Origin: Sulfitobacter alexandrii
GTDB lineage: Bacteria > Pseudomonadota > Alphaproteobacteria > Rhodobacterales > Rhodobacteraceae
Length of the DNA stretch: 64,000 nt
Assembly (NCBI RefSeq): GCF_001886735.1
Contig: NZ_CP018076.1
Location: 2,976,001-3,040,000, forward strand
Direction: 5' to 3'
In this document: one piece after another, positions 1 to 64,000 of the stretch
Position numbering within the stretch: the first letter of the stretch is position 1
Layout: every line of letters starts with the position of its first letter
The notes under the pieces: generated by a model
Told to the model about the DNA's origin: nothing
Database searches by the model: none
What the model saw: the letters and a program-made list of their open reading frames with translations, nothing else
Made by a program: the position numbers and the translations under genes

Positions 1-1
1 C

Positions 2-862
2 AGCAATGACACCGCGCTCGCCAAGATCAAGGCGGGCGGTCACGGCTTCGACATCGTCGTGCCCTCGGGCACCTACGTGCCCATCTTCATCGAGGAAGGG
101 CTGCTGATGGAAAGCAAGCCCAACGAGATGGAGAACTTCAAGAACATGGACCCGCAGTGGGTCGACGTCGAATTCGATCCGGGCCGGAACTACACCGTGC
201 CGTGGCAGTGGGGCACCGTCGGCGTGACGGTGAACACCTCGGTCTATGACGGCGACATCAACACCGCCGCCGTGATCTTCGACCCGCCCGAAGAACTGAA
301 GGGCAAGATCAACGTGGTGCCCGAAATGAACGACGTCATGGGCATGGCGATCCATTATGTGGGCGGCGAACAATGCACCGCGGACAAGGAAGTCCTGAAA
401 AAAGTGCGCGACACGCTGGTCGAGGCCAAGAAGGACTGGCTGTCGATGGACTACGGCAACATCGAGAAATACGCCAAGGGCGACATTTCCGCGGGCGTGA
501 ACTGGAACGGCGCATCGTTCCGCTCGCGCAACCTGAACGAGGACATCGCCTTCGGCTATCCGCAGGAAGGCTACCCGGTCTGGATGGACAACGCCGCGAT
601 CCTCGCCGACGCGCAGAACGTGGAAGAGGCCAAGACCTTCCTCAACTTCATCATGGATCCCGAGAACGCCGCGATGCTGTCCGAGTTCGCGCGCTATGCC
701 AACGGCATCAAGGGCTCCGAGGAGTTCATGCCCGAGGACATGAAGTCCGCGCCCGAAGTGGTGGTGCCCGAAGAGCTGAAGGGGGCCGCCTACGTGGCCA
801 AGACCTGCCCGCCCGAGGCGACGAAGATCTATACCGCCATCTGGACCGAACTTCAGAAGTAA
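2..862 (+). CDS. ABC transporter substrate-binding protein, polyamine type (5' end outside window)
   Basis: This is the C-terminal 286 residues of a periplasmic binding protein; the reading frame is open to the left edge, so start and signal peptide are missing. The segment [16 protein letters not shown], the [13 protein letters not shown] stretch and the late [18 protein letters not shown] block resemble PotD/PotF-type extracellular solute-binding proteins that deliver spermidine, putrescine or related amines to an ABC importer. The partner permease and ATPase genes are not in view, so they probably lie to the left. A strong hairpin follows the stop codon. The substrate is inferred from family resemblance only. 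Confidence 0.8.
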
Positions 863-869
863 GACCGCC

Positions 870-900
870 GGCAGCCGGGGCACGCTCCCGGCTGCCGTTT
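870..900 (+). terminator. Hairpin terminator after the polyamine-binding protein
   Basis: Perfect 10-bp arms, GGCAGCCGGG and CCCGGCTGCC, with a 7-base loop begin 8 bases after the TAA stop and end in GTTT. The T run is short, so termination may be partial. Confidence 0.65.
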
Positions 901-901
901 C

Positions 902-955
902 GCACCCGGAGTTGCTGGGCAACTCCGCCCCGGTTTCTTCGAAGAAACCGGCACC
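902..955. repeat. Double-palindrome intergenic repeat, copy 1
   Basis: Two adjacent hairpins. The first has arms CGGAGTTGC and GCAACTCCG around the loop TGG. The second is a perfect 22-base palindrome with half-site CCGGTTTCTTC. The same two-part design, with the same TGG loop but different arm bases, recurs in inverse orientation near 62189-62237. That marks it as a dispersed family rather than a one-off terminator. Confidence 0.7.
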
Positions 956-974
956 TTCCTCCACGGAGCTTAGA

Positions 975-2654
975 ATGACCCCCGACATCATCGTTCACAA
1001 CGGCAAGCTGTTGACCTTCGATCCCGACCGGCCCGAGGCACAGGCGCTCGCGATCACCGGCGGCACGTTGACGGCCGTCGGCACGGATGCGGAAATCACC
1101 GCGTTGGCCGGCGATGACACGCGCATGATCGACGCGGGCGGCGGCACCGTGCTGCCGGGCCTGATCGACAGCCACGTGCACCTTTTCGGCGGGTCTGTGG
1201 AACTGACCAGCCTCAGCCTCTACGGCGTGCATGGGCTCGAGGAGATGACGCGGGCGATCCGCCCCTTCGCCGAGCAGAACCCCGACGACGACCTCGTGTT
1301 CTGCGTGATGGCGGACTACGGGATCCTCGGGACCGGGCGCACGCTCACGCGTCATGACCTGGATACCATTCTGCCGGACCGCCCCCTCGCCATGTTCGCC
1401 CCCGACCATCACACGGTCTGGGCCAACACCGCGGCGCTCGAGGCCGCGGGCCTCCTGCAGGGCGGCGAAGTCGACGCGGGTTCCGAGATCGTGATGGGCG
1501 ACGACGGGCTGGCCAACGGCGAACTTCTGGAACCCGGCGCCTACGGTCCGGTGCTGGCGCTGACCCGCCATGCCGGACGCGAGATGATGGGCCTGACCAC
1601 GGGCAAGGACCCCGTCCCGGCGCCGACCCCCGAACAGCGGGAAATGGACAAGGACGTGATCGCGAAGGGACTGGCCCACTGCGCGGCGCAGGGGATCACC
1701 GGTCTGCACCTGATGGACGGCAACGTCTACCAGCTGGAACTGCTGGGCGAACTCGAAGCCGAGGGCCGTCTGCTGTGCCGCTGCATGGTCCCCTTCCATT
1801 TCAAGGGAACCGACCCGATCGACCGCATCGCCGCCGAGGGTGTGCCGATGCTCAGGCGTTTCACCGGCGACAAGGTCTGGTGCGGCCACATGAAGATGTT
1901 CATCGACGGCGTGATCGAAAGCGGCACCGCGCTGATGCTGCGCCCCTATCCCGGCGACATGGGCAAGGACGGGAACACCGGTGACGAGGTCTTTACCCAG
2001 GATCACTTCGTCGCCGCCGCGACGGAGGCGGACAAACACGGCTTTCAGATCGCCGTCCACGCGATCGGGGACGCGGGCGTGCGCCGCACGATTGACGCCT
2101 ACGCCGCCGCCCGCAAGGCGAACGGTGCCCGCGACAGCCGCCACCGCATCGAACACCTCGAGGTCATGCACCTCGACGACATCCCCCGGCTTGCGGAACT
2201 CGGCATCGTCGCCTCGATCCAGCCGGGGCACGCGCCACGCGGGCATATCTTCCCGCCGGACGCGGTGGGCAAGTACCTGCACGACGACCAGGTCGCGGGG
2301 GCCTATCCGTGGCAGGACATTCGCGATACCGGCGCGCGTGTCGTGTTTTCCACCGACTGGCCGGTGATCCCGGTCGACGTGATGCCGAACATCAAGGCGG
2401 CGATCGCCCCGCTCGACCTTGGCAAGGAGTGGCGCGACCAGACGCAAAGCCTTCACGACACGCTCGCCAGCTACACCCGTGACAACGCCTGGGTCGAGTT
2501 CAACGAAGACCGCAAGGGTCAGCTCAAGCCGGGCATGATGGCCGACGTCGCCGTGATGAGCCACGATCTCGCGGCGCTCGCCCCCGCGGACATCACCCGG
2601 GCGCGGGCAGAGGTGACGATCTGCGATGGCAAGGTGACGTTCGAACGGGGCTGA
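975..2654 (+). CDS. Amidohydrolase family protein (YtcJ-like)
   Basis: A 559-residue metal-dependent amidohydrolase of the family 3 (YtcJ/imidazolonepropionase-like) group. The metal-binding LIDSHVHLFG motif is near residue 62. Later come KMFIDGVIESG, AVHAIGDAG with a second histidine pair, RHRIEHLE and FSTDWPV, the expected order for this fold, and the length is normal. The ATG was chosen because MTPDIIVHNGKLLTFD is the usual beta-strand start and CGGAG precedes it. The substrate is unknown; the upstream amine-type binding protein makes an imported amide or N-acyl amine possible, which is inference. Confidence 0.85.
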   Translation: MTPDIIVHNGKLLTFDPDRPEAQALAITGGTLTAVGTDAEITALAGDDTRMIDAGGGTVLPGLIDSHVHLFGGSVELTSLSLYGVHGLEEMTRAIRPFAEQNPDDDLVFCVMADYGILGTGRTLTRHDLDTILPDRPLAMFAPDHHTVWANTAALEAAGLLQGGEVDAGSEIVMGDDGLANGELLEPGAYGPVLALTRHAGREMMGLTTGKDPVPAPTPEQREMDKDVIAKGLAHCAAQGITGLHLMDGNVYQLELLGELEAEGRLLCRCMVPFHFKGTDPIDRIAAEGVPMLRRFTGDKVWCGHMKMFIDGVIESGTALMLRPYPGDMGKDGNTGDEVFTQDHFVAAATEADKHGFQIAVHAIGDAGVRRTIDAYAAARKANGARDSRHRIEHLEVMHLDDIPRLAELGIVASIQPGHAPRGHIFPPDAVGKYLHDDQVAGAYPWQDIRDTGARVVFSTDWPVIPVDVMPNIKAAIAPLDLGKEWRDQTQSLHDTLASYTRDNAWVEFNEDRKGQLKPGMMADVAVMSHDLAALAPADITRARAEVTICDGKVTFERG

Positions 2655-2714
2655 CCCCGACCGTCAACGCCCCTATAACGGCCCGACAATGCCAGACCGT
2701 CCGGACAGGGAACG

Positions 2715-3998
2715 ATGACAGAGAACAGAGTGATGATTGCCGGGGGCGGCATCGGCGGCCTTGCCCTCGGCCTGACGCTGCACCAGATCGGGGTGCCGTT
2801 TACCATTTTCGAATCGGTGGCCGCGCTGCGCCCGCTGGGCGTGGGCATCAACCTCCAGCCCAACGCGGTGCGCGAACTCTTTGAAATGGGAATCACCGCC
2901 GCGGAACTCGACAGGGTCGGCGTTCCGGCCCGTGAATGGGCGCTCGTGGGCCAGCTGGGGCAGGAAATCTACGCCGAGCCGCGCGGCCTGCTGGCGGGCT
3001 ACAACTGGCCGCAGTACGCGATGCACCGGGGCCAGCTCCAGATGCTGCTGGCGCAGCTGCTGATGGATCGCGCCGGACCGGACGCGATCAGGCTGGGCAG
3101 CCGCGTGACCGGATACGAGACGGCCGATGGCGGCGGTGTGACCGCGATCGTCAGTGACGCCGACGGCACGCAACGGCGCGAGCGCGGCAGGCTGCTGATC
3201 GGGGCGGACGGAATACACTCGCGGGTGCGCGCGCAGATGCACCCCGACCAGCCCCCGATCCACTGGGGCGGTGCCGTCATGTGGCGCGGCACCAGCATGG
3301 TGAAGCCCGTGCGCACCGGCTCGTCCTTCATCGGGCTGGGCACGCACCGGCAGCGCATGGTGATCTATCCGATATCCGCGCCCGACCCGGACACCGGCCT
3401 GGCACAGGTCAACTGGATCGCCGAAGTGACGCTGGACGACCCCAGCGCCCGGGACAACATCGGCTGGTTCCGACAGGTCGAGGTCGAGGATTTCGCCCAT
3501 CATTTCGACGACTGGGTCTACGACTGGCTCGACGTGCCCGCGCTCCTGCGCGGGGCCGAGGTCGCCTACGAGAACCCGATGATCGACAGGGACCCTGTGG
3601 ACACCTGGGTCGATGGCCCGGTGGCGCTGATGGGGGATGCGGCCCACGCGATGTATCCGACCGGTTCCAACGGGGCGAGCCAGGCGATCGTCGATGCACG
3701 CGAACTGGGCGCGGCCTTCCTCGCCCATGGCCTGACGCCCGGGGCGCTGGCGGCCTTCGACGCGAAACTCTGCGCGCCGATCTCGGCCCTGATCCTGCGC
3801 AACAGGGGCGCGGGGCCCTTCGGGCTGCTGAACATGGTGAACGACCGCTGCGGCGGCGAATTCGACGACATCGACGCGGTGATCCCCCCGGCCGAGCGGG
3901 CCGAGTTCATGGCCAAGTACAAGGCCGCCGCCGGCTTTGCCATCGACGCGCTGAACACGGCCGGCCCGACCATCCCCGACGGCGCACGGGTGGACTGA
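2715..3998 (+). CDS. FAD-dependent monooxygenase (aromatic hydroxylase-like)
   Basis: A 427-residue flavoprotein of the p-hydroxybenzoate hydroxylase fold. It shows the N-terminal dinucleotide motif GGGIGGLALGL (residues about 8-18), the mid-protein GADGIHSRVR motif and the late GDAAHAMYPTGSNGASQ motif that binds the FAD ribityl chain. This trio defines the salicylate hydroxylase/UbiH-like group. It lies 60 bases after the amidohydrolase and 3 bases before the kinase gene, so the three probably form one unit. The physiological substrate cannot be read from the sequence. Confidence 0.85.
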   Translation: MTENRVMIAGGGIGGLALGLTLHQIGVPFTIFESVAALRPLGVGINLQPNAVRELFEMGITAAELDRVGVPAREWALVGQLGQEIYAEPRGLLAGYNWPQYAMHRGQLQMLLAQLLMDRAGPDAIRLGSRVTGYETADGGGVTAIVSDADGTQRRERGRLLIGADGIHSRVRAQMHPDQPPIHWGGAVMWRGTSMVKPVRTGSSFIGLGTHRQRMVIYPISAPDPDTGLAQVNWIAEVTLDDPSARDNIGWFRQVEVEDFAHHFDDWVYDWLDVPALLRGAEVAYENPMIDRDPVDTWVDGPVALMGDAAHAMYPTGSNGASQAIVDARELGAAFLAHGLTPGALAAFDAKLCAPISALILRNRGAGPFGLLNMVNDRCGGEFDDIDAVIPPAERAEFMAKYKAAAGFAIDALNTAGPTIPDGARVD

Positions 3999-4001
3999 AC
4001 G

Positions 4002-4619
4002 GTGCTGCAGGACCTGGTGGACCGGATCAGGGCGACCCCTCACCGGGGCCGTCGCCGCCTCGTGGCGGTCACGGGCGCACCGGGTAGCGGCAAATCCACC
4101 CTTGCCGGTTTGCTGGCAGCCGCCGACCCGACCTTCGCCCTTGTCCCGATGGACGGCTTCCACCTCGACAACGCGGTCCTGCGACCACGTGGCCTGCTGG
4201 CGCGCAAGGGCGCGCCGGAAACCTTCGACGTTGCCGGTTTCACCCATCTTGTCGCGCGCCTCGCGCGGGAAGACGAGGTGATCCACCCCACCTTCGACCG
4301 CGCGCTCGACAGGGCCGTCGCCGGCAGCGGCGTCGTTGGCCCTTTCACACGCACCGCCATCGTCGAAGGCAATTATCTGCTGCTGGACCGGCCGGAATGG
4401 CGGGACCTGGCGGGCATGTGGGATCTCTCGATCCGGCTGGATGTCAGCCTCGCCACGCTGGAGACGCGGCTGACGCAGCGCTGGCTGACCCACGGTCACA
4501 CCCCGCAGGCCGCCGCCGAAAAGGTCCGGCACAACGACTTGCCCAACGCCGAACTGGTGGTCGCGGCGGCGCTGCCTGCCGACATCACGCTGACGCCCGG
4601 CGACCTGCCCGCGCCCTAG
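4002..4619 (+). CDS. P-loop sugar/nucleoside kinase family protein
   Basis: A 205-residue kinase with a Walker A loop GAPGSGKST near residue 28 and the MDGFHLDN block typical of the uridine kinase/phosphoribulokinase-like group, followed by RKGAPETFD. Family members include the rhizobial fructose kinase FrcK and fused pantothenate-kinase-like proteins. The start is a GTG three bases after the previous stop. Its TAG stop overlaps, on the opposite strand, the stop of the next gene. The substrate is not assigned; a sugar is most likely by family. Confidence 0.75.
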   Translation: MLQDLVDRIRATPHRGRRRLVAVTGAPGSGKSTLAGLLAAADPTFALVPMDGFHLDNAVLRPRGLLARKGAPETFDVAGFTHLVARLAREDEVIHPTFDRALDRAVAGSGVVGPFTRTAIVEGNYLLLDRPEWRDLAGMWDLSIRLDVSLATLETRLTQRWLTHGHTPQAAAEKVRHNDLPNAELVVAAALPADITLTPGDLPAP

Positions 4620-5566
4620 ACCGGGTTCAGCGGGGCCCCGTCTTCGAAGAACGCGACGAGGTTCGCCACCGCCATCCTGCCCATGTCCTCGCGCACCTCC
4701 AGCGTCGAGGTGCCCAGATGCGGCAACAGGGTGACGTTTTCCATGTCGCGCAGGGCCCGCGGCACCTTCGGTTCGAACTCGTAGACATCCAGCCCCGCCC
4801 CGGCGATCCGGCCCTGCCGCAAGGCGTCGATCAGCTCCGCTTCGTCCACCACGTCCCCGCGGGAGATATTGACGAGGCAGGCGTGGCGCTGCATCGCCGC
4901 CAGCGCCGCGGTGTCGATCAGGTGATGCGTCTGCGGCGTCGCGGGCACGGCAAGGACCACCACGTCGGCCGCGCCAAGCACCTCCTCCAGACGGTCCAGC
5001 CGTGTTGCCTCGAACGGCAGGTCCGTCACCGCAGACCGGTTGTAGAAGACCACCTTCATCCCGAACCCCATCGCGGCACGTTGCGCGATGGCCTTGCCGA
5101 TGCGCCCCATCCCGACGACGCCCAGCGTCTTGCCGGTCACGTGCATCCCCAGAAGCTGGGTGGGATGCCAGCCCGGCCAATCGCCGCTGCGCACCAGCCG
5201 CTCCCCCTCGCCCGCCCGCCGGCAGGTCATCAGCATCAGCGTGATCGCAATGTCGGCGGTCGCATCCGTGACCGCGCCTGGCGTGTTGCTGACCGCGACC
5301 CCCGCGGCGCAGGCCGCCTCCGCGTCGATATGGTTATAGCCCACGCCGAAGTTGGCGATGATCCGGCACCGCGGCGTCCCGTCGAAGAACGACGCGTCGA
5401 AGGTATCTCCCAGCGTGGCGAGCACCCCGTCGAACCCGGCCAGCGCGCGGGCCTTCTCCTCTGCCGTCAGCGGCAGGGTTTCCGACCGCACCTCGACATC
5501 GAAATGCCGCCGCGCCTCGGCCACCACATTCTCCGGCAATGGCCGCGTGATCAGTATTTTCGGCAT
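4616..5566 (-). CDS. D-2-hydroxyacid dehydrogenase (glyoxylate/hydroxypyruvate reductase-like)
   Basis: A 316-residue NAD(P)-dependent D-isomer-specific 2-hydroxyacid dehydrogenase. The Rossmann motif LGVVGMGRIGKAIA, the substrate-binding SRGDVVDE segment and the late LPHLGTST histidine segment are all present at the usual spacing. The start MPKILITRP was chosen because residues upstream in the open frame are arginine-rich and unlike the family. It lies downstream of eda-edd on the same strand and could reduce glyoxylate, hydroxypyruvate or 2-ketogluconate. The last would suit sugar-acid catabolism feeding the Entner-Doudoroff genes, but this is inference. Confidence 0.85.
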   Translation of the reverse strand: MPKILITRPLPENVVAEARRHFDVEVRSETLPLTAEEKARALAGFDGVLATLGDTFDASFFDGTPRCRIIANFGVGYNHIDAEAACAAGVAVSNTPGAVTDATADIAITLMLMTCRRAGEGERLVRSGDWPGWHPTQLLGMHVTGKTLGVVGMGRIGKAIAQRAAMGFGMKVVFYNRSAVTDLPFEATRLDRLEEVLGAADVVVLAVPATPQTHHLIDTAALAAMQRHACLVNISRGDVVDEAELIDALRQGRIAGAGLDVYEFEPKVPRALRDMENVTLLPHLGTSTLEVREDMGRMAVANLVAFFEDGAPLNPV

Positions 5567-5632
5567 GTCGTCCTCCGGCTGGTCCGCCGCCTTCATAGCC
5601 GGGCGGACCGCCGGAAACCACGCCGCTTTCGC

Positions 5633-5654
5633 TTCTTTATGCCCCAAATACTCC
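5633..5654. repeat. Short conserved intergenic motif, copy 1
   Basis: The motif TTCTTTATGCC followed by a spacer and AATACTCC lies between the hydroxyacid dehydrogenase and eda genes. A near-identical motif occurs at 46768, there followed by hairpins. Here the hairpin part is not evident, so this may be a decayed copy. Confidence 0.4.
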
Positions 5655-5705
5655 GGCGACCGGCCCGACGCCGCGCGACATGCGGATAACGCGAACCCGC
5701 GGGTT

Positions 5706-6344
5706 TCAGGCCAGGGCCGCCGCCTCGCGCGCAAGCTCGGTGATCGCGCGCCAGTCTCCAACGCGGACCAGATCGGCAGGCGCCACCCAGCTGCCCCCGG
5801 CACAGACCACGTTCGGCAGCCGCAGGTACTGCGCCGCGTTCGACGGGCTGACCCCACCCGTAGGGCAGAAGGAAATCTGCGGAAGCGGACCACCAAGCGA
5901 TTTCAGCAGGGCGGCCCCGCCGGCCGCCTCGGCGGGAAAGAATTTCAGCATGTCGTATCCGCGCGCCAGCAGGCGCATGGCCTCGCTTGCCGTGGCCGCG
6001 CCCGGCAGCATCGGCAGGTCGGCCGCCTCCGTCGCCGCAAGCAGGTCGTCCGTCGCGCCCGGCGACACCCCGAACCGCGCACCGGCCCGGACCGCGTCGG
6101 TCACATCCCGCGCGGTGATCAACGTGCCCGCGCCCACGACGCCGCCGTCGACCTTGGCCATCTCGGCAATCGCCGCCAGCGCGGCGTCGGTCCGCAGGGT
6201 GACTTCGAGCACCGGCAGCCCGCCCTCCACCAGCGCCTCGGCTAGGGGGCGGGCGTGGGCCACGTCCTCGACCACGAGCACGGGAATGATGGGCGCCATC
6301 CGGCACAGGTCACGGGCCGCGCGGCTGCTTTCGGCTGGGGTCAT
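5706..6344 (-). CDS. eda: 2-dehydro-3-deoxyphosphogluconate aldolase
   Basis: A 212-residue class I aldolase that cleaves 2-keto-3-deoxy-6-phosphogluconate to pyruvate and glyceraldehyde 3-phosphate, the last step of the Entner-Doudoroff pathway. The Schiff-base lysine is K134 in DMLKFFPAEA, and the general base is E47 in LEVTLRT. PTGGV forms the phosphate-binding part. It sits 15 bases downstream of edd on the same strand and is certainly co-transcribed with it. Confidence 0.95.
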   Translation of the reverse strand: MTPAESSRAARDLCRMAPIIPVLVVEDVAHARPLAEALVEGGLPVLEVTLRTDAALAAIAEMAKVDGGVVGAGTLITARDVTDAVRAGARFGVSPGATDDLLAATEAADLPMLPGAATASEAMRLLARGYDMLKFFPAEAAGGAALLKSLGGPLPQISFCPTGGVSPSNAAQYLRLPNVVCAGGSWVAPADLVRVGDWRAITELAREAAALA

Positions 6345-6359
6345 GGTCTGTCTCCCGTT

Positions 6360-8159
6360 CTAGATGCTGCTGGCACCGGTATCGGCCGCGCCGACCAGCG
6401 TCCTGAAATGGTGGAACAGCTCGCGCCCCTGCCCAAAGCCGTTGGCCGCAAGGTCCGCGGTCACGCAGGGGCGGTCCAGCACCCCCTCGGTCACGATGTC
6501 GATCCGGCCCTTCGCCGCGTCCACGCGCAGCACGTCGCCGTCCTGCAACTTGGCGATGGCGCCGCCGTCGACGGCCTCGGGGCAGACGTGGATCGCGCTC
6601 AGGACCTTGCCGGAGGCACCGGACATGCGCCCGTCCGTCACCAGCGCCACCTTCAGGCCGCGCGCCTGCAGGTTCGCCAGCACCGGGGTCAGGCTGTGCA
6701 GTTCCGGCATCCCGTTGGCCTTGGGCCCCTGAAAGCGGACGACGACGATCACGTCCTCCTCGAACTCCCCTGCCTGATAGGCCGCCTTGACCGAATCCTG
6801 GTCATGGAACACCCGCACCGGGGCCTCGATCACATGATGCTCCGGCTTCACCGCCGAAACCTTGCAGACGGCGGCCCCCAGCAACCCGTCCATCCGCTGC
6901 AGCCCTCCGGTCGGCTGGAAAGGATCGCTGACCGGGCGCAGGATGCGGTCGTTCTGGCTCTCGCCCGCGCCGTCCTCCCACGTCAGCTCGCCGTCCTTCA
7001 GCCGCGGCTCGCGGGTATAAAGGCCAAGCCCCTGCCCCATGATCGTCGTCACTTCTTCGTGCAACAGACCCGCCGACAGCAACTGCCCGATCATGAACCC
7101 GAGCCCCCCGGCCGCGTGGAAATGATTCACGTCCGCGAGCCCGTTGGGATAGACCCGCGCCAGCAGCGGTGTCACGTCGGCCAGGTCCGAGAAATCCTGC
7201 CAGTCGAGGATGATCCCCCCTGCCCGCGCCATCGCGACAAGGTGGATCAGCAGGTTGGTGGAGCCCCCCGTCGCGTGCAGCCCCACGATGCCGTTCACGA
7301 AAGCCTTCTCGTCCAGCACCTGGCTTGTGGGGATATACTCGTTGCCCAGATGACTGATCGACAGGGCCCGCCGCGCCCCCGCATCGGTCAGCGCGTCGCG
7401 CAACGGCGTGTTGGGATTGACGAAGCTGGAACCGGGCAGATGCAGCCCCATGAACTCCATCAGCATCTGGTTGGTGTTCGCGGTGCCGTAGAAGGTGCAG
7501 GTCCCCGGCCCGTGATAGGCGGCCATCTCCGCCTGCATCAGGACCGCGCGATCGACCTCACCGGCGGCGAATTTCTGGCGCACCTCCGCCTTTTCGTCGT
7601 TGGAAATGCCCGAGGTCATCGGCCCGGCAGGCAGGAAAACGGCGGGCAGATGCCCGAACACCTGCGCCGCGATCACGAGGCCCGGCACGATCTTATCGCA
7701 GACGCCGAGGTAGACGGTGGTGTCGAAGGTGTTGTGGCTGAGCGCGACACCGGCGGCCATCGCGATCACGTCGCGCGAGAACAGGCTCAGCTCCATGCCC
7801 GGTGTGCCCTGGGTCACGCCATCGCACATGGCGGGCACACCGCCTGCGACCTGCGCCGTGCCGCCCGCGGCGCGGGCGGCGTTGCGGATCAGTTCGGGAA
7901 AGCGTTCGAACGGCTGATGCGCGGACAGCATGTCGTTGTAGGCGGTGACGATCCCGATGTTGCCCGCCGACTGCGTCGCAAGGGCGTCCTGGTCCTGTCC
8001 CGCCCCGGCATAGGCATGGGCCTGTCCGCTGCACGATAGATGCGCGCGGGCCGGTCCCTCCTGCGCGGCCCGTGCCATCCGGTCCAGATAGGCGGCGCGC
8101 CCCTCGGCGCTGCGGGCGACGATGCGGTCGGTCACGCGGGCGACGGTCTGGTTCAGCAT
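6360..8159 (-). CDS. edd: Phosphogluconate dehydratase
   Basis: A 599-residue IlvD/Edd-family dehydratase that converts 6-phosphogluconate to 2-keto-3-deoxy-6-phosphogluconate in the cytoplasm. The Fe-S cluster cysteines lie in the CDGVTQGTPGME, LGVCDKIVPG and GTCTFYGTANTNQM regions, as in Edd. The start MLNQTVARVTDRI matches the family; the 24 codons upstream that keep the frame open are not conserved-looking and overlap the regulatory region. It is the first gene of edd-eda. A perfect 12-bp palindrome about 58 bases upstream is a likely repressor site. Confidence 0.95.
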   Translation of the reverse strand: MLNQTVARVTDRIVARSAEGRAAYLDRMARAAQEGPARAHLSCSGQAHAYAGAGQDQDALATQSAGNIGIVTAYNDMLSAHQPFERFPELIRNAARAAGGTAQVAGGVPAMCDGVTQGTPGMELSLFSRDVIAMAAGVALSHNTFDTTVYLGVCDKIVPGLVIAAQVFGHLPAVFLPAGPMTSGISNDEKAEVRQKFAAGEVDRAVLMQAEMAAYHGPGTCTFYGTANTNQMLMEFMGLHLPGSSFVNPNTPLRDALTDAGARRALSISHLGNEYIPTSQVLDEKAFVNGIVGLHATGGSTNLLIHLVAMARAGGIILDWQDFSDLADVTPLLARVYPNGLADVNHFHAAGGLGFMIGQLLSAGLLHEEVTTIMGQGLGLYTREPRLKDGELTWEDGAGESQNDRILRPVSDPFQPTGGLQRMDGLLGAAVCKVSAVKPEHHVIEAPVRVFHDQDSVKAAYQAGEFEEDVIVVVRFQGPKANGMPELHSLTPVLANLQARGLKVALVTDGRMSGASGKVLSAIHVCPEAVDGGAIAKLQDGDVLRVDAAKGRIDIVTEGVLDRPCVTADLAANGFGQGRELFHHFRTLVGAADTGASSI

Positions 8160-8217
8160 GGGTTCCTCCATCGATTCGGCTCGGGCGACGGTACCGTGCG
8201 GCGCCGGCCCTGACACC

Positions 8218-8229
8218 GTTAGCGCTAAC
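8218..8229. promoter_or_regulatory. LacI-family-type operator upstream of edd
   Basis: GTTAGCGCTAAC is a perfect 12-bp palindrome with a central CG-containing core, the form used by LacI/GalR-family regulators such as the gluconate repressors. It lies 58 bases before the edd start codon in a 219-base gap shared with the divergent phnC. No regulator gene of that family is in view. Confidence 0.6.
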
Positions 8230-8378
8230 AACGCCGGAAGTCCAGCGTCCGGGTTGTCCTGTCACCTCCTAAGGCATCCCGATGGCCGCACCGCCGGGGG
8301 CGTTACAAAAGTTTCGTCAAAACGACACACACGTGCAAGCCTGCGCTGACAGATGATGCCTCGAACATTGGGGGCACC

Positions 8379-9173
8379 ATGCTGAAACTGACCGACCTGA
8401 CCAAATCCTTTGGCCCGAATGTCGCGGTAAAGTCCGCGAACCTCGATATCGACCGGCCGTGCATGATCGGGATCATCGGCCGCTCGGGCGCTGGCAAGTC
8501 CACGCTGCTGCGCATGCTGAACCGGCTCACCGATGCCACGTCGGGCCAGATCACCTTCGAAGGCGACGACATCACCGCGCTGACCGGCAAGGCCCGGCGC
8601 GACTGGCAGTCGCGCTGCGCGATGATCTTCCAGCAGTTCAACCTCGTGCCCCGCATGGACGTGGTGTCGAACGTGCTGCACGGCACGCTCAACCGCCGCT
8701 CCACCCTCGCCAGCATGTTCAGCATCTACCCGACCTCGGACGTGCATCGCGCCATCGACATCCTCGACCGGCTGGGGATCGCCGAACACGCCACCAAGCG
8801 GGCCGAGGCGCTGTCGGGCGGCCAACAGCAGCGTGTCGCCATCGCACGGGCGCTGATGCAGGATCCCCGGATCATCCTCGCGGACGAACCCATCGCATCG
8901 CTCGACCCGATGAACGCCCAGATCGTGATGCAAAGCCTGCGCCGCATCCACGAAGAGGACGGCCGCACCATCATCGCCAACCTGCACACCCTCGACACCG
9001 CGCGCCGCTACTGCGACCGCGTGGTGGGGATGCGCGACGGCAAGATCGTCTTCGACGGCCTGCCCGAACAACTGACCACCGCGATGGCCCGCGAGATCTA
9101 CGGGGCCGACGCCTCCTTTTCCGAAGCGGCGACCTCGACCTCGATCGAAACCCTCGACCACGCACTCGCCTGA
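8379..9173 (+). CDS. phnC: Phosphonate ABC transporter, ATP-binding protein
   Basis: A 264-residue ATPase energising phosphonate import. It has Walker [10 protein letters not shown], the signature LSGGQQQR and Walker B IILADEP, followed by ASLDP. The long spacer between Q-loop and signature, containing [12 protein letters not shown], is characteristic of PhnC. It is the first gene of phnCDEE and is 57 bases upstream of phnD. Confidence 0.93.
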
Positions 9174-9230
9174 AAACCCAACCCGCACCGGCAGGACCGG
9201 GCGGCGCATCCAACCAACCGGAGAAAACAC

Positions 9231-10142
9231 ATGAACAAGTTTTTCGCAGCGGCACTCGCCACCACGGCCCTGAGCACGGGCGCCCTTGCCCAGACCAACG
9301 GGATCGACGAATTCCGCATCGGCATCCTCGGCGGCGAGAACGCGCAGGACCGGCTGAACAGCTACCAGTGCCTTGCCGACTACACGTCCGAGGAACTGGG
9401 CGTGGAAACCAAGCTCTTCGCCCCCGCAGACTACAACGGCGTGATCCAGGGCCTGCTGGGCGGCACGCTGGACATGGCATGGATGGGCGCCTCGGGTTAC
9501 GCCGCCGTCTACATCCAGGACCCCGAAGCGGTCGAACCCGTGCTGGTCAAGATCAACCTCGACGGCTCCTACGGCTACCATTCCATCGGGTTCGCCCGCA
9601 AGGACAGCGGCATCACCTCGCTGGAAGACATGCAGGGCAAGGTCTTCGGCTTCGGCGACCCGAACTCCACCTCCGGCTACCTGATCCCCTCCATCGAGAT
9701 CCCGCAGGCCGGTGAAGGCATCACCATGAACTCCGGCGACTACTTCGGCGAGGTCAAGTTCACCGGCGGTCACGAGCAGACCATCGTCGCGGTTGCCAAC
9801 GGCGACATCGACGGCGGCGTGACCTGGGCCGACGGCCAGGGCAACTGGGAAGACGGCTACAACTCCGGCGCCCTGCGCAAGGCCGTGGACGCGGGCCTGG
9901 TGGACATGAACGACCTCGTGGAAATCTGGCGGTCGAAGCCGATCCCGGAAGGCCCCGTCGTGCTGCGCAAGGATCTCCCGCAAGAGGTCAAGGCCAAGAT
10001 GACCGCGCTGGTCGACAACCTTTATGAAACCGACCCCGACTGCGCCTACGGCGTGGCGGCGGGCGAGAGCCTGGGCTTCGATCCGATCACCCACGACGCC
10101 TACGTGTCGATCGTCGAAGCCCGCAAGGCCGAATCGAATTGA
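9231..10142 (+). CDS. phnD: Phosphonate ABC transporter, substrate-binding protein
   Basis: A 303-residue periplasmic phosphonate-binding protein with a signal peptide ending near ALAQ (residue 21). The MAWMGASGYAAVYIQDP stretch and the FGFGDPNSTSGYLIPS block are hallmarks of PhnD-like proteins, where the STSG turn contacts the phosphonate group. It is separated from phnE by a strong hairpin with a T run, so its transcript is probably in excess over the permease part. Confidence 0.93.
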   Translation: MNKFFAAALATTALSTGALAQTNGIDEFRIGILGGENAQDRLNSYQCLADYTSEELGVETKLFAPADYNGVIQGLLGGTLDMAWMGASGYAAVYIQDPEAVEPVLVKINLDGSYGYHSIGFARKDSGITSLEDMQGKVFGFGDPNSTSGYLIPSIEIPQAGEGITMNSGDYFGEVKFTGGHEQTIVAVANGDIDGGVTWADGQGNWEDGYNSGALRKAVDAGLVDMNDLVEIWRSKPIPEGPVVLRKDLPQEVKAKMTALVDNLYETDPDCAYGVAAGESLGFDPITHDAYVSIVEARKAESN

Positions 10143-10163
10143 TCAAAGTCATTTAAGTCGCGC

Positions 10164-10201
10164 TGCAGGCCCCGGTGTCATGTCGGGGCCTGCAATTTTT
10201 T
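10164..10201 (+). terminator. Intrinsic-terminator-like hairpin between phnD and phnE
   Basis: Perfect 11-bp arms TGCAGGCCCCG and CGGGGCCTGCA, a 9-base loop, then A and six T. It ends only a few bases before the phnE ribosome binding site. A partial terminator or mRNA-stabilising hairpin here would raise the binding protein above the permeases. Confidence 0.75.
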
Positions 10202-10214
10202 GAAAGGGGTGGGC

Positions 10215-11087
10215 ATGGCCGATACGACACAGGATATCCGCGGGCAGTATCTTGCCGCGATGCGTCAGAAGCGCGTCATGAACATGGTGTTGCTGATCCT
10301 GTTCGTGGCCCTGATGGTTGCCGGCTTTGCCACGGCGGACGCACGCAACGCCGGTGGCTTCTGGGACGGATGGCGCAATATCCTCGACTTTCCGGCCGAC
10401 GTGATCGGCGAGGCGCTGTCCCGCGCGCACCTGCTGCCGGGCTATTTCCTGAAATACCTGCCCTCCCTCGTCGAGACCATCAACATCGCCGCCGCGGCCA
10501 CGTTGCTGGGCGCCCTGCTGGCCCTCTTCGCCGCGCTGCTGGCGACCCGTGGCCTTGCCCCGCGAACGTGGATCGTCGCGCCCGTCCGCCGGGTGCTGGA
10601 CATCCTGCGCGCCGTGCCCGAAATCGTCATCGCCCTGATCCTGATCTTCCTTCTGGGCGGCGGACCCGTGCCCGCCATGATCGCCATCTGCCTGCATACC
10701 ATCGGGGCTTTGGGCAAACTGTTCTCCGAGGTGAACGAGAACGCGTCGCTCAAGCCGGTCGAGGGGCTCGCGTCGGTCGGGGCGTCGTGGATGCAGCGGA
10801 TGATGCTGGGCGTGGTGCCGCAGGTCGCGCCCAACTACCTCAGCTACGCGCTGCTGCGGTTCGAGATCAACATCCGCGCCTCCGCGATCCTCGGCTTCGT
10901 CGGCGCGGGCGGCATCGGCTACGACCTGCGCAACACCATGTCCTGGGGGCAGGGCAAGTTCGACGAGGCGGCGGCGATCTTCCTGCTGCTGTTCGGCGCC
11001 ATCGTGATCGTCGATCAACTCTCCAGCTATGCCCGCAACCGCCTGACCCACGGCAAGGCCTACAAGGACAAGGGAGCCATCCTGTGA
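10215..11087 (+). CDS. phnE: Phosphonate ABC transporter, permease 1
   Basis: A 290-residue inner-membrane permease with the cytoplasmic EAA-type loop around ENASLKPVEGLASVGASWMQ, which docks with PhnC. Start MADTTQDIRG was chosen because GAAAGGGG lies 5 to 12 bases upstream; an in-frame ATG five codons earlier would overlap that site. It overlaps the next permease gene by 4 bases (GTGA), which implies coupled translation of the two subunits. Confidence 0.92.
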   Translation: MADTTQDIRGQYLAAMRQKRVMNMVLLILFVALMVAGFATADARNAGGFWDGWRNILDFPADVIGEALSRAHLLPGYFLKYLPSLVETINIAAAATLLGALLALFAALLATRGLAPRTWIVAPVRRVLDILRAVPEIVIALILIFLLGGGPVPAMIAICLHTIGALGKLFSEVNENASLKPVEGLASVGASWMQRMMLGVVPQVAPNYLSYALLRFEINIRASAILGFVGAGGIGYDLRNTMSWGQGKFDEAAAIFLLLFGAIVIVDQLSSYARNRLTHGKAYKDKGAIL

Positions 11088-12373
11088 CGACCGCCAGCCT
11101 CACCCTGCAAGCCGACAAACTGATCGCCCGCAAGCGTCTCGCTGCATGCGCCGCCCCCGCGCTGATCGCTGTCTATCTGGTCTATGTCTTCTTCGCCTTC
11201 GACGTGCCCGGCCTGCGCGACCGGGTCAGCGTGGACAACATGAACACGCTGCTGCGCGACGTCTACAGCTACAAGACGCACGTCACGCAGGACAACCGCA
11301 ACGGCGAGGTCACCATCGCGATCGAGGGCGAGCGCAAGGGCGCCTATCCCGCTGGCGAAAGCCCCGACTGGGTGCGCCTCGGCCCCGCCTCCACCGTCGA
11401 TCTCGGCGGCGGGCACATCGTCACCCTTGGCGACACCGTCCGCTACGACATTCCCGGCTACGGCACCGTGACGGCGCAGCCGGGCCGAACCGGCGTCAAC
11501 GCGGAACTGCCGCCGGGCGACGTGCCGGAATGGATCAACGCATCCCGCAACCGCGTGGCGATCACCACGGACGCGGGCCGCGTCACCATCACCCGCAACC
11601 GGACCGAGGTGTTCCGCTATTTTACCGGGTGGGAACTGTTCTTCTTCACCCTCGACAGCCCGTTTCACGGGATGGGCCTGACGGAGCTGATCGCCACCGG
11701 CGACTACGGCGCGATGTGGTCCGACTTCTGGAACAACAAGATGTGGCGGCACGCGGATGTCGCATGGGCGCTGGTCGAAACCATCCTGATGGCGTTTCTC
11801 GGCACCTTCGGGGCCGCGATCATCGCGCTGCCCATGGGCTTTCTCGCCGCGCGCAACTTTACCCCGCTCGGGGCGGCACGGTTCACCGCCCGGCGCATCT
11901 TCGACTTCCTGCGCGGCGTGGATGGCCTGATATGGACCATCGTACTCAGCCGCGCCTTCGGCCCCGGTCCGCTGACCGGCTCGCTGGCGATCATGCTCAC
12001 CGACACCGGCACCTTCGGCAAGATCTTCTCCGAAGCGCTGGAGAACGTGGACGACAAGCAGATCGAGGGCATCGCCTCGACCGGGGCGGCCCCGCTGCAA
12101 CGCTACCGCTTCGGCGTGATCCCGCAGATCACCCCGGTCCTGCTGAGCCAGGTGCTCTATTACCTTGAATCCAACACCCGATCCGCCACCATCATCGGCG
12201 CGATCACCGGCGGCGGCATCGGCCTGCTGCTGACGCAGGCGATCATCACCCAGAAGGATTGGGAAGAAGTGACCTACTACATCGTGCTGATCGTGCTGAT
12301 GGTGATGGCGATGGACAGCCTGTCCGGATGGCTGCGCCGCCGCCTGATTTCCGGCGACGGAGGCGCACACTGA
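11084..12373 (+). CDS. phnE: Phosphonate ABC transporter, permease 2 (long form)
   Basis: A 429-residue permease paralogous to its neighbour, starting at a GTG that overlaps the previous stop. The C-terminal half is the membrane part with the EALENVDDKQIEGIASTGA coupling loop. After the first helix there is an insertion of about 150 residues rich in short beta-strand-like segments (for example GEVTIAIEGERKG), presumably periplasmic. Long second permeases of this sort occur in alphaproteobacterial phn operons. It ends in TGATG with the next gene. Confidence 0.9.
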   Translation: MTTASLTLQADKLIARKRLAACAAPALIAVYLVYVFFAFDVPGLRDRVSVDNMNTLLRDVYSYKTHVTQDNRNGEVTIAIEGERKGAYPAGESPDWVRLGPASTVDLGGGHIVTLGDTVRYDIPGYGTVTAQPGRTGVNAELPPGDVPEWINASRNRVAITTDAGRVTITRNRTEVFRYFTGWELFFFTLDSPFHGMGLTELIATGDYGAMWSDFWNNKMWRHADVAWALVETILMAFLGTFGAAIIALPMGFLAARNFTPLGAARFTARRIFDFLRGVDGLIWTIVLSRAFGPGPLTGSLAIMLTDTGTFGKIFSEALENVDDKQIEGIASTGAAPLQRYRFGVIPQITPVLLSQVLYYLESNTRSATIIGAITGGGIGLLLTQAIITQKDWEEVTYYIVLIVLMVMAMDSLSGWLRRRLISGDGGAH

Positions 12374-12990
12374 TGACCCGCCTGAAACCGCACCTTCCCT
12401 TCGTGCATCCCGACTGCGAAATTACCGACAGCACCTTCGGCGCCTACGTCGAGATCGGGCGCGGGTCGCGCGTGGCACACAGCCACCTGGGGGATTATTC
12501 CTACTGCGACCGCAACGCCGACATCGCCAACGCGGAGGTCGGCAAGTTCTCCAACATCGCGTCCTGCGTGCGCATCGGCGCCACCGACCATCCGATGGAA
12601 AAGGCGAGCCTGCACCACTTCCACTACCGCTCCGCGGATTATTTCGACGACGCCGAACCGGACCACGACTGGTTCGCTCACCGCCGCAGCCGCCGCGCCG
12701 TCATCGGCCATGACACATGGCTGGGTCACGGCGCGCAGGTCCGGCCCGAGGTGACCATCGGCCACGGCGCCGTCGTGGCGGGCGGCGCCATCGTGACCCG
12801 CGACGTACCCCCCTACATGATCGTCGCGGGGATCCCCGCCGTTCCCCTGCGGGTACGGTTCTCCGACACCATCGCCGACCGCCTGATGGCGCTGGCATGG
12901 TGGGACTGGCCGCATGCCCGCCTGCGCGACGCGCTGGAGGACTTCCGCGCGCTTCCGGCCGAGGCCTTCCTGGAAAGGTACGCAGGCTAG
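12373..12990 (+). CDS. Hexapeptide-repeat transferase of the phosphonate cluster
   Basis: A 205-residue left-handed beta-helix acyltransferase of the CAT/DapH-like type that recurs in phosphonate operons. The hexapeptide pattern is visible from EIGRGSRVAHSHLGDYSYC through VGKFSNIASCVRIG and again in THDTWLGHGAQVRP-like and IGHGAVVAGGAIVTRDVPP segments, with catalytic-type histidines in ATDHPMEKASLHHFHYR. It is translationally coupled to phnE by TGATG. The acceptor is unknown; acylation of an aminoalkylphosphonate, as PhnO does, is a reasonable guess. Confidence 0.85.
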   Translation: MTRLKPHLPFVHPDCEITDSTFGAYVEIGRGSRVAHSHLGDYSYCDRNADIANAEVGKFSNIASCVRIGATDHPMEKASLHHFHYRSADYFDDAEPDHDWFAHRRSRRAVIGHDTWLGHGAQVRPEVTIGHGAVVAGGAIVTRDVPPYMIVAGIPAVPLRVRFSDTIADRLMALAWWDWPHARLRDALEDFRALPAEAFLERYAG

Positions 12991-13030
12991 AAGCCGATCG
13001 TCCCGGCGCGGTCCCGCGCGGCCTGACGCG

Positions 13031-13438
13031 TCAACCGGGAAGCCCGTCGATCCTCGGGACCGAGGCCAGATCGTCATCCCACGCCGCCCGGCTGGCATGG
13101 CAGATGTGCGCGCGGGGCCGCAGCGCGACCGGACTGTCCAGCGACCCGGCGGGCACGACCACGGCACCGCCGTCACCTGTCGCGTACGGCAGGGCGGAGC
13201 CGCACTCGGCACAGAAGCTCTTCACGTGCCGCGTGCCGGCCAGACGGAAGACCCTGACCCTGTCCTCGCCGGCCGACCAGCACAGCGTCGCATCCCCGGC
13301 GAACAGGTTGGCCGAATGGGCCGACCCGCTATCCTTGCGGCAGCGCGAACAGTGGCAGAGGTAGAGGGCATCCAGGGCCCCCGCCACCGAGAAGCTCACC
13401 GCACCGCAGAGGCACTGGCCAAAGACCTGGTCTTTCAT
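13031..13438 (-). CDS. GFA family (glutathione-dependent formaldehyde-activating-like) protein
   Basis: A 135-residue zinc protein of the GFA/Mss4-like fold. It carries the cysteine sets CLCG (near residue 9), CHCSRCRK (near residue 33) and CAECGS (near residue 76) expected for two zinc sites. It lies on the reverse strand between the transporter half and the phnF/phnG half of the phosphonate cluster, convergent with the hexapeptide gene. Its link with phosphonate use is only positional, though C-P lyase action on some substrates could make one-carbon products. Confidence 0.85.
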   Translation of the reverse strand: MKDQVFGQCLCGAVSFSVAGALDALYLCHCSRCRKDSGSAHSANLFAGDATLCWSAGEDRVRVFRLAGTRHVKSFCAECGSALPYATGDGGAVVVPAGSLDSPVALRPRAHICHASRAAWDDDLASVPRIDGLPG

Positions 13439-13543
13439 TCACGATCCTTCCGAACGACAGGGGCGCGGCCCCGGTGTGATCACTGCAGCATATCGGCCGC
13501 CCCCGCGGGGACCAAGCCGATTGATCGGCGGGCCGGGACGCGC

Positions 13544-14254
13544 CTAGTCGCCCTCCAGCGTCAGGGTGATCCTGTCTCCCGCGAACCACGTGCTGCCGAA
13601 CTCCACCGGCCTGCCTTCGGAATCCACGTTGACCGACGTGGAAAACAGGACCGGCGCCCCCTCGCGCACCTGAAGGTGCAACGCTTGGGTCGCGGTGGCG
13701 AGCTTGGCCTTTAGCCGGGTGGACGCGCGGGTATAGTCAGGCACCCCCGACCGGCGCAGCGCCTCCGTGACGGACCCGACCGCGCCCAGATGCGCCGGCA
13801 GGTCGGGCAGGCGCGCCGCCGGGAAAACACTGGTGAAGACGGCGACGGGCAGATCGTCCGCAAGCGACAGCCCCTCGACGACATGCACCTCCGCCCCCTC
13901 TTCCAGATCGAGCAGCGTGCGTTCCGTGGGGCTCGCCGCGCGGGTCTGCATCGCGAGAAGGCGCTTGGTCGGCACCCGGCCGGCCGAACTGAGGTTCTGA
14001 TGAAAGCGGACCCGCTTGCCGATGGGATAATCCGTCGGCACCTGCGTCACGAAAACACCCGCGCCGCGCCGGGCATGGACCACCCCCCGCTCCGCCAGCG
14101 CCGCCAGCGCATGACGGACAGTGTGCCTGTTGACGCCAAACCGCGCGGCCAGCGCCGCCTCCGTCGGCAGCTTGTCACCCGGCCCGTACTGGCCGTCGGC
14201 GATCTCAGCCCCAAGGGTGTCGGCAATGGACCGCCAGATCGGGGTGCGGGGCAT
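13544..14254 (-). CDS. phnF: Phosphonate regulator, GntR family
   Basis: A 236-residue regulator with an N-terminal winged helix-turn-helix (PTEAALAARFGVNRHTVRHALAALAERG, residues about 28-55, split here by eye) and a C-terminal UTRA ligand-binding domain of the HutC subfamily. It is divergent from phnGHI and separated from phnG by about 100 bases holding a long inverted repeat. It is therefore likely to repress the C-P lyase genes and itself until an inducer binds the UTRA domain. Confidence 0.9.
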   Translation of the reverse strand: MPRTPIWRSIADTLGAEIADGQYGPGDKLPTEAALAARFGVNRHTVRHALAALAERGVVHARRGAGVFVTQVPTDYPIGKRVRFHQNLSSAGRVPTKRLLAMQTRAASPTERTLLDLEEGAEVHVVEGLSLADDLPVAVFTSVFPAARLPDLPAHLGAVGSVTEALRRSGVPDYTRASTRLKAKLATATQALHLQVREGAPVLFSTSVNVDSEGRPVEFGSTWFAGDRITLTLEGD

Positions 14255-14255
14255 G

Positions 14256-14271
14256 TGTCACCAAAGTTTCA
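14256..14271 (+). promoter_or_regulatory. Possible Pho box in the phnF-phnG gap
   Basis: TGTCA and TTTCA half-sites begin exactly 11 bases apart (14256 and 14267), which is the PhoB spacing. The site abuts the phnF start codon and is about 100 bases upstream of phnG. The second half-site is imperfect and no third repeat follows, so this is tentative. Confidence 0.35.
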
Positions 14272-14310
14272 TGGTTGCAGGGCTTGTCTCGAAGCGGCGA
14301 ATCCGCCATG

Positions 14311-14342
14311 ATTTGTCTAGTTGTATAGCAAGTTAGACAAAT
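14311..14342. promoter_or_regulatory. PhnF-type operator upstream of phnG
   Basis: Perfect 9-bp arms ATTTGTCTA and TAGACAAAT are separated by 14 bases that contain GTATAG. The element is AT-rich against a GC-rich background and ends 15 bases before the phnG start codon. GntR/HutC regulators bind such TCTA/TAGA palindromes, so it is the obvious PhnF site. Confidence 0.7.
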
Positions 14343-14357
14343 CCACAAGGTGTCTAG

Positions 14358-14813
14358 ATGACCGCGACACAAGACCGGACCACGGATCGGCAAGGCTGGA
14401 TGAGCCTGCTTGCCAAATGCGACCCGACCGAACTGGACAGCGCCTGGCGCAGGCTCGACCGGGGCTTCGACCACCAGGTGCTGCGCGCGCCCGAGATCGG
14501 CAGCGTCATGGTCCGGGGACGGGCGGGTGCCGTCGGCGCCGCCTTCAACCTCGGCGAAGTCACGGTGACGCGCTGTTCGGTGCGCCTCTCGACCGGTGAG
14601 GACGGCCACGCCTACGTGCAGGGCCGCGACCGGACCAAGGCGCTGCGTGCGGCCTTGCTGGACGCCGCGATGCAGACCGGCGCCGCGGCCGACATCCGCG
14701 AGAAGGTGCTGGACCCGCTGGCCGCCGCCGCCCGCGAACGCCGGACGGCGCGCGCCGCCAAGGCCGCCGCGACCAAGGTCGATTTCTTCACCATGGCGCG
14801 GGGGGAGGACTGA
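14358..14813 (+). CDS. phnG: C-P lyase core subunit PhnG
   Basis: A 151-residue subunit of the PhnGHIJ complex that, with PhnL, attaches methylphosphonate to ribose triphosphate at the expense of adenine. The family block VMVRGRAGAVGAAFNLGE is present near residues 50-67. AAGGTG precedes the ATG. The stop overlaps the phnH start (TGATG). Confidence 0.93.
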   Translation: MTATQDRTTDRQGWMSLLAKCDPTELDSAWRRLDRGFDHQVLRAPEIGSVMVRGRAGAVGAAFNLGEVTVTRCSVRLSTGEDGHAYVQGRDRTKALRAALLDAAMQTGAAADIREKVLDPLAAAARERRTARAAKAAATKVDFFTMARGED

Positions 14814-15373
14814 TGCAGACCCAGGCCCTGACCGGCGGTTTCGCCGACGCCCCCATCGAGGCTGCGACCGCGTTTCGCACCATCATGCAGGTGATGGCCC
14901 GCCCCGGCGAGATCGCGTCCATCGGGGGCGCCGTGCCGCCCGCGCCGCTCTCCGTCGCGGCGGGGACGCTGCTGCTGACGCTCTGCGACCCTGACACGCC
15001 GGTCCATCTTCCGCCGGGTCACGACAGCCAGGCGATCCGCGACTGGATCACCTTCCACACCGGGGCCCCCCTTGCCGACCCGGACGGCGCCGCCTTCGCG
15101 CTGGGAACATGGGACGCGCTGGCCCCGCAGACCTTCCCCCTCGGCACGCCGGAATATCCCGACCGCTCCACCACGCTGATCGTGGAGCTGCCCGCGCTCG
15201 CCCCCGAGGGCGCCACCCTCCGCGGCCCCGGGATACGTGACACCGCGCGCCTGTCCCTGCCGGAAACGGAAAGGTTCGCGCGGAACGCCGCCCTGTTTCC
15301 GCTGGGCAACGACTTCTTCTTCACCGCCGGGCCGCATATCGCCGCGCTGCCCCGCAGCACGAGGGTTTCCTGA
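14813..15373 (+). CDS. phnH: C-P lyase core subunit PhnH
   Basis: A 186-residue PhnH homologue, the dimeric PLP-transferase-fold subunit without cofactor that binds PhnJ in the core complex. The N-terminal FADAPIEAATAFRTIMQVMARPG and the late PLGNDFFFTAGPHIAALPRSTRV blocks are typical. It overlaps both neighbours by one base in TGATG junctions, which fits equal subunit stoichiometry. Confidence 0.92.
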   Translation: MQTQALTGGFADAPIEAATAFRTIMQVMARPGEIASIGGAVPPAPLSVAAGTLLLTLCDPDTPVHLPPGHDSQAIRDWITFHTGAPLADPDGAAFALGTWDALAPQTFPLGTPEYPDRSTTLIVELPALAPEGATLRGPGIRDTARLSLPETERFARNAALFPLGNDFFFTAGPHIAALPRSTRVS

Positions 15374-16458
15374 TGTACGTCGCCGTCAAGGGAGGCGAAC
15401 ACGCCATCGACAACGCGCACGCCTGGCTCGCCGAGGAGCGCCGCGGAGACCCGCAGGTGGCCGAACTCTCCGTCGCGCAGATCCGCGAGCAGCTGAAACT
15501 GGCGGTGAACCGGGTGATGGCGGAGGGATCGCTCTTCGATCCGGACCTCGCGGCGCTGGCGATCAAGCAGTCGCGCGGCGACCTGATCGAAGCCATCTTC
15601 CTGATCCGGGCCTACCGCACGACCCTGCCCCGCTTCGGCGCGACCCGCGGCATGGACACCGGCAGCATGCACTGCGACCGCCGGGTCTCGGCCACCTTCA
15701 AGGACGCCCCCGGAGGACAGCTGCTGGGGCCCACGTTCGATTACACGCACCGCCTGCTCGATTTCACGCTGGCCGCAGAGGGCGCGCCGCCCCCCGCGCC
15801 GCGCAAGACGGCGGATCCGGCATCCGTGCCCCACATCATGGGGTTTCTCGACCGGGAAAATCTCGTCCAGGACGAACCCGCGGGATCGGCGGAGCCGGCG
15901 GACCTGACCCGCACGCCGCTGGAACTTCCCGCTGAACGGTCCTTGCGCCTGCAGGCGCTGGCGCGCGGCGACGAAGGCTTCATCCTCGGCATGGCCTATT
16001 CCACCCAGCGCGGCTACGCCCGGAACCACGCTTTCGTCGCGGAACTGCGCATCGGCACGCTGGCCGTGGAAATGGAACTGCCGGAACTGGGCTTCACCGT
16101 CGAGGTCGCCGAGATCGAGATCACGGAATGCGAGACGGTGAACCAGTTCAAGGGATCGAAGACCGAACCGCCCCAGTTCACCCGCGGTTACGGCCTCGCC
16201 TTCGGCATGTCCGAACGCAGGGCGATCTCGATGGCGCTGGTGGACCGCGCGCTGCGCTGGAAGGAACTGGGCGAAGACGACACGGGAGCCCCGACCCAGG
16301 ACGAGGAATTCGTCCTCAGCCACTCCGACAACATACAGGCAACCGGCTTTCTGGAGCACATAAAGCTGCCGCACTACGTGGACTTCCAGTCCGAGCTGGA
16401 ACTGATCAGGAAGCTGCGGCGCGACGCCACCGGCGCCGGGAAGGATGCCGCGGAATGA
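15373..16458 (+). CDS. phnI: C-P lyase core subunit PhnI
   Basis: A 361-residue PhnI, the nucleosidase component that displaces adenine from ATP to form alpha-D-ribose 1-methylphosphonate 5-triphosphate. Conserved blocks near the C-terminus, GMSERRAISMALVDRAL and LSHSDNIQATGFLEHIKLP, are clear. The operon is interrupted directly after this gene by inverted palindromes and a DUF559 gene before phnJ resumes. Confidence 0.94.
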   Translation: MYVAVKGGEHAIDNAHAWLAEERRGDPQVAELSVAQIREQLKLAVNRVMAEGSLFDPDLAALAIKQSRGDLIEAIFLIRAYRTTLPRFGATRGMDTGSMHCDRRVSATFKDAPGGQLLGPTFDYTHRLLDFTLAAEGAPPPAPRKTADPASVPHIMGFLDRENLVQDEPAGSAEPADLTRTPLELPAERSLRLQALARGDEGFILGMAYSTQRGYARNHAFVAELRIGTLAVEMELPELGFTVEVAEIEITECETVNQFKGSKTEPPQFTRGYGLAFGMSERRAISMALVDRALRWKELGEDDTGAPTQDEEFVLSHSDNIQATGFLEHIKLPHYVDFQSELELIRKLRRDATGAGKDAAE

Positions 16459-16469
16459 CCTGCGCAAAG

Positions 16470-16615
16470 CCCCCCTCGCCCCCGGCCCCTCTCCCCTCGG
16501 GGAGAGGGGAGATCCGCCCGGAGATTCGCGGACGGTATCATCTCCACGCGGTGCGTCCGGAACGACGGCGAGCCCCCTCTCCCCAAGGGGAGAGGGGGTT
16601 GGGGGTGAGGGGGCG
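16470..16615. repeat. Pair of inverted palindromic repeats (BIME-like) after phnI
   Basis: Two hairpins in mirror arrangement. The first has 11-bp arms CCCCTCTCCCC and GGGGAGAGGGG (16486-16509). The second has 12-bp arms CCCCCTCTCCCC and GGGGAGAGGGGG (16573-16598). Each carries an outer flank, CCCCCTCGCCCCC on the left and its near-complement GGGGGTGAGGGGG on the right. The two units are therefore the same element in opposite orientation, about 90 bases apart. Confidence 0.8.
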
Positions 16616-16683
16616 CCGTCCGCGGGCAGATTTGGCATGCAGGATTAACGCGTCGTTCATCAAGCCGACGGCAAGCTCGCGCC

Positions 16684-17028
16684 ATGTCCGGAAAACCCGC
16701 TCATATCCGCAAGGCCCGGGCGCAACGGCGCTGGATGACGCGGGCGGAAGACGTCCTGTGGCAGGCGTTGCGCAACCGTCAGGTGGCGGGTCTCAAGTTC
16801 CGTCGCAAGGCCCCCATCGCCGGGCTGGTCGTCGACTTCTTCTGTCCCGCGGCACGCCTCGTGATCGAGATCACCGGACCGGGGCAGCATGCGGTGCTGC
16901 TGGCGCGCCGGGATGCCGGCCTGCAGGCGTCGGGATATGGCGTCCTGCGCCTGTCGCGCGAACGGGTCACGTCCGACCTGGATCGCGTCCTGGCAGAGAT
17001 CGGGGCCATCGGCGGGCGCAGGATCTGA
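16684..17028 (+). CDS. DUF559 domain protein (Vsr/restriction-endonuclease-like fold)
   Basis: A 114-residue DUF559 protein. Its motifs RAEDVLWQALRNRQVAGLKFRRKAPI, VVDFFCPAARLVIEI, GQHA and YGVLRLS follow the PD-(D/E)xK-like layout of the family (split here by position: residues about 20-45, 48-62, 65-68 and 83-89). The usual E-x-D-G-x-x-H core reads IEITGPGQHA, so one acidic position is altered. It lies between phnI and phnJ, where no C-P lyase function is needed, next to a pair of inverted palindromes. Biochemical function is unknown. Confidence 0.85.
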   Translation: MSGKPAHIRKARAQRRWMTRAEDVLWQALRNRQVAGLKFRRKAPIAGLVVDFFCPAARLVIEITGPGQHAVLLARRDAGLQASGYGVLRLSRERVTSDLDRVLAEIGAIGGRRI

Positions 17029-17098
17029 CCGGGTCTTGCTTCTGCGCGATTGCCGCACCTCAAGAGACGACCCCCAGTGGAAAGGAGCCGCGCGTGCC

Positions 17099-17974
17099 AT
17101 GACCGACGCTGCCTACAATTTCGCCTACCTCGACGAACAGACCAAGCGCATGATCCGGCGCGCCATCCTCAAGGGCCTCGCGATCCCGGGATACCAGGTG
17201 CCGTTCGCGAGCCGGGAAATGCCGATGCCCTACGGCTGGGGCACCGGAGGGGTGCAGGTCACCGCGGCCGTACTGGTCCCCGGCGATACGCTCAAGGTCA
17301 TCGACCAGGGCGCCGACGACACAACCAACGCCGTGTCCATCCGGCGGTTCTTCGAACGGACGGCGGGTGTCGCCGCGACCGAACGGACCGCGGAGGCCAC
17401 GGTGATCCAGACCCGCCACCGGATCCCCGAAGTCCCGCTGCGCGAGGACCAGGTCCTCGTCTACCAGGTGCCCATCCCCGAACCGCTCCGGTTCCTGGAG
17501 CCGTCCGAGGTCGAGACCCGCAAGATGCACAGCCTCGAGGAATACGGATTGATGCACGTCAAGCTCTACGAGGACATCAGCCAGCACGGCGCGATCGCGA
17601 CGTCCTACGCCTATCCGGTCCGTGTCGAGGACCGCTACGTGATGGATCCCTCGCCGATCCCCAAGTTCGACAATCCGAAGCTGACCATGGACGCGATCCA
17701 GCTCTTCGGTGCGGGACGCGAGCAGCGGATCTATGCCCTGCCGCCCCACACCCGCGTGACCAGCCTCGATTTCGAGGATTTCCCCTTCGAGGCGAGCAAG
17801 GCGGATCATGCCTGCGACCTCTGCGGGGCCGTGGACAGCTATCTCGACGAGTTGATCGTCGACGACAGCGGCGGACGGCTCTTCATGTGTTCGGACACGG
17901 ATTACTGCGGGTCGCGGCGCGCGGCGGGCCACGTCGGCGCAAAAGGATCGTCCCCGAAGGAGGACGCGGCATGA
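17099..17974 (+). CDS. phnJ: C-P lyase, radical SAM subunit PhnJ
   Basis: A 291-residue enzyme that breaks the carbon-phosphorus bond of ribose methylphosphonate 5-phosphate, releasing methane (or another alkane) and the 1,2-cyclic phosphate. The diagnostic C-x2-C-x21-C-x5-C cluster is exact: CDLC, then 21 residues, then CSDTDYC. The glycine-radical region KGLAIPGYQVPFASREMPMP is near residue 25. AAAGGAG precedes the ATG. The start codon of phnK overlaps its stop (ATGA). Confidence 0.96.
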   Translation: MTDAAYNFAYLDEQTKRMIRRAILKGLAIPGYQVPFASREMPMPYGWGTGGVQVTAAVLVPGDTLKVIDQGADDTTNAVSIRRFFERTAGVAATERTAEATVIQTRHRIPEVPLREDQVLVYQVPIPEPLRFLEPSEVETRKMHSLEEYGLMHVKLYEDISQHGAIATSYAYPVRVEDRYVMDPSPIPKFDNPKLTMDAIQLFGAGREQRIYALPPHTRVTSLDFEDFPFEASKADHACDLCGAVDSYLDELIVDDSGGRLFMCSDTDYCGSRRAAGHVGAKGSSPKEDAA

Positions 17975-18741
17975 CCCCCCTGCTCCAGGTCGATTCCCTG
18001 TCGAAAAGCTACGGTCGCCGGATCGGCTGCCGCGATGTCTCCTTCGATCTCTACCCCGGCGAGGTGATGGGGATCGTCGGGGAAAGCGGATCGGGCAAGT
18101 CCACGCTGCTCAACTGCCTGGCCGGGCACCAGGCCCCCGACCGTGGCGCGGTGCGTTTCGACACCCGTGCCGGGGACCTGCGCGATACCGTCACCATGAC
18201 CGAACCGGAGCGGCGGATGCTGGGGCGCACCGACTGGGCCTTCGTGCATCAGCACGCGCGCGACGGGTTGCGGATGAACGTCAGCGCCGGGGGCAACGTG
18301 GGCGAGCGGCTGATGGCCGTCGGGGCACGGCACTACGGCGACATCCGGGCCAACGCGGCCGACTGGCTGGGGCGTGTGGAGATTGCCGAAGACCGGATCG
18401 ACGACCGGCCCAGCGCCTTTTCGGGCGGCATGCAGCAGCGCCTCCAGATCGCCCGCAACCTCGTCACCGGGCCCCGGCTGGTGTTCATGGACGAACCGAC
18501 CGGCGGACTGGACGTGAGCGTGCAGGCCCGGCTGCTCGACCTCCTGCGTGGCCTTGTGCGCGAGATGGGTCTCAGCGCGATCATCGTGACCCACGATCTT
18601 GCCGTGGTCCGGCTGCTTGCCGATCGGCTGATGGTGATGAAGGACGGTCACGTCGTCGAAACCGGGCTCACCGATCAGGTGCTGGACGACCCGCAGCACG
18701 GCTATACGCAGCTGCTGGTGTCTTCCGTGCTTCAGGTATGA
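17971..18741 (+). CDS. phnK: C-P lyase complex ATPase PhnK
   Basis: A 256-residue ABC-type ATPase that docks on the PhnGHIJ core rather than on a membrane transporter. Walker A is GESGSGKST, the signature FSGGMQQR, and Walker [13 protein letters not shown]. The start overlaps the phnJ stop. It resembles dipeptide-transporter ATPases, as known PhnK proteins do. Confidence 0.93.
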
Positions 18742-18775
18742 CCGGCACCCCTTTTCCAAAGAACAGGCTGTTTCC

Positions 18776-19456
18776 ATGATTCACGTCGAAAATCTCTGCA
18801 AGTCCTTCACGCTCCACAACCAGGGCGGCACCGTCATCCCGGTGATGGAGAACGCGGCCCTTTCGGTTGCCGCCGGGGAATGTGTCGGGCTGATCGGCGC
18901 ATCCGGCGCGGGAAAGTCGACGCTGATGCGCATGCTCTACGGCAACTACCTCGCCGCCTCCGGCAGCATCCGGATCGGCGAGGTGGACGTGGCGCGGGCG
19001 GCGCCGCGCGACATTCTCGCCCTGCGCCGCGACACCCTCGGCTACGTCAGCCAGTTCCTGCGGGTCGTGCCGCGGGTGCCGACGCTCGACGTGGTGGCGG
19101 AACCGCTGCTGCGGACCGGGCATGACACCGGGGCGGCGCGTGCCCGCGCGGGCGACCTTCTGGCCCGGCTGAACATACCCCAACGGCTCTGGCGGCTGAG
19201 CCCCACGACCTTTTCGGGGGGCGAGCAGCAGCGCGTGAACATCGCCCGCGGCTTTGCCCATGCCTTTCCCGTGCTTCTGCTGGACGAACCGACGGCGAGC
19301 CTTGATGCGGCCAACCGGGAAACCGTCCTCGCGCTGATCGAAGAGGCCAAGGCCCGCGGCGCGGCCATCGTCGGCATCTTCCACGACGAGGCGGCGCGCG
19401 CCAGGGTCTGCGACCGCGAGGTGGACGTGACCCGCTTCACCCCGGGGCTGTCGTGA
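18776..19456 (+). CDS. phnL: C-P lyase complex ATPase PhnL
   Basis: A 226-residue ABC-type ATPase with Walker [10 protein letters not shown], the signature FSGGEQQR and Walker [13 protein letters not shown]. PhnL works with the core in the initial nucleosidase step. It starts 35 bases after phnK and overlaps phnN by four bases (GTGA). Confidence 0.93.
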
Positions 19457-19998
19457 CGGAGGGCCGGTTCATCGCCGTGGTGGGGCCGTCCGGGGTCGGC
19501 AAGGATTCCGTGATGGCCGGGATGGTGGCGCGCGTGCCCGCGCTGGTCGCGGTGCGCCGGGTCATCACCCGGCCCCCCGGCGCCGGGGGCGAGGTGTTCG
19601 AACCCGAGGACGACGCGGGTTTCGAACGCCGCCGCGCGCAGGGCGATTTCGTGCTTCACTGGCAGGCCCACGGGCTGCGCTACGGGATTCCGGCCGGGAC
19701 CACCGCGCTGACGGCGCAGGGCCGCGACGTGCTGGCCAACCTCTCGCGGTCCGTCCTGGCCGAGGCCCATCGCCGGTTTCCGCGCCTGACCGTCCTGTCG
19801 CTCACCGCCGATCCCGAGGTTCTGGAAACACGGCTTCACGCCCGCCGGCGCGAGACGCCCGCCCAGATCGGGTCGCGGCTGGCACGGGCGGACGTCGCGC
19901 TGCCCCCCGGCATCGATGTCGTGTCGATCGACAACTCGGGCCTGCTGGAAGATACGGTCACCCGCGCGCTTGCCGCGCTCTACCCGGTGAGGGCGTAG
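19453..19998 (+). CDS. phnN: Ribose 1,5-bisphosphokinase
   Basis: A 181-residue guanylate-kinase-fold enzyme that phosphorylates ribose 1,5-bisphosphate to PRPP, returning C-P lyase product to nucleotide synthesis. The P-loop is GPSGVGKDS near residue 11 and the RRVITRPP segment follows. The start is a GTG inside the phnL stop overlap. Its last 19 bases overlap the 3' end of the convergent DUF1045 gene. Confidence 0.93.
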
Positions 19999-20648
19999 TC
20001 TTGGAGGGTTTCGAACATCCCGTCGTGCCGTTCCCCGACGAGCGTCAGGCCATCCAGCACGAAGGGCGCCGGCAGGCAGTCCTCGAAATGCGCGGTGGCC
20101 ACGGGGCGCACCGTGTCGGGCCGCGCCACCCGTCCCGTCAGCGTCATGTGAAACCGGAACAGGTCCAGCACGTGGGGATAGCCCCAGTCACGCAGGTTGC
20201 GCTCCTGCTCGGGCGACAGGGGGCTGGCCCGGCGTCGCGCCAGTTCCTCGGCCGTGGCGGGCGCGCGATAGCCGTCCAGCTGCATCACGGCCTCGCTGGC
20301 GAGGTCGTTCAGCGCCTGCTGGTCGCCCGTGGGCGTCAGCGCCAAGAACCGGCCCAGAGTGCTGACCTGCAAACCGTCCAGCGTGACCGGCGCGAACTGC
20401 GCGCAGAACCGGGCCACCGCCTGGGACAGATCCGCCACGTCGGTGCCGGCCGCGAGGGTGAAGGGCGGCTTGATCGTGGCATGGAACCCGTACTTGCGCG
20501 GCGTTGCCGTGAGGGTGGCCAAATCTTCGCCCGGCAGGTCGGGCTGGTCCACGCTCCGGCCCGAGGCGATGTCCCACCCGAGCCATGCGGCGCCCCTGTC
20601 CGCCAGCGCGCCGCGGGGCGTGTAATAGACCGCATACCGTTTGAACAT
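19980..20648 (-). CDS. DUF1045 phosphonate-metabolism protein with two HxTx motifs (candidate cyclic phosphodiesterase)
   Basis: A 222-residue protein of the DUF1045 family regularly found in phn clusters. Two motifs, H56-A-T-I in GFHATIKPPF and H167-M-T-L in RFHMTLTGRV, sit about 110 residues apart with beta-strand-like surroundings. This is the arrangement of the 2H phosphoesterase superfamily. Start MFKRYAVYYTP was chosen as the conserved beginning; upstream codons overlap the divergent phnM leader. No phnP is seen in this cluster, so a role in opening the ribose 1,2-cyclic phosphate made by PhnJ is proposed. That role is inference. Confidence 0.85.
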   Translation of the reverse strand: MFKRYAVYYTPRGALADRGAAWLGWDIASGRSVDQPDLPGEDLATLTATPRKYGFHATIKPPFTLAAGTDVADLSQAVARFCAQFAPVTLDGLQVSTLGRFLALTPTGDQQALNDLASEAVMQLDGYRAPATAEELARRRASPLSPEQERNLRDWGYPHVLDLFRFHMTLTGRVARPDTVRPVATAHFEDCLPAPFVLDGLTLVGERHDGMFETLQDYALTG

Positions 20649-20703
20649 GAACCCATCCTTTTCACCTGTACGGCGAGCCGTGCCATCCGGATATGACGTT
20701 GCT

Positions 20704-21849
20704 ATGACACAAGAGACCGTTTTCACGAATGCCCGCATCGTCCTGCCGACCGAAGTGGTGCGCGGCACGCTGGTGACAAGGGACGGATGGATCGCCGATA
20801 TCTCCCACGGGTCCAGCGCCGTGCCCGGGGCCATGGACTGCGCGGGTGATTACCTCTGCCCCGGCCTGATCGAATTGCATACCGACAACCTCGAACGGCA
20901 CATGGCCCCCCGCCCCAAGGTGGACTGGCCCCATCGCGCCGCCATCCTCGCCCACGACCGCGAGCTGGCGGGCACCGGCATCACCACCGTGTTCGACGCG
21001 ATCCGGGTCGGGTCCATCATCTCCGACGGCAACCGGCGGTACGGCAAGTACGCCCGCCAGATGGCGGACGAGATCCTCGGCATGCGCGCCGCCGGCGTGC
21101 TCAAGATCAGCCACCACATCCACCTCAGGGCCGAGATCTGCTCGGAAACGCTGGTCGAGGAAATGGCGGAGTTCGGCCCCGCCGACAAGATCGGGATCGT
21201 GTCGCTGATGGACCATACGCCCGGCCAGCGCCAGTTCCGCGACCTCGACAAGTTCCGCGACTACGTCTGTGGCAAGCACGGCATGTCCGCCGAAGGCTTC
21301 GACGCCTACCGCGATTTCCTCTACGGGTTGCAGGCCCGGCTGGGCGATGCCCACGAGGCAGCGGCGGTCGCCGCCGCGCACCGCTACGGCGCGACACTGG
21401 CCAGCCACGACGACACGACGACCGGCCAGGTGGACAAGAGTCACGCGCAGGGCGTCAGCATCGCCGAATTTCCCACCACCCTCGAAGCGGCGGAGACCTG
21501 CCACGACCACGGCATCGCCACGATCATGGGCGCGCCGAACCTCGTGCGTGGCGGGTCGCACTCGGGCAACGTGGCCGCCCGCACGCTGGCCGAGGCCGAC
21601 CGGCTGGACATCCTGTCATCGGACTACGTTCCGGCAGCCCTGATGCAGGGCGCGCTGATCCTCGATGAACTCTGGGGCGACCTGCCCCGTGCGATTGCGA
21701 CCGTCACCGCGACCCCGGCGGCCCATGTCGGGCTGCAGGACCGCGGCGCGCTGACACTGGGCAAACGCGCCGACATCGTGCGGTTCACGACGCTTGAGCG
21801 TTACCCGGTCGTCAAATCCGTCTGGGTCCGGGGCGTCCGGGTGTCCTGA
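20704..21849 (+). CDS. phnM: Alpha-D-ribose 1-methylphosphonate 5-triphosphate diphosphatase
   Basis: A 381-residue amidohydrolase-superfamily enzyme that removes pyrophosphate from the PhnGHIL product to give the PhnJ substrate. Visible family marks are LCPGLIELHTDNLERH near residue 60, the HDDTT metal site, and SSDYVPAALMQGA near the C-terminus. It is divergent from the DUF1045 gene with only about 55 bases between start codons, so they may share a control region. Confidence 0.95.
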   Translation: MTQETVFTNARIVLPTEVVRGTLVTRDGWIADISHGSSAVPGAMDCAGDYLCPGLIELHTDNLERHMAPRPKVDWPHRAAILAHDRELAGTGITTVFDAIRVGSIISDGNRRYGKYARQMADEILGMRAAGVLKISHHIHLRAEICSETLVEEMAEFGPADKIGIVSLMDHTPGQRQFRDLDKFRDYVCGKHGMSAEGFDAYRDFLYGLQARLGDAHEAAAVAAAHRYGATLASHDDTTTGQVDKSHAQGVSIAEFPTTLEAAETCHDHGIATIMGAPNLVRGGSHSGNVAARTLAEADRLDILSSDYVPAALMQGALILDELWGDLPRAIATVTATPAAHVGLQDRGALTLGKRADIVRFTTLERYPVVKSVWVRGVRVS

Positions 21850-21945
21850 CTGCCCCTGCCGTCCCTGCAATCGGCCGCCGCCGCATCCGGCCCGCACGCC
21901 ACCCGGCAAACCAAGACGCTTCCGAGGGCGAATTTCCGACTATTT

Positions 21946-21985
21946 CAATAAGCATTATTGCATCCGCCGCGACTTGTGTTATCTG
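21946..21985 (+). promoter_or_regulatory. Candidate promoter with overlapping palindrome upstream of the iron-binding protein
   Basis: The palindrome CAATAA-gca-TTATTG (21946-21960) overlaps a TTGCAT -35-like box (21958-21963). A TATCTG -10-like box follows after 16 bases (21980-21985). The stretch is strikingly AT-rich. A Fur/Irr/RirA-class metal repressor bound here would block polymerase. Confidence 0.5.
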
Positions 21986-22021
21986 ATCAAAAAAGTAGGA
22001 ATTAATCGGCAGGAGATTTCG

Positions 22022-23041
22022 ATGCCCAAAACCGCACGTTTCACCCCCATCGCCCTGACGGCGGCAATGGTCGCCGGCGCGGCCGTCGCTGAAGGGGATG
22101 TGAACCTCTATTCGTCCCGCCACTACGACACGGATGAACGGCTCTACTCCGACTTCACGGAACAGACCGGCATCACCATCAACCGGATCGAAGGCAACGC
22201 GGACGAACTGATCGCGCGGATGCAGGCCGAAGGCGCCAATTCCCCCGCCGACATCCTGCTCACGGTCGATACCTCGCGCCTGCAACGGGCCAAGGACGCC
22301 GGCGTGCTGCAATCCATCGACAGCGACGTTCTGGAAGAGCGGATTCCCTCCAACCTTCAGGACAACGACAACCAGTGGTTCGGTTTTTCCCAGCGCGCGC
22401 GGATCATCTTCTACGACAAGGACGAGGTGAGCGAGCCGCCGATGGACTACCTGTCGCTGGCTGACCCCAAGTACAAGGGCATGGTCTGCCACCGGTCGTC
22501 CACCAACGTCTACGGTCAGACCCTGCTTTCCGCCATCATCGAAAATCACGGCGAGGAAGCGGCACGTGAATGGGCGGCCGGCGTGGTCGCGAACTTCGCC
22601 CGTGATCCCGAGGGCGGCGATACCGACCAGCTGCGTGCCCTCGTCTCGGGCGAATGCGACATCGCTGTCGCCAACAGCTACTACTTCGCCCGCGCCCTGC
22701 GCACCGACGTCGACGGCCTGTCGGACGAGATCGACCAGATCGGCTGGATCTTTCCGGCACAGGACGCCGAAGGCGCGCACATGAACCTGTCCGGCGGCGG
22801 CGTGGCGGCAAACGCGCCAAACCGCGAAAACGCCATCGCCTTTCTCGAATACCTCGCCTCGGATCAGGCGCAGCAGTACTTCTCGGCCGGGAATGACGAA
22901 TACCCCGCCGTTCCGGGCGTCGCGTTGAGCGAGAGCGTCGGCAAGCTGGGCGAGTTCAAGGCCGATGACGTGGATCTCAGCGCCGTGGCCAAGAACCTGC
23001 CCACCGCGCAGAAGATCTTCAACGAAGTCGGCTGGAAGTAA
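22022..23041 (+). CDS. Fe3+ ABC transporter substrate-binding protein (FbpA/FutA-like)
   Basis: A 339-residue periplasmic ferric-ion-binding protein with a signal peptide ending near VAEG (residue 23). GDVNLYSSRHYDTDERLY at the mature N-terminus and IAVANSYYFARAL, with the paired tyrosines that ligate iron, are typical of FbpA/FutA1. GGAG lies 8 bases before the ATG. No permease or ATPase gene follows; two hairpins and a ChaN-like gene do. The transporter partners must be elsewhere. Confidence 0.9.
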   Translation: MPKTARFTPIALTAAMVAGAAVAEGDVNLYSSRHYDTDERLYSDFTEQTGITINRIEGNADELIARMQAEGANSPADILLTVDTSRLQRAKDAGVLQSIDSDVLEERIPSNLQDNDNQWFGFSQRARIIFYDKDEVSEPPMDYLSLADPKYKGMVCHRSSTNVYGQTLLSAIIENHGEEAAREWAAGVVANFARDPEGGDTDQLRALVSGECDIAVANSYYFARALRTDVDGLSDEIDQIGWIFPAQDAEGAHMNLSGGGVAANAPNRENAIAFLEYLASDQAQQYFSAGNDEYPAVPGVALSESVGKLGEFKADDVDLSAVAKNLPTAQKIFNEVGWK

Positions 23042-23048
23042 GCCTCCC

Positions 23049-23117
23049 GCCGCATCCGGCCCGGCCCGGATGCGGCATCGCGCCCTCTGGACTGTCCCGC
23101 CTGCGGCGGGCAGTCTT
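23049..23117 (+). terminator. Tandem hairpins after the iron-binding protein gene
   Basis: The first hairpin has perfect 11-bp arms GCCGCATCCGG and CCGGATGCGGC. The second pairs ACTG-CCCGCC with GGCGGG-CAGT around TGC and ends in CTT. Neither has a good T run, so they may attenuate rather than stop transcription into the next gene. Confidence 0.5.
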
Positions 23118-23149
23118 CCGACATCGCGCTCAGACAACGAGGGTCGGAC

Positions 23150-23962
23150 ATGCGCCTCATCCCTGTATTCCTCGCGGCCCTCTTGGCCATTCCGGCACCC
23201 GCCCCGGCGGACACCGATGCCGGCGGAATCGCGCGGATGCAGGCCGCCGACATCGTCATCCTCGGCGAAGTGCACGACAACGCGGACCATCACGCCGGAC
23301 AGGCCCGTCTGATCGCGGAGATCGCGCCCAAAGTCGTGGTGTTCGAGATGCTGACACCCGGGCAGGCCGCGCAGGTCAACGCGGACGACCGAGCGGATCT
23401 GGACGGGCTGGCGGACCGGATCGGCTGGGCCGCGTCGGGCTGGCCCGACTTCCCGCTCTACCGCCCGGTCTTTGCCGCCCTCGGCGAAACGCCGGTCGTG
23501 GGCGCCGCCCTGCCCCGTGATCGGGTCCGGGCCGCATTCGACACCGGCGCCGCGACGGTGTTCGGCCCCGACGCCGGGCGCTTCGGACTCGACACGCCAC
23601 TGCCCCCCGAGGAACAGGAAACCCGCGCCGCCCTGCAATTCGCCGCCCACTGCGAGGCGATGCCGATGCACCTGATGGCCGGCATGGTCGAGGCGCAACG
23701 TCTGCGGGACGCGCATTTCTCCGCCGTCACGCTCGAAGCACTTGCCACCTACGGCGCACCGGTGGTCGTGATCGCGGGCACGGGGCACGCGCGAAAGGAC
23801 TGGGGCATGCCCGCGCTGATCGCACGGGCCGCACCCGACACCGTGGTCCACGCCGTCGGTTTCGCGGAACGCCCCGCGCCCGACACCGACCCCCGCTTCG
23901 ACACCACCATCGTCACCGACCCCGCTGACCGGCCAGACCCCTGCACCGCGTTCGCAAACTGA
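23150..23962 (+). CDS. ChaN family (haem-binding-uptake, Tiki superfamily) protein
   Basis: A 270-residue exported protein with a signal peptide (MRLIPVFLAALLAIPAPAPA) and the ILGEVHDNADHH motif near residue 41 that identifies the ChaN/Tiki fold. The later VIAGTGHARKDWGMP segment carries the second conserved histidine. ChaN of Campylobacter binds haem. Its position between an iron-binding protein and an IsdG-like enzyme supports a part in iron or haem handling, although a protease-like Tiki activity cannot be excluded. Confidence 0.8.
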   Translation: MRLIPVFLAALLAIPAPAPADTDAGGIARMQAADIVILGEVHDNADHHAGQARLIAEIAPKVVVFEMLTPGQAAQVNADDRADLDGLADRIGWAASGWPDFPLYRPVFAALGETPVVGAALPRDRVRAAFDTGAATVFGPDAGRFGLDTPLPPEEQETRAALQFAAHCEAMPMHLMAGMVEAQRLRDAHFSAVTLEALATYGAPVVVIAGTGHARKDWGMPALIARAAPDTVVHAVGFAERPAPDTDPRFDTTIVTDPADRPDPCTAFAN

Positions 23963-23972
23963 AGGAACCGCC

Positions 23973-24284
23973 ATGTACATCGCCATGAACCGCTTCACCG
24001 TGCCGCTGGAAAACGCCGAGGCGTTCGAGGCGCTCTGGCTGGGGCGCGACAGCCACCTCAAGGAGATGGAGGGTTTCGTCGAATTCCACATGCTGCGCGG
24101 GCCGGAGCAGGACGGCAAGGTGCTGTTCGCCTCCCATACCGTCTGGCGCTCTGAGGAGGCCTTTCGCGCCTGGACCCGCAGCGAGGCGTTCCGCGCATCG
24201 CACAAGGGCGCCGGCGGCACCGCCAAGCTGCACGAAGGCACACCGGTGTTCGAAGGGTTCTCGACCATCCAGCACATCGCCTGA
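23973..24284 (+). CDS. IsdG-like haem-degrading monooxygenase
   Basis: A 103-residue dimeric ferredoxin-like (antibiotic biosynthesis monooxygenase) protein. N6, W67 and H77 match, within one residue, the N7-W67-H77 triad that defines IsdG/IsdI haem oxygenases. It starts 10 bases after the ChaN-like gene. The likely role is opening cytoplasmic haem to release iron. Related ABM enzymes with other substrates usually lack this exact triad. Confidence 0.85.
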   Translation: MYIAMNRFTVPLENAEAFEALWLGRDSHLKEMEGFVEFHMLRGPEQDGKVLFASHTVWRSEEAFRAWTRSEAFRASHKGAGGTAKLHEGTPVFEGFSTIQHIA

Positions 24285-24286
24285 CC

Positions 24287-24329
24287 TGCCCGCGGATTGC
24301 GTCTTTCGCGGGCGGACCGCGGGCAAAAT
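24287..24329 (+). terminator. Possible terminator after the haem oxygenase gene
   Basis: Arms TGCCCGCGG and CCGCGGGCA pair across a 21-base loop that can itself fold. There is no T tract, so this is a weak call. Confidence 0.35.
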
Positions 24330-24422
24330 GACACCGATGCCCGGTGACGCGGGCCGCCGGATATTGCCAGCGGCAGCCTAATGTGTGACTAGGTTGCGCG
24401 TTATTGGCTGAAAGATAATTTG

Positions 24423-25589
24423 ATGAAGATCGCTGTTTTCGGAATTGGATACGTGGGGCTGTCGAACGCGGTCCTGCTGGCCCAGCACAACACCGTCACG
24501 GCCGTGGACCTGTCGACCGACCGTGTGGCGCAACTGAACGCCCGCACCTCACCGATCGAGGACGTCGAACTGGAACACTGGCTGGCGACCAAGACCCTGA
24601 ACCTCGAGGCGACGACCGACGGCGCCGCCGCCTGCCGCGATGCAAGGTTCATCGTGATCGCCACGCCGACGGACTACGACCCGGAAACCAACTTCTTCAA
24701 CACCTCCTCCGTCGAGGCGGTCATCAAGCTGGCGACCGACACCAACCCCGACGCGACGATCGTGGTGAAATCGACCGTTCCCGTGGGGTTCACCGACCGG
24801 GTGCGCAAGCTGTTCGGCACCGAGAACATCATCTTCTGCCCCGAATTCCTGCGCGAGGGGCAGGCGCTGCACGACAACCTCTACCCCTCGCGCATCGTGA
24901 TCGGCTCGCGCCGCGACGAGGCGAAGGTGTTTGCCAAACTGCTTGTCGACGGGGCGCTGTCGGAAGACGTGCCCGTGCTTTACACCGGCCCCTCCGAAGC
25001 GGAATCGATCAAGCTGTTCGCCAACACCTACCTTGCGCTGCGCGTGGCCTTCTTCAACGAACTGGACAGCTACGCGCTGGCCGAGAACATGAACGCCCGC
25101 GAGATCATCGAGGGCGTCGGGCTCGATCCGCGCATCGGCACCCACTACAACAACCCCTCCTTCGGCTACGGCGGCTACTGCCTGCCCAAGGACACCAAGC
25201 AGCTGCTCGCCAACTTCTCGGCGGTGCCGCAGAACCTGATGCGCGCCGTCGTCGACGCCAACCGCACTCGCAAGGATTTCATCGCCGAGCGTGTGCTGGC
25301 GCGCAACCCGCAGGTCGTCGGCATACACCGGCTGGTGATGAAGGCCGGCTCGGACAACTTCCGCCAGAGCTCCGTGCAGGGGGTGATCCGCCGCATCCTT
25401 GCAGAGGGGGTCAAGGTGGTGATCTTCGAACCCGCCTACGACCAGGAGACCTTTCTCAATTGCGCCGTGATCCGCGATCTGGAAAGCTTCAAGCGGCAAA
25501 GCGACGTGATCGTCGCCAACCGCGCTTCCGATGACCTGTCGGATGTGGGGGACAAGGTTTTCACACGGGACATCTTCGGCCTGAGCTGA
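24423..25589 (+). CDS. ugd: UDP-glucose 6-dehydrogenase
   Basis: A 388-residue enzyme oxidising UDP-glucose to UDP-glucuronate with two NAD+. The N-terminal [16 protein letters not shown] is the Rossmann motif, and the catalytic cysteine lies in [15 protein letters not shown] near residue 255. It is of the short HasB-like type. The ATG was preferred over a TTG one codon earlier. No other sugar-nucleotide gene adjoins it; directly downstream is a scar of broken genes, so a former neighbour may have been lost. Confidence 0.93.
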
Positions 25590-25664
25590 CACGCCCGGGC
25601 GCGGCGTCCACGTAGAGGCCCGCAAGAAGCAGCCCCGGCACGAGCCCGGCCAGCAGCAAGTCGC
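25590..25664 (-). pseudogene. Fragment of TRAP transporter large permease, internal segment
   Basis: Read on the reverse strand in a frame different from the next piece, about 25 codons give DLLLAGLVPGLLLAGLYV, a typical internal DctM-type helix segment. It lies after, not before, the C-terminal piece of a DctM protein, so it comes from a rearrangement or a second permease. Boundaries are approximate. Confidence 0.6.
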
Positions 25665-25878
25665 CGCAGGAACAGCACCAGCGCCGGGAAGGCCAGCAGG
25701 AGGATCAGCCGCAGGATATCGACCATCCAGAACGGCGTGACGCCCCGGAAGATCGTGCCGGTCGACACGTCGCCGACAACCCCCTTGAGCACGAAGACGT
25801 TCAGTCCCACGGGCGGCGTGATCAGGCTGATTTCGGTCACCACCACGACGATGATGCCGAACCACACCGGATCAAAGA
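25665..25878 (-). pseudogene. Fragment of TRAP transporter large permease, C-terminal segment
   Basis: About 70 codons matching the end of a DctM/SiaM-type permease: DPVWFGIIVVVVTEISLITP, then PPVGLNVFVLKG and a final hydrophobic helix ending FPALVLFL. It is fused in frame to the hydantoinase B fragment before it. The rest of the permease is absent. Confidence 0.75.
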
Positions 25879-26071
25879 AGATGGGCAGGCCGGATTTGCC
25901 CTGCACCAGCGTGTCGCCGGTCGCGGCGTGGTAGAGACCGTGGCTGGCGTCGTGCGCCTCGGCGATGATGGGATTGAAGGCCGCCCGGAACAGGGTCGCG
26001 TCCATCTCGTCGGCGATCTGTTCCATGCGCCCCGCCAGCACGGCGAGGGTGATCGGGTCAATCTCGGCCAT
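25879..26071 (-). pseudogene. Hydantoinase B/oxoprolinase N-terminal fragment
   Basis: About 64 codons starting MAEIDPITLAVLAGRMEQIA and continuing through SHGLYHAATGD to GKSGLPIF match the beginning of HyuB-type N-methylhydantoinase/5-oxoprolinase beta subunits, which normally exceed 500 residues. Homology stops abruptly and continues in frame as a TRAP permease C-terminus. The start overlaps the end of the tautomerase-like gene by 14 bases, as in an intact operon. Confidence 0.8.
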
Positions 26072-26642
26072 CGGGGGTCCTTTCGCTTGCACGTGTCTCG
26101 GCGATGTCGTTCCACACGTCCTGCCGGGTGATCCTGCCCTGCGTGACCTCGAACCGGTCGATGAAGCGGATGCCGGCGAAGGCCGTTCCGTCGGGCCATT
26201 CGCCCTCGAGCGTGCCGCGCGCGTAGACGACCGCCGCCTCGGGGCCGGGCGCCGTGTCGAACCCCGCGTAGCGTTTCGTGACGAAGCGGTAGCGCGGCGC
26301 GGCCCAGTCGAGCAGTTCTTCGAGCCGGGTCATCGGCGGCGTGCCGGGAAACACCATGACGAACCCATCGCCCTGCATCGCGCGGGCCTTGTCGAGATCC
26401 CGCGCCTCCATCGCCGCGAGGTACGCGCGCACGAGCTCGGCGGGGTCGGGCAGGGCGTCGGCGGGTTTGCGGGGGCTGCCGCCGCGGTAATAGTCGCTGG
26501 CGGGCAGATCGTGCATCAGGACGGTCACGGCCTCGGGCGGGGCGGGGACCACCACCCGCACGGCCTGCGTCAGCGCGGTGGCGAGGCGTGACTTCACCTC
26601 GGCGGGGTAGCCTTCGATCAGGTGTATCTCGACGACCGGCAC
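26058..26642 (-). CDS. Tautomerase-like/SnoaL-like two-domain protein
   Basis: A 194-residue protein starting at GTG-CCG, so proline becomes the N-terminus. Residues 2-60 follow the 4-oxalocrotonate tautomerase pattern (PVVEIHLIEGY, then PPEAVTVLMHDLP), but the catalytic arginines of 4-OT at positions 11 and 39 are replaced by tyrosine and threonine. Residues about 70-180 are a SnoaL/NTF2-like domain (AMEARDLDKARAMQ, FVMVFPGTPP, VARGTLEGEWPDG-like). It precedes the truncated hyuB, so it may have served in hydantoin or lactam use. Start and fusion look genuine. Confidence 0.65.
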   Translation of the reverse strand: MPVVEIHLIEGYPAEVKSRLATALTQAVRVVVPAPPEAVTVLMHDLPASDYYRGGSPRKPADALPDPAELVRAYLAAMEARDLDKARAMQGDGFVMVFPGTPPMTRLEELLDWAAPRYRFVTKRYAGFDTAPGPEAAVVYARGTLEGEWPDGTAFAGIRFIDRFEVTQGRITRQDVWNDIAETRASERTPDGRD

Positions 26643-26738
26643 GGCATCCCCTCTGGCTGGCGGATCGGGCCTGGCAGGACGCTGCCACGGCGGTGGATTC
26701 TGTTGCATTTCAACCTTCCGAACTTTATGTGCATTTTC

Positions 26739-27257
26739 ATGAAAAAGCCAAGCACCCTGCTGGACAAACTGTGGGACGCGCATGAAATCCTCCGGCGGGA
26801 GGATGGCACGTCGCTGCTCTGGGTGGATCGGCACCTCGTTCACGAGGGATCGCATCACGCCTTCGCCCGGCTGGCGGAACGGGGCCAGCGGGTGGCGGAG
26901 CCGAGGCTGACCTTCGCGGTGGCCGACCACTACGCGCCCACGCGGGGGCGAGACCGTATCGCCGACCCCGACATCGCCCGGATGATCGGTACGCTGGAAC
27001 GCAACGCGGCGGACCACGGGCTGGAGATCTTCGGCCTGCGCGATCCGCGACAGGGCATCGTGCATGTGGTGGGGCCGGAGCAGGGGCTGACCCTGCCGGG
27101 GCTTCAGATCAACTGCGGCGACAGCCATACCTCGACCCACGGGGCTTTCGGCGCGCTGGCCTTCGGGATCGGCGCGACCGAGGTGGCGCATGTGCTGGCC
27201 ACCCAGACCGTCTGGCAGAAGAAGCCCGCCCCCAATGGAACCGGTCCAGAACCGTGA
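26739..27257 (+). pseudogene. leuC: Truncated 3-isopropylmalate dehydratase large subunit-like gene
   Basis: The first 163 codons match LeuC: STLLDKLWDAHEI, HEGSHHAFARL, INCGDSHTSTHGAFGALAFG and VAHVLATQTVWQKKP. LeuC proteins have about 470 residues and need three cluster cysteines that lie beyond this point. Homology ends near 27227 and the frame then runs nine codons of unrelated sequence to a stop. The product cannot be an active dehydratase. Confidence 0.85.
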
Positions 27258-27318
27258 GGCAGCCGCCGACGGCGATCATCGCCATCAGCGAATAGGCCAT
27301 CGCGTTCATGTGGAAGAT
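27235..27318 (-). pseudogene. 84-base fragment of an acyl-CoA synthetase gene
   Basis: About 28 codons reading IFHMNAMAYSLMAMIAVGG and CLTVLDRFH match the middle of AMP-dependent acyl-CoA synthetases (the FHxN...GG...LDRF block). Both sides break off: toward leuC' on one side and in frame into an aminotransferase start on the other. Identification rests on a short segment. Confidence 0.55.
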
Positions 27319-27540
27319 CAGCGTGGCGCGCAGACCGTCGCACAGCGGGGTGCCGTAGGAGGCGACCTGCGCGGCGGCCTCGGCCACGGCGGCGGCGACT
27401 TTCGGGCTGGGGCCATAGGGCAATTCGTTGAAGCCGAGGTTGACCAGCGGCAACCCCTTGGGCTGCGGTGTCGAGATGCGCCCCCGCAGGTTCAGCGGTT
27501 CGAGGTAGGACCGCGGCCCCGTCGTCATGCCATCCGCCAT
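27319..27540 (-). pseudogene. Histidinol-phosphate-type aminotransferase N-terminal fragment
   Basis: About 74 codons beginning MADGMTTGPRSYLEPLNLRG and including LVNLGFNELPYGPSPK and ASYGTPLCDGLRATL match the start of HisC-like class I/II aminotransferases. The PLP lysine region is missing because the frame passes straight into the acyl-CoA synthetase fragment. The start lies one base after the stop of the intact class IV aminotransferase gene, so it was probably the next gene of that operon. Confidence 0.7.
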
Positions 27541-27541
27541 C

Positions 27542-28459
27542 TCATGCCGCTCCGTTCACGTGTTTCTTGATGAGATCCTTGTACATCCCCTGGATCGTCC
27601 GGGTCACGGGCCTGTCGCCGTTGCCGATTTTCTTGCCGTCGATGGAGGCGACCGGCGTCTGCGCGCCGAACGTGCCCGTCAGGAAGGCCTCGTCCGCGCC
27701 GTAGGCTTCGTAGAGCGAGAAGTTCTTTTGATGAACGGGGATGCCGTTATCGAGACACAGGTCGATGACCTTTTGCCGGGTCACGCCGTTCATGCAGTAG
27801 TCCCCGGTCGAGGTCCAGACCTCGCCCCGGCGGACGATGAAGAAGTTGCAGGCATTGGTGGTGTTCACGAACCCGTGCGGATCCAGCATCAGCGCCTCGT
27901 CCGCGCCCGCCGCTTCGGCCTGCAGGCAGGCGATGATGCAGTTGAGTTTCGAATGGCTGTTGAGCTTGGGGTCCTGCGCATGCGGCAACCCGCGCACCTG
28001 CGGCACGGAAGCAAGACGGATGCCGGCGGTCTGCAGGCGATCCACCGGCCTGGAGTGTTCCATGATGATGACCAGCGTCGGACCCGAGGTGCTGAGGCCG
28101 GGATGCTGGAACGGCTTGTCCTTGATCCCGCGTGTGAGCATCAGGCGACAGTGCACGTCGTCGGTCATGCCGTTCGCCTCGGCGGTGCGGCGGAGCGCGT
28201 CGGCGATGCCGGCCTTGTCCATCCCGACGTCGAGATCGATCGCCTTGCAGGAGTTGAAGAAGCGGTCCATGTGTTCATCGAAGAACGCCCACTTTCCCTG
28301 GTAGAGGCGCATGCCCTCCCAGATCCCGTCGCCCAGCATGAAACCGGCGTCGTAGACCGACACCTTGGCCTCGTTCCGGTGCACGATATCACCGTTCACA
28401 TAGATCCGGATATCGCGGTTGCGGGTGTCCTCGTCCGCCTCGTGCGTGGTCTGGGCCAT
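27542..28459 (-). CDS. Class IV aminotransferase (branched-chain/D-amino-acid type)
   Basis: A 305-residue fold-type IV PLP enzyme. VYDAGFMLGDGIWEGMRLYQ near residue 38 is the usual N-terminal block. The PLP lysine is expected in NSHSKLNCIIACLQ near residue 165, and TTNACNFFIVRRGEVWT and CMNGVTRQKVIDL are family blocks. Start MAQTTHEAD was preferred over an ATG seven codons earlier. IlvE-like, D-alanine and 4-amino-4-deoxychorismate lyase activities all fall here, and the substrate is not assigned. Downstream partners have been truncated. Confidence 0.85.
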   Translation of the reverse strand: MAQTTHEADEDTRNRDIRIYVNGDIVHRNEAKVSVYDAGFMLGDGIWEGMRLYQGKWAFFDEHMDRFFNSCKAIDLDVGMDKAGIADALRRTAEANGMTDDVHCRLMLTRGIKDKPFQHPGLSTSGPTLVIIMEHSRPVDRLQTAGIRLASVPQVRGLPHAQDPKLNSHSKLNCIIACLQAEAAGADEALMLDPHGFVNTTNACNFFIVRRGEVWTSTGDYCMNGVTRQKVIDLCLDNGIPVHQKNFSLYEAYGADEAFLTGTFGAQTPVASIDGKKIGNGDRPVTRTIQGMYKDLIKKHVNGAA

Positions 28460-28601
28460 CGCGTGCTCCCCCTTTGTCACGCGCGCAGTGTTAACAGGTT
28501 TGCGGTCCTGCGCCAGACACGGCGCGCAGATGTCGCGAATGGCGCATTATCGGGCTGCGGGCCGCCTATTCTGTCGGCACCGCATTCACCGGAGACCGAG
28601 G

Positions 28602-29954
28602 ATGCCGCACGCCCTGCCCGCGCATGTCGACCATTTCATCCGGCATCGCCCGACCGACCATTTTCCCGATACCGTGCTGGACCGCGTGGCCCTGTTGCTC
28701 CTGGACACGCTGGGCATCGCCATCGCAGCCGCGCCGATGCAGGCGGGCCGGATCGCGCGCGAGACGGCGCGGCGGCTCTACGGGGCCGGGAGCGCCGAAG
28801 ACACCGCGTGGATGATGTTCGACGGACGCAGCGCAAGCCTCGCCGGGGCGGCCTTTGCGCTGGCGACGCAGATCGACAACCTCGACGGCCACGACGGGTA
28901 CAATCCGACAAAGGGACACACCGGCGTCGCGGTCGTCCCGGCGCTGGTGGGCTTTGGCCAGCACCTGCCGGGGCTGTCGGGCCGGGATGCGCTTGCGGCG
29001 CTTGTGACCGGATACGAGGTTGCCGGGCGCGCGGCGACGGCGCTGCATGCCTCGGTCAGCGACTATCACACCTCCGGCGCGTGGAACGCGCTGGGGGTCG
29101 TGGCGCTGGGGGCGCGGCTGCGCGGCGCGACGGCCGGACAGCTTCGCGAGGCGCTTGGAATCGCGGAATACCACGGCCCGCGCAGCCAGATGATGCGCGA
29201 GATCGCGACGCCCACGATGCTGCATGACGGGTCCGGCATGGGGGCGCTTGTCGGGGTGTCGGCCCTGACGATGGCCGAGCTCGGCTTTACCGGCGCGCCG
29301 GCGGTGACCGTCGAGGCGGAGACCGCGCAACCCCACTGGGCCGACCTGGGCGAGGTCTGGCAGGTGCCGCTGCAATACATCAAGCCCTACCCGATCTGCC
29401 GCTGGGCCCATGCCGCCATCGACGCGGTGCGTGAATTGCGACTGGCGCATGGAATCGGCGCGGACGACGTCGCACGCGTCGAGATCCGGACCTTTCACAA
29501 CGCCGCACAGCTATTTCCCGGTCTGCCGGAAACGACCTCGCAGGCGCAGTATTCGCTGCCCTTCGCGGTGGCGGTGATGCTGGTGCACGGGGATATCCAG
29601 CTTGACCATATCGCGGGCGCGGGTCTGCAGGACCGGCGGGTCGCGGAGGTCGTGGGGCGCACCACCGTGACGGTCGGCGCGGAGCACGAGGCGCGCTATC
29701 CGGCGGGCCGCTGGGCAGATGTCACGCTTGCCTTGAGGGACGGGCGCAGGCTGCAGTCGGTCGAGGTTCATGCGCGGGGCGGGCCGGAACGCCCGTTTGG
29801 CACGGCGGAGATCACGGGCAAGTTCCGGCGCTTCGCCGTGCCGACGATCGGCGCGGCGCGGGCCGACGCGATCATGAAGGCCTGTCTGGACCTGCCCCGG
29901 CGCGGCAGTACCTTTGCCGATCTGCTTGCACTGCTGGAATCGCCGGGCGGCTGA
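28602..29954 (+). CDS. MmgE/PrpD family protein
   Basis: A 450-residue member of the 2-methylcitrate dehydratase/cis-aconitate decarboxylase/iminodisuccinate epimerase-like family. The blocks DNLDGHDGYNPTKGHTGVA, SDYHTSGAWNALG and YPICRWAHAAIDAV are diagnostic. It is divergent from the class IV aminotransferase across 142 bases. No prpB or prpC gene is near, so 2-methylcitrate dehydration is not implied, and isomerase or epimerase roles are equally possible. Confidence 0.85.
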   Translation: MPHALPAHVDHFIRHRPTDHFPDTVLDRVALLLLDTLGIAIAAAPMQAGRIARETARRLYGAGSAEDTAWMMFDGRSASLAGAAFALATQIDNLDGHDGYNPTKGHTGVAVVPALVGFGQHLPGLSGRDALAALVTGYEVAGRAATALHASVSDYHTSGAWNALGVVALGARLRGATAGQLREALGIAEYHGPRSQMMREIATPTMLHDGSGMGALVGVSALTMAELGFTGAPAVTVEAETAQPHWADLGEVWQVPLQYIKPYPICRWAHAAIDAVRELRLAHGIGADDVARVEIRTFHNAAQLFPGLPETTSQAQYSLPFAVAVMLVHGDIQLDHIAGAGLQDRRVAEVVGRTTVTVGAEHEARYPAGRWADVTLALRDGRRLQSVEVHARGGPERPFGTAEITGKFRRFAVPTIGAARADAIMKACLDLPRRGSTFADLLALLESPGG

Positions 29955-29961
29955 CCCGGCT

Positions 29962-30936
29962 TCAGCCGTACTCGAGGAACCGCAGCAGCCGACCCTCGGC
30001 GGCGAAGAGATCGCGCTGATCGAGCCCCTCGAGTTCCAGCGGGTCGGACTTGACCAGCGCGATCACGTCGGGGTGGATGTAGCTGTTTCGCGCGATCGTC
30101 GGCGTGTTGCTGAGGGTGTCCGCGGCGGCCTCGGACATGGCCTTGATCGTCGCCCCGCCCTTTTCGGCCACCTTGAAGGCGCTCAGCGTGCCCGCCCACG
30201 TCCGGAAGGTCTTGGCCGTTACGCCATCCTCGCCGGTGATGTCCGAGATATAGGCGTTGAGATCGGCGGACCCGACGGAATGCGCGGTGCCGTCCGCGTC
30301 CACCCAGCTGAGCAATTCCCTGCCCGGCAGATCGCCGATCCGGTCGAGGATTCCGGCCAGCTTGCGGTCGGTCATGGTGCGGCGGACGTTCTTGCCCCCC
30401 TTGGCGCGGTACCGCAGGTGGAGTTTGTCGCCGTCAAGCTCGATATGGCGGTTGCGCAGGGTGAGCGCCCCGTAGGAGCCGTTTTCACGGGTGTAGGCAG
30501 GGTCACCCACCCGCATGGCCGTCCGGTCGATCAGGGTGACGGCACAGGCAAGGGCAAAGATGTGTTCGCCCTCTTTCTCCTTCAGGTCACGGGCAACCCG
30601 GCGGCGCAGCCTTGGCAGCGCGTGACCGAAGCGGGCAAGACCGGCGAATTTGGTCGCCGCCTGTGCTTCGGCCCAGTCCGGATGATAGCGGTACTGCTTG
30701 CGCTTGCGGGTGTCGCGGCCCGTGGCCTGCAGGTGCCCGTTGGCCAGCGTGCACATCCACACGTCCTCGTAGGCCGGTGGGACCGCCAGAGCCTCGAGCC
30801 GGCGGCGTTCCGCGCCGCGCGCGATGGTCGTGCCGTCAGGCGCGATGTAGGTAAAACCGCGCCCGCGCCGCCGCCGGGAAATCCCCGGCTGGTCATCGCT
30901 GACATAGATCAGGCGTCTGCCCGCCACGGCGGTCAT
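29962..30936 (-). CDS. DNA topoisomerase IB
   Basis: A 324-residue poxvirus-like type IB topoisomerase. The active-site tyrosine is Y286 in ARNSYIHP, and the supporting arginine, lysine and histidine/asparagine residues lie in IDRTAMRVGD, GKNVRRTM and KTFRTWAGT. Such enzymes relax DNA through a 3'-phosphotyrosine. Its ATG overlaps the end of the DUF2945 gene by four bases, so the pair is co-translated. Confidence 0.93.
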   Translation of the reverse strand: MTAVAGRRLIYVSDDQPGISRRRRGRGFTYIAPDGTTIARGAERRRLEALAVPPAYEDVWMCTLANGHLQATGRDTRKRKQYRYHPDWAEAQAATKFAGLARFGHALPRLRRRVARDLKEKEGEHIFALACAVTLIDRTAMRVGDPAYTRENGSYGALTLRNRHIELDGDKLHLRYRAKGGKNVRRTMTDRKLAGILDRIGDLPGRELLSWVDADGTAHSVGSADLNAYISDITGEDGVTAKTFRTWAGTLSAFKVAEKGGATIKAMSEAAADTLSNTPTIARNSYIHPDVIALVKSDPLELEGLDQRDLFAAEGRLLRFLEYG

Positions 30937-31148
30937 TTCGGCCGGACCTCGGACTTGAGCTTGAGCACCTCGTCGCCGTCTTCCTGTTCGATGAAGAGGG
31001 CCGGATCGTCATCGGACCCGTCGCGGGTGACCTCGTTGCCCTTGATCTTGCGGGTGATCTTGCGGGTGTAGGTCTTTTGCACCTTGCCTTCGGCAGTGCC
31101 GTTGCCCCAATCCCACTCCACTGTGGAGCCTTCCCTGATCTGTGACAT
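30933..31148 (-). CDS. DUF2945 (hypervirulence-associated TUDOR-like) small protein
   Basis: A 71-residue basic/acidic protein matching DUF2945: [20 protein letters not shown] and the [19 protein letters not shown] block. The fold is a small beta-barrel of the Tudor type. It is translationally coupled to topoisomerase IB. Families of this type often sit by DNA-repair or stress genes, so a DNA- or stress-linked accessory role is plausible but unproven. Confidence 0.85.
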
Positions 31149-31340
31149 GTGCTCACGCTCCTCACCTCGTTAACGGCGGGCAAACGCCGGATTGGCGATA
31201 CGGGTTCCCGCAGGGCACGAGATTGCCGCACTCGGTGGCCATCCCTTGCCGGAAACGCAGGAAAACGCGCGGACGGCCTATCCTCCGGCGGCAGGCCGGG
31301 GTATGAGGCAGCCAACGTTCCTGCTGCCGGAAAGACCGCC

Positions 31341-32030
31341 ATGACCTTCGACCGATCCCTGAAAATCGCCCCCTCGATCCTTGCCGCCGACTTCGCCGAC
31401 TTCGGCGCGGAATGCGCCGCCGTGGAGGCACAGGGCGCGGACTGGATCCACGTCGACGTGATGGACGGGCATTTCGTGCCCAACATCAGCTTTGGCCCGA
31501 CCACCTGCGCCGCGATCCGCCCGCATATCAAGGGCGTGATGGACGTGCACCTGATGATCGCGCCGGTCGATCCCTACATCGACGCCTTTGCCGCCGCCGG
31601 GGCGGATATCCTGACCGCGCATGTGGAAGCCGGGCCGCACATCCACCGGACGCTGCAGGCGATCCGCGCCGCGGGCTGCAAGGCCGGTGTGGCGCTCAAC
31701 CCCGGCACCCCGGCCAGCGCGGTCGAAGACCTGCTGGACATCGTCGACCTTGTCTGCGTGATGACCGTGAACCCCGGCTTCGGCGGGCAGAAGTTCATCC
31801 CGCTGGCGCCCAAGATCGCCACGTTGCGCCGGATGATCGGGGACCGCCCCGTGCATATCGAGATCGACGGCGGCGTCACGGTAGACACCGCCCCCGAATG
31901 CGTGAAGGCCGGTGCGGACGTTCTCGTCGCGGGTTCGGCGGTGTTCAAGGGCGGGTCGGCCAGCGACCCGGCTGCCTACGGCGACAACATCCGCGCGATC
32001 CGTCAGGCCGCGGAAGGCACCTACGTCTGA
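31341..32030 (+). CDS. rpe: Ribulose-phosphate 3-epimerase
   Basis: A 229-residue TIM-barrel enzyme interconverting ribulose 5-phosphate and xylulose 5-phosphate. [13 protein letters not shown], the metal-binding [16 protein letters not shown] and [13 protein letters not shown] blocks and EIDGGV are all present. Start [12 protein letters not shown] was chosen because the open frame upstream (31149-31340) has no family similarity. That 190-base stretch shows nothing else. Confidence 0.95.
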
Positions 32031-32033
32031 GGC

Positions 32034-33530
32034 TCAGTCCCCGAGCCGGTCGGCGAAGGCATCGAGCAGGCGGTGCTTGAGGATCTTGCCCGTCGGCGCG
32101 GCGGGCAGGCTGGTGCCGATGATGATCCGGCTGGGCCGTTTGTACCCCGCGAGCCGCTGCTTGACGAACGCGCGCAGCTCGTCGACGTCGGGGGCATCTC
32201 CCTCGGCCACCTGGACAAAGGCCAGCACTTCCTCGTCGCCCTCCTTCATTCGCCCGATCACGGCGGACTGGATCACCTGCGGATGATCGTTCAGCGCCGC
32301 CTCCACCTCGGGCGGGTAGACGTTGAAGCCGCCGTGAATGATCAGTTCCTTCGACCGTCCGAGGATATGCAGCCGCCCCTCCCCGTCGATCTTGCCCAGA
32401 TCGCCGGTGTGCAGCCACCCGTCGGCATCCAGCGCCTTCGCGGTCGCCTCGGGGTTGCGGTAGTAGCCCTTCATCACGTGCGGGCCGCGGATCAGCACTT
32501 CGCCCTCGCCGTCACCGCCGCCGGGCACGGATTCGTCGATCATCGCCTCGGTCCCCGGCGTGATCGGCCCCACCGACGTATCGGGCGACCCGATCTCGTT
32601 CACCGTGGCCGACGCGCCCGACGTCGTCTCGGTCATGCCGAAGCCGTTCTGCAGCGGGAGTTGGTAGAAGGCTTCGGCCTTGCGCTTCCACGCGGGATCC
32701 AGCGGCGCACCGCCCGACGACACGTAACGCAGGCTGTCGGAACCCAGTTTCTCCAGCCCCTTTTCCTTGGTGTACTGCATCACCAGCGCATGCATCTGCG
32801 GCACCGCCGGGATGATGGTCACGCCGTCATGGGCGGCCTCGAAGAGCTTCTGGGCAGAGAACCGCGCCTCGAGCCGCACATGCGTCCCCGCGTAGCAGGC
32901 CCCGGTCAGCACCGACACGAGGCCGAAGACATGGCTCATGGGGAGCACGCCGTAGATCACGTCGTCCGGCGTCATGTGCCGCAGTTCGGCCGAGGCCTTG
33001 CCACCGAAGCGCATGTTGGCGTGGGTAAGCATCACGCCCTTGGGATCGCCGGTCGTCCCGGTCGTGTAGAGGAGCACCGCGACGCCGGCCAGATCGTCGT
33101 CGGGGTCGCTGGGCAGAGGCGTCGCGATATGCAGGTTGCCGAACTTGCCGGTGATTTCGCGCGCGTTCATCCGTTCGGCGTGCTTGCCCGCGTCCGCCGA
33201 CGCGCCGGTCGTCATCAGGACGGCGGCGGGTGTGGCATGATCGAGGATCTTCTGCACTTCGCCTTCGGTCTGGCGGGCGTTGAAGGGGATGATGACCGCC
33301 CCCAGTTTCCAGGCGGCATGCAGGGCCGATACCGCCGCGGCGCAGTTCTCGGCCAGCAGCAGGACGCGGTCGTTGGCCTGCACGCCGGCATCCTGCAACT
33401 CCGCCGCGAGCGCGTCGCTCGCCTCGTCCAGATCGGCGAAGGACCAGCGGACGCCCGTGCTGTCGCTCAGTGCCGTGGACAGCGGCGCGCGCGCCACCTG
33501 TTCGGCGAGATATTCCTCGACCCTTGCCAT
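32034..33530 (-). CDS. Acyl-CoA synthetase (class I adenylate-forming)
   Basis: A 498-residue AMP-forming acid:CoA ligase. The phosphate loop is YTTGTTGDPKGV near residue 175, the A5 motif GFGMTE, the hinge LHTGDLGKIDGEG, and the C-terminal catalytic lysine lies in PTGKILKHRL. It is the last gene of the IclR-controlled beta-oxidation operon and probably activates that pathway's entering acid. It converges with rpe across 3 bases. Confidence 0.9.
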   Translation of the reverse strand: MARVEEYLAEQVARAPLSTALSDSTGVRWSFADLDEASDALAAELQDAGVQANDRVLLLAENCAAAVSALHAAWKLGAVIIPFNARQTEGEVQKILDHATPAAVLMTTGASADAGKHAERMNAREITGKFGNLHIATPLPSDPDDDLAGVAVLLYTTGTTGDPKGVMLTHANMRFGGKASAELRHMTPDDVIYGVLPMSHVFGLVSVLTGACYAGTHVRLEARFSAQKLFEAAHDGVTIIPAVPQMHALVMQYTKEKGLEKLGSDSLRYVSSGGAPLDPAWKRKAEAFYQLPLQNGFGMTETTSGASATVNEIGSPDTSVGPITPGTEAMIDESVPGGGDGEGEVLIRGPHVMKGYYRNPEATAKALDADGWLHTGDLGKIDGEGRLHILGRSKELIIHGGFNVYPPEVEAALNDHPQVIQSAVIGRMKEGDEEVLAFVQVAEGDAPDVDELRAFVKQRLAGYKRPSRIIIGTSLPAAPTGKILKHRLLDAFADRLGD

Positions 33531-33553
33531 TGTGTTCCTCCCCCCGGCCCCGG

Positions 33554-34324
33554 TCAGCGGTAGGCGGGTTTGCGTTTTTCCAGAAAGGCCGCGATTCCCT
33601 CGGCGGCTTCGTCCTTGCCCGACGCAGCGGCCATCGCGTCGCGCTCGGCGTCCAGTTGTTCGGCTTCGGTCGCCTCGTAGGCGTCAGCCACCAGCCCCCG
33701 GATCGTGCTTTGGGCGTCGCGCGGGCCCTCCGCAAGGGTGTCGGCCAGCGTCATCGCCTCTTCCATGGCCTTGCCGGGTTTGCAGATGCGGTTGACCGCG
33801 CCCATGTCGGCGAAACGGTGCGCGTTGACGGGGCGGCCCATCAGGCACATCTCCATCGCCAGCGGGCGGGGGATCATCCGTGACATCGCCGAGGTCAGCC
33901 CGCCATCCGGGACCAGCCCGGCCTTGACGTAGGCGGCGGTGAAGCGTGCCTCTTCGGAGGCGACGATCAGGTCGCACGCCAGCGCGATGGACAAGCCGGC
34001 CCCTGCCGCACCGCCCTCGACCGCCGCGATGAAGGGCACGGGCGAGGACCGCATCGCGCGGATGATGTCGTGCAACCCGTCGATCCTGTCGCGGCGTTCC
34101 GGCTCGCTCAGCGTGCGCCGCTCGATCAGCACGTTCAGGTCACCCCCGGCGCAGAAGAACGGCCCCTCGGACGTGAGGATGACCGCGCGGATGCGCCGTT
34201 CGCGCGCCTGCTCGGCGGCCTCGAGGATACATTCGTAAAGCTCGGGGCTGAGCGCGCCCCGCTTGGCGGTGTTGCCGTTCCAGACGATCAGGCGGTCGCC
34301 CTTGTCTTCCAGCCGTGCGCTCAT
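33554..34324 (-). CDS. Enoyl-CoA hydratase/isomerase family protein
   Basis: A 256-residue crotonase. The oxyanion-hole segment FFCAGGDLNVL and the second one AAVEGGAAGAGLSIALACD are present. The catalytic glutamates of canonical hydratases are not obvious at the usual places, so an isomerase or hydrolase is possible. Its start overlaps the thioesterase stop by four bases (ATGA). Confidence 0.85.
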   Translation of the reverse strand: MSARLEDKGDRLIVWNGNTAKRGALSPELYECILEAAEQARERRIRAVILTSEGPFFCAGGDLNVLIERRTLSEPERRDRIDGLHDIIRAMRSSPVPFIAAVEGGAAGAGLSIALACDLIVASEEARFTAAYVKAGLVPDGGLTSAMSRMIPRPLAMEMCLMGRPVNAHRFADMGAVNRICKPGKAMEEAMTLADTLAEGPRDAQSTIRGLVADAYEATEAEQLDAERDAMAAASGKDEAAEGIAAFLEKRKPAYR

Positions 34325-34755
34325 TTCAGTTTCTCCTTCGGGACCCGTTTGAAAACGCCCGTCGCCGTGGCGATCAGGCGGTCCTTTTCATCCACCAGAT
34401 CGGCGGCGATGAACAGGGTGCTGCGGCCACCCCCCACGACACGGCCAGTCGCCGTGACACGGCTGCCTTCCCAGGCCGGTGCGACGAACTGCACGTTCAT
34501 CGAAATCGTCAGGAACGGCGCCTTGCCGGTGGCATCGACCGTCAGCGACCCGGTCGTGCCGCAGGCGTTGTCGAGCACCGCCGTGGCGATGCCCCCGTGC
34601 AGCACGTTGTGCCGGTTGGTATGCTGCTGCCCGATGTCCAGCCAGACCCGCGCCCGACCGTCCGGATCGCTGACGTCGACGACATAGCCGATCAACGTCT
34701 GCGTTCCGGTCTCGTTCTCGATCAGGTGAGACGTCTCAGGCAGCGGAGAGGGCAA
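34321..34755 (-). CDS. PaaI family thioesterase
   Basis: A hotdog-fold acyl-CoA thioesterase of about 144 residues. The HNVLHGGIATAVLDNACG block holds the active-site region and VNVQFVAPAWEGSRVTATG-like strands follow. Start choice is uncertain: a TTG preceded by GGAG at 7-base spacing gives a 20-base overlap with the acyl-CoA dehydrogenase gene. The only in-frame ATG would overlap it by about 95 bases and add 25 unlikely residues. In this operon it could rescue CoA from dead-end acyl-CoAs. Confidence 0.75.
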   Translation of the reverse strand: MPSPLPETSHLIENETGTQTLIGYVVDVSDPDGRARVWLDIGQQHTNRHNVLHGGIATAVLDNACGTTGSLTVDATGKAPFLTISMNVQFVAPAWEGSRVTATGRVVGGGRSTLFIAADLVDEKDRLIATATGVFKRVPKEKLK

Positions 34756-35869
34756 TGAAGCGCTCCAGGTGGTGGTCGGTGTCGCCGAACCGATGGTCGG
34801 CCATGACGATCCGCTTGGCGATATGCGCAAGTTCGTATTCCTGCGTCATGGCGATGCCGCCATGCATCTGGATCGATTCCTCCGCCACAAGGCGGCCGGC
34901 CCGGCCCAGCAGGTTCTTTGCCGCCGAGACGTGGCTTTCGCGGATGGCCCTGTCGGATTCAAGATGCCCGGCGGCGTTGATCACCGAGGAGCGGGCCTGT
35001 TCCATCTCGATCTGGAGATCGGACATGCGGTGCGCCAGCGCCTGAAAGCTGCCGATGGGACGCCCGAACTGCTTGCGGGTGCCCAGGTAGTCCCTCGTCA
35101 GCCTGGTCGCGGTTTCCATCGCGCCCAGGGTTTCGGCCACCTGCGCGACCGCCGCCTTCGCCACCCGTGCCTCGATCGCGGGCAGCGCCTTGCCGGCGTC
35201 GCCCAGACGGGCGGAGGCAGGCACCTTCACGTCGTCCAGCATCACCTCGGCGGCGCGTCCGCCGGCCAGCAGGCCATACCCCTGAACCGTGACACCCTTG
35301 GTGTCCGCGGGCACGAGGAACAGCGAAATCCCGGCATCATCGCCCGGCTCGCCGCTTTCGCGGGCCGAGACGACCAGCATGTCGGCGGCTTCGGCGTTGA
35401 CCACGACGGCCTTGTGGCCGTTCAGCACGATGTCGTCGCCATCGGTCTTTGCGGTGGTCTGCACGCGGTTCAGGTCATAGCGGCTGGTCGGCTCGCCATG
35501 GGCAAAGGCCAGTTGCAGGCTGCCCGCGATGATCTCTTCCACATGCGCCTTCTGGTCGTCGGTCCCGAGGTCCGCGATCAGGCCACCGGCCAGCACGCCG
35601 GTATCGAGGAATGGTTCGACCACGCCCGCGCGGCCCAGTTCCTCGAACACCGTGGTGATGTCGAAGCCCTTGCCGCCGAAACCGCCCTGCTCTTCGGTGA
35701 ACAGCGCGCCGATCACGCCGAGTTCGGCCAGTTCCGACCAGATTTCGGCGCTGTAACCCGCATCGCTGGCGATGATCTTGTTCCGGGTGGCGGTGTCGTA
35801 TTTCTCGCGCAGGTAGCGGCGCAGGGTGTCCTGCAGCATCTGGCGTTCTTCAGTCAGCTCGAAATTCAT
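34736..35869 (-). CDS. Acyl-CoA dehydrogenase (PimD-like small subunit)
   Basis: A 377-residue flavoprotein of the acyl-CoA dehydrogenase fold (MNFELTEERQMLQDTLRRYL at the start, ESIQMHGGIAMTQEYE near the end). Length and order beside a 397-residue partner resemble PimD/PimC of Rhodopseudomonas, which act together on pimeloyl-CoA. The MCAD-type YEGT glutamate motif is absent. It lies 3 bases after the partner gene. Confidence 0.85.
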   Translation of the reverse strand: MNFELTEERQMLQDTLRRYLREKYDTATRNKIIASDAGYSAEIWSELAELGVIGALFTEEQGGFGGKGFDITTVFEELGRAGVVEPFLDTGVLAGGLIADLGTDDQKAHVEEIIAGSLQLAFAHGEPTSRYDLNRVQTTAKTDGDDIVLNGHKAVVVNAEAADMLVVSARESGEPGDDAGISLFLVPADTKGVTVQGYGLLAGGRAAEVMLDDVKVPASARLGDAGKALPAIEARVAKAAVAQVAETLGAMETATRLTRDYLGTRKQFGRPIGSFQALAHRMSDLQIEMEQARSSVINAAGHLESDRAIRESHVSAAKNLLGRAGRLVAEESIQMHGGIAMTQEYELAHIAKRIVMADHRFGDTDHHLERFIALSAA

Positions 35870-35872
35870 CAG

Positions 35873-37066
35873 TTATCCTCCCATCGTGACCTTGGCGATG
35901 ATGCCACGCTGGATTTCGTTGGAGCCGCCGAAGATCGACAGCTTGCGGTTGTTGAAATACTGCGCCGCCACCGGACCGGCCGCGAGCGGATCGGGCAGGC
36001 CCGCGTTCGACCCCTCGATCGCTTCGGAGGCGAAGGGCATCGCGTATGCACCGGCCGCGCGCCGCGCGAGGTCGTTGATCTCCTGCCGGATGATCGTGCC
36101 CTTGACCTTGAGCATGGAGGATTCCACCCCCGGCGCCGTGCCCGCCGCCGCCTTGGAGATGATGCGCAGGTTGGTGGTGGACATGGCCTGCAGGTCGATT
36201 TCCACCTGCGCCAGACGCGCGGCGAAATGCGGATTCTGGATCAGGGGCTTGCCGCCCGCCATCTCGGCCTTGGCGATGCGCTTGACCGCTGTCAGCCCGG
36301 CCTGGGAGAACCCGACGCCGGCGATGTTGGTGCGTTCGTGGGTCAGCAGGTACTTGGCATAGGTCCAGCCCTTGTTTTCCTCGCCCACGAGGTTCTCTGC
36401 CGGCACCTTCACGTCGTTGAAGAAGACCTCGTTCACCTCGGCGCTGCCGTCGAGCAGGATGATCGGGCGCACTTCGATACCCGGCGTGTTCATGTCGATC
36501 AGCAGGAACGAAATGCCTTCCTGCTGCTTGACGTCCTTGTCCGTCCGCACGAGGCAGAAGATCATGTTGGCGTGCTGACCCAGCGTGGTCCAGGTCTTCT
36601 GCCCGTTGACGATGTAGTGGTCCCCGTCACGCACCGCCGTTGTCTTGAGCGAGGCGAGGTCGGACCCGGCACCGGGTTCGGAATAGCCCTGGCACCACCA
36701 GTCTTCGCCCGACAGGATGCGCGGCAGCCAATAGTCCTGCTGTTCCTTGGAGCCGAACTTCTGCAGCACCGGGGCGAGCATCGACAGGCCGAAGGGGACG
36801 ATGCGCGGCGCGTGGTGGGCGGCGGCCTCTTCCTCGAAGATGTGGCGCTGCACGGCGTTCCACTCGGCCCCGCCGAACTTCTTGGGCCAGTTCGGCGCGA
36901 GCCAGCCCTGTTCGTTCAGGATCGCGTGCCAGCGTTCGATGTCCGCCTTGCCAAGTTCGTCGCCGCCGCGAACCTTGTCGCTCAGCTCCTTGGGCAGTTT
37001 CTCTTTGAGGAATGTCCGGACTTCCTCGCGGAAGGCCTTCTCTTCGTCGGAATAGCTCAGATCCAT
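35873..37066 (-). CDS. Acyl-CoA dehydrogenase (PimC-like large subunit)
   Basis: A 397-residue acyl-CoA dehydrogenase with MDLSYSDEEKAFREEVRTFL at the start, the flavin-contact block QGYSEPGAGSDLASLKT near residue 130, and IFGGSNEIQRGIIA at the end. The last block has glycine where MCAD-type enzymes have the catalytic glutamate, so catalysis must use another residue or the paired subunit. Probably a heteromeric dehydrogenase with the next gene. Substrate inferred as dicarboxylyl- or other long-chain acyl-CoA. Confidence 0.85.
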   Translation of the reverse strand: MDLSYSDEEKAFREEVRTFLKEKLPKELSDKVRGGDELGKADIERWHAILNEQGWLAPNWPKKFGGAEWNAVQRHIFEEEAAAHHAPRIVPFGLSMLAPVLQKFGSKEQQDYWLPRILSGEDWWCQGYSEPGAGSDLASLKTTAVRDGDHYIVNGQKTWTTLGQHANMIFCLVRTDKDVKQQEGISFLLIDMNTPGIEVRPIILLDGSAEVNEVFFNDVKVPAENLVGEENKGWTYAKYLLTHERTNIAGVGFSQAGLTAVKRIAKAEMAGGKPLIQNPHFAARLAQVEIDLQAMSTTNLRIISKAAAGTAPGVESSMLKVKGTIIRQEINDLARRAAGAYAMPFASEAIEGSNAGLPDPLAAGPVAAQYFNNRKLSIFGGSNEIQRGIIAKVTMGG

Positions 37067-37103
37067 GTCGGTGCTCCTATCGGTCAGTCGTCATGCCGCG
37101 CCG

Positions 37104-39197
37104 TCACGAGGCGGCCTTGTTGAGATCGTCAAATGTCCGGCCCTCGGCCACGAGTTTCTTGAGCAGCGGGGCGGGCTGCCAGAACCACGCATCCTCCTGC
37201 GCGTAGCGTTCGATGTCCGCCAGCACGTTGTCCAGTCCCTGGATATCCGCCCATTTCATCGGTCCTCCCCAGAACCGCGGGAAGCCGTAGCCGAAGAGCA
37301 GCGTCATATCGACGTCCAGGGGACGGCGTGCGATGCCTTCGCCAACGACCTTGGCCGCTTCGTTCACCATCGCACACATATAGCGCCGCACAATCTCCTC
37401 GTCGGTGAAATCACGTGGCGTAATTCCGCGCTCCGCCTGTTCCTCGGCCACCAGTTCGGCGATTTTCGGGTTCGGCGTGCCCCCGCGCTTGCCCTTCTCG
37501 TAGACATAGTAACCTTCGCCGGTCTTCTGGCCGAAATGCCCCTGTTCGCAGAGCCGGTCGATGTAGGTGGGCACACGTTCCTCGGGGTGGCGATGCGGCG
37601 CCTTGCGCTTGCGCGTGGCCCAGCCGATGTCGAGCCCCGCGAGGTCGGCCACGGCAAACGGCCCCATGGCAAAGCCGAAGTCGGTCAGCGCCTTGTCGAT
37701 CTGGAAGGGCGACGCCCCGTCGAGCACCATGTGGTCCGCCGCGGTCCGGTAGACCGCCAGAATCCGATTGCCGATGAAGCCGTCGCACACGCCCGCGCGC
37801 ACGCTGACCTTGCCCAGTGCCTTGCCCAGCGCAAAGCCGGTGGCGACGACATCGGGCGCGGTCTTGTCGGCCACGACGACCTCGAGCAGCTTCATCACAT
37901 GCGCGGGCGAGAAGAAGTGCAGGCCGATCACGTCCTCGGGCCGCGAAGTCGCGGCGGCGATCTCGTTCACGTCGAGATAGGACGTGTTCGTCGCCAGCAC
38001 GCAGCCGGGCTTGCAGACGGCATCAAGTCTGCCGAAGACCTCGCGCTTCACGCCCATGTCCTCGAACACCGCCTCGACCACCAGATCGACGTCGCGCAGG
38101 CTGTCGTAGTTGACCGACACCTCGAGACCGGTCGTCATCATCGCCTCGTAGCGGCTTTCGGACAGCTTGCCGCGCTTGACCGCGCCCTGAAGATTGCCGG
38201 CGATTCGCTCGCGCGCGGCATCCGCCGCCTCCTGCTTCATCTCGATCAGGATGACGTTGAGGCCCGCCAGCAGGGCCGCCGTGGCAATGCCCGCGCCCAT
38301 CGTGCCGCCACCGATGATGCCGACGGATTGCAGCGCGCGCGGCTCCACGCCCTTGAGTTCCGGCAGGTTGCCCACCGCGCGTTCGTTGAAGAAGGCGTGG
38401 ATCATGCCCTTGCGCTGGTCGGTTTGCATGAGGTCCATGAAATGGGCCCGCTCGCGCTTCATGCCTTCGGCGAAGGGGTGTTCGGCGCTGTCTTGCACCG
38501 CGCGCACGGCGGTGGCGGGGCTGATCTGGCCGCGCCCTTTCTTGAGCACCGAATCGTAGGTGGCATCCCAGTCGATCGGTTCGGGCGCGGGCAATTCGCT
38601 GACCGGGCGGCGCGGCGCGCCGGTGCTCAGCAGTTCGCGCACGTAGGCGAGGCCGACCGCCTCGGGGTCGCCTTCCGTTACGCGGTCGACCAGACCCAGT
38701 TCCTCGGCTTCCGCCGCCTTGACCTGACGCCCGGAGGTGATGATCTCGATCGCCTTCTCGGCCCCGGTGAGGCGCGGCAGACGCTGCGTGCCCCCGGCGC
38801 CGGGAATGAGGCCGAGGTGCACTTCGGGCAGGCCCACCCGCGCATCGGGCTGGGCGATGCGGTAGTGGGCGCCCAGCGCCACCTCGAGCCCGCCGCCAAG
38901 GGAAACACCGTGCATGGAGGCCACGACCAGCAGCGGCGAGCCTTCGATCCGAGTGCAGAGATCCGGCAGGAAGGGTTCCTGCGGCGGCTTGCCGAACTCT
39001 GTGATGTCGGCGCCGGCGATGAAGGCGCGTCCCTCGCCCACGATGAGCACCGCCTTCACGCCATCCTCGGCTTCGGCCCGGTCCATCGCATCGGAGAGAC
39101 CCTGACGCACGGCCTGCGACAGGGCGTTGACCGGCGGGTTCCGGATACGCAGCACGGCGATGTCGTCCTGTCGGGAATATTCGATCTTGTCGGTCAT
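37104..39197 (-). CDS. Bifunctional enoyl-CoA hydratase/3-hydroxyacyl-CoA dehydrogenase (FadJ/PimF-like)
   Basis: A 697-residue two-part enzyme. The N-terminal crotonase domain (residues 1-190) has AFIAGADITEF and ASMHGVSLGGGLEVALGAHY with LPEVHLGLIPGAGG. The dehydrogenase part starts at VGIIGGGTMGAGIA near residue 290, with HFFSPAHVMKLLEVV and GFIGNRI following. It hydrates enoyl-CoA and oxidises the 3-hydroxyacyl-CoA. No thiolase gene is adjacent, so the final cleavage step must be supplied from elsewhere. Confidence 0.92.
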   Translation of the reverse strand: MTDKIEYSRQDDIAVLRIRNPPVNALSQAVRQGLSDAMDRAEAEDGVKAVLIVGEGRAFIAGADITEFGKPPQEPFLPDLCTRIEGSPLLVVASMHGVSLGGGLEVALGAHYRIAQPDARVGLPEVHLGLIPGAGGTQRLPRLTGAEKAIEIITSGRQVKAAEAEELGLVDRVTEGDPEAVGLAYVRELLSTGAPRRPVSELPAPEPIDWDATYDSVLKKGRGQISPATAVRAVQDSAEHPFAEGMKRERAHFMDLMQTDQRKGMIHAFFNERAVGNLPELKGVEPRALQSVGIIGGGTMGAGIATAALLAGLNVILIEMKQEAADAARERIAGNLQGAVKRGKLSESRYEAMMTTGLEVSVNYDSLRDVDLVVEAVFEDMGVKREVFGRLDAVCKPGCVLATNTSYLDVNEIAAATSRPEDVIGLHFFSPAHVMKLLEVVVADKTAPDVVATGFALGKALGKVSVRAGVCDGFIGNRILAVYRTAADHMVLDGASPFQIDKALTDFGFAMGPFAVADLAGLDIGWATRKRKAPHRHPEERVPTYIDRLCEQGHFGQKTGEGYYVYEKGKRGGTPNPKIAELVAEEQAERGITPRDFTDEEIVRRYMCAMVNEAAKVVGEGIARRPLDVDMTLLFGYGFPRFWGGPMKWADIQGLDNVLADIERYAQEDAWFWQPAPLLKKLVAEGRTFDDLNKAAS

Positions 39198-39215
39198 CTG
39201 GGTCTCCTTGAATGT

Positions 39216-40007
39216 CTATCCGCGCTGCATCCGGGCCGAGGCATGTCCGGTTTCCCGCTCCAGCGCGCGCACCGTGTCGCGCAGGGCCGGTCCGACCTCG
39301 TCCAGCATCCGGGCGGTTGTCAGGTCACGTGGCGATGCGCCACAGGTAAAGGCAACGGATTCGCAGAACTCTTCTGCATAGTAGGGCACGCTGACCGCGT
39401 TGACAGTGCGGGTGTAGCTCTGATCCCGTGGCACGATCAGGAATCCCTGATGGTCGAGCTGGTACGCCCCTTCCGCGCGGAAGGATGCCAGCGCGGCGGC
39501 ATTGTCCAGCGCCGCAAAACGGTCGTCTTCCATCGCGGCGATCACCGCCATGCCGGAGGACGAGCCAAGGACCGGCGTCTTGTGACCCGGCTCGAGCCAG
39601 ACGGTCGAACGGCCGGTCGGCCGCCATGTCCTTGCCAGCAACATGCGCGCGCCATCCCGGACCGCGATGACCGCCAGTGTCCCGGTCCGGTCCGCGAGGG
39701 ACTGCATCAGGTCCGACGCCTGTTCCACGAAGCCCACGGACAACCCAGCGACGGAGCCGAGGGTCACCGCGGCGGGGCCGAGCCGGAAGCGGTCGTTCCG
39801 GCCCCCGTGAGCCAGATACCCCAGCGCGCACAGCGTGTAGGTCAGGCGCGATACCGTGGGCTTGGGCAAACCGGTGCGTTCGGCGATCTCGGCATGGGTC
39901 AGACCGTTGTCGCTGGCGCGAAACGCCCGCAGCACGCCGAGCCCGCGCGCCAGCGTGTTGGCGAACTTGCGATCCGTTTCACAGGGGTCGGCATGCCCGG
40001 CGGTCAT
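39216..40007 (-). CDS. IclR family transcriptional regulator
   Basis: A 263-residue regulator with an N-terminal helix-turn-helix (THAEIAERTGLPKPTVSRL, residues about 37-55) and an IclR effector domain. It is the first gene of the acyl-CoA operon, 18 bases upstream of the bifunctional enzyme. Start MTAGHADPCE is the last reasonable ATG before the domain; earlier ATGs would extend translation across a palindrome-rich region that looks regulatory. Confidence 0.85.
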   Translation of the reverse strand: MTAGHADPCETDRKFANTLARGLGVLRAFRASDNGLTHAEIAERTGLPKPTVSRLTYTLCALGYLAHGGRNDRFRLGPAAVTLGSVAGLSVGFVEQASDLMQSLADRTGTLAVIAVRDGARMLLARTWRPTGRSTVWLEPGHKTPVLGSSSGMAVIAAMEDDRFAALDNAAALASFRAEGAYQLDHQGFLIVPRDQSYTRTVNAVSVPYYAEEFCESVAFTCGASPRDLTTARMLDEVGPALRDTVRALERETGHASARMQRG

Positions 40008-40091
40008 CGGCAACGGCGCAGCCCGGTCGCGTCCGGGCCCTGTCCAATTGTCGGCGCTGCGCTGCTCCACGGCAAGCCTGTCCCCCCTGCT

Positions 40092-40154
40092 ATTTCGCGA
40101 TGCAGAACGAAGTTCCGCAAATTTCATGCGCAAGATAGTTTCGCGATCTGAAAC
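40092..40154. promoter_or_regulatory. Twin IclR-type operators
   Basis: GTTTC-N7-GAAAC (40138-40154) is a perfect inverted repeat. A similar ATTTC-N7-AGAAC lies 46 bases away (40092-40108), and both share the core TTTCGCGAT. They lie 85-147 bases upstream of the IclR gene chosen start. Two copies fit a tetrameric IclR regulator. Confidence 0.5.
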
Positions 40155-40238
40155 GCACAAGCGCAAACTCCGGCGGCGGAACCGGCAGGCGCGGTGCGCC
40201 GCAACGTCACGGCACCGCCCAGCGGCGCGCCGAAGGGC

Positions 40239-40721
40239 TCAGCCGTAGATGAAGCAGCGACCGGGCACGGCGTCGGCCGGCAGCGGCTGTTCTTTCAGGC
40301 GGTCGAAATACATCCGGTCGGAAGAGACCATCAGCCCGCCGGTGGCCAGCAAGGGCTCGATCAGCGGCGAGACCAGCCGCGCGAAGGCGTCGTTCTTTTC
40401 GAGGTTGTGCCCGCCGAGGTCCGCGTGGATCAGCGCCACTGTCGGACCGAACCGTTTCAGTGCCCGCGGCAAAGTCGTGCGCACATCGCCGAGGATCAGC
40501 ATGTCGTCCGGCGGCGTGCTGTCGGGATGCGCGGCGACCGCGCGCTCGAATACGAAGATCGGACGCGTGCCCATCGTCTCGCGCATGTGGTGGTAGGTCC
40601 GGCCGTTGCCGAGACCCAGTTCGAACACCGGGCCCTCCAGATGGGCGGTCGCGGCTGCGGCGTGGTCGAGACACGCGCGTTGCGACACCATGCGGTTGAT
40701 AAAGACGTCGAGGCGGCTCAT
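40239..40721 (-). CDS. Small class I SAM-dependent methyltransferase, copy 1
   Basis: A 160-residue methyltransferase of the compact type (Methyltransf_17-like). FELGLGNGRTYHHMRETM is the SAM-binding motif I, FERAVAAHPD the acidic loop, ILGDVRTTLP motif II. It is a clear paralogue of the gene at 56486, which ends the glycan operon. It is divergent from the ABC transporter operon. Substrate unknown. Confidence 0.8.
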   Translation of the reverse strand: MSRLDVFINRMVSQRACLDHAAAATAHLEGPVFELGLGNGRTYHHMRETMGTRPIFVFERAVAAHPDSTPPDDMLILGDVRTTLPRALKRFGPTVALIHADLGGHNLEKNDAFARLVSPLIEPLLATGGLMVSSDRMYFDRLKEQPLPADAVPGRCFIYG

Positions 40722-40861
40722 CCGGTTCTCCTTTCGCGGTTGCTGCCTTCATGGCGCAGAGCGCCCGGGATGTGAAGCTTTCACGGCAGGCCGCCCGCGG
40801 CTCTGGACCTGCGGCGCGGAATAGGTTTCACTCCGTCAGGTTGACCATTGGTCCTGACGGG

Positions 40862-42637
40862 ATGCTGATGCCTTCATTGCTCGACGTGGACGCCCTTACA
40901 ATCGGCTTCGGCACCGCTCCCCCGGTTGTCGACGGTGTGAGCTTTTCCGTCCACGCCGGCGAAACGCTGGCGCTGGTCGGCGAAAGCGGGTCCGGCAAGA
41001 CGCTGACCTGCCGGGCGGTGCTGCGGATCCTCCCCGAGACGGCCCAACTGCGGGGCGGTCGCATAGATTTCCGGCAACCGAGCGGCGACATGAACCTGCT
41101 GACCTGTTCCAGCCGTCAGATGCGGCGGATCAGGGGCAACCGGATCGCCATGATTTTCCAGGAACCGATGCGGTCGCTGTCCCCGCTTCACAGGCTGGGC
41201 AACCAGGTGGGCGAGGTGTTGCGCATCCACCGCAGCCTTGGCCGCGCCGAAACGAAGCGCAGGGTGCTGGAGCAATTCGAGAAGGTCGGCTTTGCCGATC
41301 CGGAACGCGCGTGGCGCAGCTACCCTTTCGAGATGTCGGGCGGGATGCGGCAGCGCGCGATGATCGCCATGGCGATGGTGGCAGAGCCGGAGTTGCTGAT
41401 CGCCGACGAACCCACCACGGCGCTGGACGTGACCACGCAGGCGCAGGTGCTGGGCCTGATCCGCAATCTCCAGCAGGAAACCGGCATGGCGGTGATCCTC
41501 GTGACCCATGATCTGGGGGTGGTCGCCAACATGGCGCAGCAGGTGGTGGTGATGAACAGGGGCCGCGTGATGGAAAGGGGCCGCGCCGAAGAGGTGCTCG
41601 GCGCACCGTCCCACGGCTATACCCGCAAGCTCTTTGCCGCGGCGCCGCGCATACCCGACGTGGCCCAGCCGGCCCGCGCGCTCGATCACCGGGACGTGAT
41701 CCTCGATCTGCGGCAGGTGTCCAAGACCTATACGATGCGCGCGGGGGGCTGGCGCAAACCGGTCACCGTCGCCGCCTGCCGGGACGTCAACCTGCAGGTG
41801 ATCCGGGGCAAGACGCTGGCGGTCGTCGGCGAAAGCGGCTCGGGCAAGACGACCTGCGCGCGCATCGCGCTGGGGGCGGAGCGCCCCGACCCCGGTGGCG
41901 AGGTGCTGTTCACCCCCGACCGGGGCGACACGCCCCTGCCTGTGCACGACATGACCCCCGGCCAGCGAACCGCGTTCCAGCGTCAGGCGCAGATGGTGTT
42001 TCAGGACCCCTATTCATCGCTCTCGCCCCGGATGCGGGTACAGAGCGCCATGGTGGAGCCGATGCAGATCCACGGAATCGGCACCGCTGCGGAACAGCGC
42101 GAAAAGGCGGCGGAGATGCTGCGCTGGGTGGGGTTGAATCCCGACATGCTGCGCCGATACCCGCATGCCTTTTCCGGCGGGCAGCGGCAGCGGCTTTCCA
42201 TCGCGCGTGCGCTGACGCTCGATCCCAAGCTGCTGATCTGCGACGAGCCGACCTCGGCGCTCGACGTGTCGGTGCAGGACCAGATCCTGACACTGCTCGA
42301 AGACATTCGCGACCGCGCCGCCCTGAGCTATCTTTTCATCAGTCACGATCTGGCCGTCGTCGCGCGCATCGCGGACGAGGTCGCGGTGATGCGGGCGGGC
42401 GTGATCGTGGAGCAGGCACCGCCCAAGACCCTGTTCTACAACCCGCGCCACCCCTACACGCAGGCGCTGATCGCCGCGCAGCCGGAGCCGGACCTGTCGC
42501 GGCCCATCGACCTCGGCCTCGTCGCCAAGGGAGCGGGATCGCCGGCGAGCTGGCCCGAGCAATTCCGCTTCGACGGCACCGACGCCCCGATGCTGCGCGA
42601 GCTCGATCCCGGACATATGGTGAGGTGCCATGCGTAG
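40862..42637 (+). CDS. Dipeptide/oligopeptide-type ABC transporter, fused ATP-binding protein
   Basis: A 591-residue ATPase with two complete nucleotide-binding domains. The first has [18 protein letters not shown] and [12 protein letters not shown]; the second [18 protein letters not shown] and [12 protein letters not shown]. The fused DppD-DppF layout is common in alphaproteobacterial peptide, opine and galactoside importers. Start [10 protein letters not shown] was chosen, with the ATG two codons later an alternative; the longer open frame upstream lacks similarity. It overlaps the binding-protein gene by 8 bases. Confidence 0.9.
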
Positions 42638-44549
42638 CCTGATTGCCTGCTTGATACTCTTCGTGATGGCGCAGACGGCCCTCGCCCAGCCCCTGCCGGC
42701 ATTGCAGGAAAGCTCCTTCTGGCAGATGGAGATCGACCGCGGCGATCTGCCCCCGGTGGCGGAGCGGATCCCCGAGACACCGCTTGTCGTGGACCTGCCC
42801 GCCAAGGGGCGCAGCTTCGGGCACCAGGGCGGCACGCTGAGGACGATGGTATCGCGTGCCAAGGACGTGCGGCAGATGGTGATCTACGGCTACGCCCGTC
42901 TGGTGGGTTACGATACAAGCTACGAGCTTTATCCCGACATCCTGCGGGACGTGGAGGTGGTGGACGACCGCAAGTACACCTTGCACCTGCGGCCCGGCCA
43001 CCGCTGGTCCGACGGGGTGCCCTTCACCTCGGAGGATTTCCGGTACTGGTGGGAAAACGTGGCCAACGACGAACGGATCACGCCGACCGGCCCGCCCGAG
43101 TTCATGTACGTCGACGGCGTGCTGGGCAGCGTGACCTTCCCCGACCGATACACCGTCGTTTTCGAATGGCCGACCCCCAATGCCAATTTCCTGCCCCTCC
43201 TGGCGCAGGCGGCGCCGCCGTTCATCTACCGGCCCGCGCATTACCTCAAGCAGTTCCACGGTGATTTCGCGGACCCCGACGCGCTCAAGCTCGAGACCCG
43301 CAAGGCCCGCGTCAAGAGCTGGGCGGCGCTGCATAACCGGGTCGATGCGATGTACAAGTTCGACAATCCCCAGCAGCCGACGCTTCAGCCCTGGATCAAC
43401 GCCAGCGGCACGACCTCGCGGCAGGTGTTCGTGCGCAACCCCTATTACCACCGGATCGACGCCCGGGGCGTGCAGCTGCCCTATATCGACGTGGTGGAGA
43501 TGAGCATCGTCGGCGGCGGGCTGGTCGCGGCCAAGGCCAACGCGGGAGAGGCCGATCTGCAGGCCCGCGGGCTCGACTTTCCCGACATCTCGATCCTCAA
43601 GAAGGGCGAAGCCGACGGCGGCAATTACCGCACCCTGCTGTGGGGCAACGGGGCGGCGAGCCAGATCGCGATCTATCCCAATCTCAACTTCAACGACCCG
43701 GTCTGGCGCGAGGTGATGCGCGATGTCCGGTTCCGCCGCGCCCTGAGCCTCGGGATCGACCGGCACATGATCAACCGCGCACTCTACTTCGGCCTTGCCG
43801 CAGAGGGCGGCATGACCGCGTTGTCCTCCAGCCCGCTGTTCGACCCCGAGGATCTGAGGAAATGGTCCGACATGGACCTGTCTGCGGCCAATGCCCTGCT
43901 GGACCAGATGGGCCTGACCGAACGCACCTCGGACGGGCTGCGCAAGTTGCCCGACGGCCGACCGATGGAGTTCATCGTCGAGACGGCCGGCGAGCGGCAG
44001 GAAGTGGAGAACGCGCTGGCCATCGTCACCGACACATGGCGCGACCTCGGCATCAAGCTGGTGATGCGCCCTCTCGACCGGGACATCCTGCGCAACCGCG
44101 TGTTCGCGGGCGTCACCATGTCCGCGGTGTGGTATGGCTGGGACAACGGCCTGCCCTCCGCCTCCACGTCGCCCATGTATCTCGCCCCCACCGACCAGGT
44201 CTTCTTTGCCTGGCCGAAATGGGGGCAGTACTATCAGTCGGGCGGCGAAGTGGGCGAGCCACCCGACATACCTGCGGCGCAGCGTCTGATGGCGCTTTCG
44301 GATCAATGGAACCATACGTTCGACCGGGAGGAACGCCGCGCCATCTGGGCCGAGATGCTGGATATCCACGCCGACCAGCAATTCGGCATCGGCATCCTGT
44401 CGGAGGCGCCCCAGCCCGTGGTGGTGAACAAGAACCTGCGCAACGTTCCCGAGACCGGCATCTGGGCGTTCGAGCCGGGGGCGCATTTCGGTGTGCACCG
44501 GATCGATGAATTCTACTTCGAAGACGCGCCGCAGCAGGTGACGCAATGA
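42630..44549 (+). CDS. ABC transporter substrate-binding protein, family 5
   Basis: A 639-residue exported binding protein, signal peptide ending near ALAQ (residue 21). Length and the LRDVEVVDDRKYTLHLRPGH and HRWSDGVPFTSEDFRYWWEN blocks place it in the peptide/nickel/opine SBP family 5. At about 640 residues it is in the large group with AgpA- and YejA-like proteins, so galactosides, opines or modified peptides are as likely as plain dipeptides. Confidence 0.88.
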   Translation: MRSLIACLILFVMAQTALAQPLPALQESSFWQMEIDRGDLPPVAERIPETPLVVDLPAKGRSFGHQGGTLRTMVSRAKDVRQMVIYGYARLVGYDTSYELYPDILRDVEVVDDRKYTLHLRPGHRWSDGVPFTSEDFRYWWENVANDERITPTGPPEFMYVDGVLGSVTFPDRYTVVFEWPTPNANFLPLLAQAAPPFIYRPAHYLKQFHGDFADPDALKLETRKARVKSWAALHNRVDAMYKFDNPQQPTLQPWINASGTTSRQVFVRNPYYHRIDARGVQLPYIDVVEMSIVGGGLVAAKANAGEADLQARGLDFPDISILKKGEADGGNYRTLLWGNGAASQIAIYPNLNFNDPVWREVMRDVRFRRALSLGIDRHMINRALYFGLAAEGGMTALSSSPLFDPEDLRKWSDMDLSAANALLDQMGLTERTSDGLRKLPDGRPMEFIVETAGERQEVENALAIVTDTWRDLGIKLVMRPLDRDILRNRVFAGVTMSAVWYGWDNGLPSASTSPMYLAPTDQVFFAWPKWGQYYQSGGEVGEPPDIPAAQRLMALSDQWNHTFDREERRAIWAEMLDIHADQQFGIGILSEAPQPVVVNKNLRNVPETGIWAFEPGAHFGVHRIDEFYFEDAPQQVTQ

Positions 44550-45574
44550 CCTTTCTGCGCTACGCGGTCTACCGGTTCCTCACCATGCTGCTCACGCTCT
44601 GGGTGGTGTCGATACTGGTCTTCATCATCATCAACCTGCCGCCCGGCGACTACCTGTCGAACCAGATTGCCGAGCTTCGCGCGACGGGGCAGGCCGAAGG
44701 CGTGGCCAAGGCCGAGTTCCTGCGGACGGAATACGCGCTCGACCGGCCTTTGTGGGAGCAATACCTGATCTGGGTCGGCTTCGCCCCCGGCCCGAACGGG
44801 TTCTCCGGCCTGATCCAGGGCAATTTCGGCTGGTCCTTCGAATTCGACCAGCCGGTCGCCGAGATCGTGGGCGACGCGCTGTGGCTGACGGTGCTGGTGA
44901 ACCTCGCCGCGGTGCTGTTCGTCTACGTGGTGGCCCTGCCGCTGGGCGTTCTGGCGGCGGCCAAGGCGGAGACATGGGCCGATTACACCGCCGGGTTCGC
45001 CGGTTACCTCGGCCTTGCCACGCCGAACTTCCTGCTGGCGCTGATCCTGTTCTATTACGGGCACAAGTATTTCGACATTCCCATCGGCGGCCTGATGGAC
45101 CCGACCTTCGAGGGCGAGCCGCTGAGCTGGGCCAAGATCAAGTCCATCGCCATCCACCTGATCGTGCCCACCTTCGTCATCGGCACCTCCGGGGCGGCGG
45201 CGATGATGCAGCGGCTGCGCGCCAACATGCTGGACGAGTTGAGCAAGCCCTACGTCGAAACGGCGCGGGCAAAGGGGCTGGCCCCGGCACGGCTGCTGGC
45301 GAAGTATCCGCTGCGCATGGCCTTCAACCCCTTCGTGGCCGATATCGGCAACCTGCTGCCCGCCATGGTGTCGGGATCGGTGCTGGTGTCGGTCGTGCTG
45401 GCCCTGCCCACCATCGGGCCCGCGCTTCTGGCTGCGCTGAAAAGCCAGGATCAGTTCCTGGCCGCCTTCGTCCTGATGTTCGTGGCGCTTCTGACGCTCG
45501 TGGGCACGATGATCTCGGACATGCTGCTGGTGCTGCTCGACCCGCGCATCCGCTACGGGGCGCGTGACGCATGA
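44546..45574 (+). CDS. ABC transporter permease, DppB-like
   Basis: A 342-residue membrane permease with the N-terminal RYAVYRFLTMLLTLWVVSIL helix and the coupling loop ETARAKGLAPARLLAKYPLR near residue 235. GNFGWSFEF is a DppB-type mark. It overlaps the SBP stop (ATGA) and the next permease start (ATGA). Confidence 0.92.
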   Translation: MTFLRYAVYRFLTMLLTLWVVSILVFIIINLPPGDYLSNQIAELRATGQAEGVAKAEFLRTEYALDRPLWEQYLIWVGFAPGPNGFSGLIQGNFGWSFEFDQPVAEIVGDALWLTVLVNLAAVLFVYVVALPLGVLAAAKAETWADYTAGFAGYLGLATPNFLLALILFYYGHKYFDIPIGGLMDPTFEGEPLSWAKIKSIAIHLIVPTFVIGTSGAAAMMQRLRANMLDELSKPYVETARAKGLAPARLLAKYPLRMAFNPFVADIGNLLPAMVSGSVLVSVVLALPTIGPALLAALKSQDQFLAAFVLMFVALLTLVGTMISDMLLVLLDPRIRYGARDA

Positions 45575-46725
45575 GCATCCAGCCCGACAACCGCTACGTC
45601 GACCAGGAACCCTGGTCGGACGACACCGACATCAGCGCCCCGGAACGCGCCGACATGGATGCCTCCGCCGCGCGCCTGACATGGCGCAAGTTCAAGCGGC
45701 ATAAAATCGGGCTGATCTCGGGCGTGTTCCTCCTGCTGTGCTACCTGATGCTTCCCATCGCCGGGTTCATCGCGCCCTACACGCCGAACGAGCGCAGCGC
45801 GGATTACCTCTATGCCCCGCCGCAAAGCGTGAACCTCTGGCACGAGGGGCAGTTCGTCGGTCCTTTCGTCTATCCGATCACCGCCGAGGCGGATCTGGAA
45901 AACTTCCGCTGGACCTATACCACGGACACGACGACGCCGATGCCGCTCGATTTCCTTTGCGAGGGCAGCACGTACAACCTCTTTGGCCTGATCCCCTCGG
46001 ACACCCACCTGTTCTGCGCGCCAGAAGGGGCGACGATCTTTCTGTGGGGGTCCGACAGGCTGGGCCGTGACGTGTTCAGCCGGATTCTCTACGGCGCGCA
46101 GCTTTCGCTGACGGTGGGTCTGATCGGCATCACCGTGTCCTTCCTTCTGGGCATCACCTTCGGCGCACTGGCGGGATATTTCGGCGGCCGGACCGACTGG
46201 ATCGTCAACCGCGTGATCGAGATCCTGCGCTCCCTGCCCGAACTGCCGCTCTGGCTCGCGCTGTCCGCCGCGGTCCCCTCCAACTGGAGCCCGGTGGCCG
46301 TGTTCTTCATCATCTCGATCATCCTCGGCATCCTCGACTGGCCCGGACTGGCCCGCGCGGTACGGTCCAAGTTCCTGTCCCTGCGCGAAGAGGAATTCGT
46401 CAAGGCAGCCGAGATGATGGGCGCCAAACCCGCGCGGGTGATCAGCCGCCACCTGCTGCCCAATTTCATGTCCCACCTGATCGCCAGCGCGACCCTGTCG
46501 ATCCCGGCCATGATCCTGGGTGAAACCGCGCTCAGTTTCCTCGGCCTGGGGCTCCGCGCGCCCGCCGTCAGCTGGGGTGTCATGCTGAACGACGCGCAGA
46601 ACCTGGCCAGCATCGAGATCTACTGGTGGACGGCGATCCCGATGCTGCCGATCATCATCGTGGTGCTTGCGTTCAACTTCCTCGGGGACGGGCTTCGCGC
46701 CTCGCTCGACCCCTACAAGGGCTGA
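45571..46725 (+). CDS. ABC transporter permease, DppC-like (extended)
   Basis: A 384-residue permease. The DppC-type GSDRLGRDVFSRILYGAQLS block is near residue 150 and the coupling loop KAAEMMGAKPARVISRHLLP near residue 290. Between the first helix and the GSDRLGRD block there is a periplasmic stretch of about 80 residues with two cysteines (FLCEGSTYN and LFCAPEG) that might form a disulfide. Last gene of the transporter operon. Confidence 0.92.
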   Translation: MSIQPDNRYVDQEPWSDDTDISAPERADMDASAARLTWRKFKRHKIGLISGVFLLLCYLMLPIAGFIAPYTPNERSADYLYAPPQSVNLWHEGQFVGPFVYPITAEADLENFRWTYTTDTTTPMPLDFLCEGSTYNLFGLIPSDTHLFCAPEGATIFLWGSDRLGRDVFSRILYGAQLSLTVGLIGITVSFLLGITFGALAGYFGGRTDWIVNRVIEILRSLPELPLWLALSAAVPSNWSPVAVFFIISIILGILDWPGLARAVRSKFLSLREEEFVKAAEMMGAKPARVISRHLLPNFMSHLIASATLSIPAMILGETALSFLGLGLRAPAVSWGVMLNDAQNLASIEIYWWTAIPMLPIIIVVLAFNFLGDGLRASLDPYKG

Positions 46726-46767
46726 GGCGCCTTCCGGTACGGGGGGACCAATCTACAGGCCCTGCCC

Positions 46768-46843
46768 TTCTTTATGCCGAAAATACCTCCGGGGAGCGCG
46801 AGGGGCAGCGCCCCTCGCCCCGGTCGGACGGGCGCACGCCCGT
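46768..46843. repeat. Short conserved motif followed by two hairpins, copy 2
   Basis: TTCTTTATGCC followed by AATAC repeats the motif at 5633. Here a hairpin with 9-bp arms GCGAGGGGC and GCCCCTCGC follows, then one with arms ACGGGC and GCCCGT. It lies between convergent genes and could double as a bidirectional terminator. Confidence 0.5.
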
Positions 46844-46854
46844 TCGAAACCGGA

Positions 46855-47628
46855 TCAGGCGTACCAGTCGCCCATCCTGACCTCGATGCCGGTGCCCAGA
46901 CGCTTGGCGAAATCCTCGGGGTCCTGCGTGCCACCGTCCCGGCCCCGGTAGTGATAGGGATAGACATAGGTGGGCGCGAAGTCGGAGACTGCCGAGGCGG
47001 CGGCGTTCACGTCCATGGTGAAGGGCAGGTTCATGCAGACGAAGGCCAGGTCGATGTCCGACAGCTCCCGCATTTCGGGGATGTCTTCGGTGTCGCCCGA
47101 GATGTAGACCCTGAAGCCGTCGAAGTTCAGCACGTAGCCGTTGTCGCGCCCCTGCGGATGAAAGTTCTTGCGCTCCTCGGTGATGTTGTAGGCGGGGATC
47201 GCCTCGATGTTCATGTCGGCGAACTGGGTCATTTCGCCATTCGCCACGGCGTCCGCCCTCGCTTTCATCTCTTCGGGCAGCATGTCGAACACCGCCGGGT
47301 TGGTGATCATGCGGGTGTTTTCAACCACGAGTTCCGCAAGGGTGTCGGCATTGTAATGGTCGCCATGCTCGTGGGTGATCAGGATGAGATCGGCCGCCGG
47401 GAAATCCGCGTACTGGGCGGGCTCGCCGACCGGATCCACGTAGATCGTGCCCTTGGGTGTCTCCATGACGAAAGACGCGTGCGACACCGGATGCACGGTG
47501 ATCGGACCCGCCCCGGTCTCGAAGGTGTCGCCCGCATGCGCTGCGGCGCGGGCAGCGTAGGGCAAGAGCGTGACGGCACCCGCTGCGGCGGCAGAGGTGA
47601 CAAGGAAATGGCGACGGGTCTGTGACAT
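46855..47628 (-). CDS. MBL-fold metallo-hydrolase with Tat-type signal
   Basis: A 257-residue metallo-beta-lactamase-fold protein. The zinc motif is T-H86-E-H88-G-D90-H91 in LITHEHGDHYN, followed by YISGDTEDIPE with a metal aspartate and YPYHYRGRDGG with a further histidine. The start TRRHFLVTSAAAAGAVTLLP is a twin-arginine-like export signal, so the protein is probably periplasmic. It belongs to the UlaG-like branch; substrate unknown. Confidence 0.85.
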   Translation of the reverse strand: MSQTRRHFLVTSAAAAGAVTLLPYAARAAAHAGDTFETGAGPITVHPVSHASFVMETPKGTIYVDPVGEPAQYADFPAADLILITHEHGDHYNADTLAELVVENTRMITNPAVFDMLPEEMKARADAVANGEMTQFADMNIEAIPAYNITEERKNFHPQGRDNGYVLNFDGFRVYISGDTEDIPEMRELSDIDLAFVCMNLPFTMDVNAAASAVSDFAPTYVYPYHYRGRDGGTQDPEDFAKRLGTGIEVRMGDWYA

Positions 47629-47717
47629 GCTGGTCCTCCTGTGCGTTCCGGCAACCAGATAGGGTCGGAACCGGATAGGTCAAAGCGCATCGCGCCATTG
47701 CCCGCCGCCTCGGCGGA

Positions 47718-50156
47718 TCAGCGGTCGTCCCCGGAACCGGACATGCCCTCCATGTCCTCCTCGTCGATATGAGCCTGAGCGGCTGCCGTGATCGCGCGGC
47801 GATCCTCCTCGCTCAGGTCCGCGACCTTGCCGTCCGCCAGCCGCACCGTGACTTCCCGGTGCGCGAACTTGATCCCTTCGCGCTCGAACAGGGCCCGGAT
47901 GTCCTCGTAGACGCGCTTGCGGACCAGCCACTGGTCTCCGGGCTTTGTCATGAACTTGACCCGGATGATCATGGCGCTGTCCTGCATTTCGATCACGCCC
48001 TGCGATTTCAGCGGCTGGATGAAATTGTCGCCGATCACCGGGTCTTCCAGCAATTCCTGTCCCAGCTTCTTGATCAGCTTGCGCACCTTCTCGACGTCCG
48101 TGTCGTAGGTGACGCGCAGCGGCAGTTTCATCATGACCCAGTCGCGGCTGTAATTGGTGATGACCTGCAATTCGCCGAAGGCGATGGTGTGCAGCGCGCC
48201 CAGATGATGGCGCAGCTGGAACGACCGGACGGAAATCTTTTCCACCGTGCCCTTCACGTCGCCCACGTCGAGGTATTCCCCCTTGCGGAAGGCGTCGTCG
48301 AAGAGAAAGAACGCCCCCGCAAAGATGTCGCGCACCAGCGCCTGGCTGCCGAAGCCGATGGCCACGCCGACGATCCCCGCGCCCGCGAACAGGGGCCCGA
48401 CATTGATGCCGAGTTCCATCAGCACGATCAGCACCAGCGTCACCACCACGAGGATCAGGACGAAGTTGCGAAACAGGGGAAGAAGGGTGGCCAGTCGGCT
48501 GGCGGAGGATCCGCCGCCCTCGTCGCCCAGTTCGACCTCGGTTTCCTCTCCGGCCTCCTCCGCGATCTTGTTGTCGATCCAGATGCGGAACGCGTGGTAG
48601 ATCACGTAGCCGATCAGCAGGATGACCAGCACGTCGAGAAAGCGGTCGGCGTAGCTTTCGACCATCTGGGCGCCCTCGTTGTCCCAGATGTAGAAAAAGG
48701 CATAGATGCCCGCGACGAAGGCGAGGATACCTGCCACCCGGCCGGCCAGTGCCTCGAAGGTGTTCAGGTGCTGCTGGTGCATGGTGCCCAGTCGGGCCTC
48801 TTCCTCGGCGACCGCCGCACGGGTCCGGGCCAACTCGCCTTCCAGCCGTTCCTCCTCGGCGCCGTTGCCCTCTCCTTTGGCCGCGGAAGCCAGTTCCGCC
48901 TCCTGGGTTTCTTCCTCGGCCAGTTTCTCGTTCATCCTGCGGATCGCACGCGCCCGCGCGAAGGTGCGTTCGATCACGTAGTTGATGACGCCGTAGACGA
49001 CGATGATCGACAACAGGATGCCGTATGCACCGGCGATCAGGGGGATGGAGGACGGATTGGCCAGCACCAGATCATAGGTCAGTTCAAACCACGCGAAGAA
49101 GACGTAGACGATCATCGCCGGGGCCCAGGCCCGCGACAGGAAACGCACCACCAGGCTGCACTCGGCGATCGGTTTGCCGTTGCGCAGGGCCAGACTGATC
49201 GCGCGACGGTTGACCAGCACCATCAGCACGTTGATCAGCACGATCACGGCTGACATGCCTGCCGACAGAAACGCGTAGACGTCGTAGTTCAGCCCCAGTT
49301 CCGCGATCCAGATCCCGAAGAGGATCGCACAGATGTCCAGAACCGCCAGCGACCAGAGCCAGCGATGCAGTTTCCGGGCGTCGCGATCGCTGAAATGGGG
49401 GATCCGGTATTGGCTGAGGAACGGCGAGAGGATCATGCGCCACAGCCCGGCGACGACCCGGCAGGCGAAGTAGCCGATGTTGATGAGACTGACGGTGAAT
49501 TGCATCGCCGTGTCTTCGAGGGTGCCGAAGATCAGGAACCCCAGAATGTATGCGACCAGCATCGACACGAGGATGCCGAGCACGCCCACCCCGAAGCGCA
49601 TGACGAGAAAGGGCATCTTCTCGACATAGCCACGCGGGTTCTCCATGACCCGAGAGGTGACGAAACCGCGCGCGATGCGCCTGCCGAACACGTACCGTTC
49701 GAACAGGGCCCCGACCCCGAAGAGCCCGAGGCTGATCAGCAGCGCCTTGCCGAACGCCCAGAGCGTGCCGTCCGGGCTGGCCGCGCGCAGGATGTAGAGC
49801 ACCTCGTTCACCGCGTTCGGCAACAGCAAAAGCCGTTCGACCAGTGCGGCCCGGAAGCGCACGACCCTGTCCTGCGCCGCCATCAGCGGCGACTTGGTGT
49901 CCTGCTCCGTGGCCGCGGGTGTCTCGGCGGGCACTTCCGCCGGCCGGTTCAGGATATTGCCATCGGTGTCGATGACGATCACGCCGACACCGCTTTCGCT
50001 CGCCTGACGTATGATGCGCCCGATCTCGCCGCCGTTCTCCGGCGCAGGGTCGGATCCGTCGGTCGCCAGAAGCGGGCCGGCCACCTGCGCCACCCCGTCC
50101 TGCGGCGTGAGGAAGAACATCGCCAGCGTCATGAAAAGCAACATCAGGTAGTGCAT
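47718..50156 (-). CDS. Large mechanosensitive channel, MscS family
   Basis: An 812-residue membrane protein. A signal-like helix (MHYLMLLFMTLAMFFLTPQDG) is followed by a periplasmic region, many helices between residues about 125 and 480, and a charged, probably coiled-coil stretch at about 420-475 (EEERLEGELARTRAAVAEEE). The MscS pore and beta domain come near the end: AGAGIVGVAIGFGSQALVRD and FQLRHHLGALHTIAFGE. It opens under membrane tension to release solutes in hypo-osmotic shock. Start chosen at the ATG that begins the signal helix. Confidence 0.9.
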   Translation of the reverse strand: MHYLMLLFMTLAMFFLTPQDGVAQVAGPLLATDGSDPAPENGGEIGRIIRQASESGVGVIVIDTDGNILNRPAEVPAETPAATEQDTKSPLMAAQDRVVRFRAALVERLLLLPNAVNEVLYILRAASPDGTLWAFGKALLISLGLFGVGALFERYVFGRRIARGFVTSRVMENPRGYVEKMPFLVMRFGVGVLGILVSMLVAYILGFLIFGTLEDTAMQFTVSLINIGYFACRVVAGLWRMILSPFLSQYRIPHFSDRDARKLHRWLWSLAVLDICAILFGIWIAELGLNYDVYAFLSAGMSAVIVLINVLMVLVNRRAISLALRNGKPIAECSLVVRFLSRAWAPAMIVYVFFAWFELTYDLVLANPSSIPLIAGAYGILLSIIVVYGVINYVIERTFARARAIRRMNEKLAEEETQEAELASAAKGEGNGAEEERLEGELARTRAAVAEEEARLGTMHQQHLNTFEALAGRVAGILAFVAGIYAFFYIWDNEGAQMVESYADRFLDVLVILLIGYVIYHAFRIWIDNKIAEEAGEETEVELGDEGGGSSASRLATLLPLFRNFVLILVVVTLVLIVLMELGINVGPLFAGAGIVGVAIGFGSQALVRDIFAGAFFLFDDAFRKGEYLDVGDVKGTVEKISVRSFQLRHHLGALHTIAFGELQVITNYSRDWVMMKLPLRVTYDTDVEKVRKLIKKLGQELLEDPVIGDNFIQPLKSQGVIEMQDSAMIIRVKFMTKPGDQWLVRKRVYEDIRALFEREGIKFAHREVTVRLADGKVADLSEEDRRAITAAAQAHIDEEDMEGMSGSGDDR

Positions 50157-50342
50157 AGCGTCCCCCGCCGACCGACCGGAACACGCTATGTCACGGGACA
50201 CTTTATTGCAATCGCGGCAACGCCGCCCGGCGCGGCGTGCAGGCCGAATTTTTGCGGCTGAGGTTTTGCAAGACACTGCAATCTGTGCCATAGCGGGTTG
50301 CAGGCGCCACGGGCTGCCATACTGAAACCGGAAAGATTGCCC

Positions 50343-50471
50343 ATGACGCATCCTGCCCGCCTTCACCTGCCGTTTTCCGTGCAGGGTCTTCCCGCCATCT
50401 TTCCCCGGACACGCGCAGGCCGCCGCGGCGACAGGCGCATCAGTCGATCTGGCCCCCGGGTCGCCGCCTGA
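50343..50471 (+). CDS. Possible 42-residue leader peptide ahead of the glycan operon
   Basis: A short frame beginning MTHPARLHLPFSVQG, with GGAAAG 9 bases upstream, ends in TGATG that overlaps the start codon of the first glycosyltransferase. That is the junction type used throughout the operon. The product is arginine-rich at its end and resembles nothing I know. Codon third positions are less GC-rich than in neighbours, so it may be non-coding. The rest of the 314-base gap to the channel gene shows nothing clear. Confidence 0.3.
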   Translation: MTHPARLHLPFSVQGLPAIFPRTRAGRRGDRRISRSGPRVAA

Positions 50472-51712
50472 TGAATTCCGAACCGAAGCGGGGCCAGATG
50501 GAGCAGATGTCCGAGACCGTCAGCATGGCCCGCCGCGCCACGTCGCGACGCATCATGTTCTACAGTCACGACACCTTCGGGCTGGGCCACCTGCGGCGGT
50601 CGCGTGCGCTGGCGACGGCGCTGACCAAGGGCGACGACAAATCGTCGGCGATCATCCTGACGGGCTCTCCGGTCGCGGGGCGCTTCACCTTTCCCGAAAG
50701 GGTCGATCACATCCGCCTGCCCGGCGTGACCAAGCTGCCCGACGGGTCCTACATCAGCCAGACGCTGGGCATGGACATCGACCAGACGACATCGCTGCGC
50801 GCCGGGCTGATCCAGACCTCGGTGGAGCAATACCAGCCCGACCTGCTGATCGTGGACAAGGAACCGACCGGCTTTCGCGGAGAGCTGCTGCCGACGCTGG
50901 AATGGCTCGAGCGCAAGGGCAAGGTTCCCTGCGTGCTGGGCCTGCGGGACGTGCTGGACGAACCCGGGGTGATCGCGGCCGAGTGGGCGCGCAAGGGCGC
51001 CATCGAGGCGACGGAACGCTTCTATGACGAGATCTGGGTCTATGGTGCCCGCGATGTCTATGATCCGACCGAGGGGCTGGCGCTTTCCGAAGCCACCCGC
51101 GCCCGGATGCACTGGACGGGCTACCTGCGCCGCACCGTCACCGATGCGTCCGAGGTGCCCGACCGCCCCTACATCCTGATTACGCCGGGCGGCGGCGGGG
51201 ATGGCGCCGCCATGGTGTCGCTGGTGCTGGAAGCCTACGAGAACGATCCCTCGCTGGGACCGGACGCGGTGCTGGTCTACGGCCCCTTCCTGTCGGGCGA
51301 GGTCCGCGCGGCCTTTGACGCGCGGGTGGCCAGGCTGGGCGGGCGGGTCATCGCGACCGGTTTCGACAGCCGGATCGAAGCCCTTTTCGCCCGGGCCGAA
51401 GGCGTGATCTGCATGGGGGGCTACAACACGTTCTGCGAGGTGCTCTCCTTTGACAAGCCGGCGATCATCGTGCCGCGCACCAAGCCGCGGCTCGAACAGT
51501 GGATCAGGGCCAGCCGGGCCGAACAGCGCGGGCTGGTTCGGATGCTGGACGAAACCCGCGACGGCATGACCGCCGAGGCGATGATCGACGCGATCCGCGC
51601 GCTGCCCCGACAGGCAAGGCCGTCGCAGGCCGGCGCGGACGGTCTTCTGGACGGGCTGGACGTGGTCGTGGCACGGGCGCGGGCCCTGATGGCCGGGGAG
51701 CCGCGCGGGTGA
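50471..51712 (+). CDS. Glycosyltransferase, MurG-like fold (COG4671 type)
   Basis: A 413-residue predicted GT-B glycosyltransferase. RRIMFYSHDTFGLGHLRRSRALATAL (residues about 26-51) is the N-terminal sugar-acceptor loop of this group, with ITPGGGGDGAAMV and ICMGGYNTFCEVLSF as the donor-binding C-terminal parts. The first 25 residues are poorly supported and a later start at one of several in-frame ATGs is possible. It heads a seven-gene operon with overlapping starts, and gene 5 of the operon is its paralogue. Confidence 0.85.
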   Translation: MNSEPKRGQMEQMSETVSMARRATSRRIMFYSHDTFGLGHLRRSRALATALTKGDDKSSAIILTGSPVAGRFTFPERVDHIRLPGVTKLPDGSYISQTLGMDIDQTTSLRAGLIQTSVEQYQPDLLIVDKEPTGFRGELLPTLEWLERKGKVPCVLGLRDVLDEPGVIAAEWARKGAIEATERFYDEIWVYGARDVYDPTEGLALSEATRARMHWTGYLRRTVTDASEVPDRPYILITPGGGGDGAAMVSLVLEAYENDPSLGPDAVLVYGPFLSGEVRAAFDARVARLGGRVIATGFDSRIEALFARAEGVICMGGYNTFCEVLSFDKPAIIVPRTKPRLEQWIRASRAEQRGLVRMLDETRDGMTAEAMIDAIRALPRQARPSQAGADGLLDGLDVVVARARALMAGEPRG

Positions 51713-52950
51713 CTGCGCAAAGGCTGGCCGTGGTGGTCAAGGGCTGGCCCCGCCTGTCGGAGACCTTCATCGCCCAGGAGCTTGTCGCGCTGGAGGAAGC
51801 CGGGCTGGATTTCGACATCTGGTCGCTGCGGCACCCGACCGACCGCAAGACGCATCCGCTGCACGACCGGCTGCAGGCGCAGGTGCGGTACCTGCCGGAA
51901 TACCTGCGCGATGAACCGAGGCGCGTCGCACGCGCGGTCGGCGCAGCTGCTGACCTGCCCGGCTTCGACGCCGCTGCCGCTGCCTATGCCGCCGATCTGG
52001 AGCGCGACGATACGCCGAACCGCCGCCGCCGCTGGGGGCAGGCCTGCGTCATGGCCCACGAGATGCCGCAGGACGTGGCGGGGCTTTACGCCCATTTCCT
52101 GCACACGCCGTCCTCGGTCGCGCGGTATGCCGCGATCCTGCGGGGGGTGCCGTGGTCGTTTTCCGCCCACGCCAAGGACATCTGGACCTCGCCCGAATGG
52201 GAGCTGCGCGAAAAGCTGTCGGCCCGGCACCACGGCGCGGCCTTCGGCGCGACCTGCACAGCCTTCGGCGCGGCGCATCTTCAGGGGCTGGCCGATACGC
52301 CGCCCCGGGTCGACCTTGTCTATCACGGTCTGGATCTCGACCGTTTTCCGGCCCCGCCCGACCGGACGCCGCGCGCGCCGGACGAGCGGTTCCACATGAT
52401 CTCCGTCGGACGGCTGGTCGAGAAAAAGGGCTTCGACAACCTGATCGACGCGCTGGCGCTGCTGCCCGCCAGCCTCGACTGGCACTGGACCCATATCGGT
52501 GGCGGGGCACTGGATGGGCAGATGCGCGCACGGGCCGAGGCGCATGGCATCGCGGATCGGATCACGTGGCGCGGCGCCTGCGACCAGCCGGAAGTGATCG
52601 CGGCGATGCGCGCCGCCGACCTGTTCGTGCTGCCCTCGCGGATCGCCGCGGACGGGGACCGCGACGGCTTGCCCAACGTGCTGATGGAGGCGGCGAGCCA
52701 GAAGCTGCCGATCCTGAGCACGCCGGTTTCCGCCATTCCCGAGTTCATCGAGGATGGCACCCACGGTTTCCTGAGCGACGATGCGCCGGACAAGCTGGCC
52801 GCCGCGATGGCAGGGCTCGCCGCCGATCCCGCCCGCGCCGGACGGCTGGCCGAGGCGGCCTATCGGCGACTGACGTCGGACTTCGTGATGCAGCCGGGGA
52901 TCGCGCACCTGCGGCAACGGCTGGGCGCGATGCTCGCACGGGGCGCCTGA
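51709..52950 (+). CDS. Glycosyltransferase family 4
   Basis: A 413-residue retaining GT-B enzyme starting at GTG within the previous stop (GTGA). VVVKGWPRLSETFIAQE is the classic N-terminus of this branch, and HAKDIWTSPEWELREKL and ISVGRLVEKKGFDNLIDAL follow. The donor-site E-x7-E region is near LPNVLMEAASQKLPIL. Acts in the cytoplasm on a lipid- or protein-linked acceptor by family; the sugar is unknown. Confidence 0.88.
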   Translation: MTAQRLAVVVKGWPRLSETFIAQELVALEEAGLDFDIWSLRHPTDRKTHPLHDRLQAQVRYLPEYLRDEPRRVARAVGAAADLPGFDAAAAAYAADLERDDTPNRRRRWGQACVMAHEMPQDVAGLYAHFLHTPSSVARYAAILRGVPWSFSAHAKDIWTSPEWELREKLSARHHGAAFGATCTAFGAAHLQGLADTPPRVDLVYHGLDLDRFPAPPDRTPRAPDERFHMISVGRLVEKKGFDNLIDALALLPASLDWHWTHIGGGALDGQMRARAEAHGIADRITWRGACDQPEVIAAMRAADLFVLPSRIAADGDRDGLPNVLMEAASQKLPILSTPVSAIPEFIEDGTHGFLSDDAPDKLAAAMAGLAADPARAGRLAEAAYRRLTSDFVMQPGIAHLRQRLGAMLARGA

Positions 52951-54020
52951 TGCGCCTCGCCTTCTATGCGCCCCTCAAACCGCCCGACCACCCCGTGCCA
53001 TCTGGGGACCGGGCAATGGCGCGTGGCCTGATGGCCGCGCTGCAGGGGATGCCCGCCGAGGTCACGCTGGCCAGCACCCTGCGCAGCCGGGACGGTGCGG
53101 GGAACCCCGCGTTCCAGTCCCGGACGATGGCTTTGGCAGAGACCGAGATCGCCCAGCTGGTCCGGCAGGGCCGCGCGGCCCGGTGGCAAGCGTGGATCAG
53201 CTATCACAACTACTACAAGGCGCCGGACCTGATCGGCCCCGCCGTGGCCCGGACGCTTGGCATCCCCTACCTACAGGTGGAATCGACCCGCGCCCGCAAA
53301 CGGCTCGTGGGCCCCTGGGCCGCCTATGCCACCGCGGCCGAGTCGGCGGCGGACGCCGCTTCGGTCATCTTCCACGTCACCGAACGCGATGCGGAGACCC
53401 TGCGCCGGCACGCGCCGGCGGGACAGCGCCTGATTCCGCTGCGCCCGTTTCTCGACCGCAGCAGCCTGCCGGCGCCCTCAACCCGAACCGGGCCCATGCT
53501 AAGTGTCGGCATGATGCGCGCGGGCGACAAGCTCTCCTCCTACCGCATCATCGCGGAAACCCTCGCGCTGCTGCCCGGCGACTGGCGGCTCGAGATCGCG
53601 GGGGATGGCCCCGCGCGGGAGCGGGTGGCGCAGCTCATGGCGCCTTTCGGGGGCCGGGTGCGCCTGCTGGGCGCCTTGTCCGAAACCGAACTCGCGGAGG
53701 CCTACGGTACGGCCTCGCTGATGTTCTGGCCCGGCGTGAACGAGGCCTTCGGGCTGAGCTACATCGAGGCGCAGGCGGCCGGCGTACCGGTGGTGGCACA
53801 GGACCGGCCCGGCGTGCGCGATGTCCTTGCGCCCGGCACCTATCCCCCGCCGGAAGCGGGTGCCGCCCCGCTCGCCGACATGCTGGCGACGCTGCTGGCA
53901 GACCCTGACCTCGGGGCGCGACGGGGCGATGCTGCACGCGCCCATGTGAAACAGCATCACCTGAGGCCCGCCGCGATCGACAGCCTGCGCGCGGGCCTCG
54001 CCGCCGCGGGGGTGACATGA
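52950..54020 (+). CDS. Glycosyltransferase family 1/4-like
   Basis: A 356-residue GT-B protein with the N-terminal AFYAPLKPPDHPVPSGDRAM block and a C-terminal donor region FWPGVNEAFGLSYIEAQAAG with the E-x7-E pattern. ATG overlaps the previous stop (TGATG) and its own stop overlaps the next start (ATGA). It is the third glycosyltransferase in a row. Confidence 0.85.
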   Translation: MRLAFYAPLKPPDHPVPSGDRAMARGLMAALQGMPAEVTLASTLRSRDGAGNPAFQSRTMALAETEIAQLVRQGRAARWQAWISYHNYYKAPDLIGPAVARTLGIPYLQVESTRARKRLVGPWAAYATAAESAADAASVIFHVTERDAETLRRHAPAGQRLIPLRPFLDRSSLPAPSTRTGPMLSVGMMRAGDKLSSYRIIAETLALLPGDWRLEIAGDGPARERVAQLMAPFGGRVRLLGALSETELAEAYGTASLMFWPGVNEAFGLSYIEAQAAGVPVVAQDRPGVRDVLAPGTYPPPEAGAAPLADMLATLLADPDLGARRGDAARAHVKQHHLRPAAIDSLRAGLAAAGVT

Positions 54021-54601
54021 CCCGCCTCGCCCTGCTGCGCCACGGCCATACCGCGTGGAACCGCGCCGGTCGCATCCAGGGGCGCACCGATGTGCCGCTG
54101 GACGACGCCGCCCGTGCGCAGCTTGCCGACCTGTCGCTGCCCGCCCCGTGGGACCGTGCCGCGATCTGGTCCAGCCCGCTGCAGCGCGCGGTCGAGACGG
54201 CGCGGCTGGTCAGCGGGAGAGATCCGCGAACGGACCCGGCGCTGACCGAGATGCACTGGGGCGACTGGGAAGGCCGGACGCGCCCCGAGCTTCACGCCGA
54301 TCCCGCCTGCGATTACCGCCCCATCGAGGCCTGGGGCTGGGACCACGCGCCCCCCGGCGGCGAAAGCCCGGCCCGGGTTCGGGATCGCCTGCTGCCCTGG
54401 GCGCAGGCGATGACGCAGGACGCCGTCGCGGTGTGTCATATCGGCGTGATGCGCGTGCTGCTCGCCCGTGCGCACGGCTGGGACTTCGACGGGCCTGCCC
54501 CCTTTGCCGTCAAGCGCAACAGGCTCTACGTGATCGACATCACGGCCAGTGGCTGGCGGCCCGCCGTGGAACCGGTCAGGCTGATCGGAGGCACGTCATG
54601 A
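54017..54601 (+). CDS. Histidine phosphatase (phosphoglycerate mutase-like)
   Basis: A 194-residue branch-2 histidine phosphatase. The catalytic LLRHGHTAWNRAGRIQGRTD block is at residue 5, with H9 the phospho-acceptor. SSPLQRAVETARL and a late VCHIGVMRVLL histidine complete the site. In this operon it may remove phosphate from a sugar-phosphate or glycosyl-phosphate intermediate, as in glucosylglycerate or mannosylglycerate-type pathways. Overlaps both neighbours by four bases. Confidence 0.88.
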   Translation: MTRLALLRHGHTAWNRAGRIQGRTDVPLDDAARAQLADLSLPAPWDRAAIWSSPLQRAVETARLVSGRDPRTDPALTEMHWGDWEGRTRPELHADPACDYRPIEAWGWDHAPPGGESPARVRDRLLPWAQAMTQDAVAVCHIGVMRVLLARAHGWDFDGPAPFAVKRNRLYVIDITASGWRPAVEPVRLIGGTS

Positions 54602-55731
54602 AGGTGATGATCGTGGTGACCCATCTGCTTGGAACGGGGCACCTGTCGCGTGCCCTGACGCTGGCGCGCGCGTTCCGCGAGGGCGGGCATGCGGTGCGGG
54701 TCGTGTCCGGCGGGATGCCGGTGGCGCATCTCGACGACCCCGATCTGCCGCTGACGCAGCTGCCCCCCGTGCGGTCGGACGGCGTGGATTTCGCGCGGCT
54801 GCTCGACGAGACCGGCACGGCGGTGTCCGACACCTTTCTGTCCGCCCGTCAGGACGCACTTCTTTCGGCCTTTCGCGACATGCAGCCCGATGTCCTGATC
54901 ACCGAACTCTTTCCGTTCGGCCGGCGCATCCTCAGGCAGGAATTCCGCGCCCTGCTGGAAACCGCGCGGGCGGTGCCGCACCCGCCGCTGGTCTGCGCGT
55001 CGATCCGCGACATCCTTGCGCCGCCGAGCAAGCCGAAAAAGGCGGAATTCGCGGAAGAGACGATCGAGGCGTTCTACGACGCGGTGCTGGTCCACGCGGA
55101 CCCCGGGATCACGCCTCTGGACCTGAGCTGGCCGGTGTCCGATGCGCTGAAGGCGCGGCTGCGGTATACCGGGTTCGTCGCGCCAGCGCCTGCGGACGCG
55201 CATCCGCGCAGGGACGGGCTGCGAGAGGTGATCGTCAGCGCGGGCGGCGGCGACGTCGGGGCCGAGATCTTTGCCACCGCCCTCGCGTCGGCGGCGCGGG
55301 ACAAGGGCCGCAAATGGCGGCTGCTGCTGGGCGGGGCCGATGCCGCCAGCCGCGCGGCGGCGATGTCTCCGCCCGCCAACGCGACCGTCGAACCGGCGCG
55401 CCCCGACTTCCGGCAGATGCTGCACCATGCGGCGGCCTCCATTTCCATGTGCGGCTACAACACCGCGCTGGACCTGCTGCAGACAGGTTGCCCGGCGGTG
55501 CTGATCCCCTTCGATGCGGGCAGCGAGGTGGAACAGGGGCTGCGGGCAAACGCGCTGGCGGAAAGGCCGGGCTTTGCCGTCCTGCGCAGTGCGGACCTGA
55601 CCGCCGCCGCGATGTTGCAAGCGCTGGACGAGGTGACGCGCGGCCCCCGCCCCGCCCCCCTGCGCGACGGGCTGGACGGGGCGACCCGGACGGTCGAGAT
55701 CGTGACATCGATGCTGGAGGACAGGCCATGA
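54598..55731 (+). CDS. Glycosyltransferase, MurG-like fold (paralogue of operon gene 1)
   Basis: A 377-residue GT-B protein. VVTHLLGTGHLSRALTLARA at the N-terminus and ISMCGYNTALDLLQTGCPAV at the C-terminus match the same positions of the first operon gene (SHDTFGLGHLRRS and CMGGYNTFCEVLSF), so the two are paralogues. Such proteins often act as a pair adding successive sugars. Its start overlaps the phosphatase stop. Confidence 0.85.
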   Translation: MKVMIVVTHLLGTGHLSRALTLARAFREGGHAVRVVSGGMPVAHLDDPDLPLTQLPPVRSDGVDFARLLDETGTAVSDTFLSARQDALLSAFRDMQPDVLITELFPFGRRILRQEFRALLETARAVPHPPLVCASIRDILAPPSKPKKAEFAEETIEAFYDAVLVHADPGITPLDLSWPVSDALKARLRYTGFVAPAPADAHPRRDGLREVIVSAGGGDVGAEIFATALASAARDKGRKWRLLLGGADAASRAAAMSPPANATVEPARPDFRQMLHHAAASISMCGYNTALDLLQTGCPAVLIPFDAGSEVEQGLRANALAERPGFAVLRSADLTAAAMLQALDEVTRGPRPAPLRDGLDGATRTVEIVTSMLEDRP

Positions 55732-56489
55732 GCATCGATTGGTCGCCGCTGACCGCCGAGCTTGCCCGCTGGCGGGCCGAGGCGCGCGACCTGCCCCTGT
55801 GGTGGCGCGACGACGATGCAACGGAGCCGACCGCCGCGCTGGACAGACTGCTGACGCTGTCGGCGGCACTGGACATGCCGGTCCATCTGGCCGTGATCCC
55901 CCGGGCCGCCACCGACGGGCTCGCCGACCGTCTGCGCGGCGTGGGCCATGCCACCACGGTCGTGCATGGCTGGGCGCACGAGAACCACGCGCCGCCGGGC
56001 CGTAAGAAGGCGGAGTTCGGACAGCCGCGCCCCGATGCCGTCGCCGACGCCGAGGCGGGGCTGACCCGGTTGCGACACCTGTTCGGGGACGGGCTGCTCG
56101 ACCTGTTCGTGCCGCCCTGGAACCGGATCGACTCGTCGGTCGTCGAGGCGCTGCCCGGGATCGGCTTTCGCGGCCTGTCGACGTACACGCCCCGCCCCGC
56201 GCGCGAGGCCGCGCCGGGACTGGTGCAGATCAACACCCATGTCGATCCCATCCACTGGCGCGGCGGCGGCGGGCTTGTCGATGCCGACATCCTGATCGCC
56301 GCGCTGGTCGCGCATCTCGAGGACCGCCGCGCGGGCCGCGCCGACGCGGCGGAACCGCTGGGCCTGCTGACGCACCACCTTGTGCATGACAGCGCGATCT
56401 GGGAGTTCACGCATGCCTGCCTGTCCACCCTGCTGATGGGCGGCGCGCGGCCGATCAACCTGCTGCACCTGAAAGGACCCCTGCCATGA
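55728..56489 (+). CDS. Polysaccharide-deacetylase-like protein
   Basis: A 253-residue protein whose WWRDDDATEPTAALDRLLTL start supplies the aspartates of the NodB-type motif 1. VVHGWAHENHAPPGRKK supplies the histidines and FVPPWNRIDSSVVEAL the motif 3 segment. It probably removes an N- or O-acetyl group from the operon's glycan. No signal peptide is seen, so it acts in the cytoplasm, before export. It overlaps both neighbours by four bases. Confidence 0.8.
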   Translation: MSIDWSPLTAELARWRAEARDLPLWWRDDDATEPTAALDRLLTLSAALDMPVHLAVIPRAATDGLADRLRGVGHATTVVHGWAHENHAPPGRKKAEFGQPRPDAVADAEAGLTRLRHLFGDGLLDLFVPPWNRIDSSVVEALPGIGFRGLSTYTPRPAREAAPGLVQINTHVDPIHWRGGGGLVDADILIAALVAHLEDRRAGRADAAEPLGLLTHHLVHDSAIWEFTHACLSTLLMGGARPINLLHLKGPLP

Positions 56490-56962
56490 GCCGTCTTGAA
56501 TCCATGCGCCGCCGCCTGACTGCCCAGATCGAGGGGCTGAACTGGGCGGCAAAGGAGGTTGGCGCCCTGAAGGGCGACGTTCTGGAACTGGGGCTGGGGA
56601 ACGGGCGCACCTACGATCACCTGCGCGAGGTGCTGCCCGGCCGGCGCATCTGGGTCATCGACCGCGAGATGAACGCGCATCCCTCCTGCGTCCCGCCCGA
56701 GGCGGACTTTCTGCAGGGCGACGCGGACCGGATGCTGGACCGGATGGCACAGGCGGGAACCCGGCTTGCCCTCGTGCACTACGAACTGGGCATCGGCGTG
56801 GCGGAAGCCGACGCGGTAAAGAGCCGCAGCCTCAGCCCCCTGATCGCCCCGCTGCTGGTGCCCGGCGGGCTGGTGATCTCGCAGGATCCGCTGGAGGGGT
56901 TCGAGCGGATCGCGGGGCCGGAGACGGTGGAAGCGGATCGGTACCTGTTTTATCGCCGCTGA
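56486..56962 (+). CDS. Small class I SAM-dependent methyltransferase, copy 2
   Basis: A 158-residue Methyltransf_17-like enzyme: LELGLGNGRTYDHLREVLPG (motif I), VIDREMNAHPSC (acidic loop) and PGGLVISQDPLEGFERI. It is the last gene of the glycan operon and overlaps the deacetylase gene, so it may methylate that product. The paralogue at 40239 shares the LGLGNGRTY core and the overall length. Confidence 0.8.
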   Translation: MSRLESMRRRLTAQIEGLNWAAKEVGALKGDVLELGLGNGRTYDHLREVLPGRRIWVIDREMNAHPSCVPPEADFLQGDADRMLDRMAQAGTRLALVHYELGIGVAEADAVKSRSLSPLIAPLLVPGGLVISQDPLEGFERIAGPETVEADRYLFYRR

Positions 56963-57011
56963 GGGAACCGGAAGGCGACGCCGGGCATTGAGAGACAAAA
57001 GGAGAACATCA

Positions 57012-57206
57012 ATGACCGACAACCCCAAGAGCAACCCGACCGGCAACGCGGAAAAGGACCCCGAGGACTGGGTCACCGGCGACGAGCCGATGACCGGCGC
57101 GCAGGCGAGCTATCTCAAGACGCTGTGCGAGCAGCACGGCGAAGAGTTTCAGGACGGTCTGACGAAGGCGGAGGCGTCGGAACGGATCGAGGCGCTGAAG
57201 GGGTGA
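57012..57206 (+). CDS. DUF3072 small protein
   Basis: A 64-residue acidic protein matching DUF3072: DPEDWVTGDEPMTGAQASYL followed by LCEQHGEEFQDGLTKAEASERIE. It has a SAP-like helical tail. GGAG precedes the ATG. DUF3072 genes are common in alphaproteobacteria beside stress genes; the function is unknown. Confidence 0.8.
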   Translation: MTDNPKSNPTGNAEKDPEDWVTGDEPMTGAQASYLKTLCEQHGEEFQDGLTKAEASERIEALKG

Positions 57207-57289
57207 GATAGGCGGCTAAAGGGTCTGCTGCTACGCATTACCTTGCAAATCGTAGACCGCGTCCGAACCGAGGGGCGGAGGCCGACTTG

Positions 57290-57312
57290 GAAACTGTCCA
57301 GTGGACAGTTTC
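57290..57312. repeat. Perfect intergenic palindrome
   Basis: Arms GAAACTGTCC and GGACAGTTTC are separated by AGT. It lies at the border between GC-rich host-like sequence and the AT-rich orphan gene. The 262-base stretch from the DUF3072 stop to the orphan gene shows no convincing coding region otherwise. Confidence 0.6.
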
Positions 57313-57468
57313 AGGCCGGAGCGGGCGGAGCCCGGAAGAGCGAAGCGCCCGCCCCGTGGGCGTGGGTGAGGCCAAGCCCGCCCGGGGTTTGGCAATTAGA
57401 GCCACGCCAGCGAAAGTTATTTTAAAAATTCAACGAAGTTAGTAGATTCCAACTGCTAATGTCATCTA

Positions 57469-58512
57469 ATGATCGAGTATCGCGTCGCCAAATTTGGAGG
57501 TAAGCCTGTGAGCGAGTCTAAGTCCGGTCAAGTCTTCAATCCCAACGAAAGTTCGCATTCATTGGATTTGGGTAGTTTGCCAAGGGACGCTATCAAAGCC
57601 TTGATAGAAAAGCTAAACCAAAGGAGCCAGCGTGTAACGCGGGTCTTCAAGAGTGACTACGACTTAAGCGTCAACGAGCTTAAGCAATTGATGACGAAGA
57701 TATTAGACGAATTTCATGCCTGCAGCATAATTTCCAATGCCGCTGCGGCGACTGTTGTACTATCAAAGAACCAGCGCTTCGACTTTTCCAGTTGGAGTGA
57801 ATTCGAAGAGTTTGATAAAAGCCAATCCCAAACAACCAAATCCCTAACATTCCAAATCACACTAGACGTAATTCGTGGAGAAATTGAAACGCCTGAACGT
57901 TACACCGTTCAGATTTCAGTACAAAACAACCCGGCGCAGTTCGGAATACAAATTGGACCTTTTGGCATCCGTCCTGTAGATAGTTTTGAAATTCCTCCCG
58001 CGCCGCTTGTGGCAGCAATTACTTTTAACAACTATATCATAGGCAAGAACCTCATAGCAACCGTAGAGGATTGGGAGAAATCTCTTAAGAAAAGAGAAAG
58101 CCCAGTTCGGAAGAAGTTTCAAAAGTGGTCCTCTAGTATCAATGCCGCACTCGTCTTCATGGCGACTATTGCAGGCGTTTATGCATGCAGATTGCCGCTC
58201 GAAACCGTGGACCTAAACCAGCCAAAGGGTCTTGGCATATTTCTTCTTTGGAGCGCGGCAGTAATCTACTCGTTCTACACAGCTGGAAGTTTCTTTGCGA
58301 GTCGTGTGGAGCGTGAGGTTGACCGCCAACTTCCATATAATAACATCACCTTGACTGAAGGTGATAAACGCCTTGAGGAGAAACGGTCGGGGAAAAATCG
58401 AAAAACAGCGCTTAAGGCATTTAGCTACTTTGTAGCCGTCTTGGTTCAAATTGGGTGTAGTTTAGCAGCAACTGGTATTTGGAAGTGGGGCACATTACTG
58501 GCAACGAACTAA
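57469..58512 (+). CDS. Orphan AT-rich gene: predicted three-helix membrane protein
   Basis: A 347-residue protein I do not recognise. Residues 1-220 look soluble and mixed alpha/beta, with a possible helical segment at 40-90. Hydrophobic helices lie at about 223-241, 255-276 and 315-337, with a charged loop at 277-314 (EREVDRQ, RLEEKRSGKNRK). Base use is unlike the neighbours: the 60 bases from 57841 are about 42% G+C by my count. There is no clear ribosome binding site. Insertion between DUF3072 and lepA suggests horizontal gain. Confidence 0.65.
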   Translation: MIEYRVAKFGGKPVSESKSGQVFNPNESSHSLDLGSLPRDAIKALIEKLNQRSQRVTRVFKSDYDLSVNELKQLMTKILDEFHACSIISNAAAATVVLSKNQRFDFSSWSEFEEFDKSQSQTTKSLTFQITLDVIRGEIETPERYTVQISVQNNPAQFGIQIGPFGIRPVDSFEIPPAPLVAAITFNNYIIGKNLIATVEDWEKSLKKRESPVRKKFQKWSSSINAALVFMATIAGVYACRLPLETVDLNQPKGLGIFLLWSAAVIYSFYTAGSFFASRVEREVDRQLPYNNITLTEGDKRLEEKRSGKNRKTALKAFSYFVAVLVQIGCSLAATGIWKWGTLLATN

Positions 58513-58642
58513 TTGAATTATTAGTTGACTCCGTGATTCAGATACACAACTTGTCTATCCCATCCCAACTTTAGCAACACCCAGCGGCAACAAGCATAGC
58601 TTCGCAATGTGCTGCCTTTGCGCGCACTAAGACCGGCCAGCT

Positions 58643-60445
58643 TTAGCTGTCCATTTTCAGTGCGCTGATGAAAGCTTCCTGCGGGATATCCACCTTGCCG
58701 AACTGGCGCATCTTCTTCTTGCCCGCCTTCTGCTTCTCCAGCAGCTTCTTCTTGCGGGTGGCGTCGCCGCCATAGCACTTGGCGGTCACGTCCTTGCGCA
58801 TGGCGGACAGGGTTTCGCGGGCGATGACCTTGCCGCCGATCGCCGCCTGGATCGGGATCTTGAACATGTGGCGCGGGATCAGGTCTTTCAGCTTTTCGAC
58901 CATCGCGCGGCCGCGCATCTCGGCCCGGTCGCGGTGGACCATCGTGGACAGCGCGTCCACGGGTTCGTCGTTCACGAGGATCTGCATCTTGACCAGGTTG
59001 TCCTGGCGGTAGCCGATCATCTGGTAGTCGAAGGAGGCATAGCCCTTGGTCACCGATTTCAGCCGGTCGTAGAAGTCGAAGACCACCTCGTTCAGCGGCA
59101 GGTCGTAGACCACCATCGCGCGGCTGCCCGCATAGGTCAGATCCTGCTGGATGCCCCGCCGGTCCTGGCAGAGCTTGAGCACGTCGCCGAGGTATTCGTC
59201 GGGCACGAGGATCGTCGCCTTGATGCGCGGCTCCTCCATGTGGTCCACGTGCGTGAGGTCCGGCATGTCGGCGGGGTTATGCAGTTCCCGCATCTCGCCG
59301 TCCTTCATGTGGACGTGGTAGATCACCGACGGGGCGGTGGTGATCAGTTCGATGTCGTACTCCCGCTCGATCCGGTCGCGTATCACCTCTAGGTGCAGCA
59401 GACCGAGGAAGCCGCAGCGGAAGCCGAAGCCGAGCGCGGCGGAGGTTTCCATCTCGAAGGAGAAGGACGCGTCGTTGAGCGCCAGTTTCTCGATCGCGTC
59501 GCGCAGGTCTTCGAATTCGGAGCTGTCCACCGGGAACAGCCCGCAGAACACGACCGGCTGCGAAGGTTTGAAGCCCGGCAGGGGTTTTTCGCAGGGGCGC
59601 TTTTCGTGGGTGATGGTGTCGCCCACCCGGGTGTCGCGGACCTGCTTGATCGAGGCATTGAGATAGCCGATCTCGCCGGGGCCGAGGCTCTTTACCGAGG
59701 TCATCGCGGGGCGGTAGACGCCGACGTCGTCCACGTCATAGGTGCCGCCGGTCTTGATCATGCGGATGCGGTCCCCCTTTTTCAGGGTGCCGTCGATGAC
59801 ACGCACGATCACGATCACGCCGAGGTACTGGTCGTACTTGCTGTCCACCAGCATCGCCTTGAGCGGGGCGTCGGGATCGCCGCCCGTGGGGGGCGGCAGG
59901 CGTTTGACGATGGCTTCCAGCACGTCGGGAATGCCGATGCCGGTCTTGGCGCTGATCTCCACCGCGTCGTGCGCCTCGATCCCGATCACGTCCTCGATCT
60001 GCTCGCGGACGCGGGCGCAGTCGGCGGCGGGCAGGTCCACCTTGTTCAGCACCGGCACGATCTCGTGGTCGGCGTCGATGGCCTGGTAGACATTGGCGAG
60101 TGTCTGCGCCTCGACCCCCTGTGAGGCGTCGACCACAAGCAGCGATCCCTCGACCGCCTGCATCGACCGGCTGACCTCGTAGCCGAAATCGACGTGGCCG
60201 GGCGTGTCGATCAGGTTGAGCACGTAGGTCTCGCCGTCCTGCGCGGGATAGTCGATCCGGACGGTGTTCGCCTTGATGGTGATCCCCCGCTCCCGCTCGA
60301 TGTCCATCGCATCGAGCAGCTGCTCCTTCATGTCGCGTTCGGCCACTGTTCCGGTCAGCTGGATCAGCCGGTCGGCAAGGGTGGATTTCCCGTGGTCGAT
60401 ATGCGCCACGATGGAGAAATTGCGGATGTGTGAAAGCGGTGTCAT
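58643..60445 (-). CDS. lepA: Elongation factor 4 (LepA)
   Basis: A 600-residue translational GTPase that back-translocates or remodels stalled ribosomes. G1 is [10 protein letters not shown]3 DTPGHVDF, G4 NKVDLP; the C-terminal LepA-specific part includes [19 protein letters not shown]. Start [19 protein letters not shown] is the usual N-terminus; twelve upstream codons in frame are not conserved-looking. Confidence 0.97.
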
Positions 60446-60638
60446 GCAAGGGGATATGGCGCAGCGCGGGGCAACCGTCAATCGGGCAAAATAGGGCCGC
60501 AGCGCTTTGCCGCGCCGCGCGGATCACGCCCGGCAACGCCTCATTTCCGACCCAATTGACCCCATTTAGCCCGTATTTGCATCGAATTCTTCAGTCACAT
60601 GAGGGTCGTGCGCCCGCGTCGGGCTTTCGGAGAGGCCC

Positions 60639-61673
60639 GTGGCCAACTACGACATCTACGTTCTGGGCGAGAGCGCCATCACCATTTCGGGTGGCGGCCA
60701 GCTTGACGGTGTCACGCAGGGCGACGGCTCGCACCTCTCGGGGCGCACGATCACCCTCAACAGCAACGGCTGGGTGCCGATCGCCATTTCGGACAACGAC
60801 GCCAATTTCGATGACAACGACGGCAACCAGGTGCTGGACGGGGCGCAGCAGATCGACGGCGTCACCTATGCCGGCGGCACCCGCGTCGAGGCGGAGTACG
60901 GCGTGGTCGTGACGGACGGCACCCGCAGCTGGACGCTCGTGGGTTTCAACGTCAACAACTCCAACCCCACCTTCGGCACCATCGAGGGATTGGCCTTCAT
61001 CGGCGGCAGCGGCGGGTTTCCTCCCGTCGGGGTGCCGCTGACCGTCACCGGAACGTTCGAGGGCCCGGCCTACCTCGCGACGGAGTACGCCACGCCGATC
61101 TGCCTTGTCGCGGGAACACGCGTGACGACGGCCACGGGACCGCGCCCGATCGAGCAGCTTGGCCCCGGCGACCTCGTCCTGACCCGCGACAACGGACTGC
61201 AACCGGTCCGCTGGGCGGGGCAACGCCGGGTCCCTGCGCTGGCCGCGTTCGCGCCCGTCCGCATCCGGCGCGGGACGCTGGGCAACCGCCGCGACCTCTG
61301 GGTATCGCAGCAGCACCGCGTTCTGGTCGAAGGCTGGAAGGCGGAACTGCTCTTTGGAGAGGCCGAGGTGCTGGTGGCGGCGGTTCACCTCGTGAACGAC
61401 GGATCGATCCGCCTGATGCCCGGCGGGGAGGTGTGCTATGTGCACCTTCTCTTCGACAGGCACGAAGTGATCGAGACCGAAGGGTGCTGGACCGAGAGCC
61501 TATTCACCGGGTCGACGGCACTGGCCAGCCTGCCGCCGGCCGCGCATGCCGAGATACTGGCGCTTTTCCCCGAACTTGCGGGGCCGGAAGCGGCCCACCG
61601 CACCACATCCTACCGGGTGCTGAAACGCCACGAGGCCCGGATACTGGGACCGGATCCGCAGGTCCGCGCCTGA
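60639..61673 (+). CDS. Hint-domain (Hint_2) protein
   Basis: A 344-residue protein with two parts. Residues 1-150 are glycine- and aspartate-rich beta-strand-like sequence (SGGGQLDGVTQGDGSHLSG). Residues 153-300 form a Hint_2 module: C155 in TPICLVAGTRVTTATG is the nucleophile position and SQQHRVLVEGWK gives the block with H226. Such modules share the intein/Hedgehog fold and can self-cleave. The start is GTG preceded by GGAGAGG. No classical signal peptide is seen; related proteins are thought to leave by type I secretion. Confidence 0.85.
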   Translation: MANYDIYVLGESAITISGGGQLDGVTQGDGSHLSGRTITLNSNGWVPIAISDNDANFDDNDGNQVLDGAQQIDGVTYAGGTRVEAEYGVVVTDGTRSWTLVGFNVNNSNPTFGTIEGLAFIGGSGGFPPVGVPLTVTGTFEGPAYLATEYATPICLVAGTRVTTATGPRPIEQLGPGDLVLTRDNGLQPVRWAGQRRVPALAAFAPVRIRRGTLGNRRDLWVSQQHRVLVEGWKAELLFGEAEVLVAAVHLVNDGSIRLMPGGEVCYVHLLFDRHEVIETEGCWTESLFTGSTALASLPPAAHAEILALFPELAGPEAAHRTTSYRVLKRHEARILGPDPQVRA

Positions 61674-61708
61674 AGGGCCGGGCAAGGACGCCCGCAACCA
61701 AACGTGAA

Positions 61709-61737
61709 TTGCCCCACGGCCCGGTTTGAGGCATAAT
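61709..61737 (+). promoter_or_regulatory. Candidate sigma-70 promoter for the lipoprotein gene
   Basis: TTGCCC and CATAAT are separated by 17 bases, and the predicted start point is about 60 bases upstream of the ATG. The match is by eye. Confidence 0.4.
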
Positions 61738-61803
61738 TCTGCGCAGAGCAAAACTGGGACCACCAAGGGGCAAACCCCACGGTCCGGGCAGAAGGCAGGA
61801 AAG

Positions 61804-62184
61804 ATGATTCGTATCGGTGTGGCGATTGTCGCCGTTTTGGGGCTGGCCGCCTGCGGCGGTGGCAGCAGGTATTCCAGCAGCAATGCAGCGGCCTACGGCG
61901 GGGGATACGCCGCCGTGCCCGTGGTCCCCTTTGCAAGCGGGCCGATCCAGAAGGCCTGCGAGGCCGATGGCCGCAAGGAAGCCTCCCGCACGCGCTGCGG
62001 CTGCGTTCAGGCGGTCGCGGATCAGTCGCTGTCGGCGCGGGACCAGCGCCGGGGGGCCAAGATGTTCCGCGATCCGCACCAGTTGCAGGAAATCCGCCAG
62101 TCGGACAATGCCAACAACGAACGGTTCTGGAAGGCCTGGAAGGAATTCGGCCAGAACGCCGCGGCCGTCTGCGCCCAGACCTGA
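61804..62184 (+). CDS. Small lipoprotein, Rhodobacteraceae-type
   Basis: A 126-residue protein with a lipoprotein signal; the lipobox is LAAC with C17. After a glycine/serine-rich linker comes a compact domain with paired cysteines (KACEADGRKEASRTRCGCVQ) and ARDQRRGAKMFRDPHQLQEI, ending in a further cysteine. Homologues in roseobacters are sometimes labelled arginine transporter, which the sequence does not support. Function unknown. Confidence 0.75.
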   Translation: MIRIGVAIVAVLGLAACGGGSRYSSSNAAAYGGGYAAVPVVPFASGPIQKACEADGRKEASRTRCGCVQAVADQSLSARDQRRGAKMFRDPHQLQEIRQSDNANNERFWKAWKEFGQNAAAVCAQT

Positions 62185-62188
62185 GCGG

Positions 62189-62237
62189 GGCCAAATTTCC
62201 TCGAGGAAATTTGGCCGGAGTTTTCCAAAAACTCCGG
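62189..62237. repeat. Double-palindrome intergenic repeat, copy 2 (probable bidirectional terminator)
   Basis: First a perfect 28-base palindrome with half-site GGCCAAATTTCCTC. Overlapping its edge is a hairpin with arms CCGGAGTTTT and AAAACTCCGG around CCA. Read on the reverse strand it has the same order and loop (TGG) as the copy at 902-955. It lies between the convergent lipoprotein and GNAT genes. Confidence 0.7.
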
Positions 62238-62242
62238 CGCCC

Positions 62243-62830
62243 TCAGAGGTCGCGCATCCAGAATTGCAGGGGCTTCGCCGTCGCTTCCGTCTCGCCGTGA
62301 TCCTTCCAGTGGAACCGGGCGATCACCCCGTCGAGCGGCCTGTACCCCCGCGCCCGCCAGAAGTCATCGAGCGGGCGGTAGCCGGCGGGCCGGGCCGGGT
62401 GATCCTCGGGCCGCATCACCGCGCAGAAACAGCTTTTCCCGAAGCCCAGCGCGCGGGCGTGATCTTCGCGCGCATCGAAGAACCGGTGGCCGGCCCCCTG
62501 CCCCCGGTACGCCGGCAACAACACGCTTTCCGCGCAATAGAAGACCTGCCCGAGGTCGATGCCGGTCGGCGCGAAGGCGGCGGCGAAATCGTCCGCGTGA
62601 TCGGCCAGCGGCGTCCCCGTGCTGGCGCCGACCAGCGTCTCCCCATCGAAGGCGCCCACGACGATCGCCCCTTCGCTGTCGCGGTAGCTTTGCAGGTAGC
62701 GCTCCTCGTAGGCCAGATCGCCGTCGTAGAGATAGGGCCATTCCGCAAACACGCCGATCCGGAGCCGCGCGACCTGCGGCAAGGCATCGGCCAGCGCCGT
62801 GCCGGTCAGGGGGACGATGCGCAGCGCCAT
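62243..62830 (-). CDS. GNAT family N-acetyltransferase
   Basis: A 195-residue acetyltransferase. SVLLPAYRGQGAGHRFFDAR near residue 109 is the acetyl-CoA pyrophosphate loop (RGQGAG), and ARLRIGVFAEWPYLYDGD the substrate side. It is the last gene of a four-gene reverse-strand set and starts one base after the SnoaL-like gene. Substrate not assigned. Confidence 0.85.
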   Translation of the reverse strand: MALRIVPLTGTALADALPQVARLRIGVFAEWPYLYDGDLAYEERYLQSYRDSEGAIVVGAFDGETLVGASTGTPLADHADDFAAAFAPTGIDLGQVFYCAESVLLPAYRGQGAGHRFFDAREDHARALGFGKSCFCAVMRPEDHPARPAGYRPLDDFWRARGYRPLDGVIARFHWKDHGETEATAKPLQFWMRDL

Positions 62831-62831
62831 T

Positions 62832-63224
62832 TCAGCTGACCTGCGCGATCCAGTCCGAGAGGTTGTAATAGGTGGTGATGCGGCTGATCCTGCCGTCCCG
62901 CAGGTCGAAGAACGACCCTGCCGGCAGACGGTAGGTCTGGCCCCGCGCGTCGGGCAGCCCCTCGTCCGTTTCCAGGTAGGTGCCGTTGACCGTGTATTCG
63001 GCTGCGGCGCGCGTGTTGTCGGCGTTGGAGAAGATCACCATGTCGGTGAGGGTCTCCTTGTAGCAGCGGCTCATGTGCGCGCAGAACTCCGCGAACTTTG
63101 CCGTGCCTTCGCGCACGTTGCCCTCGTTGACGTGGTGCGCCACGTCGTCGGTGAGGCAGGCGAGCATCCCGTCGGTGTCGCCCGCGTTGAAGGCGTCGAA
63201 ATAGGTCTTGATGATGTCGGCCAT
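62832..63224 (-). CDS. SnoaL-like (NTF2 fold) protein
   Basis: A 130-residue NTF2-fold protein of the ketosteroid-isomerase-related type. FDAFNAGDTDGMLACLTDDVAHHVNEG is the conserved helix-turn (residues about 9-35), with later FFDLRDGRISRITTYYNL strands. The fold serves isomerases, cyclases and scaffold proteins; nothing decides between them here. Confidence 0.8.
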   Translation of the reverse strand: MADIIKTYFDAFNAGDTDGMLACLTDDVAHHVNEGNVREGTAKFAEFCAHMSRCYKETLTDMVIFSNADNTRAAAEYTVNGTYLETDEGLPDARGQTYRLPAGSFFDLRDGRISRITTYYNLSDWIAQVS

Positions 63225-63233
63225 GTCGGGGTC

Positions 63234-63695
63234 CTAGCTTTCGTTGCAAACCGGATCGCCGAAACGGTCGATCAGGCGGGTCTTGATCTGGTCGCGGGCC
63301 GCGCGGAACTGGACCAGCTTTGCCTCGCGTCCCTCGCCCAGTCCCGTGGGGTCGAGAATGGGCCAGTATTCGACGTCGAGGTGGAAGAACCGGGTTAATT
63401 CCAGTGCGCGGCGCTGGCTGGCGGGGGACAGGGCGATCACGAGGTCAAAGGATGACAGGTCGTCGCCCCATTGTTCCATCTCGTCGAAGCTGCGGGAGCG
63501 GTGACGCGACAGTTCCACCCCGATCTCGGCGCAGACGGCGATGGAAAAGCCGTCGATTTCCAGATCGTTCTTGACGCCCACCGACTGCACGTAGGTGTCG
63601 GTGCCGTAGAATTTCTTCATGATCCCTTCCGCCATGGGCGAGCGCACCGCGTTGTGATCGCAGCAGAACAGCACGGACTGGGGAAGGTCCGCCAT
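63234..63695 (-). CDS. Low-molecular-weight phosphatase family protein
   Basis: A 153-residue protein with the C-x5-R-S phosphate loop C12-DHNAV-R18-S near the N-terminus and a late DP motif (PILDPTG) that supplies the general acid. It falls with the low-molecular-weight tyrosine phosphatase/arsenate reductase fold. It lies 3 bases downstream of the UPF0262 gene, an arrangement common in Rhodobacteraceae. No ars genes are near, so phosphatase is the safer call. Confidence 0.85.
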   Translation of the reverse strand: MADLPQSVLFCCDHNAVRSPMAEGIMKKFYGTDTYVQSVGVKNDLEIDGFSIAVCAEIGVELSRHRSRSFDEMEQWGDDLSSFDLVIALSPASQRRALELTRFFHLDVEYWPILDPTGLGEGREAKLVQFRAARDQIKTRLIDRFGDPVCNES

Positions 63696-63698
63696 CCT

Positions 63699-64000
63699 TC
63701 AGCCGCCGAAATGCAGGACGCAGATCAGGGTGAACAGGCGGCGGGCGGTGTCGATGTCGATCTCGGCCTTGCCCTCCAGGCGCTCCTGCAGAACGCGGGA
63801 CCCCTCGTTGTGGATTCCGCGGCGCGCCATGTCGATCGTCTCGATCTGGCTGGGCGGCAGTTTCTTGACCGCTTCGAAGTAGCTTTCGCAGATCTGGAAG
63901 TAATCCTTGACGACCTGCCGGAACGGCCCGAGGGACAGGTGGAATTCCGCGGCCTTCTCCTCGTTCTCGGTCGCCACGTCGAAGACCAGCCGCTTGTCGC
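63699..64000 (-). CDS. UPF0262 family protein (5' end outside window)
   Basis: The C-terminal 100 or so residues of a UPF0262 protein, a family of about 160 residues restricted largely to alphaproteobacteria. RLVFDVATENEEKAAEFHLS, FRQVVKDYFQICESYFEAV and ARRGIHNEGSRVLQERL are its conserved blocks. The frame is open to the right edge, so the real start lies beyond. Function unknown. Confidence 0.85.
   Translation of the reverse strand, partial: DKRLVFDVATENEEKAAEFHLSLGPFRQVVKDYFQICESYFEAVKKLPPSQIETIDMARRGIHNEGSRVLQERLEGKAEIDIDTARRLFTLICVLHFGG

Follow-up and report, generated by a model that had tools for sequence, protein, structure and literature searches.

Which enzyme opens the ring of phosphoribosyl 1,2-cyclic phosphate (PRcP) in a C-P lyase cluster that has no phnP? 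The steps of PhnJ, PhnP and PhnN in E. coli are known from published work, as far as its accessible parts describe them. The question arises from the phn locus in the window, i.e. the whole stretch of 64,000 nucleotides of Sulfitobacter alexandrii DNA analyzed here, in which a DUF1045 gene is located between phnN and phnM. Motifs, predicted fold, conservation, genome distribution and neighbourhood form the basis of our answer: with a probability of roughly 0.84, this gene would code for a cyclic phosphodiesterase of the 2H type acting in place of PhnP.

The idea that a DUF1045/2H protein substitutes for PhnP is an established, already published proposal and not a discovery of this study. According to the accessible sections of PMC10574752, 54 phnM operons surveyed in SEED included 27 with phnP and 16 that have rcsF but lack phnP, and the 2H family of rcsF could process PRcP, for which Podzelinska 2009 is cited. 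The available text of PMC3840354 makes the same PRcP proposal for the 2H gene of C-P lyase clusters and attributes the release of methane from methylphosphonate in the sea to C-P lyase. It also reports that fosmid B3_TF_MPn_2, which carries a 2H gene but no phnP, allowed growth of E. coli deleted for phnHIJKLMNOP on methylphosphonate. Since E. coli phnP strains are unable to make phosphorus usable, as stated in the accessible part of PMC3463581, this growth suggests that the fosmid supplies a substitute. In the sections available of PMC5649143, rcsF belongs to the phn gene set of a marine Roseovarius, and Sulfitobacter clusters resemble that of fosmid B3_TF_MPn_2; in those of PMC8235418, the proposal of DUF1045 as the phosphoribosyl cyclic phosphodiesterase is credited to a 2014 review. 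Judged from superfamily and position rather than from sequence, the 'RcsF' of these papers is probably DUF1045. The TIGR03223/PF06299 'RcsF' 2H phosphoesterase of C-P lyase clusters shares family, gene order and proposed role with the window protein, and we see no essential difference. In the literature searched, which is largely open-access, we came across no measurement of DUF1045 activity towards PRcP.

The phn cluster and the DUF1045 gene

The 5' part of the cluster consists, in this order and on the plus strand except for phnF, of phnC (8379..9173; transporter ATPase, assigned by position and an ABC_tran match only), phnD (9231..10142; substrate-binding protein, TIGR03431, 324 bits, cut-off 261), the permease genes phnE1 (10215..11087; TIGR01097, 253 bits, cut-off 216.7) and phnE2 (11087..12373, approximate start; TIGR01097, 232 bits, cut-off 216.7), a gene for a phosphonate-cluster hexapeptide transferase (12370..12990; TIGR03308, 302 bits, cut-off 202), the regulator gene phnF (13544..14254, minus strand; TIGR02325, 237 bits, cut-off 156.8), phnG (14358..14813; TIGR03293, 165 bits, cut-off 89), phnH (14813..15373; TIGR03292, 145 bits, cut-off 91.5) and phnI (15373..16458; PF05861, 533 bits). 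The TIGR03308 hexapeptide transferase is present in many named phn loci. Between phnI and phnJ lies a DUF559 gene (16684-17028), and two near-identical 24-nt palindromic repeats (CCCCTCTCCCC..GGGGAGAGGGG) are situated just ahead of it at 16486-16509 and 16574-16597; gene and repeats look like an insertion within the phn operon.

The order then continues with phnJ for the C-P lyase making the cyclic phosphate (17099..17974; PF06007, 469.6 bits), phnK (17971..18741, start read from the sequence; TIGR02323, 390 bits, cut-off 302.85), phnL (18776..19456; TIGR02324, 320 bits, cut-off 256), phnN (19453..19998; TIGR02322, 167.7 bits, cut-off 156), DUF1045 and phnM (20704..21849; TIGR02318, 439.8 bits, cut-off 390.55), all but DUF1045 on the plus strand. 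The phnM start is the ATG of MTQETVF at 20704 in a reading frame that opens at 20641. Family matches to phnG, H, I, J, K, L, N and M thus confirm the gene content given in a preliminary description of the locus, which had also stated that phnP is missing. The latter claim was borne out: the best match to the PhnP model TIGR03307 in the same genome scores 39.6 bits, well below the cut-off of 272, and comes in two pieces from one protein (G000:C1:2296102-2296875), which is encoded distant from the phn cluster and by eye is metallo-beta-lactamase-like.

The DUF1045 reading frame at 19980..20648 was correctly described, and its strand, absent from that description, is minus. It starts with ATG and encodes 222 amino acids, a predicted phosphoribosyl 1,2-cyclic phosphate phosphodiesterase with a predicted 2H phosphoesterase fold. 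Its coordinates place it between phnN and phnM as claimed; it is convergent with phnN, tail to tail, the 3' ends sharing 19 bp, and divergent from phnM, head to head, with a start-to-start distance of 55 bp. The protein matches Pfam DUF1045 (PF06299) with an E value of 2e-53 and barely attains the cut-offs of 2_5_RNA_ligase2 (27.4 bits, cut-off 27) and LigT_PEase (23.3 bits, cut-off 23.3). With 251.3 bits, it exceeds the cut-off of 248.95 for its sole NCBIfam match, the family TIGR03223 ('putative phosphonate metabolism protein'); TIGR03307 gave no match at E 0.001, and the protein is not PhnP itself. Its closest relative with a name in the databases comes from Sulfitobacter, at 81% identity, and a scan of viral contigs detected no relatives of DUF1045.

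2H motifs, predicted fold and a possible mechanism

The two HxTx motifs had been predicted exactly as they occur in the 222-residue protein. H56-A57-T58-I59 and H167-M168-T169-L170 correspond, by arithmetic from the reading frame, to minus-strand codons 20472..20483 and 20139..20150, respectively. When the protein was shuffled 20,000 times, two H-x-S/T motifs with hydrophobic or small x positions, 80-140 residues apart, appeared in 0.35% of cases. The 2H motif pattern is retained throughout an alignment of 48 DUF1045 proteins, comprising that of the window and 47 of 58 extracted sequences (duplicates, near-copies and one protein cut by a contig end were omitted): H56, T58 and H167 are invariant and residue 169 is T or S in all 48. 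R4, Y53, R128 and Y157 are invariant as well, and K60 and R139 nearly so.

Structure prediction and comparison with 2H enzymes, which the preliminary description had called for, yielded a 2H (LigT-like) fold in a model with a pLDDT of 96.5. Fold neighbours were YjcG, LigT, CPDase and Usb1 in VIA-align and YjcG, CPDase and LigT in Foldseek. A search of solved structures by sequence with the family profile returned nothing significant (best YjcG, E 0.27), so the fold assignment rests on the predicted model. By its motifs and this predicted fold, the window protein is placed in the 2H phosphoesterase superfamily. Plant/yeast CPDase shares the fold predicted here at 14% identity but differs in cellular context, and LigT and YjcG score equally well. 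For LigT of E. coli and YjcG of B. subtilis, no tie to phosphonate clusters is known, and their substrates, where known, are different ones.

In the proposed mechanism, the DUF1045 protein would open the PRcP ring to give ribose 1,5-bisphosphate. H56/T58 and H167/T169 may hold the cyclic phosphate and serve as general base and acid in a metal-free reaction, and R4, Y53, R128, Y157, K60 and R139 are candidate substrate grips, perhaps for the 5-phosphate. PhnN, the ribose 1,5-bisphosphokinase, would next use the predicted product to form PRPP. The reaction predicted is that of E. coli PhnP (TIGR03307), the fold of which, a metallo-beta-lactamase, is unlike that of the window protein. A further non-PhnP solution for PRcP is PhnPP, a cyclic phosphate dihydrolase of the PHP family with a different fold and product.

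Distribution of DUF1045 and phnP

The presence of both genes was determined in 289 alphaproteobacterial genomes (sample 1) and in 328 genomes of the phylum (sample 2), in 77 of which phnJ was over cut-off, nine of these being already in sample 1; sub-cut-off rows were removed ahead of counting (G098 for DUF1045, G319 for PhnJ). In sample 1, PhnJ was found in 53 and DUF1045 over cut-off in 67 genomes, both in 52, and PhnP over its cut-off of 272 bits in none of the 289. The 68 new phnJ genomes of sample 2 (44 alphaproteobacterial, 24 other) contained DUF1045 in 48 cases, PhnP in 18, both in none and neither in two. Among the 121 pooled phnJ genomes, 100 had DUF1045 only, 18 PhnP only and three (G135, G573, G576) neither; the co-occurrence of DUF1045 with an intact phnP that would speak against a replacement was found in none. 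All 97 sampled alphaproteobacterial phnJ genomes were devoid of PhnP above cut-off, and the 24 others comprised 18 with PhnP, four with DUF1045 and two with neither. This distribution, with DUF1045 in 52 of the 53 phnJ genomes of sample 1, supports the suggested non-homologous replacement of phnP across alphaproteobacteria. If DUF1045 is indeed the replacement, the gap would be closed in 100 of the 121 sampled phnJ genomes.

In one of these 100 genomes (G216), the only copy is divergent, with 20% identity to the window protein, and lies away from the phn cluster. In the two non-alphaproteobacterial loci with neither gene, tblastn for PhnP remnants gave no match (L132) or chance-level matches only, with E above 1 (L131). 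In G135, a PHP-like and a metallophosphoesterase-like reading frame, both named by eye, are located near the phn genes. Two loci from small AT-rich genomes (L083, L084) have phnGHIJKLM but lack both phnN and a local DUF1045; by eye, a similar TIM-barrel-like reading frame is nearby in both, and a PHP-like and a metallophosphoesterase-like one in one of them. Fragmented DUF1045 matches were observed on a contig with two extra phnJ copies (G436:C103).

A Fisher test of the exclusivity of DUF1045 and PhnP returned 1e-18. A PhnJ tree with 54 rows, in which 30 of the 97 alphaproteobacterial genomes are represented along with each of the 24 others, requires just four changes to explain the three states, and the two independent pairs on supported branches gave a sign test p of 1. 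With so few independent events, the exclusivity falls short of significance on this tree, and our case is not built on the Fisher result. The PhnJ proteins of the four non-alphaproteobacterial DUF1045 genomes belong to a supported group of 22, all other members of which are from alphaproteobacterial genomes with DUF1045. The phn cluster as a whole seems to come in two versions, each moving as a unit. Plasmid records fit such movement: DUF1045 was found on 146 of them, and of the 12 listed, 10 have phnN annotated where the match falls, the other two being unannotated.

The position of DUF1045 was also compared between loci. In 42 of the 52 sample-1 genomes with both genes, it lay no more than 15 kb from phnJ; of the other ten, one has it 363 kb off and the rest on another contig. 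Its distance from phnN was at most 600 bp in 32 of 47 genomes with both genes located, 24 tail to tail and eight in line. The four non-alphaproteobacterial clusters have DUF1045 between phnF and phnN, in one case with a phnM-like gene between phnF and DUF1045. For phnP, a place beside phnN was found in all six of the 18 PhnP genomes for which both positions were at hand. Among 80 named phnJ loci, which are the top matches out of 592 and come mainly from Rhodobacteraceae, DUF1045 was present in 66 and the arrangement phnN, DUF1045, phnM exactly as in the window in 56, while two PhnP queries gave no tblastn match at 1e-8 in any of the 80. Whole-genome searches recovered DUF1045 elsewhere for 11 of the 14 loci without a local copy. 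At the end of L204, 20 residues possibly represent the tail of a DUF1045 gene (E 0.10), L197, in which none was found, is a 4.3-kb contig, and in L201, from a 2.3-Mb metagenome bin, phnN and phnM are side by side and neither the locus nor the whole genome yielded DUF1045. In L228, L229 and L230, DUF1045 outside the phn cluster adjoins a reading frame that by eye resembles a second PhnM.

PhnN (E <= 1e-20) was detected in 43 of 53 alphaproteobacterial and 12 of 12 other phnJ genomes and in none of 15 DUF1045 genomes without phnJ, in a search of these 80 genomes that scored 36 first-look candidates, so that some absences could be misses. Nine of the ten alphaproteobacterial phnJ genomes without detected PhnN contain DUF1045, and the PhnN step may therefore not be universal.

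Could another protein open the ring? The metallo-beta-lactamase-like protein encoded far from the cluster might do so as a housekeeping PhnP relative and leave DUF1045 to another phosphonate job. Distant relatives of this kind (at most 102 bits, cut-off 272) occur at E <= 1e-13 in 171 of the 289 alphaproteobacteria and are commoner with phnJ (40/53 vs 131/236, p 0.008), from which a role in the step could follow. The same numbers show them in more than a hundred genomes without phnJ, however, and at this threshold 13 of the 53 phnJ genomes, including that of the window, have no match. None of the 289 reaches the PhnP cut-off, as against DUF1045 in nearly every phnJ genome, and the phnP-less fosmid is functional in E. 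coli according to the accessible text of PMC3840354, though it may itself carry such a gene. We consider this reading quite improbable.

Even less credence is given to ADP-ribose or RNA cyclic phosphates, rather than PRcP, as the DUF1045 substrate. Such substrates would suit the fold neighbours LigT, CPDase and Usb1 and the persistence of DUF1045 without phnJ. KptA, moreover, is found in 6/67 DUF1045 genomes vs 4/222 others (p 0.012), the genome of the window among the former; yet it is absent from 61 of the 67, and the tie of DUF1045 to phnJ is far stronger. As KptA is missing from all 15 sampled DUF1045 genomes without phnJ, it was rejected as an explanation for these. The KptA-type 2'-phosphotransferase of the window's genome is encoded at G000:C1:1516094-1516579, one of 10 KptA-positive genomes among the 289.

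DUF1045 in genomes without C-P lyase

In sample 1, 15 of the 67 DUF1045 genomes were without phnJ, and the PhnP step may thus not be the sole job of the protein. DUF1045 was also present in four of an additional 80 genomes treated as lacking phnJ, i.e. in 4/10 alphaproteobacteria and 0/70 others. PhnM (E <= 1e-20) was detected in 13 of these 19 phnJ-less DUF1045 genomes vs none of 61 hand-picked alphaproteobacterial controls with neither phnJ nor DUF1045; 20 first-look PhnM candidates were scored, and some absences could be misses. Eight of the 13 matches were over the family cut-off and two were split or partial only. PhnM adjoins DUF1045 in five of the 13 (G032, G138, G209, G219, G369). Two species of one genus have a phnF-phnM-DUF1045 mini-locus in common (L092, 7839-10453; L096, 9852-12576), and a search of their genomes found neither phnJ nor phnN. 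The phnM and DUF1045 reading frames of L092 overlap by four bases. Between the two species, DUF1045 has a dN of 0.22 and a dS of 1.3; on these substitution rates, it is under purifying selection.

Two readings of the phnJ-less genes were weighed. They may be mere remnants of a cluster that was lost or is on the move, with no second role, which is compatible with DUF1045 acting at the PhnP step and to our minds has a little less than an even chance. As repeated loss would give, the genomes concerned are scattered over several places of the DUF1045 tree, one of them forming a sister pair with the window protein (the tree is poorly resolved, 12 of 49 branches being supported), and the plasmid records mentioned above fit a moving cluster. 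The retention of H56, T58, H167 and T or S at 169 in all 15 proteins argues against leftovers, as do the mini-locus shared by two congeneric species, with the low dN relative to dS of its DUF1045, and the frequency of PhnM compared with the controls. Alternatively, and more tentatively, since we lean against it, DUF1045 and PhnM might form a C-P-lyase-independent alphaproteobacterial module, under purifying selection in lineages without phnJ or detected phnN, and the PhnP-like use would be just one task of an enzyme with a broader function in repair or salvage. Chemical breakdown of PRPP is a source of ribosyl 1,2-cyclic phosphate, and the module could clear such compounds from a source other than C-P lyase, e.g. 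PRPP breakdown or a PhnM product. If DUF1045 also works without C-P lyase, cells would hold an unaccounted source of ribose cyclic phosphate. A weak phrase search of the literature retrieved no paper on phnM without phnJ, and we found no record in print of a DUF1045-PhnM pair outliving C-P lyase.

Two other settings of DUF1045 were observed. In three small AT-rich genomes, a divergent DUF1045 gene (19-20% identical to that of the window) is located downstream of the same 318-residue gene, with phnJ present in one and absent in two. In a genus-mate of the window's genome without phnJ (G131, L086), a DUF1045 protein with 54% identity is encoded beside genes that by eye are glycogen metabolism-like.
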